64,000 bases of DNA from Halobacteriales archaeon QS_8_69_26 (GTDB taxonomy: Archaea; Halobacteriota; Halobacteria; Halobacteriales; SW-7-71-33). The DNA is taken from contig PXRX01000028.1 in the NCBI GenBank assembly GCA_003023195.1, forward strand, positions 19,520-83,519, read 5' to 3'. Positions 1 to 64,000 of the stretch are shown here, one piece after another; the stretch's first letter is position 1; each line of letters opens with the position of its first letter. The translations under genes and the position numbers were made by a program. The notes beneath the pieces were generated by a model, which saw only the letters and a program-made list of their open reading frames with translations, was not told where the DNA came from and did not search any database.

Positions 1-789
1 GGAGGACGCGCCGAGGCTCATGCTGCCGACGTCGATCCGGTCGCTGTTGTCGCCGCAGTACTCGATGGCGGCCGCGATGTCGGAGAACGACCCGGAACCG
101 CGCTTGTCCAGCACCTTCAGCGCGACGAGGTCGGCGCTGTGGGAGACGCCGACGACGCCCTGGGAGTTGTCGATGGCGTCGGCGGTGCCGGCACAGTGGG
201 TGCCGTGGTCGTTGTCGTCGTCCCAGGGGTAGTTACAGCTTCCGCCCTTGCACTTGACCCAGGCCTTGCTGAGGGAGGTGTTGATGTTGCCCTGGAGGTC
301 CGGGTGGTCGCTGTCGATGCCCGTGTCGATGATGGCGATGGTCGCGCCGTTCCCGGTTTCGCCGTTGGCGTGGGCGACCTCCGAGTCGGTCCGGTCGATG
401 CCCCAGGGGAGACACTGGCTCGTGGATCCGCCGTCGTCGCCGCCACCGGGACCGCCGTCGTGCCCGTCGCGGTGGTGGAGGGCGTGCATCGAACCGTCCT
501 CCTCGACGTACCGGACGTCACGGGTCTTCTGGAGGCCCTTGATCGCCTCCTCCGAGAACTTCCCGGCGACGGCCGTCCCGACGTTGCCGAAGTCCATCGT
601 CCGCTTCACCGAGTCCGCCTTCGAGGCCGCGACGTCGGGGCTGGCGTCGGCTTCGAGGCCGACGATGACGTCCCGCCCGTCGGATCCGCCCTTGCCCATC
701 GCGCCGACTGTGACGCCGCCCGCTACGACGGCACCGCCCGCGACTTTTAGCGCACTCCGCCTGGATAGCTGGCTGTCATTGCCTGCCAT
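1..789 (-). CDS. Halolysin-like subtilase (S8 family) with Tat signal; truncated at the left window edge
   Basis: Minus-strand reading from ATG at 789: MAGNDSQLSRRSALKVAGGAVVAGG (RR signal), I9-type propeptide, ATIAIIDTGIDSDHPDL (catalytic Asp) and DHGTHCAGTADA (catalytic His). No stop before base 1. Confidence 0.9.
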   Translation of the reverse strand, partial: MAGNDSQLSRRSALKVAGGAVVAGGVTVGAMGKGGSDGRDVIVGLEADASPDVAASKADSVKRTMDFGNVGTAVAGKFSEEAIKGLQKTRDVRYVEEDGSMHALHHRDGHDGGPGGGDDGGSTSQCLPWGIDRTDSEVAHANGETGNGATIAIIDTGIDSDHPDLQGNINTSLSKAWVKCKGGSCNYPWDDDNDHGTHCAGTADAIDNSQGVVGVSHSADLVALKVLDKRGSGSFSDIAAAIEYCGDNSDRIDVGSMSLGASS

Positions 790-1048
790 GACGATCATTA
801 TCTCACTTGCTACCGATTTAAATCTTTCTCTGTGAACTATTGACGCGGATCATTCAGGATTCTATAAATAATGGCCGAAATTATTCGGATGTAAAATGTT
901 ATTCTGTCTGAATGATAGGACGTCGGGCGCTCCCGGGACCCACGGGAGACGATCCGTCCAGTCGTCCATTGGCCGGCGATCGGTCCGGCCCTCCACCGGC
1001 CAGCGACCGGCCGGGCGGTTCGCGGAGTCGATGGGCCGCAAGTCCGTC

Positions 1049-1381
1049 TCAGACCGAGAACGACGCCGTCGCCTCGCAGTCCGCGTTGTTCGCCGTCAGC
1101 ACCGCACGGGCCTCGTAGTCGCCCGGCGAGGGGTCGTCCCACGTCGTCTCGAACGACTCCGACGCGCCGGCCGGGAGCGTCTCGGTCGAGAGCATCTGTG
1201 CGAACATCCGGCCCTCGGCCCACTGCCAGACCGTCTCGCCGTCGGACTCGACGAAGATATCGAACGTCTGGGCGTCGCTGAACTGGAGGTCCTGGTCCTG
1301 CCCGCCCGTGTTCTCCACCGTGAAGGTGAACGTCACTGCGTCCGCCCCCACCGAAACGTCCAGGGTGCCATCGAGGGACAT
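1049..1381 (-). CDS. BsuPI-like intracellular proteinase inhibitor domain protein
   Basis: 110 aa; VTFTFTVENTGGQDQDLQFSDAQTFDIFVESDGETVWQWAEGRMFAQ matches the BsuPI fold pattern (FTVEN..., QTFDI.V....G..VW.WS.GR.F.Q). Confidence 0.75.
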   Translation of the reverse strand: MSLDGTLDVSVGADAVTFTFTVENTGGQDQDLQFSDAQTFDIFVESDGETVWQWAEGRMFAQMLSTETLPAGASESFETTWDDPSPGDYEARAVLTANNADCEATASFSV

Positions 1382-1481
1382 GTGACAAGATAGCAGACAG
1401 GTCGTTATAGTTCTTCGTTTTCGACCGCCAGGCGGCGTCGCGGGATGGAACCGTCGAAACCGAGGCCGGCCGGGACCGGCG

Positions 1482-1780
1482 TCAGCAGTCGCCGGTGCCG
1501 TCGTCGCCCGAATTGTAGTTCAGCGCGGCCGCCGCGTCAAGTAGACCCGATCCCTGCTCGTTGCTCGACAGGCCCAGGTCCTCGGCACTTGAGTTGAGGG
1601 TGTCCCGGGCCTGGCTGTTCGAGGCACCGTCGGCCATGCGACGTACTCGATGCCCGCCGCGACGTCAGAGAACGATCCGGATCCGCGCTTGTCCAGCACC
1701 TTCACCGCGTGGAGGGTAGCGTCGGTAGAGACACCGACGACGCCCTCGGAGTTGTCGACGGCGTCCGCGATCCCCGCACA
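1482..1780 (-). pseudogene. Decayed halolysin/S8 protease remnant (internal deletion plus frameshift)
   Basis: One frame reads CAGIADAVDNSEGVVGVSTDATLHAVKVLDKRGSGSFSDVAAGIEY, similar to the intact protease at 1-789. It then shifts frame into the subtilase C-terminus MADGASNSQARDTLNSSAEDLGLSSNEQGSGLLDAAAALNYNSGDDGTGDC*. The catalytic Ser region is missing. Confidence 0.85.
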
Positions 1781-1901
1781 GTAATGATTTGTAGAATGAT
1801 TCGGCCAGGATCGCGACCGTCACCAAAAAATACCGGACGCCCGACGTGACCACCCGGCCGGGAGCAACACCGCTAAGAGGCGGCTTCCCCTACGCCGTCG
1901 C

Positions 1902-2681
1902 GTGCAGATCGTGGGGTACGAGGCCGGGACGACCACCGACTTCGACGACGGGGATCCCGCCCTCCTGGTCGCCGAGGGAGACGGCGAGCGACGGGTCCGC
2001 AGGGTCGGCCTCGACCCCGGGACCGAACTGGCCTACAGCCTGGAGGAGCGCCGGTGTGCCGGCGTCCTCGACGGCGACGACCACCGCCCCTGCGGCCGGC
2101 CCCGGGCCCCCTACTGCGAGGACCACGCCCACACCTGGGTCTGTGCGCGGTGTACCGGCACCTGTCTCAAGCCGGAGATGGACTGCCACCAGGACCACGC
2201 GGTCTACCTCGCGGCCTTCGCCCCCGACGCGTTCAAGGTCGGAGTGACGAAACTGTGGCGCCTGCGACGGCGCCTGGTGGAACAGGGTGCCGACCGCGGT
2301 GCCCACGTCCACACGGTCACGAACGGCCGGATCGCCCGCGAGATCGAGGCCGAGACCGCGACGGAGATCCCCGACCGGGTCCGCGTCCCGACGAAGGTCG
2401 AAGGGCTGGGGACCGGCCTCGACGGGGACGCCTGGGAGGCCCTGCTCGCGGAGTTCGACGTGCAGGAGCGGATCGACCCGGCGTACGACCTCCCCCTCGA
2501 CCGGCGACCGGTCGCGGACACGCTGGCGTCCGGGACCGTCCGCGGGGTGAAGGGCCGGGTCCTCCTCCTCGAACGGGGCGGCACCACCTACGCCGTCGAC
2601 ATGCGCGAACTGGTCGGCCACGAGGTCACCGACGGCGACCCGGGGCGCGACCTCCAGTCCAGCCTCGGCGCGTTCGGCTGA
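1902..2681 (+). CDS. DUF2797 family protein
   Basis: 259 aa, GTG start; Cys-rich CxxH/CARCTG segment and FKVGVTKLWRLRRRLVEQGA motif typical of DUF2797. Confidence 0.75.
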   Translation: MQIVGYEAGTTTDFDDGDPALLVAEGDGERRVRRVGLDPGTELAYSLEERRCAGVLDGDDHRPCGRPRAPYCEDHAHTWVCARCTGTCLKPEMDCHQDHAVYLAAFAPDAFKVGVTKLWRLRRRLVEQGADRGAHVHTVTNGRIAREIEAETATEIPDRVRVPTKVEGLGTGLDGDAWEALLAEFDVQERIDPAYDLPLDRRPVADTLASGTVRGVKGRVLLLERGGTTYAVDMRELVGHEVTDGDPGRDLQSSLGAFG

Positions 2682-2807
2682 GGACCCGGCCACGGACCAG
2701 TCCGGATCCGCCCGAAGCCGACCGAACTCGCCCGACCAGCAGTGGATCCTCCGACGATCCCGCCGCGACCCGCGCGGTTTTTCCGCCCGCCGACCAACCG
2801 TAGATCG

Positions 2808-3884
2808 ATGCGCGTGGGCGTAGTCGTGAACCCGATCGCGGGCATGGGCGGGCGCGTGGGACTGAAGGGGACCGACGGGAAGGCCGACCGGGCCCGCGAG
2901 CTCGGCGCGACCCCCCGGGCGCCCGACCGGGCCGGGGAGGCCCTGGCCGTCCTGCACGACCGCGCACCCGAAACGACGGTGCTGGCCGCGGGGGGCGTGA
3001 TGGGCGCGGACGCGGCACGGGCCGCCGGCTTCGACCCCGAGGTCGTCACCGAGGGTGGCGAGGATCCCCTCGGGACGACGGCCGAGGACACCCGGCGGGC
3101 GGTCCGGGCCTTCCTCGACCGCGGCGTCGACCTGGTGCTGTTCGCCGGGGGTGACGGCACCGCCGTCGACGTCGCGGAGGTCCTGTCCGACCGACACGCC
3201 GTCGACGAGGTGCCGATGCTGGGGATCCCCGCCGGCGTGAAGGTCTACTCGGGCGTCTTCGGCACCACCCCGCGGGACGCCGGGCGGGTCGCCGCGGCCT
3301 TCGACCGGACGGCCGAACGGGAGGTCAACGACATCGACGAGGACGCCTTCCGCGGCGGGGAGGTCGAGACCGAACTGAAGGCTGTCGTCCGCGTCCCGGT
3401 CGCCGACGGCGTCCAGTCCTCGAAGCAACTCGGCGGCGGAAGCGTCGAGTCGCTGGCGGCCGGGGTGGCCGCCGACGCCGACCCGGGCGTGACCTACGTC
3501 CTCGGCCCCGGCAGCACGCTGGGGACGATAAAGCGCGAACTCGGCTTCGAGGGGTCGCCCCTGGGCGTCGACGTCTGGCGCGACGGCGCGGTCCTCGTCC
3601 GGGACGCCCGCGAGTCCGAGATCCTCGACGCCCTCGGCGAGGACAACGTCGTCGTCGTCTCCCCCATCGGCGGCCAGGGGTTCGTTTTCGGCCGGGGCAA
3701 CCAGCAGATCTCGCCGGACGTGATCCGCCGCTCGTCGGTCGAGGTGGTCGCCTCCCGGGAGAAACTCGACGACACCGGCGTCCTGCGGGTCGACACCGGG
3801 GATCCGGACCTCGACGACGAGTTGCGGGGGTGGCGGAAGGTCCGCGTCGGCCGGTTCGAGCGCCGGTTGATGAAGGTGGTGTAG
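2808..3884 (+). CDS. ATP-NAD/AcoX kinase family protein
   Basis: MRVGVVVNPIAGMGGRVGLKGTDG..., LVLFAGGDGTAVDV (GGDGT), GIPAGVKVYSGVF. Confidence 0.85.
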   Translation: MRVGVVVNPIAGMGGRVGLKGTDGKADRARELGATPRAPDRAGEALAVLHDRAPETTVLAAGGVMGADAARAAGFDPEVVTEGGEDPLGTTAEDTRRAVRAFLDRGVDLVLFAGGDGTAVDVAEVLSDRHAVDEVPMLGIPAGVKVYSGVFGTTPRDAGRVAAAFDRTAEREVNDIDEDAFRGGEVETELKAVVRVPVADGVQSSKQLGGGSVESLAAGVAADADPGVTYVLGPGSTLGTIKRELGFEGSPLGVDVWRDGAVLVRDARESEILDALGEDNVVVVSPIGGQGFVFGRGNQQISPDVIRRSSVEVVASREKLDDTGVLRVDTGDPDLDDELRGWRKVRVGRFERRLMKVV

Positions 3885-3964
3885 GCCGGACACCGGTACC
3901 GGTGAGACGGGGGCGGCCTCGTGGACTGGACACCCTCTGGTAGGATCCCGACTCGCATCGAACC

Positions 3965-4012
3965 CCCCGCACGATCCCGGCACGCACCCCCCGCACGATC
4001 CCGGCACGCACC
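3965..4012. repeat. Two-copy 24-bp tandem repeat (CCCCGCACGATCCCGGCACGCACC) plus a partial third copy
   Basis: GCACGATCCC recurs at 3969, 3993 and 4022. Confidence 0.8.
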
Positions 4013-4074
4013 ATTCTTTCCGCACGATCCCAAACCACACAATCGTTATCGCTTTCGAGGAAGTACGGCCCGGT

Positions 4075-4359
4075 ATGGCGGCGGAAGACAACGAGACGAC
4101 GGTCGAGGAAGGGTACTCGGTTACCGTACCCGCCGACGTCCGCGAGCGGGTCGACCTCGAACCGGGGGACAGGCTCCGGTGGGAAGTCACCGAGGACGGT
4201 CGCCTCGTCGCCGAGGTCGTTCGCGAACGCTACGGCGCCGCCGGGGACCTCGAACCGATCGACGTCGGCGAGACCGACGCCGTGGAGGTCACCGACGGGT
4301 ACGAGTGGTTCTGGTGCCCGAGGCGGTCGTCGACTCGAACGTGCTGTTCGCGACCGTAG
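4075..4359 (+). CDS. AbrB/MazE/SpoVT-type antitoxin (VapB-like)
   Basis: MAAEDNETTVEEGYSVTVPADVRERVDLEPGDRLRWEVTEDGRLVAEVV has the AbrB swapped-hairpin pattern; it overlaps a downstream PIN-domain frame. Confidence 0.75.
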   Translation: MAAEDNETTVEEGYSVTVPADVRERVDLEPGDRLRWEVTEDGRLVAEVVRERYGAAGDLEPIDVGETDAVEVTDGYEWFWCPRRSSTRTCCSRP

Positions 4360-4747
4360 CCGCCGGGACCAGTACCACGACCGGGCGGTCGACATCGTCG
4401 AGGCCATGGATCGGGGGGACCTCCCGCGCGGAGCGGTCACCAACTACGCGCTCCCGGAGGTACTCAACCCGATCCTGAAACGTGCAGGACACGACCACGC
4501 ACTGGAGACTCTGGAGTTCATCGCCGAGAACCGGGGATTCCGGCTCAGACACCTCGAAGCCGAGGACCTGAACCGCGGGCGAGCTCTCTTCCAGCGTCGC
4601 GCAGGCGTCGAGATTACCGACGCGATCACCGTGGCGTACAGGCGCCGGGTGGGACGGGAATACGTCTACAGCTTCGACGACGACTTCGACAGGTTCGACG
4701 GCGTCACGCGGTTCGACACTCCCGAGAACCCGTTCGAACCCGAGTGA
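4314..4747 (+). pseudogene. PIN-domain (VapC-like) toxin, split by an apparent 1-nt frameshift
   Basis: Frame 1 from GTG 4314: VPEAVVDSNVLFATVAAG. The other frame continues QYHDRAVDIVEAMDRGDLPRGAVTNYALPEVLNPILKRAG...VEITDAITVAYRRRVGREYVYSFDDDFDRFDGVTRFD. One inserted base near 4372-4376 restores AARDQYHDRAV. Confidence 0.8.
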
Positions 4748-4854
4748 AAGTTCCCCGGTCTCCAGACGGACTCCTCGATACTCCGATCCGCGCCGAGAGG
4801 GCCGTATAATGTCACCGCCTCGCATATAATGATCCCATGGTCAAGGTTAAGGTC

Positions 4855-4868
4855 CCTAGTGGACTAGG
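4855..4868. promoter_or_regulatory. Perfect palindrome CCTAGT-GG-ACTAGG just upstream of the PhoU/AbrB start codon
   Basis: ccctagtggactagg, six bases upstream of ATG 4875; contains two CTAG tetramers. Confidence 0.6.
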
Positions 4869-4874
4869 CCGACC

Positions 4875-5897
4875 ATGGAAACCCGTAAGGTGCAACGGCT
4901 CGGCCCCTCCACGCTGGCGATGACGCTGCCGGCGGAGTGGGCCTCCGAACACGACGTGGAGAAGGGCGACGAGGTGTCGCTCCGTACCGGCGGCAAGGGG
5001 ACCCTGACGGTGCTGTCGGAGTCGGCCGCCGCCGAGGAGAGCGAGGCGGTCGTCGACGCGTCCGGCCTGGACGCCGACGCCGTCGAACGGGCGCTGGTGG
5101 CCCAGTACGTCCTGGGACGGCGGGTGATCCGGGTCGAGGCCTCCGAGGCCCTGACCAGCGAGCACATCAACGCCGTCTACAGCGCGGAGGAACAGTTGAT
5201 GGGGCTGGGCGTCATCGAGGAGACGCCCGATTCCATCGCGATCCGGTGTTCGGTCGACCCCGAAGACTTCACCCTGGACAACCTGCTCGAACGCCTGGAG
5301 AACACGGGGTCGACGATGCGGGGCGAGGCCATCAAGGCCCTGGCCCACGAGAGCCCGGACCTGGCAGAGCGGGCGCTGAACCGCGAGCGCCAGGCCAACA
5401 AGATATTCGTGTTGCTGTTGCGCCTCATCTTCACGGCCTACCAGAACCCCACGCTCGCGCGGGCGGTCGGCCTGGACGACGGCTTCCCGCTGATCGGCTA
5501 CCGGTCGATCGCCAAGAACCTCGAACTCACGGCCGACAACGCCGAGGACATCGCCGAAATCGCCCTGGAGTCCGACGGCCTCCCGGTCGACGGGGGGACG
5601 CTCCGCCGGATCCGGGAACTGACCGACCAGGTCGACGGGGTGACCGAACTGGCCGTCGCCGCGGCCGTCGACCGGGACTACGACGCCTACCTCGAGGTCC
5701 GCGAACAGTTCCGCGAACTCGGCGCGTTCGAGCGCGAGATACTGGACGACCTGCCGGAGATGGACAACGAGGACCTCCTGGAGGTCCGCGAGGTGCTCGT
5801 CAGTCTCCAGCAGACCGCACAGTACGCGATGCGCAACGCCGAGATCGCGGCCAACCTCTCGCTCAACCAGGAGAGCGACCACATCACCATCGACTAG
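4875..5897 (+). CDS. AbrB-PhoU domain phosphate-uptake-regulator-like protein
   Basis: METRKVQRLGPSTLAMTLPAEWASEHDVEKGDEVSL (AbrB-like N-terminus) followed by a PhoU-like helical region. Confidence 0.85.
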   Translation: METRKVQRLGPSTLAMTLPAEWASEHDVEKGDEVSLRTGGKGTLTVLSESAAAEESEAVVDASGLDADAVERALVAQYVLGRRVIRVEASEALTSEHINAVYSAEEQLMGLGVIEETPDSIAIRCSVDPEDFTLDNLLERLENTGSTMRGEAIKALAHESPDLAERALNRERQANKIFVLLLRLIFTAYQNPTLARAVGLDDGFPLIGYRSIAKNLELTADNAEDIAEIALESDGLPVDGGTLRRIRELTDQVDGVTELAVAAAVDRDYDAYLEVREQFRELGAFEREILDDLPEMDNEDLLEVREVLVSLQQTAQYAMRNAEIAANLSLNQESDHITID

Positions 5898-6127
5898 GGC
5901 CGCTCCCCGGCCGACGCCCCCTCACGCACCCGTGGCGCGGATCGAGACTGAACGTGGAGGGTTCGAACCGCCGCGACCGGAGGGGCAGTCCCGGGGTTTA
6001 AGACCGATCCCGCGACCAGTCCGGCCCATGGCCGGCACGGGGTGCGACCGCAGGACCGCGGCAGGATCGATCCGGAGGGAGAACGCTTAAGCGGCGGTCA
6101 ACCATGGATAGGATCACGACCGCAACA

Positions 6128-7576
6128 ATGGGCGACATCGAGGACGTCTACGAGGACCTCGACACGGACGTGCCACTGGAGGAGTTCCGGACGGCCGTCG
6201 AGGAGAAGGTCGAGCAGATGGGCGGGTTGGCCGACGAGGAGACGGCCGCGATGCTGGTCGCCCACGAACTCGACGACGGCGAGGTCGAGGGGGTGGCCGA
6301 CGTCGAGGCCGGGATGGAGGACGTCGGGTTCACCGCGAAGGTGATAGACGTCGACGAGGTCCGGGAGTTCGAACGCGACGACGGGAGCGAGGGCCGGGTC
6401 CTCAACGCCGAGGTGGCCGACGAGACCGGGACCATCCGGATCGCCATGTGGGACAAGATGGCCGAACAGGCCGCCGACGAACTGGAGGCGGGCGACACCC
6501 TCCGGATCGCCGGCCGGGCGAACGAGGGGTACCGCGGCGTCGAGGTCAACGTCGACGACGTCCAACCCGCCGACGAGGACCTGGACGTGCAGGTCGGCGA
6601 CACCCACCGGGTCGAGGACCTGGCGCTCGGGATGTCCGGCGTCAACGTCCGGGGGACCGTCCTCGACGCCGAGTCGGTCCGCACCTTCGACCGCGACGAC
6701 GGGAGCGAGGGTCGGGTCGCGAACCTCACCATCGGCGACCCCACCGGCCGGGTGCGGGTCACCCTCTGGGACGACCGCGCCGACCGCGTCGAGGACGTCG
6801 ACCCCGGCGATTCGGTGGAGGTCGTCGACGGTTACGTCCGTGAACGGGACGGCGACCTGGAGGTCCACGTCAACGACCGCAGTTCCGTCGCCGAGATAGA
6901 CGAGGACATCGAGTACGAACCCGAGACCACGCCCATCGGCGACGTCGAGATCGGTCGGACCGTCGACATCGCGGGCGTGGTCCGGTCGGCCGACCCGAAG
7001 CGGACCTTCGACCGCGACGACGGGAGCGAGGGCCAGGTCCGCAACGTCCGCGTCCAGGACGACTCGGGCGACATCCGGGTCGCGCTCTGGGGCGACAAGG
7101 CCGACCTCGACGTGGGACCGGGCGACCGCGTGGCCCTCGGGGACGTCGAGATCCAGGACGGCTGGCAGGACGACCTGGAGGCCTCCGCGAACTGGCAGTC
7201 GACCGTCACGGTCCTGGGCGAACACGAACCCGAGGTCGACGCGGGCGGCACCGACGCCGACGCCGGCCTCTCGGCGTTCGCCGACGACGGCGAGGACGAC
7301 GGATCCACCACCGACTCCGGTACGACTGGCGGCGACCCCTCCACGACCACGGGGGGATCGGCCGGCGGTGCCGGCGTCGTCCAGGAGGCCGACCCCGACG
7401 AGGGCGAATCCGTCGAGTTCACCGGGACCGTCGTCCAGGCCGGGGATCCGGTGGTGCTCGACGACGGCGAACGCACCGTGAGCGTCGAGACGACCGAGGA
7501 CGTCCGCCTGGGCCAGGAGGTCACCGTCCGCGGGGAGATGCGGGACGGCCGGGTGGACGCCGACCAAATATTCTGA
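6128..7576 (+). CDS. Replication protein A-like single-stranded DNA-binding protein with repeated OB folds
   Basis: Three internal repeats: FERDDGSEGRVLNAEVADETGTIRIAMWDKMA / FDRDDGSEGRVANLTIGDPTGRVRVTLWDDRAD / FDRDDGSEGQVRNVRVQDDSGDIRVALWGDKAD; C-terminal OB-like region. Confidence 0.9.
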   Translation: MGDIEDVYEDLDTDVPLEEFRTAVEEKVEQMGGLADEETAAMLVAHELDDGEVEGVADVEAGMEDVGFTAKVIDVDEVREFERDDGSEGRVLNAEVADETGTIRIAMWDKMAEQAADELEAGDTLRIAGRANEGYRGVEVNVDDVQPADEDLDVQVGDTHRVEDLALGMSGVNVRGTVLDAESVRTFDRDDGSEGRVANLTIGDPTGRVRVTLWDDRADRVEDVDPGDSVEVVDGYVRERDGDLEVHVNDRSSVAEIDEDIEYEPETTPIGDVEIGRTVDIAGVVRSADPKRTFDRDDGSEGQVRNVRVQDDSGDIRVALWGDKADLDVGPGDRVALGDVEIQDGWQDDLEASANWQSTVTVLGEHEPEVDAGGTDADAGLSAFADDGEDDGSTTDSGTTGGDPSTTTGGSAGGAGVVQEADPDEGESVEFTGTVVQAGDPVVLDDGERTVSVETTEDVRLGQEVTVRGEMRDGRVDADQIF

Positions 7577-7938
7577 CCCACCTTTTTTCGGCTCGGGTTT
7601 CCTCGGCCGCTCGCTACCGCTCGCGGCCTGCGGGAACCCTCACCGAAAAAATCTGGACCGAAAAAGGCCGCGACCTCGCTCCGCTCGGTCGCGGTGAACC
7701 GCTCGCTTCGCTCGCGGACGCCACCCCACACAGCACCGGGAGCACGCGGATCGACCGTTCCTGACCTGCCCGCGAGTCCCCGGGACAGCTACGGGTGGAC
7801 CGCGATCCGGGGGGAGTGCGACGGACACGGAGTGACCGGACGGCTCCGTCGAACCCCGTTCTTCGGCCGTCCGAACCGATCAAACCTCCGTCACTACACG
7901 TCAGAGTTAAGAACGGATCCGGGTTTAGGATCGGATCC

Positions 7939-8988
7939 GTGGAACCCGGAACGTCGCGGGGGATCGGCGAACTCGAAGTCATCCAGCAACTGCTCCCCGA
8001 GTGGTTGGCCGTCGTGTTCGCGCTCCTCACGCAACTGGGGGACATCTGGTTCCTGGCCCTCGTCTTCGCGCTGCTGTACTGGTACAACACGCCGAACCAC
8101 GACGACATCGCCGCACTCGCGGGCGTGTGGCTGGCCGGGATGGGCCTCGTCATGGGGCTCAAGGAGGTGTTCGGGTTCCCTCGACCGGACCGACCGCTGC
8201 TGGACCCCGACCTCCTTCCCTGGTTCGTTCGACCGGTGTACGAGACCACCGCCTTCGCCAGCGGGTACGGCTTCCCCAGTGGCCACGCCGTCAACACGAC
8301 CATCGTCTTCGTCGGTCTGGCATACGTCCTCCCCGTCGGGACGCCCCGAAAACGGTACGTCGCGGCCGGAGTGCTCGTCGCGACGGTCAGTTTCACGCGC
8401 CTCGCACTCGGCGTTCACTTCCTCGTCGACGTGGTCGCCGGCGTCGTCGTCGGCCTGTCGGTGCTGGTCGGAGCGAGAGCCCTCGTGAATCTCCGTCTAG
8501 CGGAGCAGACGACGGTCTCGTTCGGACTGGCAGTCGCCTGCGGCTGGTTCTTTCTCGTCGCCAGCGAGGTCGATCCCGACGCGATATTCGTGCTGGGGGC
8601 GTCACTCGGGGCATTCGGTGGCTGGCAACTCGTCGTGCTCGGCCGGGAACTGGTGTCCGTCTCCCGGCCGTCGCTCGCGGTCCGGCCGATCCTCGTTCGG
8701 GGTGGGCTCGCTGCACTCGCGTTCGCACCGCTCAACGCGGCGCTCGACTACTTCCCGGTCCTGTCGGTGTATTCGACCGGCGGCGCGGTCGGGTTCGTCG
8801 CGGCCGGCATCACGGTCGTTCCCGTGCTGCACCACTCCGAACGGGCCCGCAGGGCCGGCGTCGCGGTCGAGTTCTGGCTCCGGATGGCCGGCGTCGCCGT
8901 CCGGTACTTGCTCACGCCCGAACCCTGGCGGCGGGCCGTCGAGTTCGTCAGTTCCTCCTCCGTCGCCGACTGGGTGCGGTCGCGGTAG
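7939..8988 (+). CDS. PAP2 superfamily phosphatase, membrane protein
   Basis: FGFPRPDRPL...ASGYGFPSGHAVNTTIVF...SFTRLALGVHFLVDVVAGVVVG (PAP2 motifs). Start chosen at GTG 7939; the ORF is open further upstream. Confidence 0.85.
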   Translation: MEPGTSRGIGELEVIQQLLPEWLAVVFALLTQLGDIWFLALVFALLYWYNTPNHDDIAALAGVWLAGMGLVMGLKEVFGFPRPDRPLLDPDLLPWFVRPVYETTAFASGYGFPSGHAVNTTIVFVGLAYVLPVGTPRKRYVAAGVLVATVSFTRLALGVHFLVDVVAGVVVGLSVLVGARALVNLRLAEQTTVSFGLAVACGWFFLVASEVDPDAIFVLGASLGAFGGWQLVVLGRELVSVSRPSLAVRPILVRGGLAALAFAPLNAALDYFPVLSVYSTGGAVGFVAAGITVVPVLHHSERARRAGVAVEFWLRMAGVAVRYLLTPEPWRRAVEFVSSSSVADWVRSR

Positions 8989-9093
8989 CGACGGATTCGG
9001 CCGATGGATCGCCCGTCCGTACCATCGGTCCCCCGATACGGGACGTCGTCGCACGAAAAGGGTTAAAGGGCGTGCCAGCCTCCCCTTCGGGTG

Positions 9094-9525
9094 ATGAGCG
9101 TCGAGTTACCGTTCGCGCCGGTCGACTCGGTGATCCGTCGCAACGCCGGGGGCCTGCGGGTAGGCAGCGACGCCACCGAGGAACTCGCCCGCCGGATCCA
9201 GGAGCACGGTGCCGAACTCGCCGCGGAGGCCGCGGAGGCGGCGACGGCCGACGGGCGCAAGACCCTGATGGCCGAGGACTTCGGCGTCGGGACGGCCCCC
9301 GGGAAGGACGACCTCACGTTGCCGATCGCACCGGTCGACCGGATCGCACGGCTCGACATCGACGACCGCTACCGGGTGTCGATGGACGCCCGGGTCGCCC
9401 TGGCGTCGATACTCGAATCGTTCGCGGACGAGGTCGCCGAGAACGCGTCGGTCCTGGCCCGCCACGCCGACCGCCGGACGATCAAGGCCGAGGACGTCGA
9501 GACCTACTTCGCGGTGCGGGACTGA
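9094..9525 (+). CDS. Haloarchaeal doublet histone (two fused histone folds)
   Basis: 143 aa: MSVELPFAPVDSVIRRNAGGLRVGSDATEELARRIQEHGAELAAEAAEAATADGRKTLMAEDF followed by a second fold PIAPVDRIARLDIDDRYRVSMDARVALASILESFADEVAENASVLARHADRRTIKAEDVETYF. Confidence 0.93.
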   Translation: MSVELPFAPVDSVIRRNAGGLRVGSDATEELARRIQEHGAELAAEAAEAATADGRKTLMAEDFGVGTAPGKDDLTLPIAPVDRIARLDIDDRYRVSMDARVALASILESFADEVAENASVLARHADRRTIKAEDVETYFAVRD

Positions 9526-10532
9526 TGCGGTTCGGCCACCACGAGGCCTGTCTCCGGCACGACCCCGGCCACCGCCACCCGGAGTCGCCGGACCGTCTGC
9601 GGGCGATCCGCCGGGAACTCGACCGGCGACACGGCGCCGAGTACGTCGCCCCGGACCCCGTCGACCCCGACCGGGTGGCGGCGGTCCACGACCCCGACTA
9701 CGTCAAGGAAGTCGAGCAGTTCTGCGCGGACGGCGGCGGCCAGTGGGACCACGACACGGTGGCCGAGGGGGACACCTGGGAGGCGGCGCTGGCGAGCACC
9801 GGGGCCGCCGCCTGGGCCGCGGAGACCGCCCTGGCGGGCGCGACGGGCCGTGAGACGCCCTTCTCCCTGGGGCGACCGCCGGGACACCACGCGGTCGCCG
9901 ACGACGCCATGGGCTTCTGTTTCTTCAACAACGTCGCCGTCGCGGCGGCCCACGCCCGCGAGGAACTGGGCGCCGACAGCGTGGCCGTCGTCGACTGGGA
10001 CGTCCACCACGGCAACGGCACCCAGGACATCTTCTACGACCGCGGCGACGTGTTCGTGTGTTCGATCCACGAGCGGGGACTCTACCCCGGGACCGGCGCC
10101 GCCGAGGAGACCGGCGAGGGCGACGGCGAGGGGACGACACTGAACGTGCCCCTCACCGCCGGGGCGGGCGACGCCGAGTACGTCGCGGTCCTGGAGGACC
10201 TGGTGACCCCGGCCGTCGAGGCGTTCGACCCGGACCTCCTGCTGGTCTCGTCCGGGTTCGACGCCCACCAGCACGACCCCATCTCCCGGATGCGCGTCTC
10301 GACCGACGGCTACGGACTCCTGGCCGACCGGTGCCGGGCGGCCGCCGAGGCGGTCGACGCCCCCGTCGCGTTCGTCCTGGAGGGCGGCTACTCGCTGGAC
10401 GCCCTGGCCGAGAGCGTCGCCACCGTCCACGAGACGTTCGCCGGCTACCGGCCCGTCGAACCCGACGAGGATCCGAGCGGTGCGGTTCGAACCGCCATCG
10501 AGGACGGGCGGGAACGGCTCGGGATCGACTGA
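9525..10532 (+). CDS. Histone deacetylase/acetoin utilisation (HDAC class II-like) family protein
   Basis: RPPGHHAVADDAMGFCFFNNVAVAAAHA, VVDWDVHHGNGTQDIFY, VSSGFDAHQHDPI, LEGGYSLDAL. ATG overlaps the histone stop codon (TGATG). Confidence 0.93.
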   Translation: MRFGHHEACLRHDPGHRHPESPDRLRAIRRELDRRHGAEYVAPDPVDPDRVAAVHDPDYVKEVEQFCADGGGQWDHDTVAEGDTWEAALASTGAAAWAAETALAGATGRETPFSLGRPPGHHAVADDAMGFCFFNNVAVAAAHAREELGADSVAVVDWDVHHGNGTQDIFYDRGDVFVCSIHERGLYPGTGAAEETGEGDGEGTTLNVPLTAGAGDAEYVAVLEDLVTPAVEAFDPDLLLVSSGFDAHQHDPISRMRVSTDGYGLLADRCRAAAEAVDAPVAFVLEGGYSLDALAESVATVHETFAGYRPVEPDEDPSGAVRTAIEDGRERLGID

Positions 10533-10581
10533 GTCCGGTTACCGAGTCCGGATCGGGACGGGACCCCCTCGGGAGACCGGA

Positions 10582-11778
10582 TCACCGCGCGTCGAGGGTT
10601 TCGCCCAGAACGTCGAGGGCGTCCGCGACGTGGTCCGGGTCGCGCCCGAGGCTCACCCGGAAGCGGCCGGGCTCCTGGAAGAACCGGCCCGGGACGACCA
10701 GCAGGTCCCGTTCCTCGGCCGCGGCGGCGACAGCGTCGCCGTCCGCCCGGTCGTGGTCGAGGAAGGCGTAGGTCGCGCCGTCGAAGACGGGTCCGGAGAG
10801 GTCGTCGCGGCCGTCGACGAACTCGGCGAGGAGGGCGGCGTTCTCCCGCAGGAGCGACCGGGCCTCCTCGGCGAGTCGGTCCCCCGCGGCGAACGCGCGA
10901 CGGCCGAGGACCCGGCCCGGCTCCGAGAACCCCGGCACGTGGGCGGCGACCACCCGCGCGGCCTCGACGAACTCCGGGTCGGCCACGACCCACCCCACCC
11001 GGAGCCCACCCAGCCCGTGGAACTTGGTGAGCGACCCGGTCACGACGGCCCCGTCGATGCCCGCGGCGGTGGGACCGCCGAAGGCGCCCCCGGTCGGACC
11101 GGAGTCGGCCCCGGATCCGACCCGGACCGTCCCCGCGTCCGCGGGGTCCACGAACGGCGCGTACACCTCGTCGACCAGCAGGTACGCCCCCTCCGAGCGG
11201 GCGGCCTCGGCGGCGGCCGCGAGGGTGTCCCGGTCGGCGAGGTTCCCCGAGGGGTTGTGGCGGTTCGTGACGACCGTCAGCGCGGTGTCCTCGACCACGG
11301 CCGCCCGGATCCGGTCGGAGTCGAGGCGGTAGTCGTCGCCCGCCCGCCGGAGGAACCGGTCGACGTTGGCCCCCAGTCCCCGTGGCGTCTCGAGGAGCGG
11401 TTCGTACCCCGGCTTCTCGACGAGGACGCGGGACTCCCCGGTCGCCACCGTCGGTTCGCCGGGGGCGGCGTCGGCGTCGACCGCCAGGTTCAGGGCCGCC
11501 GCCAGCGCGACGACGTTGGCGACGCTCGCGCCCGGCGCGAGCAGGACCGACTCTCGGCCGACGCCGTACTCGTCGGCGACCTGCCCCTCCAGGTCGACGT
11601 CGTCTGGCGGATCCGGGAGGTCGGCCAGGCGGTCCGGGACCGGCCCCTCCTGGAGCGGGCCGCTCCCGCGCAGGTCGCTCGAACCCAGGTCGTACGTCGC
11701 GGCGTCGGGTCGGCCCTCGATCCAGTGGAGGTAGTCGATCCGGGGAAACACGGCCTGGACTGTGCCCGCCGTCCCCAT
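10582..11778 (-). CDS. PLP-dependent aminotransferase class I/II
   Basis: 398 aa; VVTNRHNPSGNLAD, YLLVDEVYAPF, VVTGSLTKFHGLGGLRVGWVV (PLP Lys). Confidence 0.88.
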   Translation of the reverse strand: MGTAGTVQAVFPRIDYLHWIEGRPDAATYDLGSSDLRGSGPLQEGPVPDRLADLPDPPDDVDLEGQVADEYGVGRESVLLAPGASVANVVALAAALNLAVDADAAPGEPTVATGESRVLVEKPGYEPLLETPRGLGANVDRFLRRAGDDYRLDSDRIRAAVVEDTALTVVTNRHNPSGNLADRDTLAAAAEAARSEGAYLLVDEVYAPFVDPADAGTVRVGSGADSGPTGGAFGGPTAAGIDGAVVTGSLTKFHGLGGLRVGWVVADPEFVEAARVVAAHVPGFSEPGRVLGRRAFAAGDRLAEEARSLLRENAALLAEFVDGRDDLSGPVFDGATYAFLDHDRADGDAVAAAAEERDLLVVPGRFFQEPGRFRVSLGRDPDHVADALDVLGETLDAR

Positions 11779-11836
11779 CAGCCTTTCCGACGCCGACGGG
11801 AGGAAGCGGGGGCGACCGGGCGGCCCGACCGCCGTA

Positions 11837-13105
11837 TCACGGTTCGGTGACCGACAGCACCCGTCCGGCGGCGACGGTCTGGCCCATGTCGCGGATCGCG
11901 AAGCTTCCGAGTTCCGGGATCTCCTGGCTCGGTTCGACGCTCAGGGGTTTCTGGGGCCGCACCGTGACGATGGCGGCGTCACCGCTCTGGAGGAACTCGG
12001 GGGCCTCTTCGAGGGTGTCGCCGCTGGACGGGTCTATCTTCTCGTCGAGGGACTCGATGGTGCAGGCGACCTGCGCGGTGTGGGCGTGGAAGACCGGGGT
12101 GTAGCCCGCCGTGATCGCCGAGGGGTGTTGCATCACGACGATCTGGGCGGTGAACGTCTCGGCGACGGTCGGGGGGGCGTCCTCCGGTCCGCAGACGTCG
12201 CCCCGACGGACGTCGTCGGTGCCGACGCCGCGGACGTTGAACCCGACGTTGTCGCCCGGTTCGGCGCGGTCTACCTCCTCGTGGTGCATCTCGATGGTGC
12301 GGACCTCGCCGCCGACGTCGGAGGGCATGAACCGCACCACGTCGCCGGGCGCCATGGTGCCCGTCTCGACGCGGCCGACGGAGACGGCGCCGACCCCGGA
12401 GATGTTGTAGACGTCCTGGATCGGTACCCGGAGCGGTGCGTCGGTCGGGGGATCCGGTTCGGTCAGGTCGTTGAGCGCCTCGAGGAGCGTCGGTCCCTGG
12501 TACCAGCCCATGCCGTCGCTGCGCTCGGCGACGTTGTCCCCCTCCAGGGCCGAGATGGGGATGAACGAGGCGTCGGCGGTGGCGAAGCGCACCTGGTCCA
12601 GCAGGTCCGTCACCTCCGCGACCACCTCCTGGAACCGGGCCTCGTCGTAGTCGGCCAGGTCCATCTTGTTGACGCCGACGATCAGTTCGCCGATGCCCAG
12701 CGTGCGGGCCAGGAAGACGTGCTCACGGGTCTGTGGCTGGACCCCGTCCTCGGCGGCGACGACGAGGACGGCGTTGTCGGCCTGGCTCGCGCCGGTGATC
12801 ATGTTCTTGACGAAGTCGCGGTGCCCCGGCGTGTCCACGATGGTGAACGTGTACTCGTCGGTCTCGAACTCCTGGTGGGCGATGTCGATGGTCAGGCCTC
12901 GCTCCCGTTCCTCGGCGAGGTTGTCCATCACGTAGGCGAACTCGAAGCCGCCCTTGCCCTTCTCCTCGGCCTCCTCGCGGTGCTGGTCGATGATGTGTTC
13001 GGGGACGCTTCCGGTCTCGTAGAGCAAGCGACCCACGAGCGTGCTCTTGCCGTGGTCGACGTGGCCGATGATGGCCAGGTTCTGGTGTGGCTTGTCTTCC
13101 GCCAT
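11837..13105 (-). CDS. Translation elongation factor EF-1A, probable paralogue
   Basis: [62 protein letters not shown], and the complete EF-1A C-terminus. No ribosomal S10 gene is adjacent. Confidence 0.92.
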
Positions 13106-13246
13106 GGATCTCACCGTGGGGCGTGTCAACGCCCAACGAGGAAGTTGGGACCGGAGCGGGATAACCGTTGTTACGACGATGTGATCGCCGGGCGAGGGAT
13201 AGGTTCCGCTACGCGAGTCGGGCGGACGGCAGTCGGGCGGCAGGGA

Positions 13247-13396
13247 TCACTCGGTGGTGTCCGGGTCCGTCTCGCCGACCGTCGGTTTGTGGGACTCCTC
13301 GCGCTCCCCGATGAACGCGAACCACGCCATCACCAGGGTCGTCAGCAGAACGAACCCGATCGAGACGACGCCGACGTACCATGCGATGTCCGGCAT
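13247..13396 (-). CDS. Small single-TM protein
   Basis: 49 aa: MPDIAWYVGVVSIGFVLLTTLVMAWFAFIGEREESHKPTVGETDPDTTE*. Confidence 0.6.
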   Translation of the reverse strand: MPDIAWYVGVVSIGFVLLTTLVMAWFAFIGEREESHKPTVGETDPDTTE

Positions 13397-13426
13397 TGCT
13401 GTTCGGGACTCGTCGCCCCTCACCAA

Positions 13427-14239
13427 TCAGTCTTTCCGACCGAAACGGTCGTGCCAGGCCGGGAACTCCCCCCGGACGGCCGCCACCCGGCCGGGGTCCG
13501 CCTCGGCGGTGACCAGCGCCGGGTCCTCGCCGGCACTCGCCAGCGGCGTCCCCCAGGGGTCGTAGACGGCCGACCGGCCCAGCAGGGTGGCGTCCGGGAA
13601 CGACGCACTCCCGTTCGCCGCCGCGAGGAAGAACAGGTTCTCGATGGCCCGCGCCCGGGAGAGCACCTGCCAGTGTTCGACGCGGGGGTACGGCCAGGCG
13701 CTCGGCACCGCGACCATCGTGGCGCCGGCCGCCGCGAGTCGCCGGAACTCCTCGGGGAACCGCAGGTCGTAGCAGGTCGTCACGCCGACGGTGTGCCCGC
13801 CCACCTCGGCCGTCCGCAGGCGCTCGCCGGGCACCAGCAGTTCGTCCTCGGCGGAGCCGTAGCCGAACAGGTTGCGCTTGCGGTAGACCAGGCGTCGGCG
13901 GCCCTCCCCATCGAGTAGCACCGAGGTGTTCGCCAGGCCCTCCGGGGCCGGCGTCTCGGCCCCCTCCGTGGCCCCCAGGTCCTCGACGAACGACCCCGCC
14001 AGTACCGCGACCCCGTGCTCCTCGGCGACCGACCGGATCCGCGACACCGTCTCTCCCTCCAGGGGTTCGGCGTGTCGCTCGTAGAGGTCGAACGCGAAGT
14101 ACCCGACGGTGAACAGTTCCGGCAGGACGACGAACTCGGCCCCACGGTCGGCCGCCCGTTCGACCGCCGCGACCGCCCGGTCGCGGTTCTCCGACACCGC
14201 CCCGGGTTCGATCTCCAGCTGTGCGAGCGCGACGCGCAT
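13427..14239 (-). CDS. Carbon-nitrogen hydrolase (nitrilase superfamily)
   Basis: VVLPELFTVGY (Glu), LVYRKRNLFGYGSAEDELL (Lys), VGVTTCYDLRFPEEFR (Cys). Confidence 0.92.
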   Translation of the reverse strand: MRVALAQLEIEPGAVSENRDRAVAAVERAADRGAEFVVLPELFTVGYFAFDLYERHAEPLEGETVSRIRSVAEEHGVAVLAGSFVEDLGATEGAETPAPEGLANTSVLLDGEGRRRLVYRKRNLFGYGSAEDELLVPGERLRTAEVGGHTVGVTTCYDLRFPEEFRRLAAAGATMVAVPSAWPYPRVEHWQVLSRARAIENLFFLAAANGSASFPDATLLGRSAVYDPWGTPLASAGEDPALVTAEADPGRVAAVRGEFPAWHDRFGRKD

Positions 14240-14336
14240 CGGTCCCCGTTGACGAGCCAGGGACAAAGGTTCACGGCCCGGGAGCGACCCGGCCGGTCAC
14301 CCGCCGACGGCAATGGCCGAATGGCACTCCGCCAGC

Positions 14337-14493
14337 AGGATCGGCCGAACCGGGATTCCACCGGAAGGATCGGCCGAACCGGGATTCCACCGGAAGGATC
14401 GGCCGAACCGGGACTTCGCCGGCAGGATCGGCCGGATCGGAGGTTCGACGGCAGGATCGGCCGGATCGGAGGTTCGACGGCGGGAGCGGCCGG
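14337..14493. repeat. 29-bp tandem repeat, five full units plus a partial sixth
   Basis: Units start at 14337, 14366, 14395, 14424, 14453 and 14482. Consensus AGGATCGGCCGRAYCGGRNNTTCNNCGGM, with two subtypes. Confidence 0.95.
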
Positions 14494-14503
14494 GCGAGTC
14501 CGG

Positions 14504-14938
14504 TCAGGCCTCGATACCGAGGAACTCCCGGAGGCTCTGTTCGAGGTTCCGGAGTTCGCGGTCGAGGTTCCGCTCGAAGAACCGCTCGACGCCCGGGAAC
14601 CGTCCCTCGACGACGAACTCGTTGCGGAGGCGCGCGCCGTCCTCGGTGGCCTCTATCTCGTGTTCGCCCGTGACACGGAGCACCTTCGAGGTGCCGACGA
14701 ACTTCACGTACTCCGGGGGACGCCGCTCCACGTCCTCGGTCCGGATGGGGACGGTCTTGCGGACGACCGGGATCGGTAACTGGACGTGCCAGGTCGCCTT
14801 GCGACCCTCCTCGTCGTCGAGTTCGAAGCCCGTGACCACGCTGATGGCCCTGGCGCGGTTCTCCGGGTCGACGATGAACTCCCAGACCTCTTCCCTGGTG
14901 GCCGGCACCTCGACGACCCGTTCGACCCGGACGGTCAT
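14504..14938 (-). CDS. SRPBCC/polyketide-cyclase-like START-fold protein
   Basis: MTVRVERVVEVPATREEVWEFIVDPENRARAISVVTGFE ... EHEIEATEDGARLRNEFVVEGRFPGVERFFERNLDRELRNLEQSLREF. Confidence 0.85.
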   Translation of the reverse strand: MTVRVERVVEVPATREEVWEFIVDPENRARAISVVTGFELDDEEGRKATWHVQLPIPVVRKTVPIRTEDVERRPPEYVKFVGTSKVLRVTGEHEIEATEDGARLRNEFVVEGRFPGVERFFERNLDRELRNLEQSLREFLGIEA

Positions 14939-15002
14939 GACGTGTACGACTCTGGACTCGGAGGGGTAAAAAGACGCGGGAGCCGGTCGGTGCTTCGGGG
15001 GA

Positions 15003-15230
15003 TCAGCTCTGGGGGGTGACCTTCCAGGTGGTGGACCTGGCCCGACCCCACTTCTCGATGTCGATGTCGTCGCTCTTCTCGGCCAACCGCGGGAGGCGGG
15101 CCCCGACCTGCTTTGCCGAGAGTCCGAGGGCGTCCGCGATGTTCCGGGACCGGAAGTACCGCTCGCCCCGGGACGCGCTCTCGGCGAGGTAGGCGAGAAT
15201 ACGTCGCTCCTCCTCGGTGTACTCGGTCAT
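15003..15230 (-). CDS. Small winged-helix-like haloarchaeal protein (DUF7123-like)
   Basis: 75 aa: MTEYTEEERRILAYLAESASRGERYFRSRNIADALGLSAKQVGARLPRLAEKSDDIDIEKWGRARSTTWKVTPQS. Confidence 0.7.
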   Translation of the reverse strand: MTEYTEEERRILAYLAESASRGERYFRSRNIADALGLSAKQVGARLPRLAEKSDDIDIEKWGRARSTTWKVTPQS

Positions 15231-15344
15231 CGATGCTCGAATTTAGTGGGTTCAGAGCCTTAATTCCTTTGTCGTGTGCAAAGTCCCCCGGGGGAGACGT
15301 CGGGACGTCTCCGGAGACGGTGGGAACCGATCCGGGGCCGTCGC

Positions 15345-15530
15345 TCAGCCGTCGTAGACGTGGATGGCGACGACAGCCAGCGACCCGAACAGCATTGCGG
15401 CACCGAACGCCCAGGCCGAGAGGTCCTCGGGCGCGCCGACGAACATGCCGAGGGCGCCCAGGCCGGCCAGCAGCGAGAAGAGCACGCCCGTTCCCAGTCC
15501 CATGTCCGACTCCGCGGTCTCGGTCGCCAT
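15345..15530 (-). CDS. Small two-TM membrane protein
   Basis: 61 aa: MATETAESDMGLGTGVLFSLLAGLGALGMFVGAPEDLSAWAFGAAMLFGSLAVVAIHVYDG*. Confidence 0.65.
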   Translation of the reverse strand: MATETAESDMGLGTGVLFSLLAGLGALGMFVGAPEDLSAWAFGAAMLFGSLAVVAIHVYDG

Positions 15531-15669
15531 GTCCGGGGGGAGCCCGCCGGCGACAATAAAACCTCCCCTCCCGACCGACAGGGCTTTGTTCCCGGAGTCG
15601 CCAGTAATCGACGTATGACACGGAGTACCCGCGCTCCTGGTCGGGTTCTTCTCCGGTAGCGACGTCTCC

Positions 15670-16095
15670 GTGTGGTCCGAGGACGGGTCTGTCGTCCTGT
15701 CCGTCGACGGAACCACGTGTGAACTGTCCAGAGCCGAGGCCGCGCGACTGCGGGCCGCGGTCGGCGAGGCGGCGAGCGAGCGCCGGGAGTTCGTCCACAC
15801 CGCAGGCGAGCACCGCCCGGACGGCACCTACGCCGTCAAGCGACGGGGTGCCGACTCGGCGGGGAACGCCAAGGTGTTCGACTCCTTTCGCGCAGTCGAG
15901 CGGCTCTTCGACCGCCTGCCAGACGAGTTCGACGCCGAGGCCGTCGGCCGCGAGGGCATCACCGGCTCCCGCCGGCACATGGTGGTCCGCCACTTCGCGG
16001 AACACCCCGCCTTCGACTGTCGGGTCGCCTCCCGGAGCCCCCTGCGGGTCCACAAGGAGGGCGTTCTCGGGGAGGTGACGGTCCCGGCGGACTGA
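15670..16095 (+). CDS. Conserved haloarchaeal hypothetical protein
   Basis: 141 aa, GTG start, acidic coding composition: VWSEDGSVVLSVDGTTCELSRAEAARLRAAV... Confidence 0.65.
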   Translation: MWSEDGSVVLSVDGTTCELSRAEAARLRAAVGEAASERREFVHTAGEHRPDGTYAVKRRGADSAGNAKVFDSFRAVERLFDRLPDEFDAEAVGREGITGSRRHMVVRHFAEHPAFDCRVASRSPLRVHKEGVLGEVTVPAD

Positions 16096-16190
16096 CCCGC
16101 CGTCGGTGGAGACGACCGTCCCCGGAGACTGGTCCGCCGCCGGTGGTCGGCCACCGCTCCCGGAAACCGGCCGGGGATCCCCGGACGGCC

Positions 16191-16655
16191 CTACCGCGAG
16201 CCGGTGGTGACCTCCTGGCCGTCGTGTTCGACGACCACCGATCCCGGGAGGCCGCCGTCGAACTCGATGCGGGCCTCGTAGTCGACGGCGGCGACGCACT
16301 GGGAACACATGTCGGCGTCCTCGTTCTCGACGGCGGCGACCGAGACGGTGAGTGTGTCGGACCCGGCGTCGTACTCCGCGCTCTTTAGTTCGGCGTGGTG
16401 GCACGGGTCAGACGCCGAGAGCGACCCCCTGACCAGCACGGACTCGTCCTCGTAGCTCACGCTGGCGTCGCCACCCGAGCCACAGGCCGCGTCGGTGGTC
16501 TCGATCGACCGGTCGGATACGGAGGGCGATCCGCCGCCACCGCCATCGCCGTCGTCCCCGTCGTCGCCGCCACCGCCCGGACTGCTGAGACAGCCGGCGA
16601 GCGCACCCGTCCCTGCTGCAGCCGCGATGCTCCCGAGGAACTCTCGTCGTTTCAT
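16191..16655 (-). CDS. Tat-type lipoprotein, hypothetical
   Basis: MKRREFLGSIAAAAGTGALAGCLSSPGGGG: RR motif plus lipobox LAGC. Confidence 0.8.
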   Translation of the reverse strand: MKRREFLGSIAAAAGTGALAGCLSSPGGGGDDGDDGDGGGGGSPSVSDRSIETTDAACGSGGDASVSYEDESVLVRGSLSASDPCHHAELKSAEYDAGSDTLTVSVAAVENEDADMCSQCVAAVDYEARIEFDGGLPGSVVVEHDGQEVTTGSR

Positions 16656-16830
16656 GGGCGGCCCTACACCCCCCACTTCCAAATCGCTTCCGTAACCTCA
16701 AGGCCCTCTTTGACATACTCCGATCCGGGAGGCGGACGATCGGTCGCCGGATCCCCCCGCGTGCCGGTACCTGACACGCCGGCGTCGACACCGTAACGGA
16801 TTTACGCGGAAGGGGCCTACCCCGTATCGA

Positions 16831-16903
16831 GTCCTGATAGGGTAGTGGACCATCCTACGGGCTTGCGGAGCCTGTGACCGGAGTTCAAATCTCCGTCAGG
16901 ACG
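16831..16903 (+). tRNA. tRNA-Arg(GCG)
   Basis: Cloverleaf read by eye: acceptor GTCCTGA/TCAGGAC; D-arm GGGT/ATCC; anticodon stem CGGGC/GCCTG with loop TTGCGGA (anticodon GCG); T-arm CGGAG-TTCAAAT-CTCCG; discriminator G. Confidence 0.9.
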
Positions 16904-17019
16904 TTCATTCCTCGCGACTGCTCTGTGAGCAGCCGCTGCGTCATTCACGTCCTGACTTGCCCAACGCTCACTTCGTTCGCGTTGGACTCCGTCAGGACGC
17001 TTCTCGCGGCACACGACGA
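16881..17019. repeat. 139-bp direct repeat, copy 1 (begins in the tRNA-Arg T-arm)
   Basis: GAGTTCAAATCTCCGTCAGGACGTTCATTCC...CACACGACGA; matches 17092-17230 with one mismatch (16933 C versus T). Confidence 0.95.
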
Positions 17020-17091
17020 ACCCCCGGAGATTTGAACAGGGAAGTCGCAGCCCGGGAAGCGACCGGAGGGAGCGACCCGGACCGTCTTCCC

Positions 17092-17230
17092 GAGTTCAAA
17101 TCTCCGTCAGGACGTTCATTCCTCGCGACTGCTCTGTGAGCAGTCGCTGCGTCATTCACGTCCTGACTTGCCCAACGCTCACTTCGTTCGCGTTGGACTC
17201 CGTCAGGACGCTTCTCGCGGCACACGACGA
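17092..17230. repeat. 139-bp direct repeat, copy 2 (tRNA-Arg 3' fragment plus flank)
   Basis: Same 139 bases as copy 1, offset 211; not a complete tRNA. Confidence 0.95.
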
Positions 17231-17314
17231 TCGTAGCGAGGGATCCGTGCCGATCCCTCCGAAGTCGACACCGAGCAATTATTATTAAGAATGTGAAGCC
17301 AGTCAACCGATACG

Positions 17315-17986
17315 ATGTCCGGAGACGACTCGTCACGGCAGGACCGACGCACCGAACGGGACGAACGATCGCACCGCGGGGACCGGGACGGGGCCGAAGC
17401 CAGGGCCGAACCACGGGACGGCACGGCCGACGGCACCCGGCCCACTCGCGAGGAGAGCGGGGACGACGGCGGGACCGAGGACGCCACCGGGAGCGACGAC
17501 GGCGGCGGAACCCTCGAGGGGATAGACGCCAGCGACACCTTCGAGGGTCTCCCCGTCTCGGGGTCGGTGGTCGGGAACTTCGCGTCGGTCCTCGTGGCCT
17601 ACGGCGTCCTGGGGTTCTCGCTGGCGTTCACCGGGGTCATCCTGCTGAACCTGTACGGAGGAACCGTCGAGTTCGGCAAGGCGTTCCTGGGGTTCGGGAC
17701 CATCGCCTTCCTCGCACTCGTCGGGCCGGTGCTGGGCGGGCCGATGGGCCTGTGGGCACAGGAGCAGGCGGACGGCGAACTCCTCTCGATCCCGGCGGCC
17801 TTTCTCGCCAACGCTATCGGCCACTTCTTCATGGCCTTCATCGCGGCGATCTTCCTCGCCGTCGAGTTCGAGGGCCTGCAACTGGTCGACCTGCTCTTCC
17901 CGTTCTTCTTCGCCGCGTTCTTCGCGGGGCTGATGGCCGCGGTCACCGCGGGCCTCGGGTCGGCCGTCACGCGGGTGCTCTCGTAG
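17315..17986 (+). CDS. Membrane protein, hypothetical, with charged N-terminal region
   Basis: 223 aa; about four predicted TM segments after a roughly 70-aa D/E/R-rich N-terminus. Confidence 0.75.
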   Translation: MSGDDSSRQDRRTERDERSHRGDRDGAEARAEPRDGTADGTRPTREESGDDGGTEDATGSDDGGGTLEGIDASDTFEGLPVSGSVVGNFASVLVAYGVLGFSLAFTGVILLNLYGGTVEFGKAFLGFGTIAFLALVGPVLGGPMGLWAQEQADGELLSIPAAFLANAIGHFFMAFIAAIFLAVEFEGLQLVDLLFPFFFAAFFAGLMAAVTAGLGSAVTRVLS

Positions 17987-18070
17987 TGGCCGGGGCGCCC
18001 GTCCGGTCCTCGCGCGTCGCTGGCGCCGGTCCCGGGACCTAGAAGTAGCTCCGGGCCGGCCATCCGGTCG

Positions 18071-18985
18071 ATGCTCGATCGGTTGCTCGGGCGGGCGGGC
18101 CTGAAAGAGCGGATAGCGGAACTGGAGGCCGAACTCGCCGAGGCCCGCGAGGAGGTCGACCGCCTCGAGGACCGCCTGGACGCCGAGGCCGGGCGGCGGT
18201 CGGCGGCCCAGAGCGGCCGCCAGGAGGCCGAGCGACGGGCCAACCGCCTGGAGGACCGGGTCGCGGGCCTGGAGGGGGAGATAGAGCACCTCCGCGACCC
18301 GGGGACGGACCTGGAGTTCCGGGACACCGCGACGCTCTCGGGCGATCGAACCCGGGCGGTCCTGGACCGGCTCGCGAGCGTCGAGGCGGGACCGGAGGGG
18401 GCGCTGACCGCCGCGGTCGAGGACGACCTCCCGGCGGAGGTCGAGGACACCTTCGGCCGGCGGGCGCGACTGGTCGCCGAGGCCGCGCCCTGCGTCGCCG
18501 TGACCGACGACACGGGGCTGGTCAGCGCGGCGCTGTCCGGCCCGGTCCGGCCCGACCCCTTCGTCGCGTGGGGCGAGGGGTTCGACCTCGACCGGTCGAA
18601 CTACCTGCCGACGGGGTCGTTCACCCTGGCGCTGGTCAGGGCCGACCTGTTCGCGCTGGGGACCTACGAAGGGGACGAGCGCGTCGACTACCGCGGGTTC
18701 GACAGCCCCGTCGGCGGCGACCACTCGAAGGGCGGTTTCTCCCAGGCGCGGTTCGAGCGCCTGCGCGACGAACAGGTCGAGGCCCACCTCGATCGGTGCC
18801 GGGAGGCCCTCGACGACCGGGCGGTCGATCCCCTCTACCTCGTCGGGGACCGGGGCACCGTCGAGGCACTCGCCGACGAGTACGACCCGGCCGCGACCGA
18901 CGCCGTCGACGCCACCGGCGACCCGGAGGACGCCCTCGCGACCGCCTTCCGCTCGTTCTGGGCGAGCAAGCTCTACCTGATCTGA
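18071..18985 (+). CDS. Vms1/Ankzf1 (VLRF1) family peptidyl-tRNA hydrolase/release-factor homologue
   Basis: N-terminal coiled coil; eRF1-like region with GGDHSKGGFSQARFERLRDEQVEAHLDRCREAL (VLRF1 Gln-loop motif); LYLVGDRGTVEAL. Confidence 0.85.
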   Translation: MLDRLLGRAGLKERIAELEAELAEAREEVDRLEDRLDAEAGRRSAAQSGRQEAERRANRLEDRVAGLEGEIEHLRDPGTDLEFRDTATLSGDRTRAVLDRLASVEAGPEGALTAAVEDDLPAEVEDTFGRRARLVAEAAPCVAVTDDTGLVSAALSGPVRPDPFVAWGEGFDLDRSNYLPTGSFTLALVRADLFALGTYEGDERVDYRGFDSPVGGDHSKGGFSQARFERLRDEQVEAHLDRCREALDDRAVDPLYLVGDRGTVEALADEYDPAATDAVDATGDPEDALATAFRSFWASKLYLI

Positions 18986-19090
18986 GACCGGTCGTCCTCC
19001 GTTCGGGACCGATCCGGCCCCAGCGACGACCCCGGCGCCCGGAGACCACGCGACACCCTCAAGACGCCGGCTCCACGAACGACGACCGAG

Positions 19091-19342
19091 ATGGAAGTGA
19101 CCGTCGAGGTCGCTGGCGAGGACACCCACCGGGTCGAGACCGACCCCGACGCGACCTACGCCGACCTGGTGCGGGCGGTCGACCTCAGCCCCCACGAGGT
19201 GTCGGTGCTGGTCGACGGCCGACCCGTCCCGGAGGACCAGCCCGTCGAGGCCGAATCCGTGACGGTCCTCCGGTTGATCAAGGGGGGTCGATCGCGGGAG
19301 CGACCGGTCGAGGGGCAGAGCGGTCGCGGCGGAACTGGTTAG
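19091..19342 (+). CDS. samp2: SAMP2-type ubiquitin-like modifier with a C-terminal extension
   Basis: MEVTVEVAGEDTHRVETDPDATYADLVRAVDLSPHEVSVLVDGRPVPEDQPVEAESVTVLRLIKGG followed by RSRERPVEGQSGRGGTG*. Confidence 0.88.
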   Translation: MEVTVEVAGEDTHRVETDPDATYADLVRAVDLSPHEVSVLVDGRPVPEDQPVEAESVTVLRLIKGGRSRERPVEGQSGRGGTG

Positions 19343-19367
19343 TATTCACCGACCCGTAGATCCAGCC

Positions 19368-19916
19368 ATGAGCCGGCACGAGGGGGACCCCGGGACGGGG
19401 ATCCCGTCGTTCGAGTTCGAACTCCCGAACGTCGGGGCGGGACCGGACACCCTGTCGCTGTCGGCGCTGGCGCGGGATCACTCCTTCGTCGTCCTGTTGC
19501 TCCAGCGCGACCACTACTGCATGAACTGCCGGGACCAGGTCCAGCGGGTGGCCGACCGGTACGGGGAGTTCCGGGCCCGGGACGCGGCGGTGGTCTCGGT
19601 GGTGCCCGAACCCCCCGAGCGCGTCCGGGAGTGGCACGAGCGGTACGACCTCCCCTACCCGCTGCTGGCCGACCCCGACGCCGCCGTCGGCGAGCGCTAC
19701 GACCAGCCCGTCCGGTTCGGGGTCCTCGGCGACGTCAGCGACTTCCTGGGGCGGATGCCCGAAGCCGTGGTGCTGGACGTCCGCGACCCCGAACGGGTCC
19801 GGACGCTGTACGTCCACCGCGGCACCTCGACGTTCGACAGGCCGGACGTCGACGACCTGCTGGACGTCATCGACGACGCCGGCGAGGCGGGGACCGGACC
19901 CGATCGGGACCGGTGA
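19368..19916 (+). CDS. Peroxiredoxin-like (AhpC/TSA) redoxin
   Basis: FVVLLLQRDHYCMNCRDQVQRVADRYGEFRARDAAVVSVVPEPPERVREW; thioredoxin-fold pattern with CxxC. Confidence 0.75.
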   Translation: MSRHEGDPGTGIPSFEFELPNVGAGPDTLSLSALARDHSFVVLLLQRDHYCMNCRDQVQRVADRYGEFRARDAAVVSVVPEPPERVREWHERYDLPYPLLADPDAAVGERYDQPVRFGVLGDVSDFLGRMPEAVVLDVRDPERVRTLYVHRGTSTFDRPDVDDLLDVIDDAGEAGTGPDRDR

Positions 19917-19919
19917 CGG

Positions 19920-21098
19920 TCAGAAGACTTCCTGCATCACTTCGAGGGTCCGCTCGCGGTCCTCCCAGGCGACGAAGACGGCGACGGTCGTCGCGGAGGT
20001 GACCATGTCGTAGATGTTGATGTGGGCCTCGGCCAGCGGGTCGACGATCCGTGCGAGTACGCCCGGCCGGGTCGGGAGTTCGCCGCCCGTCACGCGGACG
20101 ACCGCGATGCCGTCGTCGACGGTCACCGACGAGAGGGGCTCGTGGTCGACGACCTCCCGGTGGAGGACCTCCTCGGCCTCGCCCGCGATGTCCTCCTCGA
20201 CGTAGAAGGTGACCGAGTCCATCCCGCTGGAGACGGCGTCGATGTTGAGTCCGGCCTCGCCCAGCGCGGCCGAGAGATCCTGGAGGATCCCCGGCCGGTT
20301 CCGGATGGCCCGCCCGGCGACGGTGAGCGACGCCAGGGGCGTCTCGTTCAGGTCGACCAGGCTGTCGAACTCGCCCTCGACGCTCGTGCCGCCGGTCAGC
20401 AGGTCGCCGTGCTGGTAGTGGACGACCCTGACGTCCAGGTCGTCGTCCTTGTACCCCAGCGCCGAGGGGGCGACGACCTCCGCGCCGCGAAAGGACAGGT
20501 CCCGGAGTTCGTCGACCGTGATCCGGGCGACGTTCCGGGCGCCCTCGACGACCTGTGGGTCGCCGGTCATCACGCCCTCGACGTCGGTGACGATGACCAC
20601 CTCGTCGGCGTCCATGTACTTGCCGAGCATCATCGCCGTGGTGTCCGAGCCGCCGCGACCCAGCGTGACCACCTCGCCGTCGGGCGTCTCGGCGAGGAAT
20701 CCCGTCACGACCGGCACGACTTCGTCGAGGCGGTCGGCCAGCGCCCCGGCTCGATCCTGGGTGCGCTCGACGTCCACCTCGCCGGCGTCGTCGGTGAACA
20801 CGGGCCACTCGTCACTGCCGGGTTCGAGGAACGTCGCCTCGATCCCCCGGGCCGCGAGGGCGGCCTTCAGCATCCGGACGCTCGTTCGCTCGCCCATGCT
20901 GACTATCTCCGCCCGGTCGCGCTCGGGGGCGTCGAAGGTGATGTCCTCCAGCAGTTCGTCGGTACTCGACCCCATCGCAGAGGCGACGACGACGATCTCG
21001 TGGCCCTCGCGGACCGCGGCGGCCACCGAGTCGGCCGCCCGGGCGACCCGCTCCCCGGTACCCAGCGAGGTCCCCCCGAACTTCGCTACGACCCGCAT
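19920..21098 (-). CDS. lysC: Aspartate kinase
   Basis: MRVVAKFGGTSLGTGERV, TLGRGGSDTTAMMLGKYMDADEVVIVTDVEGVMTGDP, two C-terminal ACT regions. Confidence 0.95.
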   Translation of the reverse strand: MRVVAKFGGTSLGTGERVARAADSVAAAVREGHEIVVVASAMGSSTDELLEDITFDAPERDRAEIVSMGERTSVRMLKAALAARGIEATFLEPGSDEWPVFTDDAGEVDVERTQDRAGALADRLDEVVPVVTGFLAETPDGEVVTLGRGGSDTTAMMLGKYMDADEVVIVTDVEGVMTGDPQVVEGARNVARITVDELRDLSFRGAEVVAPSALGYKDDDLDVRVVHYQHGDLLTGGTSVEGEFDSLVDLNETPLASLTVAGRAIRNRPGILQDLSAALGEAGLNIDAVSSGMDSVTFYVEEDIAGEAEEVLHREVVDHEPLSSVTVDDGIAVVRVTGGELPTRPGVLARIVDPLAEAHINIYDMVTSATTVAVFVAWEDRERTLEVMQEVF

Positions 21099-21305
21099 CG
21101 CACCACCGCGACCCGTTCGGCGTCCGCAGGCGTGGATATCATGGACTACCCTGGTCGTTCGGACGGCAAAAGTCGTTGGGTTGTGCCCCGACTGATCCCG
21201 TATTAGTCGAACCGTCGATATTTTATACACTCAGTGAGTCTGTTTGGTCAATTGTTCTTTTTAATTCGGGTCCAGATGATAAATATACTCCTATGTTTTA
21301 CTATA

Positions 21306-21929
21306 CTATTTTGAAAAGTTCTTCGATTTTATGACTGCAGCTTTGATCCAGTATAAATAACTACGATCTTCATAAGATTCGACCCAGACTTCCATAATAT
21401 ACTTGTCCTTTGGTGGATCCTCTTCAACGTTTGCTCGGATGCCGCCGGCACCTTTTATCCCTCTTACTTCGCTGCCATTCTTATAAGTAGCAGCAATCTT
21501 AGAAATAACCAAAGCATGTCCCCCAGAGTATGGTGCATCGGGAGCGAACTTCCCGAGTGAATAGTTCCCATCTATATCTGTTAGATCGACCGTCACTCTC
21601 TCGGTGTGACGGCACTCACCACTCGGTAAAGCAAGTGCTGTTATCTTCGGCTTGTATGGACCTCTGTAGGTGTCTCGTAGGCACGGATCCATATCCCCCT
21701 CTTTTTCGACGAAAACGACTTCGAATGTCACATTTACGTGCTCGAGCTCAGCAGGGATATCTCCACTTCTTATGACATATTCGATACTCTCGTTTTCGGA
21801 CTGAACCTGTGATGCTTCGTTAGTGGGTGTTGAAGTCGGCGTCGGATCGCCGATCCCCAACCCCGATCCGAAACACCCGGAAACGGTTATCAATGCTATT
21901 ACAATTGTAATCTGGATCCATCGAGGCAT
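21306..21929 (-). CDS. Hypothetical lipoprotein in an AT-rich island
   Basis: MPRWIQITIVIALITVSGCFGSGLGIGDPTPTSTPT (lipobox VSGC); surrounding DNA visibly lower in GC. Confidence 0.75.
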   Translation of the reverse strand: MPRWIQITIVIALITVSGCFGSGLGIGDPTPTSTPTNEASQVQSENESIEYVIRSGDIPAELEHVNVTFEVVFVEKEGDMDPCLRDTYRGPYKPKITALALPSGECRHTERVTVDLTDIDGNYSLGKFAPDAPYSGGHALVISKIAATYKNGSEVRGIKGAGGIRANVEEDPPKDKYIMEVWVESYEDRSYLYWIKAAVIKSKNFSK

Positions 21930-22135
21930 ATTTAATATGTTGGATAAAAATTGTAAATACTTTGTGCGGCAACTAGAAGTAGTATTCAGAAAAACGATCC
22001 CCGGATCTTTCACCGATGTTAATACGAAGGTAGAGGATCAACCTATTTAACCCACCCGGACAATGTAACGTTGATGAAAAAGCCGACCGCGAACGGGGTG
22101 AGCGGTCGGTGGTTACGCTTCCAACCCGTCCCCAG

Positions 22136-22172
22136 CCAGCTTTTACTCGCTCCGTTCGCTCGCAAAAGCTGG
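22136..22172. terminator. Inverted repeat CCAGCTTTT...AAAAGCTGG downstream of the aminopeptidase gene; possible terminator or REP-like element
   Basis: CCAGCTTTTACTCGCTCCGTTCGCTCGCAAAAGCTGG: perfect 9-bp arms; a few bases downstream of the minus-strand stop at 22183. Confidence 0.55.
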
Positions 22173-22182
22173 ACCAAAACGG

Positions 22183-23271
22183 TCACTCCTCGAATTCTTC
22201 GAAGACGAACGTCCCGTCCCGCTGGACTACCTCCCCGTCCACCTCGATCCGCGAGTCCTCGCTCATGTCGACGATCATGTCCATGTGGACCGCCGAGTCG
22301 TTGCGCTCGCGGTCCTCGCCGACGGTCCACTCGTAGGCGCGTCCGAGCGCCATGTGGACGGTGTCGCCCATCTTCTCGTCGAACAGGGTGTTGTCGGTGA
22401 ACCGGTCGATGTCCCGGTTCATCCCGATCCCCAGTTCGCCGAGGCGGCTGGCACCCTCGTCCGTCTCCAGAACCGCCGCCAGGACCTCCTCGTTCTTCTC
22501 GGCGGCGAACTCGACCACCTCGCCGTCCTCGAACGTGAGGTGGACGTCCTCGACCTCCCGGCCCTGGGCCATCAGGGGCATGTCGAAGTGGACCTCGCCC
22601 TCGACGGAGTCGGGCACCGGCGCGGTGTAGACCTCGCCACCGGGGAGGTTCTTCTCGGCGTAGTCGTTGGCCGTGATCATGCCGTCGACGGACATCGTGA
22701 CGTCGGTCCCCTCGCCCGAGACGATCCGTACCTCGTCGGCGGGGTCGAGGATCTCGACCATGTGCTCCTGGAACTCGCGCTGTTCCTCCCAGTCCTTGTT
22801 GATGGCCGACCAGACGAACTCCTCGTAGGCGTCGGTGCTCATCTCGGCGTCCTGGGCGTTGCCCGGCGCGGGGTACTGGGTGCCGACCCACCGCTTCTCC
22901 ATCATCGCCTCCTGGATGGGCTTCTGGACCTTGCCCATCGCCGCGTTCTTCTCCGGCGGCACGTCGCCCGTCTCGTGGGTGTTCCGCGAGGCGCTGACCA
23001 TGATGGCGACGTCGGCCTCCTCGACGGCCGCCAGGGCGTGCTCGGCCAGTTCGAAGTCCTCGGGGTCCATCGCGTGCATGTAGGCCCGGTTGGCCCGGCC
23101 GGACTGGGACATCCGCACCGGCTTGGCCCCCCGCTCGCCCAGTTTCTCGTACAGCGCCACCAGCAGGTCCTCGGCCGCGTCCGGCGCGCGGACGATGACC
23201 TCGTCCCCCTGCTCGACCGACACGGAATGATCGACGATTATCTCGGCGTGGTCCTCGACTCTCGGGTCCAT
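22183..23271 (-). CDS. M29 family aminopeptidase
   Basis: MDPRVEDHAEIIVDHSVSVEQGDEVIVRAP...; GEGTDVTMSVDG, GGEVYTAPVPDSVEGEVHFDMPLMAQGREVEDVHLTFEDGEVVEFAA, ELGIGMNRDIDRFTDNTLFDEKMGDTVHMALGRAY. Confidence 0.93.
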   Translation of the reverse strand: MDPRVEDHAEIIVDHSVSVEQGDEVIVRAPDAAEDLLVALYEKLGERGAKPVRMSQSGRANRAYMHAMDPEDFELAEHALAAVEEADVAIMVSASRNTHETGDVPPEKNAAMGKVQKPIQEAMMEKRWVGTQYPAPGNAQDAEMSTDAYEEFVWSAINKDWEEQREFQEHMVEILDPADEVRIVSGEGTDVTMSVDGMITANDYAEKNLPGGEVYTAPVPDSVEGEVHFDMPLMAQGREVEDVHLTFEDGEVVEFAAEKNEEVLAAVLETDEGASRLGELGIGMNRDIDRFTDNTLFDEKMGDTVHMALGRAYEWTVGEDRERNDSAVHMDMIVDMSEDSRIEVDGEVVQRDGTFVFEEFEE

Positions 23272-23378
23272 GGTCCGGTCGACGACCGGGGGCGACAAAA
23301 CCGTTTCCGGAACTGCGCTTCGGTAAGGATCCAAAGCAGTCGGGTCGTGCGAGAACCGGAGGATCAGGGCCTCGGCGC

Positions 23379-24635
23379 TTAGACGCCCGTCGAGTACCGC
23401 AGGATGCCGGCGACGCCGCCGAAGGCGTCGTACAGTTGCTCGCCCTTCTCGAAGTCGGTGGAGATGAACTTCGTCTCGGTGCCCCGCTGTTCGGCCAGGG
23501 TCATGAGGTGCTCGATGGCGTCCTCGCGGTCCGTCTCCTCGGCGGACTCGCCACACTCCGAGCAGGCGTGGTCTGGGGTGTCGTCGCTGCTGTCGACCAT
23601 CTCGTAGTCGGTGTGGCCGTTGGGGCACTCGAAGGTGACGACGTCCGAGCGCAGGTCCTCGCTGATGAGCAAGCGGTCGACCGACCCCATGTTGAGGTTC
23701 TGGCGGGTCTGGGCGAACCCGTAGGTCGCGAGGTCGCCGTCGTAGAGGTTCTCGAAGAACTCCTCCATCTCCGCCTTGTCCTTCATTATCTCCGCGTCGG
23801 CCAGGGCGTCCTCGGCGTTGTCCACCAGGTCGTACAGCCCCGACTCGTCGGTGTAGGCCACGTCGAACAGCCCCAGGATCTCCTCCTGGAGTTCGTGGTG
23901 GAGGTAGTCGCCGTCCTCGAACTCCTCCTTGGTCGGCGAGGGACCGCCGACCAGGATCCCGTCGATCTCGTGGCGCTTGGGGACGAACAGTTCGTTGGCC
24001 ATCTCCGCGACCTCCTGGTAGAAGTTGTCGATGGCCTCCAGGCGCAGGCGGGCGAACCGCTGGGCGGACTGACCCCCTTTGCGCTGCTTGCCCGGGACCA
24101 GCGAGGAGGCGGACTTGACGGGCACGACGCGCTTGCCCTTCAGCCACCCGACGTTGGCCTCCCGCCGGTCGAGGACGATCAGCCCGTACAGCCCCTTGTC
24201 CGCGAGCATGTTCTCCAGGGGCTCGGTGAGGAACTCGGAGTCGCAGTGGTAGCGGAACGACTCGACGGGTTCCGGCGGCGACTCCAGGACCCGGGTGATC
24301 ATGTCCGATCGCCCGCCGCCGGTGTCGACGGCCCCGGAGAAGAGCACCATCCCGTTCTCCGGCGGGTAGGTCTCGTAGTAGCGCAGGCGGTCCTTGATGC
24401 TCTTGAGGGCGTCCTGGACGTTGGTCCGGGTCTGCTTGGACTTGATGTTCGACGCCTCGCTGTGTTCCTGGGTGACGTGGGCGACGACCGAACTGATCTG
24501 CTTGTCCTCGGGGACGTAGATGGTGACCAGTTGCGTTCCTGATCCCTCGTACTCCTGGAGCTCCTCGATTACCTTCCGGAACTCGTACTTCTTCCGGTCC
24601 TCGGAAGGTCCGTCTTCCTGTTCCTGTTTACTCAT
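23379..24635 (-). CDS. prf1: Peptide chain release factor aRF-1
   Basis: Full eRF1 architecture: TNVQDALKSIKDRL, GGQ motif KGGQSAQRFARLRLEAIDNFYQEVAE, C-terminal Cys-containing domain. Confidence 0.97.
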   Translation of the reverse strand: MSKQEQEDGPSEDRKKYEFRKVIEELQEYEGSGTQLVTIYVPEDKQISSVVAHVTQEHSEASNIKSKQTRTNVQDALKSIKDRLRYYETYPPENGMVLFSGAVDTGGGRSDMITRVLESPPEPVESFRYHCDSEFLTEPLENMLADKGLYGLIVLDRREANVGWLKGKRVVPVKSASSLVPGKQRKGGQSAQRFARLRLEAIDNFYQEVAEMANELFVPKRHEIDGILVGGPSPTKEEFEDGDYLHHELQEEILGLFDVAYTDESGLYDLVDNAEDALADAEIMKDKAEMEEFFENLYDGDLATYGFAQTRQNLNMGSVDRLLISEDLRSDVVTFECPNGHTDYEMVDSSDDTPDHACSECGESAEETDREDAIEHLMTLAEQRGTETKFISTDFEKGEQLYDAFGGVAGILRYSTGV

Positions 24636-25124
24636 TACCCCGAATAGGGCCTTGACCGGGTAAGTAAGCTACGACGGCGTGATCCGGGATCACAATGGGG
24701 GGATTACGGGTCGGGTGAACCCCTCGGATCGGTCGGGCTCTTCGGAGGTGTTGGCCTATTCGTCACCTCACCCGGATCCGTCACGACCTCCCCGAAAGCC
24801 CCCGACCCGCTCGACTCGGAGGACTCGCTGCGCTCCTCGGCTCGCTCCCGCTGGTCGCTCGCCTTCGGTGCTTGCTTCGTCCGCCGTCGTCCAGCGGGTC
24901 GGCCCCTTTCATCCCCGCCCGGTGCCGGATCACCGGAATCACGGTTCACACTGGGGGTGCGCCCAGGTGCTTGGACCCCTCACCTCCCCGCCCGGTCGGT
25001 CGCCGTCCGGAGCGGCCCTCCACGGCGTTCCGGGCCGCTCCGGGGGGATCCGACCGGGTGCGTCCGTCGGGCACCCCGGCGGTCGGTCTCGGCGGGGTCC
25101 GGTGAGCGAGAGGGGTACGGAGGG

Positions 25125-25907
25125 TCACCCGATCGGTTCGGTGAGGTCGACGAGTTCCTCGTGGAGGCCCTCGTCGACGGTGGCGACGTACAGCGGTCCG
25201 AACCGGTGGACGTGGGCGCCGGCCTCCTCGGCGAGGAGTTCGCCGGCGTGCTGTTCCTCCTGGTCGGCGTGGTAGGTGACCATCCCCTCGATCCGTCCGC
25301 GGGCGAACACGCCCCAGTGGACCGTCGGCGACCACGACTCGATGACCCGCTTGACCGTGACCGACAGGGCGTCCTGGAGGGTCGCGGCGGTCGCCATCAA
25401 CTGGGGTTCGCGCTTGACCTCGTGTCCGATCACCCACCCGACCGTGGCGGCCTCGGTGGCGACGCCGGACCCCTCGGCGGTGACCGGGTCGCCGTTGTAG
25501 CGCACGCCCTCGCCCCGCCGGGCGACGTAGCGGTCCTCGACGGCGGGGACTTCGACGGCCGCGACCACCGGTTCCTCGTCCTCCAGGACGGTCGCACAGA
25601 CCCCGAAGGTCGGGAGGCCGGCGACGAAGTCGTTGGTGCCGTCCAGCGGGTCGATCACCCACCGGTACGGCGAGTTCGGGTCACCGGCGTGTTCGCCCGA
25701 CTCCTCGGCGGTGATCCGGTGGTCCGGGAACGCCTCGCGGACGACCGAGAGGACCCGTCGCTCGGACTCGCGGTCGGCCTCGCTCTCCACGTCGTGGGGA
25801 CCGTACTCGGCGTCGGCGTCGCTCCCGCGGAACGCCTCCCGGAGGTAGTCGCCGCCGGCCCGGACCGCCTCGACGGCCGTCGCCTCGACCGCGTCGAGGT
25901 CCGTCAC
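25125..25907 (-). CDS. Inositol monophosphatase family protein
   Basis: ITAEESGEHAG, WVIDPLDGTNDFVAGLPTFGV, plus the C-terminal aspartate/glutamate region; GTG start. Confidence 0.9.
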   Translation of the reverse strand: MTDLDAVEATAVEAVRAGGDYLREAFRGSDADAEYGPHDVESEADRESERRVLSVVREAFPDHRITAEESGEHAGDPNSPYRWVIDPLDGTNDFVAGLPTFGVCATVLEDEEPVVAAVEVPAVEDRYVARRGEGVRYNGDPVTAEGSGVATEAATVGWVIGHEVKREPQLMATAATLQDALSVTVKRVIESWSPTVHWGVFARGRIEGMVTYHADQEEQHAGELLAEEAGAHVHRFGPLYVATVDEGLHEELVDLTEPIG

Positions 25908-26018
25908 GGCGACTCCCCCCCGGGAATCGGTCGCTGTGGGCCCTGCATTGGATCCACGTCGGGCGTCGCCGTCCAAATGGGTTCCGGGCGATCGACGGAC
26001 GACCCGACCGCGGGACCG

Positions 26019-26909
26019 CTACCGGTTGTTCCTGACCGAGAGGACGACGCTGCGGGCCTCCCGGCGGACCGACCCGGTCGTCGACCCGGCGATGAACCGC
26101 CGGAGCCGGCCCTTCGTCGGCGCGCCGACGACCGTGAGCCCGTAGTACTGGGACTGCTCGACGATCGCCTCCGCCGGGTCCGCGGCCTCCAGCACCCACG
26201 TCGACGTGGACCCGGGGCGACCGATCCGTTCGGTCGCGGCCTCGACGCACGCCCGGGCCGCCTCGCGCCGGCGGTCCGGGGGGTCCTCGGGGACGACGTG
26301 GAGGACGTCGACCCACGCGTCGTTCTCGGCGGCGACCCGTCCGGCGACGTCCGTCGCCAGGCCGGAGTGGGGGCCGTCGGCGACCGCCAGCAGGACCGAC
26401 GGGACCCGCTCGTAGCCCGTGTTCCCGGCGACGGTGACCACGTCACAGTCCGCGTGAACCGCCAACCGCTCGGTGAGCCCGCGCCGGAGCAGTCCGGCCG
26501 CCGACCCGCCGGGCACGACCAGGGTGTCGACGTCGTGGCGCTCGACCGCGCCCAGGATCCCCCGGGCGAGGGTGCGGGCGCCGCTGATCCCGACCCGGCG
26601 CGGTCCCGGGGGAGAGACCCGCTCGACCGCCCAGTCGAGGATCCGTTCCTCCGCCTCGGCGGTGAGGTCGGCCCGGGGGCCGGGGGCCGGAGCGTCCCCC
26701 CCGGCGACGGGATCCGAGACGTGTAACGAGGCGTCCGTCGACCGCGCCAGCGCGGCCGCGACCCGGACCTGGTCGGTCGTAGCCGACCCCTGGGACGCGA
26801 TGAGCGGCGCGAGGATGTGCTCGCCCGCCAGGCCCCCCGCCACCGTCGACGGTCCGTCCGACGGACCACCCGACGCCCCCGAGAGGATCCCCAGCCCTGC
26901 GACTCTCAT
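26019..26909 (-). CDS. UspA-type universal stress protein (two-domain)
   Basis: DTLVVPGGSAAGLLRRGLTERLAVHADCDVVTVAGN, LTVVGAPTKGRLRRFIAGSTTGSVRREARSVVLSVRNNR. Confidence 0.85.
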   Translation of the reverse strand: MRVAGLGILSGASGGPSDGPSTVAGGLAGEHILAPLIASQGSATTDQVRVAAALARSTDASLHVSDPVAGGDAPAPGPRADLTAEAEERILDWAVERVSPPGPRRVGISGARTLARGILGAVERHDVDTLVVPGGSAAGLLRRGLTERLAVHADCDVVTVAGNTGYERVPSVLLAVADGPHSGLATDVAGRVAAENDAWVDVLHVVPEDPPDRRREAARACVEAATERIGRPGSTSTWVLEAADPAEAIVEQSQYYGLTVVGAPTKGRLRRFIAGSTTGSVRREARSVVLSVRNNR

Positions 26910-27043
26910 GCCTACCAACAGTTCCTCCCTGCTTAAAAACCCGGGAGATAGTTCACGGCCGTCCCGTCCCCGGATTCCGTCGATCGTCCGCGGTCGTGCA
27001 TCAACCGCACACGACCGCACCGTCCCTCCGCCCTCCCCGGATT

Positions 27044-27061
27044 TACAGTAAGGTTACAGTA
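27044..27061. promoter_or_regulatory. CAGTA-N4-TAC(T/A)G near-palindrome upstream of the UspA gene
   Basis: TACAGTAAGGTTACAGTA; shares TACAGTAAGGTTAC with the site at 46625. Confidence 0.5.
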
Positions 27062-27091
27062 CGGGGATCCGGTCGGTCCGAGAGCGCCGGT

Positions 27092-27198
27092 CCGGCGACG
27101 ACCGATGCAATTCCGCACCGACCCCGGCGACGACCGATGCAATTCCGCGCCGACCCCGGCGACGACCGACGCAATTCCGCGCCGACCCCGGCGACGAT
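27092..27198. repeat. 32-bp tandem repeat, three units plus a partial
   Basis: CCGGCGACGACCGATGCAATTCCGCACCGACC repeated at 27092, 27124 and 27156. Confidence 0.95.
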
Positions 27199-27217
27199 CA
27201 CTCCGCGTCGACGGCGA

Positions 27218-28831
27218 TCACTCCTCGTCGCCGAACTCGGCCTTGATAGCCTCGCGGTCTATCTTCGAGGGGCCGGACGTCGGCATCTCGTCGACGAACG
27301 CGACGGACCGGGGGTGTTTGAACCGGGCGAGGCGGCCGTCGAGGAACTCCCGGAGCGATTCGAGGTCGATGGTCCGGTCGCCCTGGACGACCGCCCGGCC
27401 GACCTGGCCCCACTGCTCGTCCGGGACGGGAACGACGACCACCTCCTCGACGCCGGGGTGGTCGGCGATGGCGTCCTCCACCTCGGCGGGATAGACGTTC
27501 TCGCCGCCGGAGACGTACATGTTCTTCTTGCGGCCCTCGACGTAGTGGTAGCCGTCCTCGTCGACCCGCGCCAGGTCGCCGGTCGAGACCCACCCATCCC
27601 CGAAGGTGGCCTCGCTTTCTTCGGGATTGCGCCAGTAGCGGTCGGCGGCGTGGGGCCCGGCGAGTTCGAGTTCGCCGATCTCGCCCCGGTCGAGTTCCCC
27701 GCCGTCGTCGCCGACGACGCGGGTGTCGACGTGGGGCGCGGGGACCCCGACGCTGTCGGCCGTCGCGCGGTCCCACCCCTCGGGCATGGCGAAGTTGTTG
27801 GGGCCACACTCGGTGAGGCCGTACCCCTGCGAGAGGTCGACGTCGCGCTCCCACCACTCGCGCATCACCCGTTCGCGGCAGGGGCCGCCGCCGGACTTGA
27901 CGAACCGCAGGGTCGAGAGGTCGGCCTCCTCCCAGTCGTCGTGGTCGGCCATCATCCGCAACACCGCAGGGACGGCGATGAGCAGGGAGGCCTCGGTCTC
28001 GTCGACGAGGCCGAGCACCTCGGCGGGGTCGAACTCCCGGGCGACGATGACCTCGCCGCCGACGTGGAACAGGGGGACGGTGATGACGTTCCACCCGCCG
28101 GTGTGGAACATCGGGAACGTCATCGGGGTGACGTCGTCCGGCCGCAGGCCCCAGGCCGTGATGGTGTTGAAGGAGTTCCACAGCACCGACCCGTGGGTCA
28201 GCACCGTCTCCTTGGGCACGCCGGTCGACCCGCCCGTGTGCAGGAAGAGGGCGGGGTCCGACAGGGCGAGGTCGGCCGTCTCGACCGGCGAGTCGTCCTC
28301 GGGCAGTGCGCCGGCGTAGTCCCCCGCCGCCAGGTCGGAGTCCACCGGGTCGGGGTCGGGTTCCGCCCGGCCCGCGATCCCACCGGTCCCCAGGGCGAGG
28401 GCGGGAGCGTCGACGCCGCAGTTCCCGTGGGCGAGGGCGGCGGCGACGTCGTCGGCGAAGGGGGCCTCCACCACGAGGAGTTCGGGGTCGACGTCGTCGA
28501 GCAGTGCGCCCATCTCGGGGGGTGCCAGCCGGTGGGACAGCGGTGCGAGCACCCCGCCGGTCTTGCACGCGCCGAAGAATAGGTCGACCAGTTCGGGACG
28601 GTTGCGCGAGACGACCGCCACCCGCTCCCCGTCGGCGACGCCGTGGGCCGAGAGGAGGCGTGCGGTCCGGTTCGCCCGCCGGTCGAGTTCGGCGTAGGTG
28701 AACGATGCGCCCGAACTCGCGTCCCGCAGGCCGACCGCGTCCGGCGAGAGGGCCGCGCGACGCTCGCTGTAGGCACCCACCCAGCCGTACGGCCGGGCGG
28801 AGTGGTCGTGGACTGGGTCCTGATCGGTCAT
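27218..28831 (-). CDS. AMP-dependent acyl-CoA synthetase/ligase
   Basis: FLHTGGSTGVPKETVLTHGS, YGLTECGPNNF, GWVSTGDLARVDEDGYHYVEGRKKNMYVSGGENVYPAEVED. Confidence 0.95.
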   Translation of the reverse strand: MTDQDPVHDHSARPYGWVGAYSERRAALSPDAVGLRDASSGASFTYAELDRRANRTARLLSAHGVADGERVAVVSRNRPELVDLFFGACKTGGVLAPLSHRLAPPEMGALLDDVDPELLVVEAPFADDVAAALAHGNCGVDAPALALGTGGIAGRAEPDPDPVDSDLAAGDYAGALPEDDSPVETADLALSDPALFLHTGGSTGVPKETVLTHGSVLWNSFNTITAWGLRPDDVTPMTFPMFHTGGWNVITVPLFHVGGEVIVAREFDPAEVLGLVDETEASLLIAVPAVLRMMADHDDWEEADLSTLRFVKSGGGPCRERVMREWWERDVDLSQGYGLTECGPNNFAMPEGWDRATADSVGVPAPHVDTRVVGDDGGELDRGEIGELELAGPHAADRYWRNPEESEATFGDGWVSTGDLARVDEDGYHYVEGRKKNMYVSGGENVYPAEVEDAIADHPGVEEVVVVPVPDEQWGQVGRAVVQGDRTIDLESLREFLDGRLARFKHPRSVAFVDEMPTSGPSKIDREAIKAEFGDEE

Positions 28832-28927
28832 GGTTCGTGTGTGTCGTGGTCCGTGGGCTGGATCCCGTTCGGTCGTGGAGTCGGTGCGCGTCGTGGGGCG
28901 ACGTGTCGGATCGCGGGACGGGTCATC

Positions 28928-29809
28928 TCAGGCGTGTTCGCGGACGTGCTCGCGGATCCGTTCGGTGACGGCGTCGGCCTCCTCGATGAAGAAGAGGTGT
29001 TCGCCGCCCTCGTACAGTTCGAGGTCGGAGTTCGGCAGGCGCTCGTGGATCTTCCGGCCGTTCTCGACCGGGAGCACCCTGTCGGCGGTGCCGTGGGCGA
29101 CCAGGGTGGGCTGGGTCAGCCGGTCGAGTTTCCCCGATGAGTCGTAGGCGTTGTAGGCCGCCCCCTGGGCGAGTCGCTCTGCCTCCCCCGCGTCCATCGC
29201 CAGGCGCCAGTCGACGATCTCCTCGACCGTCTCCGGGTTCGACTCGAAGAACTCGTCGGTCATCGCCGCGCGCATCCGGTGTTTGATCGTCCCGCGCTCG
29301 TCGGCGTCCTCGGGTACCGCGTACATCTGCTGGATGGTCTCCTCGGGGATGTCGACCGCCGGTTCGGCGGCCCCGCCCATGCTCGTACACAGGAGCGTGA
29401 CCGACTTGGCGCGGTCGTACTCGACGGCGTACTCCTGGGCGACCATCCCCCCGAGGCTGGCGCCGACCACGTGGACCTCCTCGACGCCCGCGTCGTCGAG
29501 GACGGCCTCCAGGTCCGCGGCCATGTCCGGGATCCGGTAGCCGTCGAGTTTGAAGATGGCCAGCGCCTGCAGCCCCTTCCAGTTGGGGATCTTCCGCAAC
29601 AGCCAGTGGGGGCCCGGGGCGTCCGAGTCGCCGGTCCCCCGGTTGTCCCAGACGACCCGTTCGTAGCCGTCCATGCGCTCGACCTGCCAGTTCCACATCC
29701 ACCGGCCGTAGCCCTGCCCCTCGACGAAGACGACGGTCTCGCCGTCCCCGTCGGCCGGTTCGGAGACCTCGTAGTAGAGCGACACCTCGCCGTTCCGTGC
29801 CCGCGGCAT
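28928..29809 (-). CDS. Alpha/beta hydrolase
   Basis: VFVEGQGYGRWMW, RVVWDNRGTGDSDAPGPH, VHVVGASLGGMVAQEYAVEY (GASLGG), VAHGTADRVLPVENG. Confidence 0.9.
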   Translation of the reverse strand: MPRARNGEVSLYYEVSEPADGDGETVVFVEGQGYGRWMWNWQVERMDGYERVVWDNRGTGDSDAPGPHWLLRKIPNWKGLQALAIFKLDGYRIPDMAADLEAVLDDAGVEEVHVVGASLGGMVAQEYAVEYDRAKSVTLLCTSMGGAAEPAVDIPEETIQQMYAVPEDADERGTIKHRMRAAMTDEFFESNPETVEEIVDWRLAMDAGEAERLAQGAAYNAYDSSGKLDRLTQPTLVAHGTADRVLPVENGRKIHERLPNSDLELYEGGEHLFFIEEADAVTERIREHVREHA

Positions 29810-30098
29810 GGGGGATCGGTCGACGCCCCCGACCTAATAAACCCGAGTTCACATGTCAAGACCCCCCGGATCCGGGGAGCGTCCCGGAAACCACCCCGCT
29901 GGAACGCCGGGATCCCGGGGACCGACTCCCGCGAGGATCGCCGGCGAGCACGGGATCGTTCCGGATTTCCCCCTCCGCAAGCTTTTCGACCGGGAATCAC
30001 CAACGAAATTTCATGCCGGATCGACGGACGGAAACGGTGAATCGGGGTCCCACGGCTCGCCGGGAACCGACCGCCTCGCGAGGGGTCGGGAGCGGACC

Positions 30099-31799
30099 AT
30101 GAGCCCACGGACCGGTCGCGGCCGGGGCGCCTTCGGCGACCGGCCCCACGTCGCGGTGCTGGGTGGCGGCGTCGGCGGCCTGAGCGCCGCCCAGAAACTG
30201 GCCGAGCGCGGCTTCCCGGTGACGGTCTACGAGGCGCGCGAGCGGTTCGGCGGCAAGGCCCGGTCCATTCCCGGGCCCGACCGCGGGGCCGGCCCACCCC
30301 TGCCCGGAGAGCACGGCTTCCGCTTTTTCCCGGGCTTCTACCGCCACCTGCCCGACGCGATGGCGCGGATCCCCGACGGCGAGGGGAGCGTCGCCGACAA
30401 CCTCGTCGCAGCCTCGGGGATGATGCTGGCCCGGACCGGGCAACCGGCCCGGGAGATCGGTATCGACACCCCACGGAGCGTCGGGGAGTGGCGGACCGCG
30501 ATGGAGAACGTCTTCGCCGGCCAGGACGTCCCCGCCGACGAGTCCGCCTTCTTCGTCAACCGGTTGCTGTACCTGCTGACGACCTGCCGGGAGCGCCGGG
30601 AGGACGAACTGGAGGACACCACCTGGTGGGAGTTCATCGAGGCCGAGCGGATGTCCCCGGCCTACCGGACCTTCCTCGGCGACGGCCTCACCCGGATGCT
30701 GGTCGCGATGCGCCCCCAGGTCTCCAGCGCCCGCACCATCGGCCGGGTCTACCTCCAGTTGTTCCGGGGTCGGCTCGACCCCTCCATCGAGGCTGACCGG
30801 GTGCTCGACGCCCCCTCCAACGAGGCGTGGATCGACCCCTGGGTCCGCTATTTGGAGGACCTGGGCGTCGAGTTGCACGCCGACACGGCGGTCACACGCC
30901 TCCACGCCGACGGCCGGCGGATCACCGGCGCGGAACTCGACGACGGGAGCGAGGTCGACGCCGACTACTACGTGCTGGCGGTCCCCGTCGAGGTGGCCGA
31001 CCGCCTCGCCACCGAGGCGGTGTGCCGGACAGCCCCGTCGCTGCGGGGCCTCTCCGAACTGGAGACCGGGTGGATGAACGGCGTCCAGTTCTACCTCTCC
31101 GAACCCGTCGGCACCGTCCACGGCCACGGCGTCTACTACGACTCCCCGTGGGCGCTGACCTCCATCGCCCAGGGGCAGTTCTGGCCCGACTACGACCTCG
31201 ACGCCAGGGCCGACGGCTCCGTCGAGGACGTCCTCTCGGTTTGCGTCTCGGACTGGGACACCCCCGGGATCCTCTACGGCAAGCCCGCCCGGGAGTGTTC
31301 CCCCGAGGAGATACAGGAGGAGGTGTGGGCACAGCTACAGGACCACCTCGGCGAGGACACCCTGCCCGACGCCCACCTCGTCGACTGGTTCCTGGACCCC
31401 GAGATACGGTTCGAGGACGGGACCGTCGCCAACGACGCACCCCTCCTGATCAACACGGTCGGCTCCCTGCGCCACCGGCCCGACGCCGGCACCGAGGCCG
31501 AGAACCTCGTCCTCGCGGCCGACTACGTCCGCACCCACACCGACCTGGCGAGCATGGAGGCCGCCAACGAGGCCGCCCGCCGCGCGGTCAACGAGATCAT
31601 AGACCGCGAGGGGATCCGCTCGGAGCGGTGTGGCGTCTGGGACTTCGAGGAACCCGCGGTGTTCCGCCCGGCCAAGCGCCAGGACCAGATCCGGTACCGC
31701 CTCGGCCTCCCGCACCCCGGCGAGGCCGCCACCCCCATCTGGCGGACCTACGACCGGATCCGCGGCGGGGCCTCGGACCTCACCGCGCTGTTCGATTGA
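30099..31799 (+). CDS. FAD-dependent oxidoreductase (phytoene desaturase/HpnE-like amine oxidase fold)
   Basis: VAVLGGGVGGLSAAQKLAERGFPVTVYEARERFGGKARS; C-terminal NLVLAADYVRTHTDLASMEAANEAARRAVNEI. Confidence 0.88.
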   Translation: MSPRTGRGRGAFGDRPHVAVLGGGVGGLSAAQKLAERGFPVTVYEARERFGGKARSIPGPDRGAGPPLPGEHGFRFFPGFYRHLPDAMARIPDGEGSVADNLVAASGMMLARTGQPAREIGIDTPRSVGEWRTAMENVFAGQDVPADESAFFVNRLLYLLTTCRERREDELEDTTWWEFIEAERMSPAYRTFLGDGLTRMLVAMRPQVSSARTIGRVYLQLFRGRLDPSIEADRVLDAPSNEAWIDPWVRYLEDLGVELHADTAVTRLHADGRRITGAELDDGSEVDADYYVLAVPVEVADRLATEAVCRTAPSLRGLSELETGWMNGVQFYLSEPVGTVHGHGVYYDSPWALTSIAQGQFWPDYDLDARADGSVEDVLSVCVSDWDTPGILYGKPARECSPEEIQEEVWAQLQDHLGEDTLPDAHLVDWFLDPEIRFEDGTVANDAPLLINTVGSLRHRPDAGTEAENLVLAADYVRTHTDLASMEAANEAARRAVNEIIDREGIRSERCGVWDFEEPAVFRPAKRQDQIRYRLGLPHPGEAATPIWRTYDRIRGGASDLTALFD

Positions 31800-31857
31800 G
31801 CGGATCCCCGGGGGGTCGCGGGATCGGTCGGCGTTCCGGCACTACCGCGGGTCCGGA

Positions 31858-32058
31858 TCAGTACCGGGTGAACGAGATCCAGTCGGTCGCCTTGTAGGCG
31901 ACGAACCCGAACACGCCGAACAGGAACACCGCGGCGGCCCACGCGACCGCGGACGCCCGGCCGTCGGGGGCGGCGTCCCGGTAGACCGGCCCCGCGATCG
32001 GAGCCCAGATCACTGCCCACCCGAGGAGACCCACCACCCCGATCGGAACGTTCGACAC
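31858..32058 (-). CDS. Small membrane protein, two TM segments
   Basis: VSNVPIGVVGLLGWAVIWAPIAGPVYRDAAPDGRASAVAWAAAVFLFGVFGFVAYKATDWISFTRY*; GTG start uncertain. Confidence 0.55.
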   Translation of the reverse strand: MSNVPIGVVGLLGWAVIWAPIAGPVYRDAAPDGRASAVAWAAAVFLFGVFGFVAYKATDWISFTRY

Positions 32059-32162
32059 GGTTCGACCGTCCTCCGGATCGACGTCCTCGACGAGGCGAAA
32101 TGAATCCAGGCGGTCGTAGCTCCGACACAAGAGACTTACAGCAGGAGTCGGTTGCCGGTTAC

Positions 32163-32780
32163 GTGCGCCGACGGACGCTCCTCGTCCTCCTCGCAGCGAC
32201 GGCGGGGTGTGCGACTCCCCGAACGGACGGGAACGGGGGAACGACTGCGACGGAGTCGGGACCGGCGTCGACCGGGACGACGATAGACGGGACATCCACT
32301 GACCGGGAGGCGACGGCCGGCGTGACGCCAGCGAACGCGGAGACGGCCGACGGAACACCGCAGAACCCGGCGACGAACGGGACGACGGCCGACGGATCGC
32401 CGTCCGCCGGGTGTTCGACGGTCGAGACGGAGTTCGAACCGCCCGGTCCGTCGAAGCCGGACCGACTAACCGTCGAGACGGTGAAAGACCCAGTAATCCG
32501 TGTCGAGCGGGCATACGAGAGGACCATCGCCATCGATTCGGGAACACTCGACCTGCCGGATGGCGCGCGTCTTACGCAATTCAATATTTACCATCGCAAC
32601 TCGGAGTCCGTCCGATCGGAGGAGGGATTCAGGGTCACGGTCGGCGGAATGGCCCGGTTCGACCGGGGGGACCTGCACGGGGACCGGAGAGTCGAGGTCG
32701 CCACCTACCGCGTTACGACCCGGCGGATCCGCCGGCTGTCGGGGATCGGTGACCCGACCGGAACCCTCGTCTGCTGGTGA
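32163..32780 (+). CDS. Hypothetical lipoprotein
   Basis: VRRRTLLVLLAATAGCATPRTDG (GTG start, lipobox TAGC), Thr/Gly/Ser-rich spacer, then a folded C-terminal region. Confidence 0.65.
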   Translation: MRRRTLLVLLAATAGCATPRTDGNGGTTATESGPASTGTTIDGTSTDREATAGVTPANAETADGTPQNPATNGTTADGSPSAGCSTVETEFEPPGPSKPDRLTVETVKDPVIRVERAYERTIAIDSGTLDLPDGARLTQFNIYHRNSESVRSEEGFRVTVGGMARFDRGDLHGDRRVEVATYRVTTRRIRRLSGIGDPTGTLVCW

Positions 32781-32805
32781 CCCGAGGACGGGTCCCGACT
32801 GCCGG

Positions 32806-35673
32806 TCACTCGATGTGGATCGCGGGCCGGAACGGCACCGCCTCGCCGGCGCGGTCGGCCGGGTCGTGGGGGTCGGCGTCCTCGCGGTAGACCTCGACGT
32901 CGGCGTCGAACTCGCGGCCGACGAAGCCAGCGACGGACTCGTAGACCTCGCCCTCGTCGATCCCGGGGAGTTCGGTCACGTCCTCCTCGGGGGTCTCGCG
33001 GACGAAGTCGATCATCTCCCCGACCAGGTCGTTGACCGCGTCCCCGTGCTCGCGCATCTCGGGGTCCTCCATGACCGCGCCCATCACCGCTCCCTGGTCC
33101 GGATCGGGGGCCCGGTCCAGGACCGCCTCGAACACCGTGCGCTTCCAGTCGGCGGCGACGTACACCCGGACAACGTCGGGGTCGGTGCCGGTCACGTCGA
33201 CGATGTCGGCGACGTCCTCGGTCAGGTCCCGGACCAGCGTCTCCTCGACCTCCACGGTCCGGGACTCCAGGGCCGGATCGACGGCGGGCCAGGGGGCGTC
33301 CTCCGCCGGCTGGCCGGTCAGGTGCTCGTGCAGTTCGTTCGCCATGAACGGGACGAAGGGCGCCAGCAGGCGCAGGCGCATCTCCAAGACGGTCCGCAGG
33401 GTCCACCGGGCACCCGGCCGGTCGGTGTCGGTCCGCCGGCGGTACCACCGCAGGTGCTCCTCGAAGTCGTAGAAGACCGTCTGGGAGGCGGTCCGGGTCT
33501 CGTAGTTCTCCAGGGACTCCGTCACGTCGCGGACTGCCGCCTGCAGTTTCGACAGCAACCACCGGTCGATCCCCGCCGGGTCCGGACGCTCCGCGGGGAC
33601 GTCGGCGTCGACGACGTCCATCGATCGGTTCCAGAACCGATCCAGGGCGTTGCGCGTCGAGCGCACGGCGTCGGACCGCCAGTCGAAGTCCTGCCAGGGC
33701 TCGGCGGAGTTCAGCAGGAAGAAGCGCACGGTGTCGGCGCCGTAGTCGTCGACCACCTCGCTGGGCAGGGCGACGTGGCCCTTCGAGGAGGACATCTTCC
33801 GGCCCTCCAGCAGGCCCATGCCCATCACCGTGATCCCTTCGGGCCAGTTCGCGGGGTCGAACAGTTCGGCGTGGTGGTACAGGAAGAAGGTCAGGTGGTT
33901 GTTCACCAGGTCGTTCGCCGAGAAGCGCACGTCGACGGGGTACCAGTGGTCCCACTCCTCGCGCAGTTCCAGGGCCGTCTCGGGCGGGTCATCGACCGCG
34001 TCGGGGCCGTAGAACAGCGCGTCGAAGAAGTCGTGGGTCAGCTCCTCGACGGGCACCTCGTCGATGCGGTGGGCGACGGTGTAGTAGGCCATGTAGATGG
34101 TCGAGTCCGACAGTGGCTCGATGACGAACTCGTCGTCCCACGGCAGGCGGGTGCCCAGCCCGTAGTTGCGGATGCAGGGCCACTCCTCCAGCCAGTCCAC
34201 CGTGTGTGTATACTGCTCGCGGGTGTTCTCGGGGACGGCGTCCAGTCGGGCGATGGCCTCCCCGACCGTCTCGCGCCAGGCCTCGTCGTTGTACCGCAGG
34301 AACCACGTCTCCTGCTGGGCCACCTCGACGTCGCCGCCACACCGGCAGACCACCTCCTCGGTGAACTCGTGCATCGCGTCGAAGTGCCCGGCCTCGCGGT
34401 GGTGCTCGCGGAACCGCTCGCGGACGTCCTCGACGACTTCGCCGGCGAACTCGCCGTAGGAGTCCAGCAGGCGGCCGCCGTGGAACTCGTCCTGGTACAG
34501 GTCCTCGGTCACCTCGTGCAGGGCGGGGTTGTCGCTGGACTCGACCCCCGCCTCCTCGACGGCGTCCCTGGCGGGGATCCCGCCGTACCCCTCTATCTCC
34601 AGGATCGGCACCGGCTCGATTGCGGGGATCGCGTCGGGGTCGACGCCGTACTCGGCGGCGATGTCGTCGGCCCGGTCCTGTGCCTCCCGCAGGGCGACGT
34701 AGTCGTCGGGCGAGTGGGCCGGCACCGACATGACGACGCCGGTCGCGTTGTCGGGGTCGACGAACGTCGCCGGCAGGACCACAACCTCGTCGCCGGTGAC
34801 CGGGTTCGTCACGGACGCACCGACCAGTTCCTCGCCGGCAAAGCGGCGCTCGACCTCGACGGTCCGGCCCTGCAGGTCGAACTTCTCGGCGGCCTCGGCG
34901 GAGACGACCCAGGACTCCCCGTCGACGCTCGCCCGGACGTACTCCCCGTCGGGGTGGACGTAGGCGTTGGTGACCCCCCGGACCGTCTCGGGGCGCAGGG
35001 TCGCCATCGGCGCGACGACCTCGTCCCCGTCGTGGTCCATCGAGAAGCGGATCAGGGTGAACTCCTGGAACTCCGCGTCCTCGCCCTCCAGTATGTCGTG
35101 GGTCGTCACCGGCTGGCGCTCGTTGGTGCAGTAGTTGACCGGGTGCATCCCCTTCTCCAGCAATCCCCGCTCGCGCAGGGTCTCGTACTGCCAGGTGATG
35201 AACTTCGAGTAGCGGTCGTCGTTCGTGGTGAACTCCCGGCGCCAGTCGATCGACAGCCCCAGTTGCTCCATCCCCTGCTTGTAGTAGTTCTCGATGAAGT
35301 ATCGGGCGAAGCCCATCGGCGTCTCCAGGTCCTTCAGGTCCTCCTCGGGGACGCCGAAGGCGTCCTTCAGCGACGCCATCTGCTCGGGGTCGTTCTCCCT
35401 CAGTCGTTCGACCGCCCCGACGATGGGCGTCCCGGTCACGTGCCAGGCCATCGGGTACAGTACCTCGTCGCCCCGCTGGCGGCGGAACCGAGCGTAGACG
35501 TCGGGGACCGTGTACGACCGGGCGTGCCCGATGTGCATCCCGCCGTTCGGGTACGGGTAGGGGACCGTGACGAACGTCGTCTCGTCGGCGTCCCCGGGGT
35601 CGGCCTCGTACCGCCCCGACTCCCGCCACCGTCGTCGCCACTTCTCCTCTACGTCCTGGGGATCGTAGTCCAT
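32806..35673 (-). CDS. leuS: Leucyl-tRNA synthetase
   Basis: VPYPYPNGGMHIGHARSYTVPDVYARFRR; GRKMSSSKGHVALPSEVVDDYGADTVRFFLL. Confidence 0.97.
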   Translation of the reverse strand: MDYDPQDVEEKWRRRWRESGRYEADPGDADETTFVTVPYPYPNGGMHIGHARSYTVPDVYARFRRQRGDEVLYPMAWHVTGTPIVGAVERLRENDPEQMASLKDAFGVPEEDLKDLETPMGFARYFIENYYKQGMEQLGLSIDWRREFTTNDDRYSKFITWQYETLRERGLLEKGMHPVNYCTNERQPVTTHDILEGEDAEFQEFTLIRFSMDHDGDEVVAPMATLRPETVRGVTNAYVHPDGEYVRASVDGESWVVSAEAAEKFDLQGRTVEVERRFAGEELVGASVTNPVTGDEVVVLPATFVDPDNATGVVMSVPAHSPDDYVALREAQDRADDIAAEYGVDPDAIPAIEPVPILEIEGYGGIPARDAVEEAGVESSDNPALHEVTEDLYQDEFHGGRLLDSYGEFAGEVVEDVRERFREHHREAGHFDAMHEFTEEVVCRCGGDVEVAQQETWFLRYNDEAWRETVGEAIARLDAVPENTREQYTHTVDWLEEWPCIRNYGLGTRLPWDDEFVIEPLSDSTIYMAYYTVAHRIDEVPVEELTHDFFDALFYGPDAVDDPPETALELREEWDHWYPVDVRFSANDLVNNHLTFFLYHHAELFDPANWPEGITVMGMGLLEGRKMSSSKGHVALPSEVVDDYGADTVRFFLLNSAEPWQDFDWRSDAVRSTRNALDRFWNRSMDVVDADVPAERPDPAGIDRWLLSKLQAAVRDVTESLENYETRTASQTVFYDFEEHLRWYRRRTDTDRPGARWTLRTVLEMRLRLLAPFVPFMANELHEHLTGQPAEDAPWPAVDPALESRTVEVEETLVRDLTEDVADIVDVTGTDPDVVRVYVAADWKRTVFEAVLDRAPDPDQGAVMGAVMEDPEMREHGDAVNDLVGEMIDFVRETPEEDVTELPGIDEGEVYESVAGFVGREFDADVEVYREDADPHDPADRAGEAVPFRPAIHIE

Positions 35674-35862
35674 GGTGGCGGATCCTTCTCCGGGCCGGAC
35701 CAAAAGGGCTTCACTCTGACTGGCGCCGGTGTCAGGGTGCCGGTCCCGGGCTCGACCGGTGGAAACCGGACCGTGGATCCGGCTTGCCGGAACTCGCGAG
35801 TCACGGCGAGCGGGGACTTCGACCGATCGGGACCCGGTCACCGGGACCCGATCGTCGGGGAT

Positions 35863-36273
35863 TCACTCGTCGATCTCTATCTGGTGGCCCTCGTCGGTGT
35901 GGGCCTTCGGCAGGTGGACGGTGAGGACGCCGTCGTCCAGGTCGGCCTCGACCGCCTCGGGGTCGACCTCCTCCGGGAGCCGGACCGTCCGGCTGACCGA
36001 CGACCGCCGTCGCTCCCGGTGGACGTAGTCGGCGTCCTCCTCGTACCCGAACTCTCGCTCGCCGGTGATCTCCAGGCGCTTGCCCGACAGCGTCAGGTCC
36101 ACGTCGTCGGCCTCGTACCCCGGCAGGTCCGCGGTGACGACGAACTCCTCGCCCTCGTCGCGGACGTCGACCGGTATCGACCCCAGGCCGGCCCGGCCGC
36201 TCATCCCCTCCTCGACCTGTCTCGACATCCGCTCTAGCATCTGCTCTATTTCGTCGAACGGGTTCCGTTGCAT
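35863..36273 (-). CDS. Hsp20/alpha-crystallin small heat shock protein
   Basis: VDVRDEGEEFVVTADLPGYEADDVDLTLSGKRLEITGER...VSRTVRLPEEVDPEAVEADLDDGVLTVHLPK. Confidence 0.95.
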   Translation of the reverse strand: MQRNPFDEIEQMLERMSRQVEEGMSGRAGLGSIPVDVRDEGEEFVVTADLPGYEADDVDLTLSGKRLEITGEREFGYEEDADYVHRERRRSSVSRTVRLPEEVDPEAVEADLDDGVLTVHLPKAHTDEGHQIEIDE

Positions 36274-36460
36274 CGGTGATCCGGGCGGTGGTCGCCCATT
36301 GTGACCTTTGGACGGCGGCATAAATAATTTCGTCGGTCGGCGAGCAATAGATCCGGGTTCCGGGATCACCTCCGGCGAGTCCGGGCAGCGACGGGGTCGA
36401 ACGCGGATCGGAGAGGCTGACCGGGACCCGATGACAGAACGGGCGGGGTTCGGAGAGCGG

Positions 36461-37453
36461 TCAGTCCCCGCCCTGCAGGCGGGGATCCAGCAGGGTTTTG
36501 ATCGAGTCCTGGAGGAGGGTCCCCGCGAGGACGACGAACACGGGGAGCATCCAGGTCCCGATGATCAGTCCGATGTCGCGGCTCTCGATGGCCCGGTAGG
36601 CGGCCGCCCCGAGGCCGGGGACGTCGAGGACCGCCTCGACGATGAACACGTCGACCATGACCGCGACCAGTACCTCGGTGAACAGCAGCGACACCAGCGG
36701 GACCGAGGCGTTGCGCAGGACGTGCCGGGCGACCCCGACCTCGGAGGCACCGGTCGAGCGGAGCGTCTTGACGAACGGTTCGGGGAGCAACTCGCGGGTC
36801 TCCGACCGGGCGTACCGGGTCTGGATCGCGATCAGGTGGACCGCGATTACGATCCCGGCGACCGCCAGCAGCGGGACGTTGTCGGGACTGGTCGGCGACG
36901 CGTCGTTCCACCGCGAGAGTTCGAACACCTCGAACTCGGCGATGAGGACCAGCGCGAGGATCTGTGCCAGCCAGAAGTTCGGCAGCCCCAGGCCGATGTA
37001 GGTGACCGACCGCCCGACGTAGTCGAGGACCGACCGTCGCCGGGTCGCGGAGAACAGCCCCGCGAGGGTCCCGACGAGCAGCGACAGGAGCACCGCCGGC
37101 CCCAGGTACAGCGCCGTCACGTACCCCCTGTCCAGGACGACGTCCCGCACCGGTTGTCCGTAGGTGTACGACACCCCCCAGTCGAACGTGGCGTAGGCGG
37201 TCACCCACTTCAGGTACCGCTGGTGGATCGGCTGGTCGTAGTTGCGGGCCTCGCGGTAGGCCTCGACCGCTTCCTGCTGGGCCTTCGTGACGTTGCCGCC
37301 CTCCTGTGCGGCCGCGTATCCCGCCCCGAACGCCACCAGGTTCTCGTTCGGGTCGGGGGTGTAGACGAACAGGAAAAAGGTCCCGGAGAGCACCAGCCAG
37401 GCGGCGAAGACCGTCCAGGCGAGCCTCGCCAGGAGGTATCGCCGGCCCCTCAC
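36461..37453 (-). CDS. ABC transporter permease, oligopeptide/dipeptide type (DppB-like)
   Basis: Six TM; YLLARLAWTVFAAWLVLSGTFFLF; EPFVKTLRSTGASEVGVARHVLRNASVPLVSLLFTEV (EAA loop). Confidence 0.9.
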   Translation of the reverse strand: MRGRRYLLARLAWTVFAAWLVLSGTFFLFVYTPDPNENLVAFGAGYAAAQEGGNVTKAQQEAVEAYREARNYDQPIHQRYLKWVTAYATFDWGVSYTYGQPVRDVVLDRGYVTALYLGPAVLLSLLVGTLAGLFSATRRRSVLDYVGRSVTYIGLGLPNFWLAQILALVLIAEFEVFELSRWNDASPTSPDNVPLLAVAGIVIAVHLIAIQTRYARSETRELLPEPFVKTLRSTGASEVGVARHVLRNASVPLVSLLFTEVLVAVMVDVFIVEAVLDVPGLGAAAYRAIESRDIGLIIGTWMLPVFVVLAGTLLQDSIKTLLDPRLQGGD

Positions 37454-37871
37454 CCGGCCTCACCTCCCGGCGGGTCGGCGGTCGACGGGCGATCCGAGCG
37501 GTTCGGTCGGTCCGGTCCGGATCCGGCGGTGTGGGTGGGATCGGCGGGCTGCATCGGTCCCTCGCTCCGCGCGAGGCCGGGAGGGCACCGACCGGCCAGG
37601 CGTGGGCGGGAATGGGACCGGTCGGCGAGGCCGGCGCTGACGACGCCGGGTGCCGGGAGGGGACCGGTGGACGGCGGGCAGGGCATGGAGGGCGCTCTCG
37701 TTCCCGGTGGCCGTCGGCAAGGAGTTAAAGGTCACGGTATTTGCCGCCATACCACATGACTTAAGTCCCGTAGCGACCACGGGACCCGATATGCGCCCGC
37801 CCTCCATCCCCGCGGTTTCCCGCGGTCGACCGCCAACCGAGTGCCCCCAGCCACGGCCGGGGTGACCCTCC

Positions 37872-39089
37872 GTGGCCGACGGCGACGGCGGGACGGCCCG
37901 GACCGAGGGGGAACTGTCGGATCCCCAGCGCCGCGAGACGCCGGCGGAACTGCCGGACCTGGAAGGGATCAGCCGGGGTCCCCTGCCGGGTAACTGGCGG
38001 ACCTGGGCGTTCCTGCTCTCGGTCGCGGCGGTCGTCGGCGCGTTCGCCTACGACTACACGACCCTGGGGCCGCGCGAGACCATCGTCTTCGGGTGGGACC
38101 TGGCCCTCCACGAGTGGCTGTTCGTCCTCTCGCTGGCGGTGTTCGTCTTCTACGTGCTGGTACCGCTGGTGACGAACCGGCGGCTGACCCTGACCTACTG
38201 GCGGCGCCTCCGGGACCGGCCCCTCGGCCTGGTGAGCTTCCTGTACCTCGTGGTCTTCTTCCTCGTCGGGATGGTCGGTCCCGAGGTCCTCGGCGCGCCG
38301 TCGGTAGCGACGTTCAACCCGCCCTACCAGCCCCCGGTGGGCTTCGACGCCAGCAACGTCTTCGTCACGACCTGCGCCGGCGAGGTGTCCGGCGGGAAGT
38401 GTCACGGGTCGATGGAGTACCCCCTCGGGACCGACGGCAACGGCCGGGACATGATCGTCCTGCTGGTCAACGGGATGCGCGTCGCCCTGGAGGTGGCGTT
38501 CGTCTCGGCGATGTTGCTGGTCCCGCTGGCGACGGCGGTGGGGACCGTCGCCGCCGAGTACGGTGGCTGGGTCGACGATGTCCTGATGCGGGGCGTCGAC
38601 CTGCTCCAGGTCATCCCCGCCTTCTTCGTCTACATCGTCGTCCAGTACGTCTACGAGCCCCACCTCTCCCTGCTTTTGGTCGTGTTCGGCTTCCTCTCGT
38701 GGGGCTCCATCGCCCGCCTCGTCAAGAGCGAGGCCGAGGGGACCCGGCAGGCGGAGTACGTCCGGGCCGCCGAGTGCGCCGGTGCCGGCCGCCTGTGGGT
38801 GATCCGCCGCCACGTCGTCCCGAACGTGATCAACACCGTCATCTCCGCGGTCACGCTGCTGGTTCCCACCCTGATCATCATCGAGGCGGCGCTGTCGTAC
38901 CTCGCGCTGGGCGACCCCGAGGCCAACTCCCTCGGGTACGTCATCTCCGCCGGCCTCAATACGACCGAGTTCCCGACCTACTGGTGGATCTCGACGGTGC
39001 CGGCGGTCCTGTTGATCGTGACCGTCGTCGCGTTGAACCTCTTCGGGGACGCCCTCGGCGACGTCCTCGACCCGCGGATGGACCGGTGA
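37872..39089 (+). CDS. ABC transporter permease, oligopeptide/dipeptide type (DppC-like)
   Basis: LGTDGNGRDMIVLLVNGMRVALEVAFVSAM...; EYVRAAECAGAGRLWVIRRHVVPNVINTVI (EAA loop); GTG start. Confidence 0.9.
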   Translation: MADGDGGTARTEGELSDPQRRETPAELPDLEGISRGPLPGNWRTWAFLLSVAAVVGAFAYDYTTLGPRETIVFGWDLALHEWLFVLSLAVFVFYVLVPLVTNRRLTLTYWRRLRDRPLGLVSFLYLVVFFLVGMVGPEVLGAPSVATFNPPYQPPVGFDASNVFVTTCAGEVSGGKCHGSMEYPLGTDGNGRDMIVLLVNGMRVALEVAFVSAMLLVPLATAVGTVAAEYGGWVDDVLMRGVDLLQVIPAFFVYIVVQYVYEPHLSLLLVVFGFLSWGSIARLVKSEAEGTRQAEYVRAAECAGAGRLWVIRRHVVPNVINTVISAVTLLVPTLIIIEAALSYLALGDPEANSLGYVISAGLNTTEFPTYWWISTVPAVLLIVTVVALNLFGDALGDVLDPRMDR

Positions 39090-39203
39090 TCCCATGACCC
39101 GACGCCAGACACCCCGACGAGCATCGACCCGCGACCAGTCCGGCGACCGAGCGTCCGGATCCGGTTCGCGTGGAACCGGCCACGACACAGGGAGGGGTCC
39201 GTC

Positions 39204-40631
39204 GTGACCGACCCCCTCCTGTCGGTGTCGGACCTGTCGGTGACCATCCCCACTGGCGAGGGTCGGATCGCCGCGGTCGACGGGGTGAGCTTCGCGGTCG
39301 ACCGCGAGGAGACGCTCTGTCTCGTCGGCGAGAGCGGAGCCGGCAAGACCGTGCTCTGTGAGACGATTACCGGCCTGCTGGACGCCCGGGACGCCGAAGT
39401 CGAGGGGACCATCGCCTTCGACGGGGTCGACCTCACCGACCTCTCGGAGCGCCGCCTCCGGTCCTACCGCGGGTCGCGGATCGGCCACGTCTTCCAGAAC
39501 CCGCAGGGGGCGCTGGACCCGGTCTACACCGTCGGGCGACAGGTGGCCGAAGCCGTCCGCAACGGGACCGACCGCTCGAAGTCCGCCGCCCGCGAGCGTG
39601 CCATCGAGTTGCTCGACCTGGTCGAACTCCCCGACCCGGCCGCCCGGGCCGACGAGTACCCCCACGAACTCTCGGGCGGGATGAAACAGCGGGTGGCGCT
39701 GGCCATCGCCCTGGCCGGCGACCCCGACCTGCTCATCGCCGACGAACCGACGACCGCGCTGGACGTCACCATCGAGGCCTCGGTCGTCCGCCTCCTCTCG
39801 GACCTCCAGGACGAGATGGGGATGTCGATGCTGTACGTCACCCACGACCTCGGCATCGTCTCGGAACTGGCCGACCGGATCGCCGTCATGTACGCCGGCA
39901 CGGTCATGGAGACCGGCGGGGTCTTCGAGACGTTCGAGCGGCCGGCCCACCCATACACCCAGGCGCTCCTGCGGTGTCGTCCCGGGTGGGGCGAGGGCAC
40001 CGACTCCATCGGCGGGTCGCCGCCCGACCCGCGGGATCCCCCCGACGGGTGCCGGTTCCACCCCCGGTGTCCCCACGCCGTCGAGGCGTGTACCGGCGGC
40101 GACCAGCCACCCCTGTACGACGTCGCCACCGGCGACAACCGCGCCTCCTGCGTGTTCCACGACGGCTACCGCGACCCCTCCGTGGTCCGGAGCGCCTGGG
40201 AACTCCCGCAACGGGGGGAGCGATCCGGGGACGGGGCCAACCCAGGAGAGGGATCCGACGCCAGTTCGGAGGGCGGCCGGACGGAGGCGGACCCCGACGC
40301 GGGGAACCGCGGGGGCGGAACGGACGCCGCCACGGGGGACGACGGGACCGACGAAGTCGACGCCCGGGACGGAGACGGGGGGGCCGATACCCGGGACGAA
40401 GCCGGAGGGGACGACGGATCCGACGCCCGGGACGAAGCCGGAGGGGACGACGGATCCGATACCCGGGACGAGGCCGGAGGGGACGACGGATCCGATACCC
40501 GGGATGAAGCCGACGGAGACGGCGGATCCGATACCCGGAACGAGGCCGGAGGGGACCGAGAAGTCGACGCCGAGGACGGGGGCGGCGGGGAGTGGGTCGA
40601 CGTTCCGGGCGACGACACCGACGACGGGTGA
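39204..40631 (+). CDS. Oligopeptide ABC transporter ATP-binding protein with acidic repeat tail
   Basis: LVGESGAGKTV (Walker A), YPHELSGGMKQRVALAIALAGDPDLLIADEPTTALDV, C-terminal oligo_HPY-like region, then a low-complexity D/E/G tail. Confidence 0.93.
   Translation: MTDPLLSVSDLSVTIPTGEGRIAAVDGVSFAVDREETLCLVGESGAGKTVLCETITGLLDARDAEVEGTIAFDGVDLTDLSERRLRSYRGSRIGHVFQNPQGALDPVYTVGRQVAEAVRNGTDRSKSAARERAIELLDLVELPDPAARADEYPHELSGGMKQRVALAIALAGDPDLLIADEPTTALDVTIEASVVRLLSDLQDEMGMSMLYVTHDLGIVSELADRIAVMYAGTVMETGGVFETFERPAHPYTQALLRCRPGWGEGTDSIGGSPPDPRDPPDGCRFHPRCPHAVEACTGGDQPPLYDVATGDNRASCVFHDGYRDPSVVRSAWELPQRGERSGDGANPGEGSDASSEGGRTEADPDAGNRGGGTDAATGDDGTDEVDARDGDGGADTRDEAGGDDGSDARDEAGGDDGSDTRDEAGGDDGSDTRDEADGDGGSDTRNEAGGDREVDAEDGGGGEWVDVPGDDTDDG
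40395..40556 (+). repeat. 36-bp (12-aa) in-frame tandem repeat DEAGGDDGSD(A/T)R
   Basis: Units at 40395, 40431, 40467 and 40503, with a degenerate unit from 40539. Confidence 0.9.
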
Positions 40632-40709
40632 GCGCGACCGGCCGGTCCGACTCACCGCAGGCCGGGAACCCGGCGGCTCACGGGTGCGGTCGCCCCCGCC
40701 CCACCGGGA

Positions 40710-40808
40710 TCACAGTAGCCCGGTCCCCATCGCCGCGAGGACCGCGACCGTCAGGACCGCCTTGAACGCGAGGAGGGATCCGAACAGCAGCCACCCGCGG
40801 TCGGACAT
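40710..40808 (-). CDS. Very small single-TM protein
   Basis: 32 aa: MSDRGWLLFGSLLAFKAVLTVAVLAAMGTGLL*. Confidence 0.45.
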   Translation of the reverse strand: MSDRGWLLFGSLLAFKAVLTVAVLAAMGTGLL

Positions 40809-40931
40809 GGCCGACAATTCGACCGGGCCGGCCCTACCGGTTGTCCCGAACCGGTTCGGCGCTGTCGGCGGATCGGTGCCACCCCCGTCGAGTGTAAAGC
40901 CTCTTTGCCGGCGGGGTCGGTAGCCGCGGGC

Positions 40932-41882
40932 GTGGACCGAACGAGCCGTGGCGCGGCGCTGGTCGCGGTCCTGGGGGTGGTCGCGCTGGCCGCGGCGGCG
41001 GCCGGGATTCCGGTCGCGACGCCGTCGGACGAGGGGGGATCGGGGGCACCCGACCCCGGGGCCGACGCGCCGTCGACGAGCCCCGTCGCGCCGAACCTGG
41101 GCGCGGTACCGGCGGCCGTCTCCGCCGCCGTCGTCCTCGTCGCCCTGGGGGTCCTGGTGTGGACGCTCCTGCAGGGGAACCCCCGGTCCGACGTCGCGGC
41201 CCTGGTCGTCGCCGTGGCCCTGTTCGTCGGCCTGGCCGCGCTATTCGACCTGTTGTTCCGGGGCGGAGTCGCCCCGGCAGGGGGGATCGGACCGGAACCC
41301 CCGGGCGCGGTCGCGGACGGGGGGACGGGCGGCGACGGTGGCGGCGGCGGCCTGGCCGTCCCGCCCCTCGCCCTGGCGGTCGCCGCGCTGGTGGCCCTCG
41401 CGCTCCCGGCCGCCCTGTTCGCCCTCGGCCACGACCGCGAGGAGGGCGAGGGACCACCGGGGGACGCGGACCCCGACCCACGGGCCGCGATGGCGCGGGC
41501 GGCGGGCCGGGCCGCCGACCGCATCGAGGGGGGCGAGCGGGCCCTGGACAACGAGGTCTACCGGTGCTGGCGTGAGATGACGAGGGGGCTGGACCCGACG
41601 AACCCCACCGCGACGACGCCCGCGGAGTTCGAGGGAACCGCCGTCGACCGGGGGGTCGACCCCGACCACGCCCGGGAACTCACGGCCCTGTTCGAGCGGG
41701 TCCGCTACGGCGGCCGGTCCCCGACCGAGGGCGACGAGCACCGGGCGGTCGAACTGCTACGGCGGATCGAGGCCGCCTACGGGGACGACGCGGCGGGCCA
41801 GGGTGGCGACGGCGACTCCGACCGGGAGAGGGGTCCGGATCCCGACGAGCCCCCGAGCGCACCCGGGGGTGAGGACGGGTGA
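40932..41882 (+). CDS. DUF4129 domain membrane protein
   Basis: TM segments followed by ALDNEVYRCWREMTRGLDPTNPTATTPAEFEGTAVDRGVDPDHARELTALFERVRYGGRSPTEGDEHRAVELLRRIE (DUF4129 C-terminal signature). Confidence 0.88.
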   Translation: MDRTSRGAALVAVLGVVALAAAAAGIPVATPSDEGGSGAPDPGADAPSTSPVAPNLGAVPAAVSAAVVLVALGVLVWTLLQGNPRSDVAALVVAVALFVGLAALFDLLFRGGVAPAGGIGPEPPGAVADGGTGGDGGGGGLAVPPLALAVAALVALALPAALFALGHDREEGEGPPGDADPDPRAAMARAAGRAADRIEGGERALDNEVYRCWREMTRGLDPTNPTATTPAEFEGTAVDRGVDPDHARELTALFERVRYGGRSPTEGDEHRAVELLRRIEAAYGDDAAGQGGDGDSDRERGPDPDEPPSAPGGEDG

Positions 41883-44224
41883 GCGACGGTCCCGACCGGA
41901 TCCGGACCGCAGTCGGCGTCGGCCTGTTCGCCGTCGGCGCCGTCGCCCTCCTCCTGCCGGACCCCGCACCGTTCCCCGAACTCGTCGCGCTGGCCGGGGT
42001 CCTGGCGCTGGTCGTCGGGGTCCGGGCCGCCCGGCGGGTCGACCGCGCCGGGCCGGTCCCGACCCCGGACGTCGAGGCGCTTCCGCGGGTGCCGGTGCCG
42101 GGGGCGACGTTCGACCGGACGCTCGCCCCGTTCCTGGAAGAGGGGCAGGACCACCTCCTCTACCCCAGGCGGGTGCGGGCGGCGCTGTCGAACGCGGCCG
42201 TCGCGGTGCTCGCACGCTACCGCGGCCTGACCCCCGCGACGGCACGCGACCGGGTCGAGGCGGGCGAGTGGACCGACGATCCGGTCGCGGCGGCGTTCCT
42301 CGCCCCCGACGCGGCCGTCCCCGCCCCGGAGGAGGGGTGGATCCGGCGGAACCCCCTCGCCCGCCGGGGCCGGGCGTTCGGCCGCGGGGTGCGCCACGCC
42401 GTCGCGGCCGTCGCGGCCGTCGCTGGCGCCGACGTCGGCCCCCCGTCGTCGCTCGACGGCGAGGAGTCGGACGAGGGGGACGACCGGCGACCCGTCCGGG
42501 TGGGATCCGCCGCCGAAACGACGGGTAGATCCGACGGCGAAACCGCCGCCGACGGGGGTGACGGTGACGGGAGCGGTGGGGAGACGACCGACTGGGAACC
42601 GGTTCCCCGGGAAGGGGACCGCCGAACCGGCCGGTGGGCCGGCCTCGGGGCGGCGACGTTCGCCCTCGCCGGGGTCGGCGCCGTCGCCGGGTGGCCCGGG
42701 GTACTCCTCGCGGGGGCCGTCACCCTCGGGGTCGCCGGGACTGCCGCGGCGCTCGCCACGCCCGCCCCCGGGCTGTCGGTCGACCGGGAGCTGTCGGCGA
42801 CGGATCCCGACCCCGGCGACCGGGTGTCGGTGACGGTGACGGTCACGAACGAGGGCGACCGGACGGTGCCGGACCTCCGGGTGGTCGACGGCGTCCCCGG
42901 CGCCCTGCCGGTGGTCGATGGGTCCCCGCGCTGGGCCGGGCCGCTCCGTCCGGGGCGGTCGGTCACCATCGAGTACGCCGTCGCCGCGCGACGGGGTCGC
43001 CACGAGTTCGATCCACTGCTCGCCGTGGCCCGGGACCCCCTCGGGACGGGCGAACGGATCCGTCGGGTGCCGGCGGACACGCCGCCCGTCACGTGCCTCC
43101 CGCACCTGGTCCCCGCCGGGTCGGTCCCGGTCCACCCCGGGGGTCGGTACGCGGGTGAGATTCCAACGAACGAAGGGGGCGAGGGCGTCGAGTTTCACGC
43201 GACCCGGGAGTACCGCCGCGGCGACCCCCTCAACCGCGTGGACTGGTCGCGCCTGGCCCGCCACGGCGAACTGGTCTCCCGGGAGTTCCGCCGGGAGCGA
43301 GCCACCACCGCGGTCGTCGTCGTCGACGCCCGCCCGGCGGCGTACCTCGCGCCCGGGCCGGGGCGTCCCCACGCGGTCGACCGGAGCGTGGCGGCCGCCC
43401 GGGGCGTCTTCGCCGCCCTCGACGGCGCCGGCAACCGCGTCGGCCTCGCCGCTGTCGGGGACCCCGAGTGCTGGCTGGCGCCCGGGAGCGGCGCCGACCA
43501 CCGGGCCAGGGCCCGGGAACTGCTGGCGACCCACCCCGCGCTCTCCTCGGTCCCACCCCGGGAGCGGGGACCCGTCCCCACGGCCCCACCGAGCGATCCC
43601 GCGGGCGACCCGACGAACCGGCGCGACCCGTCCGCCGACCGCGACGCGACCCCCGACCGGAACTCGTCGGCCGAGCGGGACTCGACGACCGGCCCCGAAT
43701 CGTCCCCCGACCGGGATCCGACTCCCGACGGCGGTTCACCCGCCGACCCGAACCCCAGAGCCAACAGCACCCCGTCCGGCGACCGGGATCCGGTGGGCGG
43801 CCCCGACCCGTTCGCCGGTCCGATGGCGGCCGACGGGACCGGCGGGACGGCCGCACCGTCAGGGGAGGGATCGGCGGACGCCGACGGGGTCGAACCGCCG
43901 GGGGCGGTCGTGGCGAGTCGATCCGCCGACGAGCGTCGCCACCTCCGGCGACTCAGGACCCGGCTCCCCGACGGCGCACACGTCGTGTTCTGCTCGCCCG
44001 TCGCGGACCCCGGCGCGGTCCGGATCGCACGGGGGCTGTCGGCCCGCGGACACCCGGTGACGGTGCTCGCCCCGGACCCGACGGCCGCGGACGGGCCGAC
44101 CCGGGCGCTTGCGCGGGTCGGGCGGGTGCTCCGCCTCGCGGAACTCAGGGACGGCGGCCCCGCCGTCGTCGACTGGCCCGCCGACGGGTCGCTGGCCGTC
44201 GCGCTGGCCCGCGCCCGGCGGTGA
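41879..44224 (+). CDS. DUF58 domain protein with fused N-terminal membrane module
   Basis: EGVEFHATREYRRGDPLNRVDWSRLARHGELVSREFRRERATTAVVVVDARPAA (DUF58); N-terminal ~180 aa TM plus globular segment; Asp/Pro/Ser low-complexity insert. Confidence 0.85.
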   Translation: MSDGPDRIRTAVGVGLFAVGAVALLLPDPAPFPELVALAGVLALVVGVRAARRVDRAGPVPTPDVEALPRVPVPGATFDRTLAPFLEEGQDHLLYPRRVRAALSNAAVAVLARYRGLTPATARDRVEAGEWTDDPVAAAFLAPDAAVPAPEEGWIRRNPLARRGRAFGRGVRHAVAAVAAVAGADVGPPSSLDGEESDEGDDRRPVRVGSAAETTGRSDGETAADGGDGDGSGGETTDWEPVPREGDRRTGRWAGLGAATFALAGVGAVAGWPGVLLAGAVTLGVAGTAAALATPAPGLSVDRELSATDPDPGDRVSVTVTVTNEGDRTVPDLRVVDGVPGALPVVDGSPRWAGPLRPGRSVTIEYAVAARRGRHEFDPLLAVARDPLGTGERIRRVPADTPPVTCLPHLVPAGSVPVHPGGRYAGEIPTNEGGEGVEFHATREYRRGDPLNRVDWSRLARHGELVSREFRRERATTAVVVVDARPAAYLAPGPGRPHAVDRSVAAARGVFAALDGAGNRVGLAAVGDPECWLAPGSGADHRARARELLATHPALSSVPPRERGPVPTAPPSDPAGDPTNRRDPSADRDATPDRNSSAERDSTTGPESSPDRDPTPDGGSPADPNPRANSTPSGDRDPVGGPDPFAGPMAADGTGGTAAPSGEGSADADGVEPPGAVVASRSADERRHLRRLRTRLPDGAHVVFCSPVADPGAVRIARGLSARGHPVTVLAPDPTAADGPTRALARVGRVLRLAELRDGGPAVVDWPADGSLAVALARARR

Positions 44225-44319
44225 CCGATCCCGGGACGCGTCACTGTACCCGGGGCGGGTTGGTGCCCGGCGCGGACGACGGCGCAAGGTAAATACCCCG
44301 CGGCGGCGAACGTGTGGAC

Positions 44320-45486
44320 ATGAGCGACGGATCGGGACCCGACGGTAAAGCGGTCGGTGACGGCGGCGTCACACCCGAGGGCGACGGCGAACACCGACGG
44401 ATGATCATCGCCGGGACCGGGATAGCGGGCCTCACGGCCGGCATCTACGCGGCCCGGTCGAACAACGACCCCCTGCTGATCGAGGGCGACGAACCGGGTG
44501 GCCAGTTGACGCTGACGACCGACGTGGCGAACTACCCCGGCTTCCCCGAGGGGATCGGCGGCCCCGAACTGATAAACAAGATGAAGGAGCAGGCGACGAA
44601 GTTCGGTGCCGAGGTGATAAACGGCGTCGTCGAGTCCGTCGACGTCCCCGAGCAACGCTCGGGGGCCAGCCGGTCTCCGGAGGAGTCCGGCACTGACTCC
44701 GTCCGGCCGTTCCGGGTCGAGTTGACCAACGGCGACGTCTACACCGCCGACGCGTTCGTCGCCGCCTCGGGCGCCAGCGCCCGCACCCTCGGCGTGCCCG
44801 GCGAGGACGAACTCATGGGCTACGGCATCTCGACGTGTGCGACCTGCGACGGCGCGTTCTTCCGGGGCGAGGACATGCTCGTCGTCGGCGGGGGCGACGC
44901 CGCCATGGAGGAAGCCCACTTCCTGACGAAGTTCGCCGACACCGTCACTATCGTCCACCGCCGGGAGGGGTTCCGGGCGGAGGACTACTGGATCGACCGG
45001 ATCCAGGAGAAAGTCGAGGAGGGCGACGTCGAGATACTGCGCAACACCGAACTGGTCGCCGTCGAGGGCACCCCCGAGGACGGCGTCGACCACGCGGAAC
45101 TGGTGCGCCACCCCGACGGCCACCCCAAGCGAAAGCTCGACGACCCGGACCACGCCGACGAGGTGGAGGAGTTCGACCTCGACGTCGGCGCCGTGTTCAT
45201 GGCGATCGGACACACCCCCAACACCGACTACCTGGCGGACACCGGCGTGGAGATGGACGACACGGGCTACATCAGGACCGAGGGCGGCAAGGGCGGCGGC
45301 CAGACCCGCACCGACGTCGAGGGCATCTTCGGGGCCGGCGACGTCGTCGACTTCCACTACCAGCAGGCGATCACGGCGGGTGGCATGGGCTGCAAGGCCG
45401 CCATGGACGCCGACGAGTACCTGGAGAGCCTGGACCGCGCCGGGACCGCCGGCGGCGAGGCCGCCGCCGCGGGGAGCGACGACTGA
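44320..45486 (+). CDS. trxB: Thioredoxin reductase family FAD/NAD(P) oxidoreductase
   Basis: MIIAGTGIAGLTAGIYAARSN, YGISTCATCDGAFFRGEDMLVVGGGDAAMEEA (CxxC), FGAGDVVDFHYQQAITAGGMGCKAAMDADEYL. Confidence 0.93.
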   Translation: MSDGSGPDGKAVGDGGVTPEGDGEHRRMIIAGTGIAGLTAGIYAARSNNDPLLIEGDEPGGQLTLTTDVANYPGFPEGIGGPELINKMKEQATKFGAEVINGVVESVDVPEQRSGASRSPEESGTDSVRPFRVELTNGDVYTADAFVAASGASARTLGVPGEDELMGYGISTCATCDGAFFRGEDMLVVGGGDAAMEEAHFLTKFADTVTIVHRREGFRAEDYWIDRIQEKVEEGDVEILRNTELVAVEGTPEDGVDHAELVRHPDGHPKRKLDDPDHADEVEEFDLDVGAVFMAIGHTPNTDYLADTGVEMDDTGYIRTEGGKGGGQTRTDVEGIFGAGDVVDFHYQQAITAGGMGCKAAMDADEYLESLDRAGTAGGEAAAAGSDD

Positions 45487-45504
45487 TCGCCAGGGACCGG
45501 ATCG

Positions 45505-46503
45505 ATGAGAGGGGTCCGGGCGGCGGTCGTCGTCCTGACGCTGGCACTGCTGGCGGTGCCGGTCCTGGCACACGTCCCCACCTTCCCCTCGGAGAACACC
45601 AGCCCCGACCGGGCGGTCGAGCCCCACGACCCGGTCAAGTCGTGGTCCTTCTACGACCGGGTCGGGCCGGGCGAGGTGACGTACTACCGCGTGACCCTCT
45701 CGGCCGGCGAGCGACTGCGCGTGGGGACGTTCACCCCGAAGTCCGGCCCGTTCACCCCCTCGGTCGTGCTGATGAGTCCCTCGCTGAACGGGACCGAGGA
45801 CGTTCCGGCCCGCGTGACCGTCCCCGAGGGGATGGGGGCGGTCGTCGTCCCGGGCGAGCGTCCCGACTCCCCCGGCTACGAACCGTTCGCGCCGTCGGCC
45901 GACTACCGGACGGTCGGGATCGACCGCCCGGTCGAGGAGCGGACGACCTACCTGATCGCAGTCTTCGAACCCGTGAACCGGAGCGGTCCCGTCGGCGTCT
46001 CCATCGGGTACCGGGAGGCGTTCACGCCGACCGAGTACGCCACGGTCCCGTTCACCCTCGTCCGAACCCACCTCTGGGCGGGCCAGCACCTGCTGGTCGT
46101 CCTCGGTCCCTACCTCCTGGCCCTGGTCGCCGGCGCGGCGTTCGTCCGCGGGCGCCGGCGGGCCGACTGGGACGCCCGACCCGTCCGGTACGTCGCCGCC
46201 ACCGGCGGGATCCTCGTCCTGGGAACCGCAGTGGGGACGCTCGTCCAGATGGGGATCGCACTGTGGGCGGCCGGTCCGACCCTCGCGGCCCTGGTCACCG
46301 CCGCGTTCGTCCTCGTCCCCGCCGTCGCCGGCGGGTGGGCGCTGTCCGTCGCGCTCCGGGACGAGATGACGCTCCCGCTCCGGACCCGGATCGGGTTGCT
46401 TGTCGCCGGCCTGGCCGCCGTGGCGACGTGGGCCGGCTACCTCCTCGGACCGGCGCTCCTGGCGGCCGTCGCGGCGACGCCGCCGGGCCTGGTCGAGGAG
46501 TGA
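45505..46503 (+). CDS. Membrane protein, hypothetical
   Basis: 332 aa with signal peptide, extracellular segment, then about five TM segments. Confidence 0.75.
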   Translation: MRGVRAAVVVLTLALLAVPVLAHVPTFPSENTSPDRAVEPHDPVKSWSFYDRVGPGEVTYYRVTLSAGERLRVGTFTPKSGPFTPSVVLMSPSLNGTEDVPARVTVPEGMGAVVVPGERPDSPGYEPFAPSADYRTVGIDRPVEERTTYLIAVFEPVNRSGPVGVSIGYREAFTPTEYATVPFTLVRTHLWAGQHLLVVLGPYLLALVAGAAFVRGRRRADWDARPVRYVAATGGILVLGTAVGTLVQMGIALWAAGPTLAALVTAAFVLVPAVAGGWALSVALRDEMTLPLRTRIGLLVAGLAAVATWAGYLLGPALLAAVAATPPGLVEE

Positions 46504-46624
46504 CCGGGGCGGACTCCGGCTTCCCGATCGCCGGACCCGGTGGCGGGATCACCCGGCCGCGCCTCCCCGGATCCGGGACGATCGACCGCGATCCCACTCC
46601 CTTCGACGGCCCGGATCCAGATCG

Positions 46625-46671
46625 TACAGTAAGGTTACTGTAAACGGCGAAGTGACGCAGTAAACGTACTG
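46625..46671. promoter_or_regulatory. Paired palindromes CAGTA-N4-TACTG, centres 31 bp apart
   Basis: TACAGTAAGGTTACTGTA (46625-46642, perfect 8-bp arms) and CAGTAAACGTACTG (46658-46671). Confidence 0.6.
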
Positions 46672-46692
46672 TAGCCGCGGGGAGTGCCGGGC

Positions 46693-47664
46693 CTACCGTT
46701 CCGCCTCGTCCTCGGCCCAGGGCGTGCCGGTGGTCTCGCCGAACAGTTCCCGCAGGAGGACGACGATGCTCTCGGGGGGGAACTGCCCGCGTTCGGTGAC
46801 GATGGCGTCGACGTGGCGCGGCGGCGTGACGTCGAACGCCGGGTTCTGGACCGCCGGATCCCCCAGGTCCGAGCGGGTCCCGTCGTCGACGACCTCGGCC
46901 TCGTCGCGGTACTCTATCTCGACGGTATTGCCGGTCATGGTGTCGGGGTGGAGCTTTATCGTCTGGGCGGCGACCATGATCGGCACCCCCCGCTCGCGGG
47001 CCGAGACCGCCAGCCCGGCGGTTCCGATCTTGTTGATCACGGAGCCGTCGGCGGCGATGGAGTCGGCCCCGACGAGGACGTGGTCGGCGTCGTCGAGGTA
47101 GCGGTGGGCGGCGTTGTCGACGATGAGGGTGACCGGCACGTCCCAGTCCCGGAGCTGTCGGGCGGTGATGTGGCCCTGCTTGCGCGGCCGGGTCTCCTTG
47201 ACGATGGCCTCGATGTGCTTGTCCTGTTCGTTGACCGCGTGGTCGACACACGAGAGGGCGTCCGTCGAGTGGCAGTGGAACATGACCGCGTCGCCGTCCC
47301 GGATGCGGTTGGCGCCGATCCGCCCCAGGTCGTCCTGGGCGCGCTCCAGCCGAGCACAGAACTCGCGGGCGCTGTCGACGGCGCTTTCCCGGAGTTCGTC
47401 GACCGTCTCGCCCTCCATGTCCCCGAGGACGTACCGGAGGGCGTTCGGGAGGCTGACCGCGGTCGGCCGGGTCTCGACCAGCCGTCGGGCGGCCGCGCGC
47501 ATCTCCCGGCGGAACGCCTCGGGTCGCCCGGCAGAACTCGTCTCCGCCTGCTCGCGCAACGCCGTGGCCGCGGCGTCGGCGATGGTCGCCGCGCCGCGAA
47601 CCTCCATCTCGGCGATGTCCTCGGCGGTCGACTCCAGTTCGTCCGCGAGGGTGTGCTTGCTCAT
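46693..47664 (-). CDS. Ribose-1,5-bisphosphate isomerase (eIF-2B-like)
   Basis: EVRGAATIADAAATAL, MFHCHSTDALSCVDHAV, VTLIVDNAAHRYLDDADHVLVGADSIAADGSVINKIGTAGLAVSARERGVPIMVAAQTIKL. Confidence 0.9.
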   Translation of the reverse strand: MSKHTLADELESTAEDIAEMEVRGAATIADAAATALREQAETSSAGRPEAFRREMRAAARRLVETRPTAVSLPNALRYVLGDMEGETVDELRESAVDSAREFCARLERAQDDLGRIGANRIRDGDAVMFHCHSTDALSCVDHAVNEQDKHIEAIVKETRPRKQGHITARQLRDWDVPVTLIVDNAAHRYLDDADHVLVGADSIAADGSVINKIGTAGLAVSARERGVPIMVAAQTIKLHPDTMTGNTVEIEYRDEAEVVDDGTRSDLGDPAVQNPAFDVTPPRHVDAIVTERGQFPPESIVVLLRELFGETTGTPWAEDEAER

Positions 47665-47740
47665 GGCCCCGCGTACGGTCCGGGGACCAAAACGGTTGTC
47701 GACGTGGGGGGACGCCGGTGGGACAGCGGGAGGATCGACC

Positions 47741-48352
47741 TCAGACGCCGGTCCCGGTATCGGCGTCGGGCAGGTCGTGTTTCGTCGCCTCGATCCCCAG
47801 TTCCTCCAGGGCCGCTTCGAGATGTTCCTCCTTCGCGTACTCCGCCCCGTCCTCCTCGCGGATCCGCTGGGCGGTCGCCAGCACCTCGCCGCGGCGCTCG
47901 TCGGGAATGGAGAACGTGTCGGTCGTTATCTCGATGGTGAGCCCGTTGTTGTCCCGGGTGTACAGCGAGTGGAAGATGCCCCGGTCGAAGACGTTGTAGC
48001 CGCGGCCGTCCTCGTCGATGGCCGCGACCATCTCCCCGAAGCGGTCCGGCGCGACCCGGATGGCGACGTGGTGGACGTAGCCGACGCCGCTGTAGGGCGG
48101 GCGCGGGTCCGACGGCCGGTCGTCGTTGACGAAGAAAGTGAGGATCCGGCCGTCGCCGGTGTCGAAGAAGAGGTGCGTCTGGTCTGGGTCGTCGAGGTTG
48201 GGCTGGCGCAACACCAGGGGCATCCCCAGCAGGTCGCGGTAGAACGAAATGGTGTCCTCGGCGTTCGAACCCCAGATGGTGACGTGGTCGGTGCCGGTCG
48301 ACCGGATCGGACTGTCCGGGAGGTCGGCGGTGACCGGTTCGTCGTCGCTCAT
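47741..48352 (-). CDS. VOC family (glyoxalase-like) protein
   Basis: TDHVTIWGSNAEDTISFYRDLLGMPLVLRQPN...YVHHVAIRV...LYTRDNNGLTIEITTD. Confidence 0.9.
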   Translation of the reverse strand: MSDDEPVTADLPDSPIRSTGTDHVTIWGSNAEDTISFYRDLLGMPLVLRQPNLDDPDQTHLFFDTGDGRILTFFVNDDRPSDPRPPYSGVGYVHHVAIRVAPDRFGEMVAAIDEDGRGYNVFDRGIFHSLYTRDNNGLTIEITTDTFSIPDERRGEVLATAQRIREEDGAEYAKEEHLEAALEELGIEATKHDLPDADTGTGV

Positions 48353-48456
48353 ACCGGCCGTAGACGGCCGAGGTGAATAGGGCTGTCCCCCCCGGCAACG
48401 ACCCGTCCCGATCACCCCGGAGCGGAGTCCCGCGGACGGCGGCCGGATCCGCCGCC

Positions 48457-49647
48457 TCAGATCGGGTCGAGTTCGTCGTACTCGTCGGTGATGAGGTCCC
48501 GTATCTCCGTCTCGCGGCGGTGTGCCTGGGCCTCGATCGTCCGCTCGGCCTCGACGGCCTGCTCCTGGAGGTCGTCGACCCGCGGGAGGTCGGTCACGTT
48601 CGAGAGCAACACGACCGCCGAGAGGGTGTCGGCGGTCTCCCGCGGGTCGTCGCCCGCGAGGACCTCGCTACTGCCGGTCTCTCGCTCGACCCACCGGCGG
48701 GCGCTCTCGACGCCCTTCCAGGAGAGTTCCCGGGGCGGCCCGGAGACGACGATGAGCGACCGCTCGGCGGAGTCGACCCGCGCGGGGCAGGTCAACCGCG
48801 TCCCGACCGCCTGTCGGACCAGGCCGTCGACCTTGGTCGCCAGGTCCGCGTCCTCCCGGGGCGTCCCGTCCTCCGAACCGTTGGTCCGGAATCGCCCGAG
48901 CAACCCCTGTCCGGCGCGCGTCGTTGCCTCCACGCCGGTCTCTGCGTAGGCGATGGTGCTCACGCCGCCGGTCCCGAGGGTGCGACGGATGTCACTGGAG
49001 TCCATGGCGTTCTCCGAGACCCGCGACCCGTCGAGTTCGCCGGCCGAGAGCAGCGTCCCGACCCGCTTCACTATCTCGCGGTTCGTCGCCTCGTAGCCCG
49101 ACTGGAACGAGTCCTCGCTCCGGCGCCAGGTCTCGTTGTCGAACAGCAGCAGGTTGTCGGTCGACTCGGTGAACGAGGGGAGCGACCTGGCGGCGTTCAG
49201 CGACGCCCGGCCCCCTTCCTCCTCGCTGGGGAGGACCGCCAGCCCGTAGACTGGTTCGCCGTAGAGGTCGCGCAACCGCTCGGCCAGCACCGGCGCGCCG
49301 CCGCTCCCGGTGCCGCCGCCGAGGCCGGCGACGATCAGGAACGCGTCGATCTCGTAGATCGGCACCTCGTCGAGGGCCCGCTTTATCTCGGGGAAGTCCT
49401 CGCGGGCGAGCTGGGCGCCGAGTTCCGGGTCGCCGCCGACGCCGTGGCCCTTGGCCTGGACGTTGGTCTGGCCGATCAGGTACTGGTTCTCCTGGGGAAC
49501 GTACTCCAGCTTGGCGAGGTCGGTCCGGGCCGTGTTCACCGCGACGACCGACCGGGTGAGCGTCCGGCCCGTCTCCACCTCGTACTGGAGGAGCCTGTCG
49601 GCGATCTTGCTGCCCGCGTTTCCGAACCCGATGACACCGAGTTTCAT
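48457..49647 (-). CDS. cetZ: CetZ tubulin/FtsZ superfamily protein
   Basis: MKLGVIGFGNAGSKIADRLLQYEVETGRTLTRSVVAVNTARTDLAKL; GGGTGSGGAPVLAERLRDLYGEPVYGLAVLPSEEEGGR (tubulin signature). Confidence 0.95.
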   Translation of the reverse strand: MKLGVIGFGNAGSKIADRLLQYEVETGRTLTRSVVAVNTARTDLAKLEYVPQENQYLIGQTNVQAKGHGVGGDPELGAQLAREDFPEIKRALDEVPIYEIDAFLIVAGLGGGTGSGGAPVLAERLRDLYGEPVYGLAVLPSEEEGGRASLNAARSLPSFTESTDNLLLFDNETWRRSEDSFQSGYEATNREIVKRVGTLLSAGELDGSRVSENAMDSSDIRRTLGTGGVSTIAYAETGVEATTRAGQGLLGRFRTNGSEDGTPREDADLATKVDGLVRQAVGTRLTCPARVDSAERSLIVVSGPPRELSWKGVESARRWVERETGSSEVLAGDDPRETADTLSAVVLLSNVTDLPRVDDLQEQAVEAERTIEAQAHRRETEIRDLITDEYDELDPI

Positions 49648-49972
49648 CGGCCGTGGTTACCACGGGCAACGGAATTGTTATTGACGCGTTATTGACCCGT
49701 CGCGGATCGCGTCGATGCCACCGGGACCGGTCGCGGGGCGCCCCCCGGTGACGGGGGACCCGGGGACCGTCGATGGACGAGGTTACCGCCGACGGCGGGG
49801 GGTCGGGACGCCGCCCGGTCGGCCGCATAAGCCGTGTATACTCCGCAGACGACCCGTCTCCCCGAACCTGTCGGGCGATCCTCGTCCGATCACCGCCCGC
49901 ACGTGTCGGTTTTCCCGTCAGTCGTTCCCCGCGAGCGCCAGCGTCACCGCTCGGCGTCCCCCGCTTGCCCCG

Positions 49973-50514
49973 TCACGACGAGTCGTACAGTTCCGCCAGG
50001 CGGTCCCGCAGGTAGAGCACGTCCTCGTAGCGGTCGGCTCTCTCCTTGGCGAGTGCCCGTAGGACGACGTCGTCCACCTCCTCCGGGAGGCCGGGGGTGA
50101 GTTCGGTCGGCGGGGTGGGATCCTCGGTGAGCACCGCGTTCATCGCCCGGGCGGTCCGGCCGGCGAACGCCGGTTCGCCGGTGAACAGTTCGTAGAAGAC
50201 CGCGCCGAGCTGGTAGACGTCGGTGGCCTGGTCGGTCCCGCCGAACCCGTCGTCGAACTGCTCGGGGGCGGCGTACCCGGGGAGAACCCCTCGACGCTCG
50301 TGGAGTGGGTCAACAGCAGCTTCGCGATCCCCCAGTCTGCCACCTTCGGAACCGCCCAGGTCCCCGGCCCCGTCGCTGCCGCCGCGGTACGGTCGGGATC
50401 CAAGCGGGTCCCGTCGGCGTCTCCGCCGGCCCCGACGACACCGCTCGATCCGGTGGCCAGCCCGCTCCCGACCAGCGCCGAGAGGACGTCCCGGCGGGTA
50501 GGTCCCCCCGCCAT
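49973..50514 (-). pseudogene. Remnant of a Tat-exported propeller/Ser-Thr kinase gene: signal region joined to the kinase activation loop and C-lobe, with a frameshift
   Basis: Frame A: MAGGPTRRDVLSALVGSGLATGSSG...TGPGTWAVPKVADWGIAKLLLTHSTSVEGFSPG. Frame B: GYAAPEQFDDGFGGTDQATDVYQLGAVFYELFTGEPAFAGRTARAMNAVL...LAELYDSS*. The frame change is at about 50277-50283. Confidence 0.85.
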
Positions 50515-50670
50515 TCACTCGGTCGTGGTACAGAACGCCGACTAATCAGCGTTGTCCCCGTTCCCGGCCGCTACCGCCCCTCGACGGTCGTCCCGGTCCG
50601 GACGGTCGATCCGGCCCGGACGGTCGACCCGGTGTCCGGTACCGACCACGACGGGGCTGTCGCCCCCGGA

Positions 50671-51711
50671 TCACTCCTCGTACGCGCCGGTCCCGGGCCG
50701 CTCCTGTCCCGCCAGGTCGATCCGACCGCCCTCCCGGACGGGCCCGTCGAAGGGATCCTCGTCGAGCAACAGCGCCCCGTCCAGGTCGGCGTAGTCCAGC
50801 AGGGGAGCGAGTTGGGCCCCGGCCGCGATGGACGCCGAGGACTCGACCATACAGCCCAGCATTACCTCCAGGCCGTGGGCGCGGGCGGCCGCCACCATCC
50901 GCCGGGCCTCCCGGAGGCCGCCGCACTTCATCAGTTTCAGGTTCGCGACGTCGGCCGTCTCCGCGATCCGTGGCACGTCGTCGAGGGTGACGCAGGACTC
51001 GTCTGCGGCGATCGGAAGGGCCGACCGCTCGTAGACCAGCCGCCGCCCCTCGTCGTTCCCCGCGGGAACCGGCTGTTCGACGAACTCCACGTCCTCCCCG
51101 GCGAGGACGTCGATCAGTTCGAGGGCCTCGCGGGGCCGCCAGGCCTCGTTTGCGTCGACGCGGATCCGGGCGTCGGGTGCGGCCGAGCGGACCGCCCGGA
51201 CGATTTCGCGGTCGCGGTCGGTCCCCAGTTTGACCTTCAGAACGGAGTAGCCGGCCTCGACGGCCGCCTCGGTCTTCTCGACCATCCGCTCGGTGTCGTC
51301 GATCCCGATCGTGAACGAACTCGCCACCGCCTCGTCCGGGTCCAGCCCCCACAGCCGGTAGAGCGGTTCGTCGAGGAGTTTCCCCACCAGGTCGTGGACC
51401 GCGATGCTCACGGCGGCCCTGGCGGCCGGGTTGTCGCCCACCGTCTCCGCCATCCGGCGCTCGATCCGCTGGAGAGCGAAGGGGTCGCCGGCGTCCTCGA
51501 CGGCCGAGAGCAGGTCCGGCAGGACGGCGGCGACGGTGTCGGCGGTCTCGCCGTAGTGGCTCGCGGGCGCGGCGTTGCCGACGCCGGTGACGCCGTCGTG
51601 GGTGACCCGCACGAGGACGTTCTCGGCGGTCGTGGTGGTTCCACGGGCGATGGTGAAGGCGTCGGCCAGGGGCAACGCCACCCGTTCGAACTCCGTCTCG
51701 ATCCCCGTCAC
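50671..51711 (-). CDS. dgcA: Enolase-superfamily dipeptide epimerase / DgcA-like N-acetyl-D-glutamate racemase
   Basis: SVLKVKLGTDRDREIVRAVR (KxK), IRVDANEAW, EFVEQPV, IAADESC, NLKLMKCGG; GTG start overlaps the upstream DUF1611 stop. Confidence 0.85.
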   Translation of the reverse strand: MTGIETEFERVALPLADAFTIARGTTTTAENVLVRVTHDGVTGVGNAAPASHYGETADTVAAVLPDLLSAVEDAGDPFALQRIERRMAETVGDNPAARAAVSIAVHDLVGKLLDEPLYRLWGLDPDEAVASSFTIGIDDTERMVEKTEAAVEAGYSVLKVKLGTDRDREIVRAVRSAAPDARIRVDANEAWRPREALELIDVLAGEDVEFVEQPVPAGNDEGRRLVYERSALPIAADESCVTLDDVPRIAETADVANLKLMKCGGLREARRMVAAARAHGLEVMLGCMVESSASIAAGAQLAPLLDYADLDGALLLDEDPFDGPVREGGRIDLAGQERPGTGAYEE

Positions 51712-52766
51712 GGGAACACCGCCTCCACGACGTCCCCGGTGCCGGACGGCTCGTCGGCCCCGAACCGGACCGGATCCGCGGCGGGGGCGTCGATGGCGTC
51801 GCCGAAGGCCGCGACCGCCTCCCGGGCCGCCTCGCCGTCGTCGATCCCCGAGGTGTTCAGCGCGCCCGCCGCGACGGTCGTCTCCCGGACCGGGGCCGCG
51901 ACCGACTCGTAGAGGTCGACGTACTCGCCGGGGTCGGGGAGCGGGAACTCCTCGTAGCCGTGGACCGCCTCCCGGCCGGCGGCGTGACAGAGCACCAGCG
52001 AGTCGGGCATCGCCCCGTGGAGGATGCCCAGGGTCACGGCGGAGTAGGCCGGGTGGACGATGGCACCCTGGCCCTCGACGACCAGGTAGTCGTGCTCCTC
52101 GGCCGCGTCGAGGACCATCCGCTCGACCGCCCCGGCGGTGAAGTCGCTCACCACCCGGTCGACGGCGACCCCCCACCCCTCGATCATGATGCCGGTCTGG
52201 CCGGTCGGGACCATCGCGGCGTCGTACCCGCGGTCGCGGGCGGTCCGGACCAGTTCCTGGGAGGCGGTCATCTTGCCCACCGAGCAGTCCGTCCCGACGG
52301 TGAGGACTACCTCCGCGTCGACGTCGCCGGCGACCCCCTCGCTGACGGTCAGGTCCTCGGGCGGGCGGCGGACGTCATGCAACTCGCAACCGTGCTCGTC
52401 GGCCAGGCGGGCGAACTCCTCGTCCTCTGCCAGGAAGTAGTGGAGACCGGCGACCACGTCGCACCCGGCCGCCAGGGCCGCCCGGACGTCCGGCCGCCAC
52501 GAGTCGTCGAACCCGCCGCCGATGGGCGCGATGCCGACGATCAACTGGTCGACGCCGCCCTCCCCGACGTCCGCCAGCAGGGAGTCCATGTCGGGGTGGA
52601 TCGGTGCGTCCTGCACGTCCGGAAGCACCTCTCGGACCCGGTCGGCCGGCCGGTCGCGGTCGAGGACGCCGACCACCTCCCGGTCGCCGTACCTGAGGAT
52701 CCCCACCGCCGTCTTGGCGCTGTCGGGGAACTTCCCGTGGGCGAGGATGGCCACGCGGTCGGTCAT
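51708..52766 (-). CDS. dgcN: DUF1611 / DgcN-like protein
   Basis: LTVGTDCSVGKMTASQELVRTARDRGYDAAMVPTGQTGIMIEGWGVAVDRVVSDFTAGAVERMV. Confidence 0.85.
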   Translation of the reverse strand: MTDRVAILAHGKFPDSAKTAVGILRYGDREVVGVLDRDRPADRVREVLPDVQDAPIHPDMDSLLADVGEGGVDQLIVGIAPIGGGFDDSWRPDVRAALAAGCDVVAGLHYFLAEDEEFARLADEHGCELHDVRRPPEDLTVSEGVAGDVDAEVVLTVGTDCSVGKMTASQELVRTARDRGYDAAMVPTGQTGIMIEGWGVAVDRVVSDFTAGAVERMVLDAAEEHDYLVVEGQGAIVHPAYSAVTLGILHGAMPDSLVLCHAAGREAVHGYEEFPLPDPGEYVDLYESVAAPVRETTVAAGALNTSGIDDGEAAREAVAAFGDAIDAPAADPVRFGADEPSGTGDVVEAVFP

Positions 52767-52851
52767 GCCCGCCACAACGCCGACCCGGGTGGTAAGCCCT
52801 TCGCCCCCGGTCAGTGCCGGGGGGGACACACCCCCGACCGGTAGGGGGGAG

Positions 52852-53676
52852 TCACCCCTCCACGCGGATCACGGGGGCGTCCAGCACCTCGGCGGCGGTT
52901 TCGGCGTCGGAGAACCGACCGCAGGCCAGCACCGCCGGGACCTCGGGATCCCCCACCCGGAAGACCGCCAGCGCGGCGGTGACCGGGTCCCCCTCGAAGG
53001 ATCCGGGGTTCGCGCCGGCGCGCCCGTCGCCGGGGACGGCCGCGACGGCGTCCCGGAACTCGTCCCACAGGACGGCCGCGAGGTGGGCACGCGCCTCGCG
53101 TTCGAGGTTGCCCAGCCGGTCCTCCAGGCGGAGCCGTCGCTCGCGCAGGTCGCGCTGGCAGCGGGCGCGCTCCCGGGTCCGGTCGAGCAGTTGCTCGGCG
53201 GCCAGCCGCTCGGTCCGGGTCTCCGCCAGGTCGCCGGCGGCCGCCGAGAGCCGTTCGCGGGCGTCCCCGGCGTCCAGCCCCGCGGCCTCCCTGGCGCGCA
53301 CCCGGCCGCGGAGTTCCGCGACCCGTTCGCTCAGTTCCGCCTCGCGGTCGCCGGCCTCGGCCGCCCGGCGGCGGGCCCGCTCCGCGTCGACCGGCTCCGG
53401 GTCGACCCCCGACAGTTCCGCCTCGACCCGGCGTATCTCGTCGTCCTGCGGGGCCTCGAGTCCCCGGGACCTGGCGGCGGCGGCCAGGGCGGACCGCACC
53501 GACACGGACAGGCCGGGCTCGACCGGGTTGAGTCGGTCGTGGAGCGGACCTGGTTCTGGGAGGTCGATCCGCCCGCCCGACCAGGGGACCTCGTCCTCGC
53601 CCTCGACGGCGTCGACGACGGCGGCCGGGTCGGCGTCGGGCAGGTCGACGGCCACCCGCTCGTCCCCGACGTTCAT
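52852..53676 (-). CDS. Conserved haloarchaeal coiled-coil protein
   Basis: 274 aa, long Glu/Arg/Ala heptad-rich centre; 4-nt overlap with the upstream ORF. Confidence 0.75.
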   Translation of the reverse strand: MNVGDERVAVDLPDADPAAVVDAVEGEDEVPWSGGRIDLPEPGPLHDRLNPVEPGLSVSVRSALAAAARSRGLEAPQDDEIRRVEAELSGVDPEPVDAERARRRAAEAGDREAELSERVAELRGRVRAREAAGLDAGDARERLSAAAGDLAETRTERLAAEQLLDRTRERARCQRDLRERRLRLEDRLGNLEREARAHLAAVLWDEFRDAVAAVPGDGRAGANPGSFEGDPVTAALAVFRVGDPEVPAVLACGRFSDAETAAEVLDAPVIRVEG

Positions 53677-54050
53677 ATCGACTCGGCCCGCATCGAGTCG
53701 GGATCCGGGTGGTCGGTCCCGGACGCGAATTTGGCGTAGGGGGTGTTGTCGTGGGCCTCCTCCTCGTAGGCCCGGGCCGCCTCCCGGACGGACTCCGGCG
53801 TGTCCCGGTACTCGTTGAGCGGTTCGGTTCGCTCGACCTGGACGTCCTCGCCGTGGCGCTCCCGCATGCGCAACGCGAGGAACGCGCCGAACTCGGTCGC
53901 CTCGAACAGCGCGGCGCGCCCGAACCGGCGCACCACCGTGTCCCCGTGGGCCGAGCAGACGTTCCGGAGCGTCTGGCGCGCGGTCCGCGAGTAGGTAACG
54001 ACCAGTAGCACGTGGCGATCCGTGATCGGGCTAAAATTAAACCTGTTCAT
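53673..54050 (-). CDS. Conserved haloarchaeal hypothetical protein
   Basis: 125 aa: HVLLVVTYSRTARQTLRNVCSAHGDTVVRRFGRAALFEATEFGAFLALRMRERHGEDVQVERTEPLNEYRDTPESVREAARAYEEEAHDNTPYAKFASGTDHPD. Start codon uncertain. Confidence 0.75.
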   Translation of the reverse strand: MNRFNFSPITDRHVLLVVTYSRTARQTLRNVCSAHGDTVVRRFGRAALFEATEFGAFLALRMRERHGEDVQVERTEPLNEYRDTPESVREAARAYEEEAHDNTPYAKFASGTDHPDPDSMRAESI

Positions 54051-54122
54051 TTCAGTGAACTGACGGCGATCCGACCCTCGACCAGAACGTTCCGGAGGCC
54101 ACGCGCCACCGAGGCCAGGGGA

Positions 54123-54401
54123 TCACTCCGGCCGGTCGGCCGGCGAGACGCGCTCGACGGACCCGGAGACGTCGGCCAGGTCCTCCGCGCGGTCGCGGGC
54201 CGCACCGGGGGAGTCGGCCACCACGACCACCGTCCGGTCGTCCCCGACGCGGTAGGCCGCCTTCGACCCGGCGTCGAACTCCGTGGCGTAGGTCCGCAAC
54301 ACCGCCTGCACCCGGCGCTCTAGCTCCTCGTAGGGGATCTCGCCGGCCTCGAACTCCCCGAGGGCGTCCTCGACGTTGCGGAGCGCGGAGATTCGGTCCA
54401 T
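54123..54401 (-). CDS. Conserved haloarchaeal hypothetical protein
   Basis: 92 aa: MDRISALRNVEDALGEFEAGEIPYEELERRVQAVLRTYATEFD...; ATG overlaps the MCM stop (TGATG). Confidence 0.75.
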   Translation of the reverse strand: MDRISALRNVEDALGEFEAGEIPYEELERRVQAVLRTYATEFDAGSKAAYRVGDDRTVVVVADSPGAARDRAEDLADVSGSVERVSPADRPE

Positions 54402-57400
54402 CAGACGACCCGGTAGTGATCCGTCTGGGTCTCGTATATCTCGCCCTTCTCCTTGAGCTTCGTTATCTCGTGGTCGACCTGGTCGGCGTCGATGCCGTGT
54501 TCCTCGGCGCGGTCCGTGATGACCTCCTTGGGGGCACCATCCTCGTACTCGTCGGCCAGTTCCTCGATGAGCGTCTTGATGTTCTTGATCCGGTCGCGCT
54601 GGGACTTTGGCGTGCTCGTCTCGACGAAGTCGGCGTCGAACTCCCCGCTCTCGGGGTCGACCCCCACCTTCTCCAGCGAGGACTGGACGATGTCGATCAC
54701 CCGGTCGGCGTCCTCCTGCGTGACCTCGTCCGAGAGGCGGATCCGGGCGCTGGCCTCCGCCAGGCGGATCACCGCCTCCAGTTTCCGGGCGGTGATGGGG
54801 ACGGGGGCGTCCTCGTCGGTCCCCTTCGCCCGGAGGTCCGTGTAGAACTCCTCGATGGTGGAGCGGGCCTCGTCGGTCATCCGGGGGTGGCAGTTCTGCT
54901 TGGCGTAGGCGACGTACTTGCGGAACAGGTCCGGTTCGATGACCGGGTCGACCTCCTCCTGGATCGACTCTACCTCCTCCCGGGTGACGTCCGGCGAGGT
55001 CATCTCCTGGTGCTGGGTGTTGAGTTCGCCCGCGTAGTTCGTCGTGAGGATGTGGTCCGCTAGCCGACGGTCCTTCTCCTCGTCCGGCTGGTCGGTCACC
55101 GTGAAGATGAGGTCGAACCGGGAGATGAGTGCGGGCTCCAAGTCTATCTGTTCCCCGATAGATTCGAACTGATCGAATCTTCCGTACTTGGGGTTCGCGG
55201 CCGCGAGCAACGCACACCTGGACTTCAGGGTGGCGTTGATCCCGGCCTTGCTGATGCTGATGGAGTTGTGCAGTGCGACGCCCTGGCTGACGAAGGTGTT
55301 CGTCGGTTCGACCGTCACGTCGTAGACCCACTCGGTCGCGTACTCGCCCTCGTTGGGGACGCGTTCGACGTCGGTCACCCGGTAGTACCGGAGGGTCAGG
55401 CGTTCCTCCAGGGCGTCGATCCGTTCCTCGGCCGTCGAGAGGGCGGTTTCGACGGCCGTCCGCGCCTTCGCGGCCATCTCGCGTCGCTGCTCCCGGTCGT
55501 AGCCGCCGTCCTCGGCGTAGTGAACCGCACTCGTCGTCTCGCCGTCCAGCCGGTCGGCGAGTTCTCGCCCGGACCACCCGGCGGCGGAACGCACCTCCGC
55601 GAGCGTCCCGGCGTCGGCGAGGGCCGTCCGGACGGCCCTGATCCGGTCGCGCAACCGCCGGACGTGCGACCGCACCGTCCCCACCTGGACGCCGTACCCC
55701 TCGTCCAGCGCCGGTCGGAACTCGCCGGTCAGTCGGAGACCGAGGAGCGTCCGGAGCTCCCGTATCTCTCGGGCGGCACTCGTCGGGAGCACGTCGTGGT
55801 GCCGTGGTGTATCATTGCTCCGCTCGACGAACGCCCGCGCCGTCTCGTATCGCTCGTCGGCCGACTCGACGACCCGGTCGACGAACCGCTCGGTCGAGTC
55901 CCCCATGACGTAGACCTTCCAGGAGTCCTCGGCCGAGTCGTGGTGGATCCGGGACGCGACGCCGACCTTCGACAGCGCGTCGGCGTAGTCGTGGGCCAGC
56001 CCCTCGGAGGCCGTCGAGAACGACGTCGCTTCGCTCTCGACTCCACCGTCGCCCGCGAACGCCCCGACGAGGAACCGCCGGACGTGTTCCTCCGAGGCAC
56101 CCAGGACCCGCGCCGGGATCCGCTTGTCCCGGGCGGTGTGCATCACTTCGGGGACGTTCTCCTCGAACCAGCGGTAGAGCTTGGTCGAGATCCACCGCTT
56201 CGTGACGGTGCCCGCGGCGTTGGTCGTGTCCGTACTCTCCATCCCGAAGACCTCGGTCATCAGCCGGTCCATCCGCGCCAGCAGCCGCTCGTCCCGGTTC
56301 GAGAACCCGATCTCGTGTGCGGATCCGGCGTAGCTGTGCCCCTCGGCGACGAGGAACCCGAGCAGTTCCGCGAGGTCGCCCGTCAACTCCCCGGGCAGGT
56401 CGACGTCCTTCTCCTTCCCCCGGTGGGGTTCGTCGTCGAGTTCGACCGGGGCCGCGGAGTTCGGGAGCTGCCGCGGTGCAGGGACGAACGTCCCCTCCTC
56501 GACGTCGCGGGCGTCGACGGTCCCCACTTCCCCATCGTCGTCGACGAACATCGGGTGCTCGGGAGTCACCAGCACGTCGCGGCCGTTGGAGAAGGTCACC
56601 CGGACGAACTCTTCCGGTGCCTCGTGTCGGCTCACCCGGTCGACCGGGAGCTTCGTCGTCTCGTTCGTCTCGAAGTCGACCGAGTGTACCCGGACGTCGT
56701 CGACCGGAAGGATCTCGCAGTCGACGCCATCGACCACCGCCTCGCGCCGGTCCGTCATTCGCTCGTCGACGAAGTCGCCGATTTCCTCACGGCGCCCGTC
56801 GGCCAGCAACACCTCCGTTTCCGGGTGGTAGGACTGCTGTTCGAGCGCCTCGTGCATGGCCGACCGGTCGTCCGAAGTCATCTTATCGATCTCGTCAATG
56901 GCGGCGATCCCCCGGTCCGCCAGGACCAGGGCGCCGGCCTCCAGGGACCACTGCTGACCCTCGCCGAAGTCGTCCCGGACCGCCGCGGCAGTGAGGCCGG
57001 CCGCCGAACTGCCCTTCCCCGAGGTGTAGACTGACCGGGGAGAGATCTGCCTGATGTACTGCAGGAGCTGGGAGTTGTGGGAGACGACCGCGTTCGTGAG
57101 GTAGTTGTGGGTCCCCTCGACTTCGAGGTCGTAGACCCACTCGTAGTCGGGATCGACCGCCTCTACCGCTTCGATCCGCTCCCAGCCGATCTCTGCCTCG
57201 GCCGACTGGCGAAGCGCCTCGACCTCCTCGCGTGCCTCCAACGCGTCGTCGATGTGGTCCGGGATAGTTTTGCGGGCCGCGACCACGGTTCCACCGTCGG
57301 GGACAGTTTCGCCACGGCCGTAGTGGCTGATCGCAGTCTGCGAGAGTCCGAGGGCCCGTGCCAGTTCGCGTTGAGAGAGGTCCAGTTTTCGCCTCGCGGT

Positions 57401-59650
57401 CTCGACGGCGTCCCAGTCGCCGTTCGCGACGGATTCCCGCAACTCCTCGAACCGATCCAGTCGTTCCTCGAAGGCACCGAGAACCGACTGCAGGCTGTCC
57501 CGACCCGGATTCCTGTCCCCAGCCTCGTAGTGACGGTACGTCCCTCCCGGGATCCCACACTCCTCCAGGGAGAGGCCGAGCCTCGCCCGGATCCGTCCGA
57601 GTTCGTTACCCAGATCCGGAACGACATCGGTATTCGTGTTCGTCCCGTCGTCGGTGAACTCGTTCGCGGCCTCCGTCTTCCGGTCGGTAACGAACCCGAC
57701 AGCGTCGACGTACTCCACGAACGCGTTCCCGCTGATCCGGAGGCGGTAGCTACCGTTCTCTCGTTCCCGGATCCGACAGGTGATCCCCAGCGAGAGCAAC
57801 AGGCTCCGGACGTCCTCCAGCAGTTGGCGACTCATCGAAGCGACCGAAATTTCGCGCTCTGTCGCCGAAACGTGTCCGTCGCTGTCGACGTACGCCCGGA
57901 GGAACTCCGCTTTGATTTCGGGGCTCGCACGCATCATCGCCTCGGGCACCCGCTGGTCCTCGGAAGTTCCAAGCAGGGCGGGTTCGAGGGATTCGAGGAA
58001 CGTCACGAACTCCACGGACGAACAGTAGACCTCACGGGCCGTCTTCCCCTCGTGGGGGGCTCGTTCCGTCGTGTTCAGTCCGAGACGGTCGAACGCGTCG
58101 GCGATGTCGTCGAGTATTTCGCGGTCTTCGTTGGTGATCCACACCATCCCCGTGTTGTCCGACCGGTGCTGGACGTAGCCCTCCGCGACCACGTACCCCA
58201 ACAGGCGGGCGAGCGACGGCGTCCACTTCCCGGGGAGATCCAGTCGAACCGCGTCGTTCGCCCGTGATTCCCGGTACTCGACGTCGAGGTCGTCCACTCC
58301 CTCCGAGGGGACTTCGCGTGGGGCCGCAACGAAGTCTCCCTCCCCGAGTTCGTCGGCCTGGACCGCTTCGAACCCTCCACCAGACTGGACGAACAGCGGG
58401 TGGGAGGGAGTCACCTCCAGTTCCTTCCCGGTCGCGGTCCGGATCCGGTACATCCGGTCGGGAGCCTCGCGTTTCCAGACCTTCGTGGCTCGCCGCTCCA
58501 CCATCGATCCGTCGGACGCCATCGACGGGACCGGAAAGTCGACGGCCTCGTACACGCCGTCGTCGACGGGTACGGGGTCCACCAGGTGGTCCTCGACCAC
58601 GTCCCGGATCGGGCGCGTCACGCCGTTTGCGAGCGTCACGGACGTCTCGCCGCGGACGCACTTCCCCGTACCGGGGTCCCCGATGAGGAGGATGTGGAGG
58701 TCACCCCGGATCCGCGACCCGTCGGGGAGTTCCTTGGTGACGCCGGAGAACAACTGGAGGGCCATCGCGAGTTTCTCCTCCTCGTACCCGTAGATGGAGG
58801 GTGCGATGGAGTCGACCACCCGGTCGTAGAGGTCCTCGGCCATCGAGAGTTCGACGATCTCCTGCTTGTCGGCCTCGGTGATCTCCATGTCCTCGAACTC
58901 CTCCTCGTCGATCTCGACCGTGACTCCGTCCATGTACATCTCGAAGACGGGGGACTGGTCGGCGCCGCCGGACTGGTCGAGTCGGAGGATCCCGGTGACG
59001 GTGACGTGGTCGCCGGGGGCGACCTCGCCGGTGAGGTCGTCTTCGATTCGGACGTCGATCGACCGGGGGGTCTCCCCGCCCCGGAGGCCCTCGGGGGACT
59101 CCTGGACGCGGAGTTGCTGGGAGTCGACGAACTCGGACTGGTCGACGTTCAACTGGAACGGGCCCTGGCGTTCACAGCCCTGGCACTCGTGGGGTTCCTC
59201 GTACTCGGTGCTGGACTGCTCGATGGGGGTCAGCGAGCCACACCGCTGGCACTCGAAGGCGGCGTGCTGGAGCTTCGGGCGCACGTCGGTCGCCTTCCGG
59301 ACGAGCCCCTGGACGGCGACCAGTCGCCCGACGTGGCGCGAGCGCAGGTCGCGGATCTCGGTGGTCTCGGGGAGGTTGCGCACCCGGACGTGGGCACCCC
59401 CGAGCTTCACGTCCACGGGCAGGTCGTAGAGGCGAAGCGCCTCCTCGGCGTGCTGGCGGAGCTGTCCCGGCTGGGCGAGGTAGTCGTCGGCCAGGTCGGC
59501 GTCGAACCGGTAGAGGTCGTTCCAGTCGACGTACAGCGACCGCTGGTCCGTCGGGAAACCGCGGGCGAGCTCGCCGATCTCGTCCCTGTAGTAGTCCCGG
59601 TAGAACTGCTCGAACTTCTCGACGAGTTCGGTGTTCGCCGCTTGGGCCAT
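54401..59650 (-). CDS. mcm: MCM replicative helicase with two inteins (697-aa extein, 1749-aa precursor)
   Basis: N-terminal OB/zinc region; Walker A LLIGDPGTGK|S interrupted by intein 1; AAIDEIDKM Walker B; HEALEQQ|SISISKAGINATL interrupted by intein 2; ISRFDLIF; C-terminal WH. Confidence 0.97.
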   Translation of the reverse strand: MAQAANTELVEKFEQFYRDYYRDEIGELARGFPTDQRSLYVDWNDLYRFDADLADDYLAQPGQLRQHAEEALRLYDLPVDVKLGGAHVRVRNLPETTEIRDLRSRHVGRLVAVQGLVRKATDVRPKLQHAAFECQRCGSLTPIEQSSTEYEEPHECQGCERQGPFQLNVDQSEFVDSQQLRVQESPEGLRGGETPRSIDVRIEDDLTGEVAPGDHVTVTGILRLDQSGGADQSPVFEMYMDGVTVEIDEEEFEDMEITEADKQEIVELSMAEDLYDRVVDSIAPSIYGYEEEKLAMALQLFSGVTKELPDGSRIRGDLHILLIGDPGTGKCVRGETSVTLANGVTRPIRDVVEDHLVDPVPVDDGVYEAVDFPVPSMASDGSMVERRATKVWKREAPDRMYRIRTATGKELEVTPSHPLFVQSGGGFEAVQADELGEGDFVAAPREVPSEGVDDLDVEYRESRANDAVRLDLPGKWTPSLARLLGYVVAEGYVQHRSDNTGMVWITNEDREILDDIADAFDRLGLNTTERAPHEGKTAREVYCSSVEFVTFLESLEPALLGTSEDQRVPEAMMRASPEIKAEFLRAYVDSDGHVSATEREISVASMSRQLLEDVRSLLLSLGITCRIRERENGSYRLRISGNAFVEYVDAVGFVTDRKTEAANEFTDDGTNTNTDVVPDLGNELGRIRARLGLSLEECGIPGGTYRHYEAGDRNPGRDSLQSVLGAFEERLDRFEELRESVANGDWDAVETARRKLDLSQRELARALGLSQTAISHYGRGETVPDGGTVVAARKTIPDHIDDALEAREEVEALRQSAEAEIGWERIEAVEAVDPDYEWVYDLEVEGTHNYLTNAVVSHNSQLLQYIRQISPRSVYTSGKGSSAAGLTAAAVRDDFGEGQQWSLEAGALVLADRGIAAIDEIDKMTSDDRSAMHEALEQQSYHPETEVLLADGRREEIGDFVDERMTDRREAVVDGVDCEILPVDDVRVHSVDFETNETTKLPVDRVSRHEAPEEFVRVTFSNGRDVLVTPEHPMFVDDDGEVGTVDARDVEEGTFVPAPRQLPNSAAPVELDDEPHRGKEKDVDLPGELTGDLAELLGFLVAEGHSYAGSAHEIGFSNRDERLLARMDRLMTEVFGMESTDTTNAAGTVTKRWISTKLYRWFEENVPEVMHTARDKRIPARVLGASEEHVRRFLVGAFAGDGGVESEATSFSTASEGLAHDYADALSKVGVASRIHHDSAEDSWKVYVMGDSTERFVDRVVESADERYETARAFVERSNDTPRHHDVLPTSAAREIRELRTLLGLRLTGEFRPALDEGYGVQVGTVRSHVRRLRDRIRAVRTALADAGTLAEVRSAAGWSGRELADRLDGETTSAVHYAEDGGYDREQRREMAAKARTAVETALSTAEERIDALEERLTLRYYRVTDVERVPNEGEYATEWVYDVTVEPTNTFVSQGVALHNSISISKAGINATLKSRCALLAAANPKYGRFDQFESIGEQIDLEPALISRFDLIFTVTDQPDEEKDRRLADHILTTNYAGELNTQHQEMTSPDVTREEVESIQEEVDPVIEPDLFRKYVAYAKQNCHPRMTDEARSTIEEFYTDLRAKGTDEDAPVPITARKLEAVIRLAEASARIRLSDEVTQEDADRVIDIVQSSLEKVGVDPESGEFDADFVETSTPKSQRDRIKNIKTLIEELADEYEDGAPKEVITDRAEEHGIDADQVDHEITKLKEKGEIYETQTDHYRVV
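55265..56833 (-). other. MCM intein 2 (523 aa) at HEALEQQ|SISISKAG
   Basis: Ser1 block SYHPETEVLLADGR; TPEHPMFVDDDG; LAGLIDADG-like LLGFLVAEGHS and FLVGAFAGDGGV; C-terminal YDVTVEPTNTFVSQGVALHN followed by +1 Ser. Confidence 0.95.
57074..58660 (-). other. MCM intein 1 (529 aa) at the Walker A site GDPGTGK|SQLL
   Basis: C1 block CVRGETSVTLANG; B block TPSHPLFVQ; LAGLIDADG-like LLGYVVAEGYV and FLRAYVDSDGHV; C-terminal YDLEVEGTHNYLTNAVVSHN followed by +1 Ser; HTH segments. Confidence 0.95.
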
Positions 59651-59739
59651 TCACACGTCTTTCGCGCCCCCTCGCCTTTCAACCTTCGCAAACCCCGGTG
59701 AAAGTGGTCCGGGGGACGGTCCGGACGCCCGCGGACCCG

Positions 59740-59961
59740 TCAGGTGACGCTGTACCCGATGGTGACCTCGGACGCGGACCGGACGTCGACCGCCAGGTTG
59801 ACGAACCCGCTTCCCTGGCGGTTCTCGAAGGCGTAGCCGGTATTCGTACCGTTTTCCAGTTCGACGTAGACGCGGTATTCCACTGGTTCGGCCGGGACGG
59901 GGAACACCTCCGGGAACTCCTCCCGGCTCCCCGCCGGCAGTTGCACCTCCCGCTGGAACAT
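59740..59961 (-). CDS. Small hypothetical protein
   Basis: 73 aa: MFQREVQLPAGSREEFPEVFPVPAEPVEYRVYVELENGTNTGYAFENRQGSGFVNLAVDVRSASEVTIGYSVT. Confidence 0.5.
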   Translation of the reverse strand: MFQREVQLPAGSREEFPEVFPVPAEPVEYRVYVELENGTNTGYAFENRQGSGFVNLAVDVRSASEVTIGYSVT

Positions 59962-60197
59962 CGGGGAGCTATCACCGGCCGACGTTTCCGGGGTAACTAC
60001 TGAAAACTACTGTAATCGTGCCCGTACGGCCCGGTCGTCCCCGGCGCTCCGCGCTCGCCCCCGCCGTGGTAGGTACCTCGCATATACGGCGGGACCGGCG
60101 ACACGTTCGCCGCGAGAATCGGTCGAGGCGTCCCGGGAGAACGCGCTCCACGCGACGGCTCCGGGTCGGGAGAAGGGTAGTGAACGGACGTCGCCGG

Positions 60198-60338
60198 TTA
60201 CAGGTCCCGGGACTTGCCGAGGCTCCGGAGTTCCCCGCCACAGCCGTCACAATCCCGGGTCCGGGGCGATTCGAACCTGGATCCACACTCAAGGCACTCG
60301 TGTACGTTCGCGTCCGCGATCGTGGCACTTGGTCGCAT
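60198..60338 (-). CDS. Small CPxCG-like zinc-ribbon protein
   Basis: 46 aa: MRPSATIADANVHECLECGSRFESPRTRDCDGCGGELRSLGKSRDL, two CxxC-type knuckles. Confidence 0.65.
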   Translation of the reverse strand: MRPSATIADANVHECLECGSRFESPRTRDCDGCGGELRSLGKSRDL

Positions 60339-60472
60339 ACCGTGGACGGGGCGACGGGGAGTAATAAACAGTTCCCTAATACACCTAGAGTGATATCTAT
60401 TCCGGGCCGTGGCTGGCCCGGTACCGGGACACGGGGCCTCCGGGAGCGCCGATCCGGGGTCGGCCGGCGTGG

Positions 60473-62254
60473 TCAGTCGTCCTCGACCTCGACCTCGTGG
60501 ACGGCGACGTGGAGGAAGGTCAGTCGAGGGATCGCGACGTTGGTGGTCACCGGTTCGGTCCGGCGCAGGTCGCGGTCGTAGTGGACCCTGGTGTCCTGGG
60601 TTATCTTGTCGACGTCGCCGACGATCGCGCCGTAGACGGCGGCGTACTGCTTGACGTTGATAGAGACGCCGGGGTCGGTCGGGGTGCCGGGCCCGTAGAG
60701 GACGCCGGTGAAGGTGCTCCCCTGGCCGAGTTTGGCGTCGCCGCTGGAGTCGAGGTAGACCCAGCTCTGCGGGGCTGCGTCGGTGCGGGTGCCCGAACTG
60801 TCCTCGACCAGCCACCTCGCGCCCTGGATGATCTGGAACTCGGGGTTGCCCCCCGCCGAGACGCCGTTGACGAACACGTTCGCGCGCTCCGGCCCCTGGA
60901 CCCGGACCCGGGTCGTCGAGTTCTCTATCCTGACGGTCCCGTTGACCGCGAGATAGATCTGGCCGCCAGTCGTGTCGAGGATCAGTTCCTCGCCGCTGCT
61001 GAGGTGGAGTTCGTCGAGGTAGTACCGCCCGGCCTCCAGTTCGCAGGGGTTGCACCCGGTCAGCTTGTTCCCCGGCGTGATGTCCGACTCCGACGGGTTG
61101 TCGTTGTCGTCGCGGATCGTTCCCACGTTGAGGTCGATGTAGCCGTCGACCGGGGTCCGCCGCTCGATGGAGGCGTTGTCCGCCACCCAGCCGTCGACGT
61201 GGGGTGGACCCTCCTTTGGCTTGTCCTGTTTGTAGGTCATCGACGTCGCGTTCGAGAGGTTACCCGTGACCTCCGCCGACCCCTGGAACGTGATGTCCCC
61301 GCCGGCCTCCAGGTCGCCCTCGATTTTGGCGTCCTGCTTCATGACGAGGTCGCCGGCGACGGCCACCTGGCCGTCGTCGGACGACGACGAGACGTAAGGA
61401 CCGTCCGAGGAGTTGTAGCTGTCGACCGTCTGGTTGGACTGCTTCAGGTCGAGTTGGGAGTTGGCTGCCCCGGAGAACACCCCGGAGTCGACCGTGGGCG
61501 CAAGCGCCGGCACCACCAGTTCCATCGTCGCCGTGTTGTTCCCGTGGTCGACGGTGACCCCGCCTTCCGGGGTGAGTTGCCGGAAGTACTCCGCCCAGCC
61601 GACGTACCACTTGCTCTTGACCCGCAACGTGATCAGGTCGTTCTCGACGACGGTGACGTCGTTCAGCGGTGCGATCGTCCGGTTCTTCTCGACGCGGACC
61701 CCGCCGCCGTTGAGGCGGGTGTCCCCGCTGGTGGTGACGATGGGTACCGTCAGCGTCGGATCGTTGCCCGCCTCGTCGGCGTCGTAGGAGAACGCGGGCG
61801 CCGAGACCATGCGGGTGTTCTCGCCCTCTTCCATCCAGACGCCGCCCGCCTGGTAGGCGACCGTGGTCCCGTCGTCCCGCGTGTACCGGACCGCACCGAT
61901 CGACTGGTCGGCGAGGGTCTCGGTGTTCCCGGTGGTGTAGTTGGTCCGGTTGATCCAGATGCGGCCCGCGGTCTCCTCTCGGACGGCCGCGTCCGTCTCG
62001 TCGGGCAGGTCCATACGGACCGTCCGCTCGTCGGACTCGCTACGGGCCACCGAGTCGACGTCGCTGTCGAACTGGAGGAACACCTGCTTGACCCGTTCGG
62101 TCTCGGCCTGGTCCTTCGTCTCTCCGGCCGAGTCGCCGCTCACCAGCAGGATGCCGACGGCCGCGACCGCGACGATGCCAATGAGCAACACCACCGCCAG
62201 CACCGGCGTCACCGCGCGGGCGTCGTCCCGCCCGGCGGAACCGGACCCAGTCAC
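60473..62254 (-). CDS. Pilin-like N-terminus surface protein with bactofilin-like repeats
   Basis: GRDDARAVTPVLAVVLLIGIVAVAAVGILLV (type IV pilin-like), then GDLVMKQDAKIEGDLEAGGDITFQGSAEVTGNLS and a long secreted region. Confidence 0.8.
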   Translation of the reverse strand: MTGSGSAGRDDARAVTPVLAVVLLIGIVAVAAVGILLVSGDSAGETKDQAETERVKQVFLQFDSDVDSVARSESDERTVRMDLPDETDAAVREETAGRIWINRTNYTTGNTETLADQSIGAVRYTRDDGTTVAYQAGGVWMEEGENTRMVSAPAFSYDADEAGNDPTLTVPIVTTSGDTRLNGGGVRVEKNRTIAPLNDVTVVENDLITLRVKSKWYVGWAEYFRQLTPEGGVTVDHGNNTATMELVVPALAPTVDSGVFSGAANSQLDLKQSNQTVDSYNSSDGPYVSSSSDDGQVAVAGDLVMKQDAKIEGDLEAGGDITFQGSAEVTGNLSNATSMTYKQDKPKEGPPHVDGWVADNASIERRTPVDGYIDLNVGTIRDDNDNPSESDITPGNKLTGCNPCELEAGRYYLDELHLSSGEELILDTTGGQIYLAVNGTVRIENSTTRVRVQGPERANVFVNGVSAGGNPEFQIIQGARWLVEDSSGTRTDAAPQSWVYLDSSGDAKLGQGSTFTGVLYGPGTPTDPGVSINVKQYAAVYGAIVGDVDKITQDTRVHYDRDLRRTEPVTTNVAIPRLTFLHVAVHEVEVEDD

Positions 62255-62614
62255 GCGTCGGTCCTCCCGACCGGATCCGTCGCTGCCCGCCCCGCCTTGG
62301 GGTTCCCGCCCGATACGTCGCTCCCGTACCGCCGTCGCCGTTCCGGCGCCGTGGTCCCGCTACGACGCCCCCTTTGTCCCCTATCGATCATGTCTCCCGC
62401 CTCGGATTCAGCTCCCGATCGGCCGACAGCTATATATTTCACGTCCGCCCTCGGCCGTTAGCTATATCAAAGGGAACTGAATGTTAATAACATTATCAAA
62501 GATTTCCAAATATATTCAGTTGCGGATCAGACACGACCGGCGGATGTATTTTCGTCCCTGTCGCCGGAAATTACCGGGCGGGCTCGGTCCGGGTGGGCCG
62601 TCGACCGTTCCGGC

Positions 62615-63448
62615 CTACCGGCCCTCCCACTCCGGATCGCGGTCCTCCAGGAAGGCGTCGATGCCCTCGTTCTTGTCGTGGGTGTCGAACAGGGCGGCGA
62701 ACAGTTCGGCCTCGTACTCGATGCCGTCCGCCAGGTCCATCCTGCTGGCGGCCCGCACCGCCGTCTTCGCGTGCTCCAGGGCCAGCGGACTCTTCGCCGC
62801 CATGCGCCCGGCCAGTTCGTTCACCCGTTCGTCTACGTCCCCGGGCACCTCCTCGACCAGCCCGATCGACCGGGCCTCCTCGGCGTCGATCAGTTCCCCC
62901 GAGAGGATCAGCTTCATCGCCTGGCCCTCCCCCACGAGGCGGGGGAGCCGCTGGGTCGCGCCGCCGCCGGGGATGATCCCCAGGTTCGTCTCCGGCTGGC
63001 CCAGCCTGGCGTCCTCGCTGGCGATCCGGACGTCGCAGGCCTGGGCGAGTTCACAGCCACCGCCCAGGCAGAAGCCGTTGATCCGTGCGATCACCGGTAT
63101 CGGGAGGCCGTCCACTCGCTCGTGGATCCGCGGGCGCTTCGAGGCCCGGCGCATCTCGACCGACCCCCGCTCGCGCAACTCCGTGACGTCCGCGCCGGCG
63201 ACGAACGCGCCGGCCTCGTCGCTGCCCGTCAGCACGAGCACCCGGACCGCGTCGGGGTCGCCGTGGGCGGCCTCGACCGCGTCACAGACCTCCGTGATCC
63301 CCTCCCGGACCGCGGTGTTCAGGGCGTTCCTGGCGTCGGGGCGGTCGATCGTGACGGTGGCGACCCCCTCGCCCCGGTCGCCCACCTCGACGTCGATGAC
63401 GTCGGACTCGTCGCCGATCGCTTCCAGTTCGTCGGCGACGTCGCTCAT
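62615..63448 (-). CDS. Enoyl-CoA hydratase/isomerase family protein
   Basis: VATVTIDRPDARNALNTAV, VTGSDEAGAFVAGADVTEL, IARINGFCLGGGCELAQACDVRIASEDARLGQPETNLGIIPGGGATQRLPRLVG. Confidence 0.95.
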   Translation of the reverse strand: MSDVADELEAIGDESDVIDVEVGDRGEGVATVTIDRPDARNALNTAVREGITEVCDAVEAAHGDPDAVRVLVLTGSDEAGAFVAGADVTELRERGSVEMRRASKRPRIHERVDGLPIPVIARINGFCLGGGCELAQACDVRIASEDARLGQPETNLGIIPGGGATQRLPRLVGEGQAMKLILSGELIDAEEARSIGLVEEVPGDVDERVNELAGRMAAKSPLALEHAKTAVRAASRMDLADGIEYEAELFAALFDTHDKNEGIDAFLEDRDPEWEGR

Positions 63449-63760
63449 CGGGATCCCTCCTGTGTGGAGCGGTCAGCGGCAACGGGGCGGTCGACCGGCG
63501 GTCGGCGGTCGGGGACGGATCGGTTCTCCATGTCGGTGAGGCGTCGTCCTGGCCCCTAAGCGTTTCCCGGGCGATCAGTGAACTCATTGATAGGTCATTA
63601 ACTTCTAGCACGGCGCGTCGACGATCCCGGTGTCTTGGATTGCCCTACCCTTGCGCGTCGGGCTAATCCGCCCGCATCGGTGAGGGCAGTCAGAACTACA
63701 CGTAGTCCGAGAACCAGTCTGGAGGCCAGCGTTCAAGCGCATGAAAACTCTCGGTCTATG

Positions 63761-63851
63761 ATATGGTCGTGCTGTCAGTCGGAGGGCCGTGCTGTCAGTT
63801 CGCATAAGTACAATATGGTCGTGCTGTCAGTCGGAGGGCCGTGCTGTCAGT
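63761..63851. repeat. Two 39-bp direct repeats (period 52), each with two CGTGCTGTCAGT elements
   Basis: ATATGGTCGTGCTGTCAGTCGGAGGGCCGTGCTGTCAGT at 63761-63799 and 63813-63851. Confidence 0.95.
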
Positions 63852-64000
63852 CTGCTCGGTCAGTATTCCTCGACGTCGATGACCTTCTTCGTCTCCTCGT
63901 GACTCAGCTTTGCACGTTGGGTGGTTGACATACATTTCGGAGTAAGAGGCGGATGAGGTGGTCTATCACCGATTTCAAACGTCAGCAGTTCAGCGGATTG

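Follow-up and report, generated by a model that had tools for sequence, protein, structure and literature searches.

The SAMP2 gene in the stretch of DNA analysed here (64,000 nucleotides of Halobacteriales archaeon QS_8_69_26, below called the window) does not end at the diglycine but runs on for 17 codons. The explanation that we favor, with somewhat better than even confidence, is that it encodes a SAMP2 precursor that arose by loss of the stop codon and would be cut after Gly66 by a JAMM1-type protease, tails and fusions behind the diglycine being tolerated. The more interesting result lies beyond the window: haloarchaeal SAMP2 is probably often made as a precursor that the desampylase JAMM1 would cut after the diglycine, and several lineages encode it in one polyprotein together with a redox enzyme or an acetyltransferase.

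The tailed SAMP2 gene of the window

The open reading frame at 19091-19342 on the plus strand comprises 83 codons followed by a TAG stop, and the C-terminal part of its product reads ...VTVLRLIKGGRSRERPVEGQSGRGGTG, that is, ...RLIKGG and then the tail RSRERPVEGQSGRGGTG (Table 1). By its matches to family profiles and structures, the protein can be taken as a clear SAMP2 orthologue: the NCBIfam SAMP2 equivalog NF041919 scored 117.7 bits (cut-off, 70) over residues 1-66 and PF21965 scored 108.1 bits (cut-off, 27; E 2.9e-31) over residues 1-63, and PDB entries 2l32 and 4hrs matched with E about 1e-26, the aligned part ending at or just past the diglycine. Together with the match to these structures, the AlphaFold2 model, with a core near pLDDT 90 and the order beta-beta-alpha-beta-beta-beta, predicts the beta-grasp fold; its confidence was low at residues 80-83 and very low at residues 65-68, the latter as would be expected for an exposed junction. 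A genome search found the window copy to be the sole SAMP2 gene of the source genome, a single draft with a completeness of 86.9%.

The preliminary description of this gene had pointed to the internal diglycine and the 17-residue tail, and both the translation and the family matches agree with it. Position 58, a Lys in Haloferax SAMP2, is occupied by Thr, and the protein has a single Lys, Lys64 in IKGG, as had also been described; Lys58 is absent from the SAMP2 of many relatives too, and its loss is ordinary within the family. The codon directly after GGT, at the usual site of the stop (19289-19291), is CGA, which is indeed the single T-to-C transition away from TGA that had been proposed.

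Table 1. Features of the tailed SAMP2 gene and of the gene that follows it in the window
Feature	Position	Strand	Basis
SAMP2 beta-grasp domain, residues 1-66, ending in RLIKGG	19091..19288	+	PF21965, NF041919, PDB 2l32/4hrs; AlphaFold2 core
Gly65-Gly66 codons; expected cut after Gly66	19283..19288	+	GG in 135/135 sampled genomes; LRLIKGG invariant in aligned fusions
17-residue C-terminal tail RSRERPVEGQSGRGGTG, first codon CGA	19289..19339	+	Translation; non-coding-like composition, charge +2
Stop TAG of the SAMP2 reading frame	19340..19342	+	Sequence
TATA-box-like TTAGTATT, with its centre about 26 nt ahead of the Prx ATG	19339..19346	+	Read from sequence
AhpC/TSA-family thioredoxin-fold redox protein (Prx)	19368..19916	+	PF00578, E 1.4e-17

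The GC content by codon position is.82/.76/.65 in the tail versus.80/.39/.92 in the SAMP2 body (chance of a third-position GC as low as that of the tail, P = 0.001), and the charge is +2 versus -10. When the stop was read through in silico in the 90 genomes in which it directly follows the diglycine, the resulting extensions had a mean charge of +2.1 and a GC content of.66/.72/.69, and a quarter of the 90 were as short as or shorter than the window tail; other tails of 5-24 residues have a third-position GC of.90 and a negative charge. Because its GC content by codon position and its charge match those of the read-through sequences, the tail looks like spacer DNA reached by read-through, with non-coding sequence newly brought under translation, and this composition strengthens the stop-loss origin suggested earlier. 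The tail is known from one genome only, and a conserved functional tail in the source genome was judged unlikely, both codon-position composition and charge being against it. Most likely the window holds a nearly neutral stop loss tolerated thanks to trimming, and probably a recent one.

The ancestral stop after the diglycine would have been lost, for which TGA to CGA is the simplest route, and translation would then run on for 17 residues through the spacer and into the promoter region ahead of the next gene. A JAMM1-type desampylase would cut after Gly66, as in the removal of SAMPs from conjugates, and so expose the diglycine for UbaA. Residues encoded after the diglycine and a desampylase-type JAMM protein are found together in the source genome, the latter matching the desampylase equivalog NF041370 with 137.4 bits (cut-off, 130) and carrying the motif HSHPSGPARPSATD, and the genome also encodes a UbaA-type E1 (276 bits); the earlier view that a JAMM-type peptidase would be needed if the protein is used is supported by these findings. 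HvJAMM1 cuts a linear SAMP1-MoaE fusion precisely after Gly in vitro and function was restored in vivo (PMC4443979), and CsJAMM cuts the SAMP precursors of Caldiarchaeum subterraneum (PMC6043591). For CsRpn11, bulky residues beside the cut site can block processing (PMC6043591). We count it against the favored explanation that the window tail starts with Arg, most unique tails starting with Ser or Ala.

Prx in the window is of the family to which SAMP2 is fused in Halorussus and three further genera. There, one open frame covers both domains, whereas the window has two separate genes that are out of frame with each other. A gene of the Prx family lies within 250 nt downstream of samp2 in 17 of 134 sampled relatives, and a search by sequence gave no PDB match for the window Prx. 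From its position, TTAGTATT is possibly a leaderless promoter of Prx that overlaps the end of the tail; a promoter scan with the sigma-70 model, which does not apply to archaea, found nothing. In 62 of the 134 sampled genomes (e.g., L013, L028, and L253), the stop codon of samp2 shares bases with a potential start codon of the gene behind it (GTGA/ATGA), and this arrangement suggests that samp2 may be translationally coupled to Prx or GNAT. Directly upstream of samp2 is a gene for an acVLRF1/Vms1-like peptidyl-tRNA hydrolase (18071-18985, plus strand; PF18859, E 8.4e-33); a conserved link between the two was ruled out, with none of the 134 sampled relatives having it in the flanks searched. 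The window also holds a tandem array of about 5.5 copies of a 29-base unit at 14315-14492.

SAMP2 C-termini and fusions in the haloarchaea

Eighty named relatives were fetched and SAMP2 was gathered from 137 genomes drawn as a sample from the class, of which 135 were usable (134 relatives and the source genome). The diglycine is present in every one of these. The stop follows directly after it in 90, and the gene is extended in 45 (33%, a figure that takes no account of relatedness in a sample rich in genus g7, taken to be Halorubrum), which rules out the tail as a unique oddity. Extensions of 1-5 residues were found in 19 genomes, of 6-12 in 17, and of at least 13 in 5, and 4 were fused to Prx; the five long ones are that of the window (17), that of L152 (24), and three continuing into a GNAT-like domain, and 17 residues are at the long end of the range for unfused tails. 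Of the families labelled f1-f12, seven include extended genes, and most g7 genomes have tails of 5-11 residues. The only family relative of the window genome has a different and short SAMP2 end, GGGG-stop; in Haloferax marinum, a case that parallels the window, the end is GG-CGA-AGC-TGA, and most Haloferax species stop after the diglycine. Of 64 unique extensions, 43 start with Ser or Ala and 8 with Arg, the minority to which the window tail belongs, and Fisher tests on this residue ignore the relatedness of the genomes and are indicative only.

The assumption in the preliminary description that SAMPs always end in an exposed Gly-Gly was thus wrong for about one-third of the sampled haloarchaeal genomes, and several lineages have full fusions. 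Since about one-third of the sampled orthologues, like the window gene with its 17 residues beyond the diglycine, do not encode it at the C terminus, a C-terminal diglycine seems to define the mature SAMP2 and not the gene product.

Two irregular loci were seen in the survey. One genome of genus g56 has two equal-scoring SAMP2 matches on one contig (G267:C1:3326-3541 and G267:C1:3939603-3939818), which may be a true duplicate or come from duplication of a contig end. In Halonotius roseus, the samp2 stop is followed at once by another ...VRLIKGG-stop end in a different frame, a partial tandem duplication.

SAMP2 is in frame with an AhpC/TSA domain in six named Halorussus species (L015, L016, L026, L035, L037, and L064), and a search with the fused protein found four more genomes of that genus (L116, L117, L118, and L128) as well as genomes of the genera g60 (L123), g68 (L125), and g11 (L134, L135, and L138), which belong to another family. 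This brings the SAMP2-Prx fusions without an internal stop to fifteen genomes, ten of Halorussus and five of the other three genera; L127, also of the Halorussus genus, has an unfused SAMP2 with a two-residue tail. A second kind of fusion, in frame with a GNAT acetyltransferase domain, is found in L262, L280, and L283. Because the fusions span different species with different linkers and one of them (L026) sits in a complete chromosome, assembly error is no general explanation for them. In ten aligned fusions, LRLIKGG is invariant, and the stretch beyond it varies in length and sequence. There is no in-frame ATG, GTG, or TTG within the first 60 codons past the diglycine in L016, L026, L035, L117, L134, and L138, so the redox domain of these six would not easily be started separately. 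For a SAMP2-Prx fusion, the AlphaFold model reached a mean pLDDT of only 40.8, and we set it aside.

SAMP2 is present as a single copy in the fused genomes listed, and the machinery acting on it is retained: each of the six fused genomes tested for it has a UbaA-type E1, JAMM proteins turned up in every one of eight, and the NcsA tRNA-thiolation protein family in every one of eleven, with the source genome too having the latter two. With a single copy and with UbaA, JAMM, and NcsA retained, these genomes presumably still depend on a free diglycine end. Trimming would be the reason why tails, and even whole-protein fusions behind the diglycine, are tolerated and have repeatedly arisen in haloarchaea, and in Halorussus and the three other genera the same cut would release SAMP2 and the redox protein from one polyprotein. 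Our wider reading, to which we give slightly less than an even chance, is that haloarchaea have repeatedly formed ubiquitin-style polyproteins, SAMP2-Prx and SAMP2-GNAT, that JAMM1 would cut after the diglycine to give equal amounts of the two products and to couple the supply of the modifier to the oxidant response. The window would then be a related state, with neighboring genes, a tailed SAMP2, and one indel between it and a fusion.

Alternative explanations

A single miscalled base could create the window tail, and a sequencing or assembly error in this one incomplete draft might conceal either a true TGA with the usual diglycine end or, through a one-base indel, a SAMP2-Prx fusion. The stretch encoding the diglycine has six consecutive G; from the diglycine, the +1 frame stays open into the Prx frame, so that one indel would suffice for a fusion like that of Halorussus; and the non-coding composition of the tail would fit an error. 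However, the base in question is a plain C in mixed sequence, and extensions are common enough in relatives to make an error unnecessary, and we therefore regard this explanation as unlikely. A hidden fusion is possible but not favored: the +1 linker is only weakly coding (.77/.62/.62 versus about.6-.84/.52-.64/.84-.96 in real linkers), and Prx has an ATG start with a TATA-like box ahead of it. Loss of function, by which the diglycine would be permanently buried and SAMP2 would serve neither as a conjugate nor as a sulfur carrier, had been named earlier as an implication of the tail. The tail follows straight after the diglycine with a bulky Arg in first place and has no sign of selection, as this reading would have it, but the gene is the sole SAMP2 copy with core and IKGG intact, UbaA, NcsA, and the desampylase are all present in the genome, and whole genera with tails or fusions have kept the diglycine. 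With one-third of the sampled genomes extended and several lineages fused, the window case is not unique and loss of function becomes improbable.

It is highly improbable that the tail is functional, holding SAMP2 inactive until a regulated cut or targeting the protein. The short tails of other lineages and the fusion linkers do look coding and acidic, and the bias to Ser or Ala at the first residue is strong, as expected for a selected cut site, but the window tail is basic, has a non-coding composition, and starts with Arg, and the end in the only family relative is a different one. In the fused lineages, SAMP2 might instead remain joined to the redox protein as a permanent domain and be no modifier at all; this possibility rivals the general precursor claim and leaves the stop-loss reading for the window untouched. 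The conservation of the fusion in ten Halorussus genomes and that of a Ubl-Cgi121 fusion in Thaumarchaea (PMC2948915) speak for it; we nevertheless find it doubtful, as the genomes checked have no SAMP2 other than the fused one, NcsA and UbaA persist, and LRLIKGG is invariant at the junction, which a mere linker would not need. We therefore retain a SAMP2 precursor formed by stop loss as the preferred explanation for the window; of the earlier interpretation, the precursor with JAMM maturation and the stop loss are supported as likely, the universal diglycine end does not stand, and the loss of function has become less likely.

Relation to known systems and implications

Eukaryotic ubiquitin is made as ubiquitin-ribosomal protein fusions and as polyubiquitin with tail residues, with an invariant diglycine at the cut site. 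The SAMP2 case resembles this in that a modifier is made as a fused or tailed precursor with an invariant diglycine, but the eukaryotic precursors are processed mostly by cysteine DUBs and not by JAMM proteases, and their fusion partners are ribosomal proteins. Among the closest systems is SAMP2 of Haloferax volcanii (HVO_0202; PDB 2l32 and 4hrs), which is orthologous to that of the window in fold and sequence, shares IKGG, and likewise comes with UbaA, NcsA, and JAMM1; it stops at the diglycine, however, whereas the window gene has 17 more residues and its relatives have whole domains. In Caldiarchaeum subterraneum, the SAMP and CsUb precursors similarly carry residues after the diglycine of the Ubl and are matured by the JAMM-family proteins CsJAMM and CsRpn11 (PMC6043591). 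That archaeon is distant and cleavage has been reported for it (PMC6043591), while in haloarchaea we infer it, and the haloarchaeal extensions, unlike the Caldiarchaeum precursors, include complete downstream enzymes. Natural MoaD-MoaE fusions and SAMP1-MoaE also place the Ubl N-terminal to its partner and are cut after Gly (HvJAMM1/DRJAMM; PMC4443979, PMC8832034). In those cases the Ubl is joined to a subunit of its own enzyme, and the SAMP1-MoaE construct tested was engineered (PMC4443979, PMC8832034), whereas in haloarchaea SAMP2 is the Ubl and is joined to a redox protein or GNAT. In Thermococcales, a Ubl gene likewise lies beside a peroxide-related gene, but the partner is named as of the OcmC (OsmC-type) family and not AhpC/TSA, and the association is one of adjacency and not of fusion (PMC2948915).

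It is thus known that JAMM proteases cut Ubl precursors and fusions, and precursor maturation is known for eukaryotic ubiquitin and Caldiarchaeum. SAMPs have hitherto been described as ending in Gly-Gly as made, and in the literature outside subscription papers we found no report of SAMP2 tails or of SAMP2-Prx or SAMP2-GNAT fusions; natural SAMP2 precursors and polyproteins in haloarchaea appear to be unreported. The Halorussus fusions tie SAMP2 physically to a redox enzyme, which fits the oxidant sensitivity reported for samp2 mutants (PMC5587910), and they make precursor maturation directly testable in Haloferax. If one-third of haloarchaeal SAMP2 genes do encode precursors, maturation would be part of the simpler SAMP system as well, and JAMM1 would gain a maturation role beside deconjugation.
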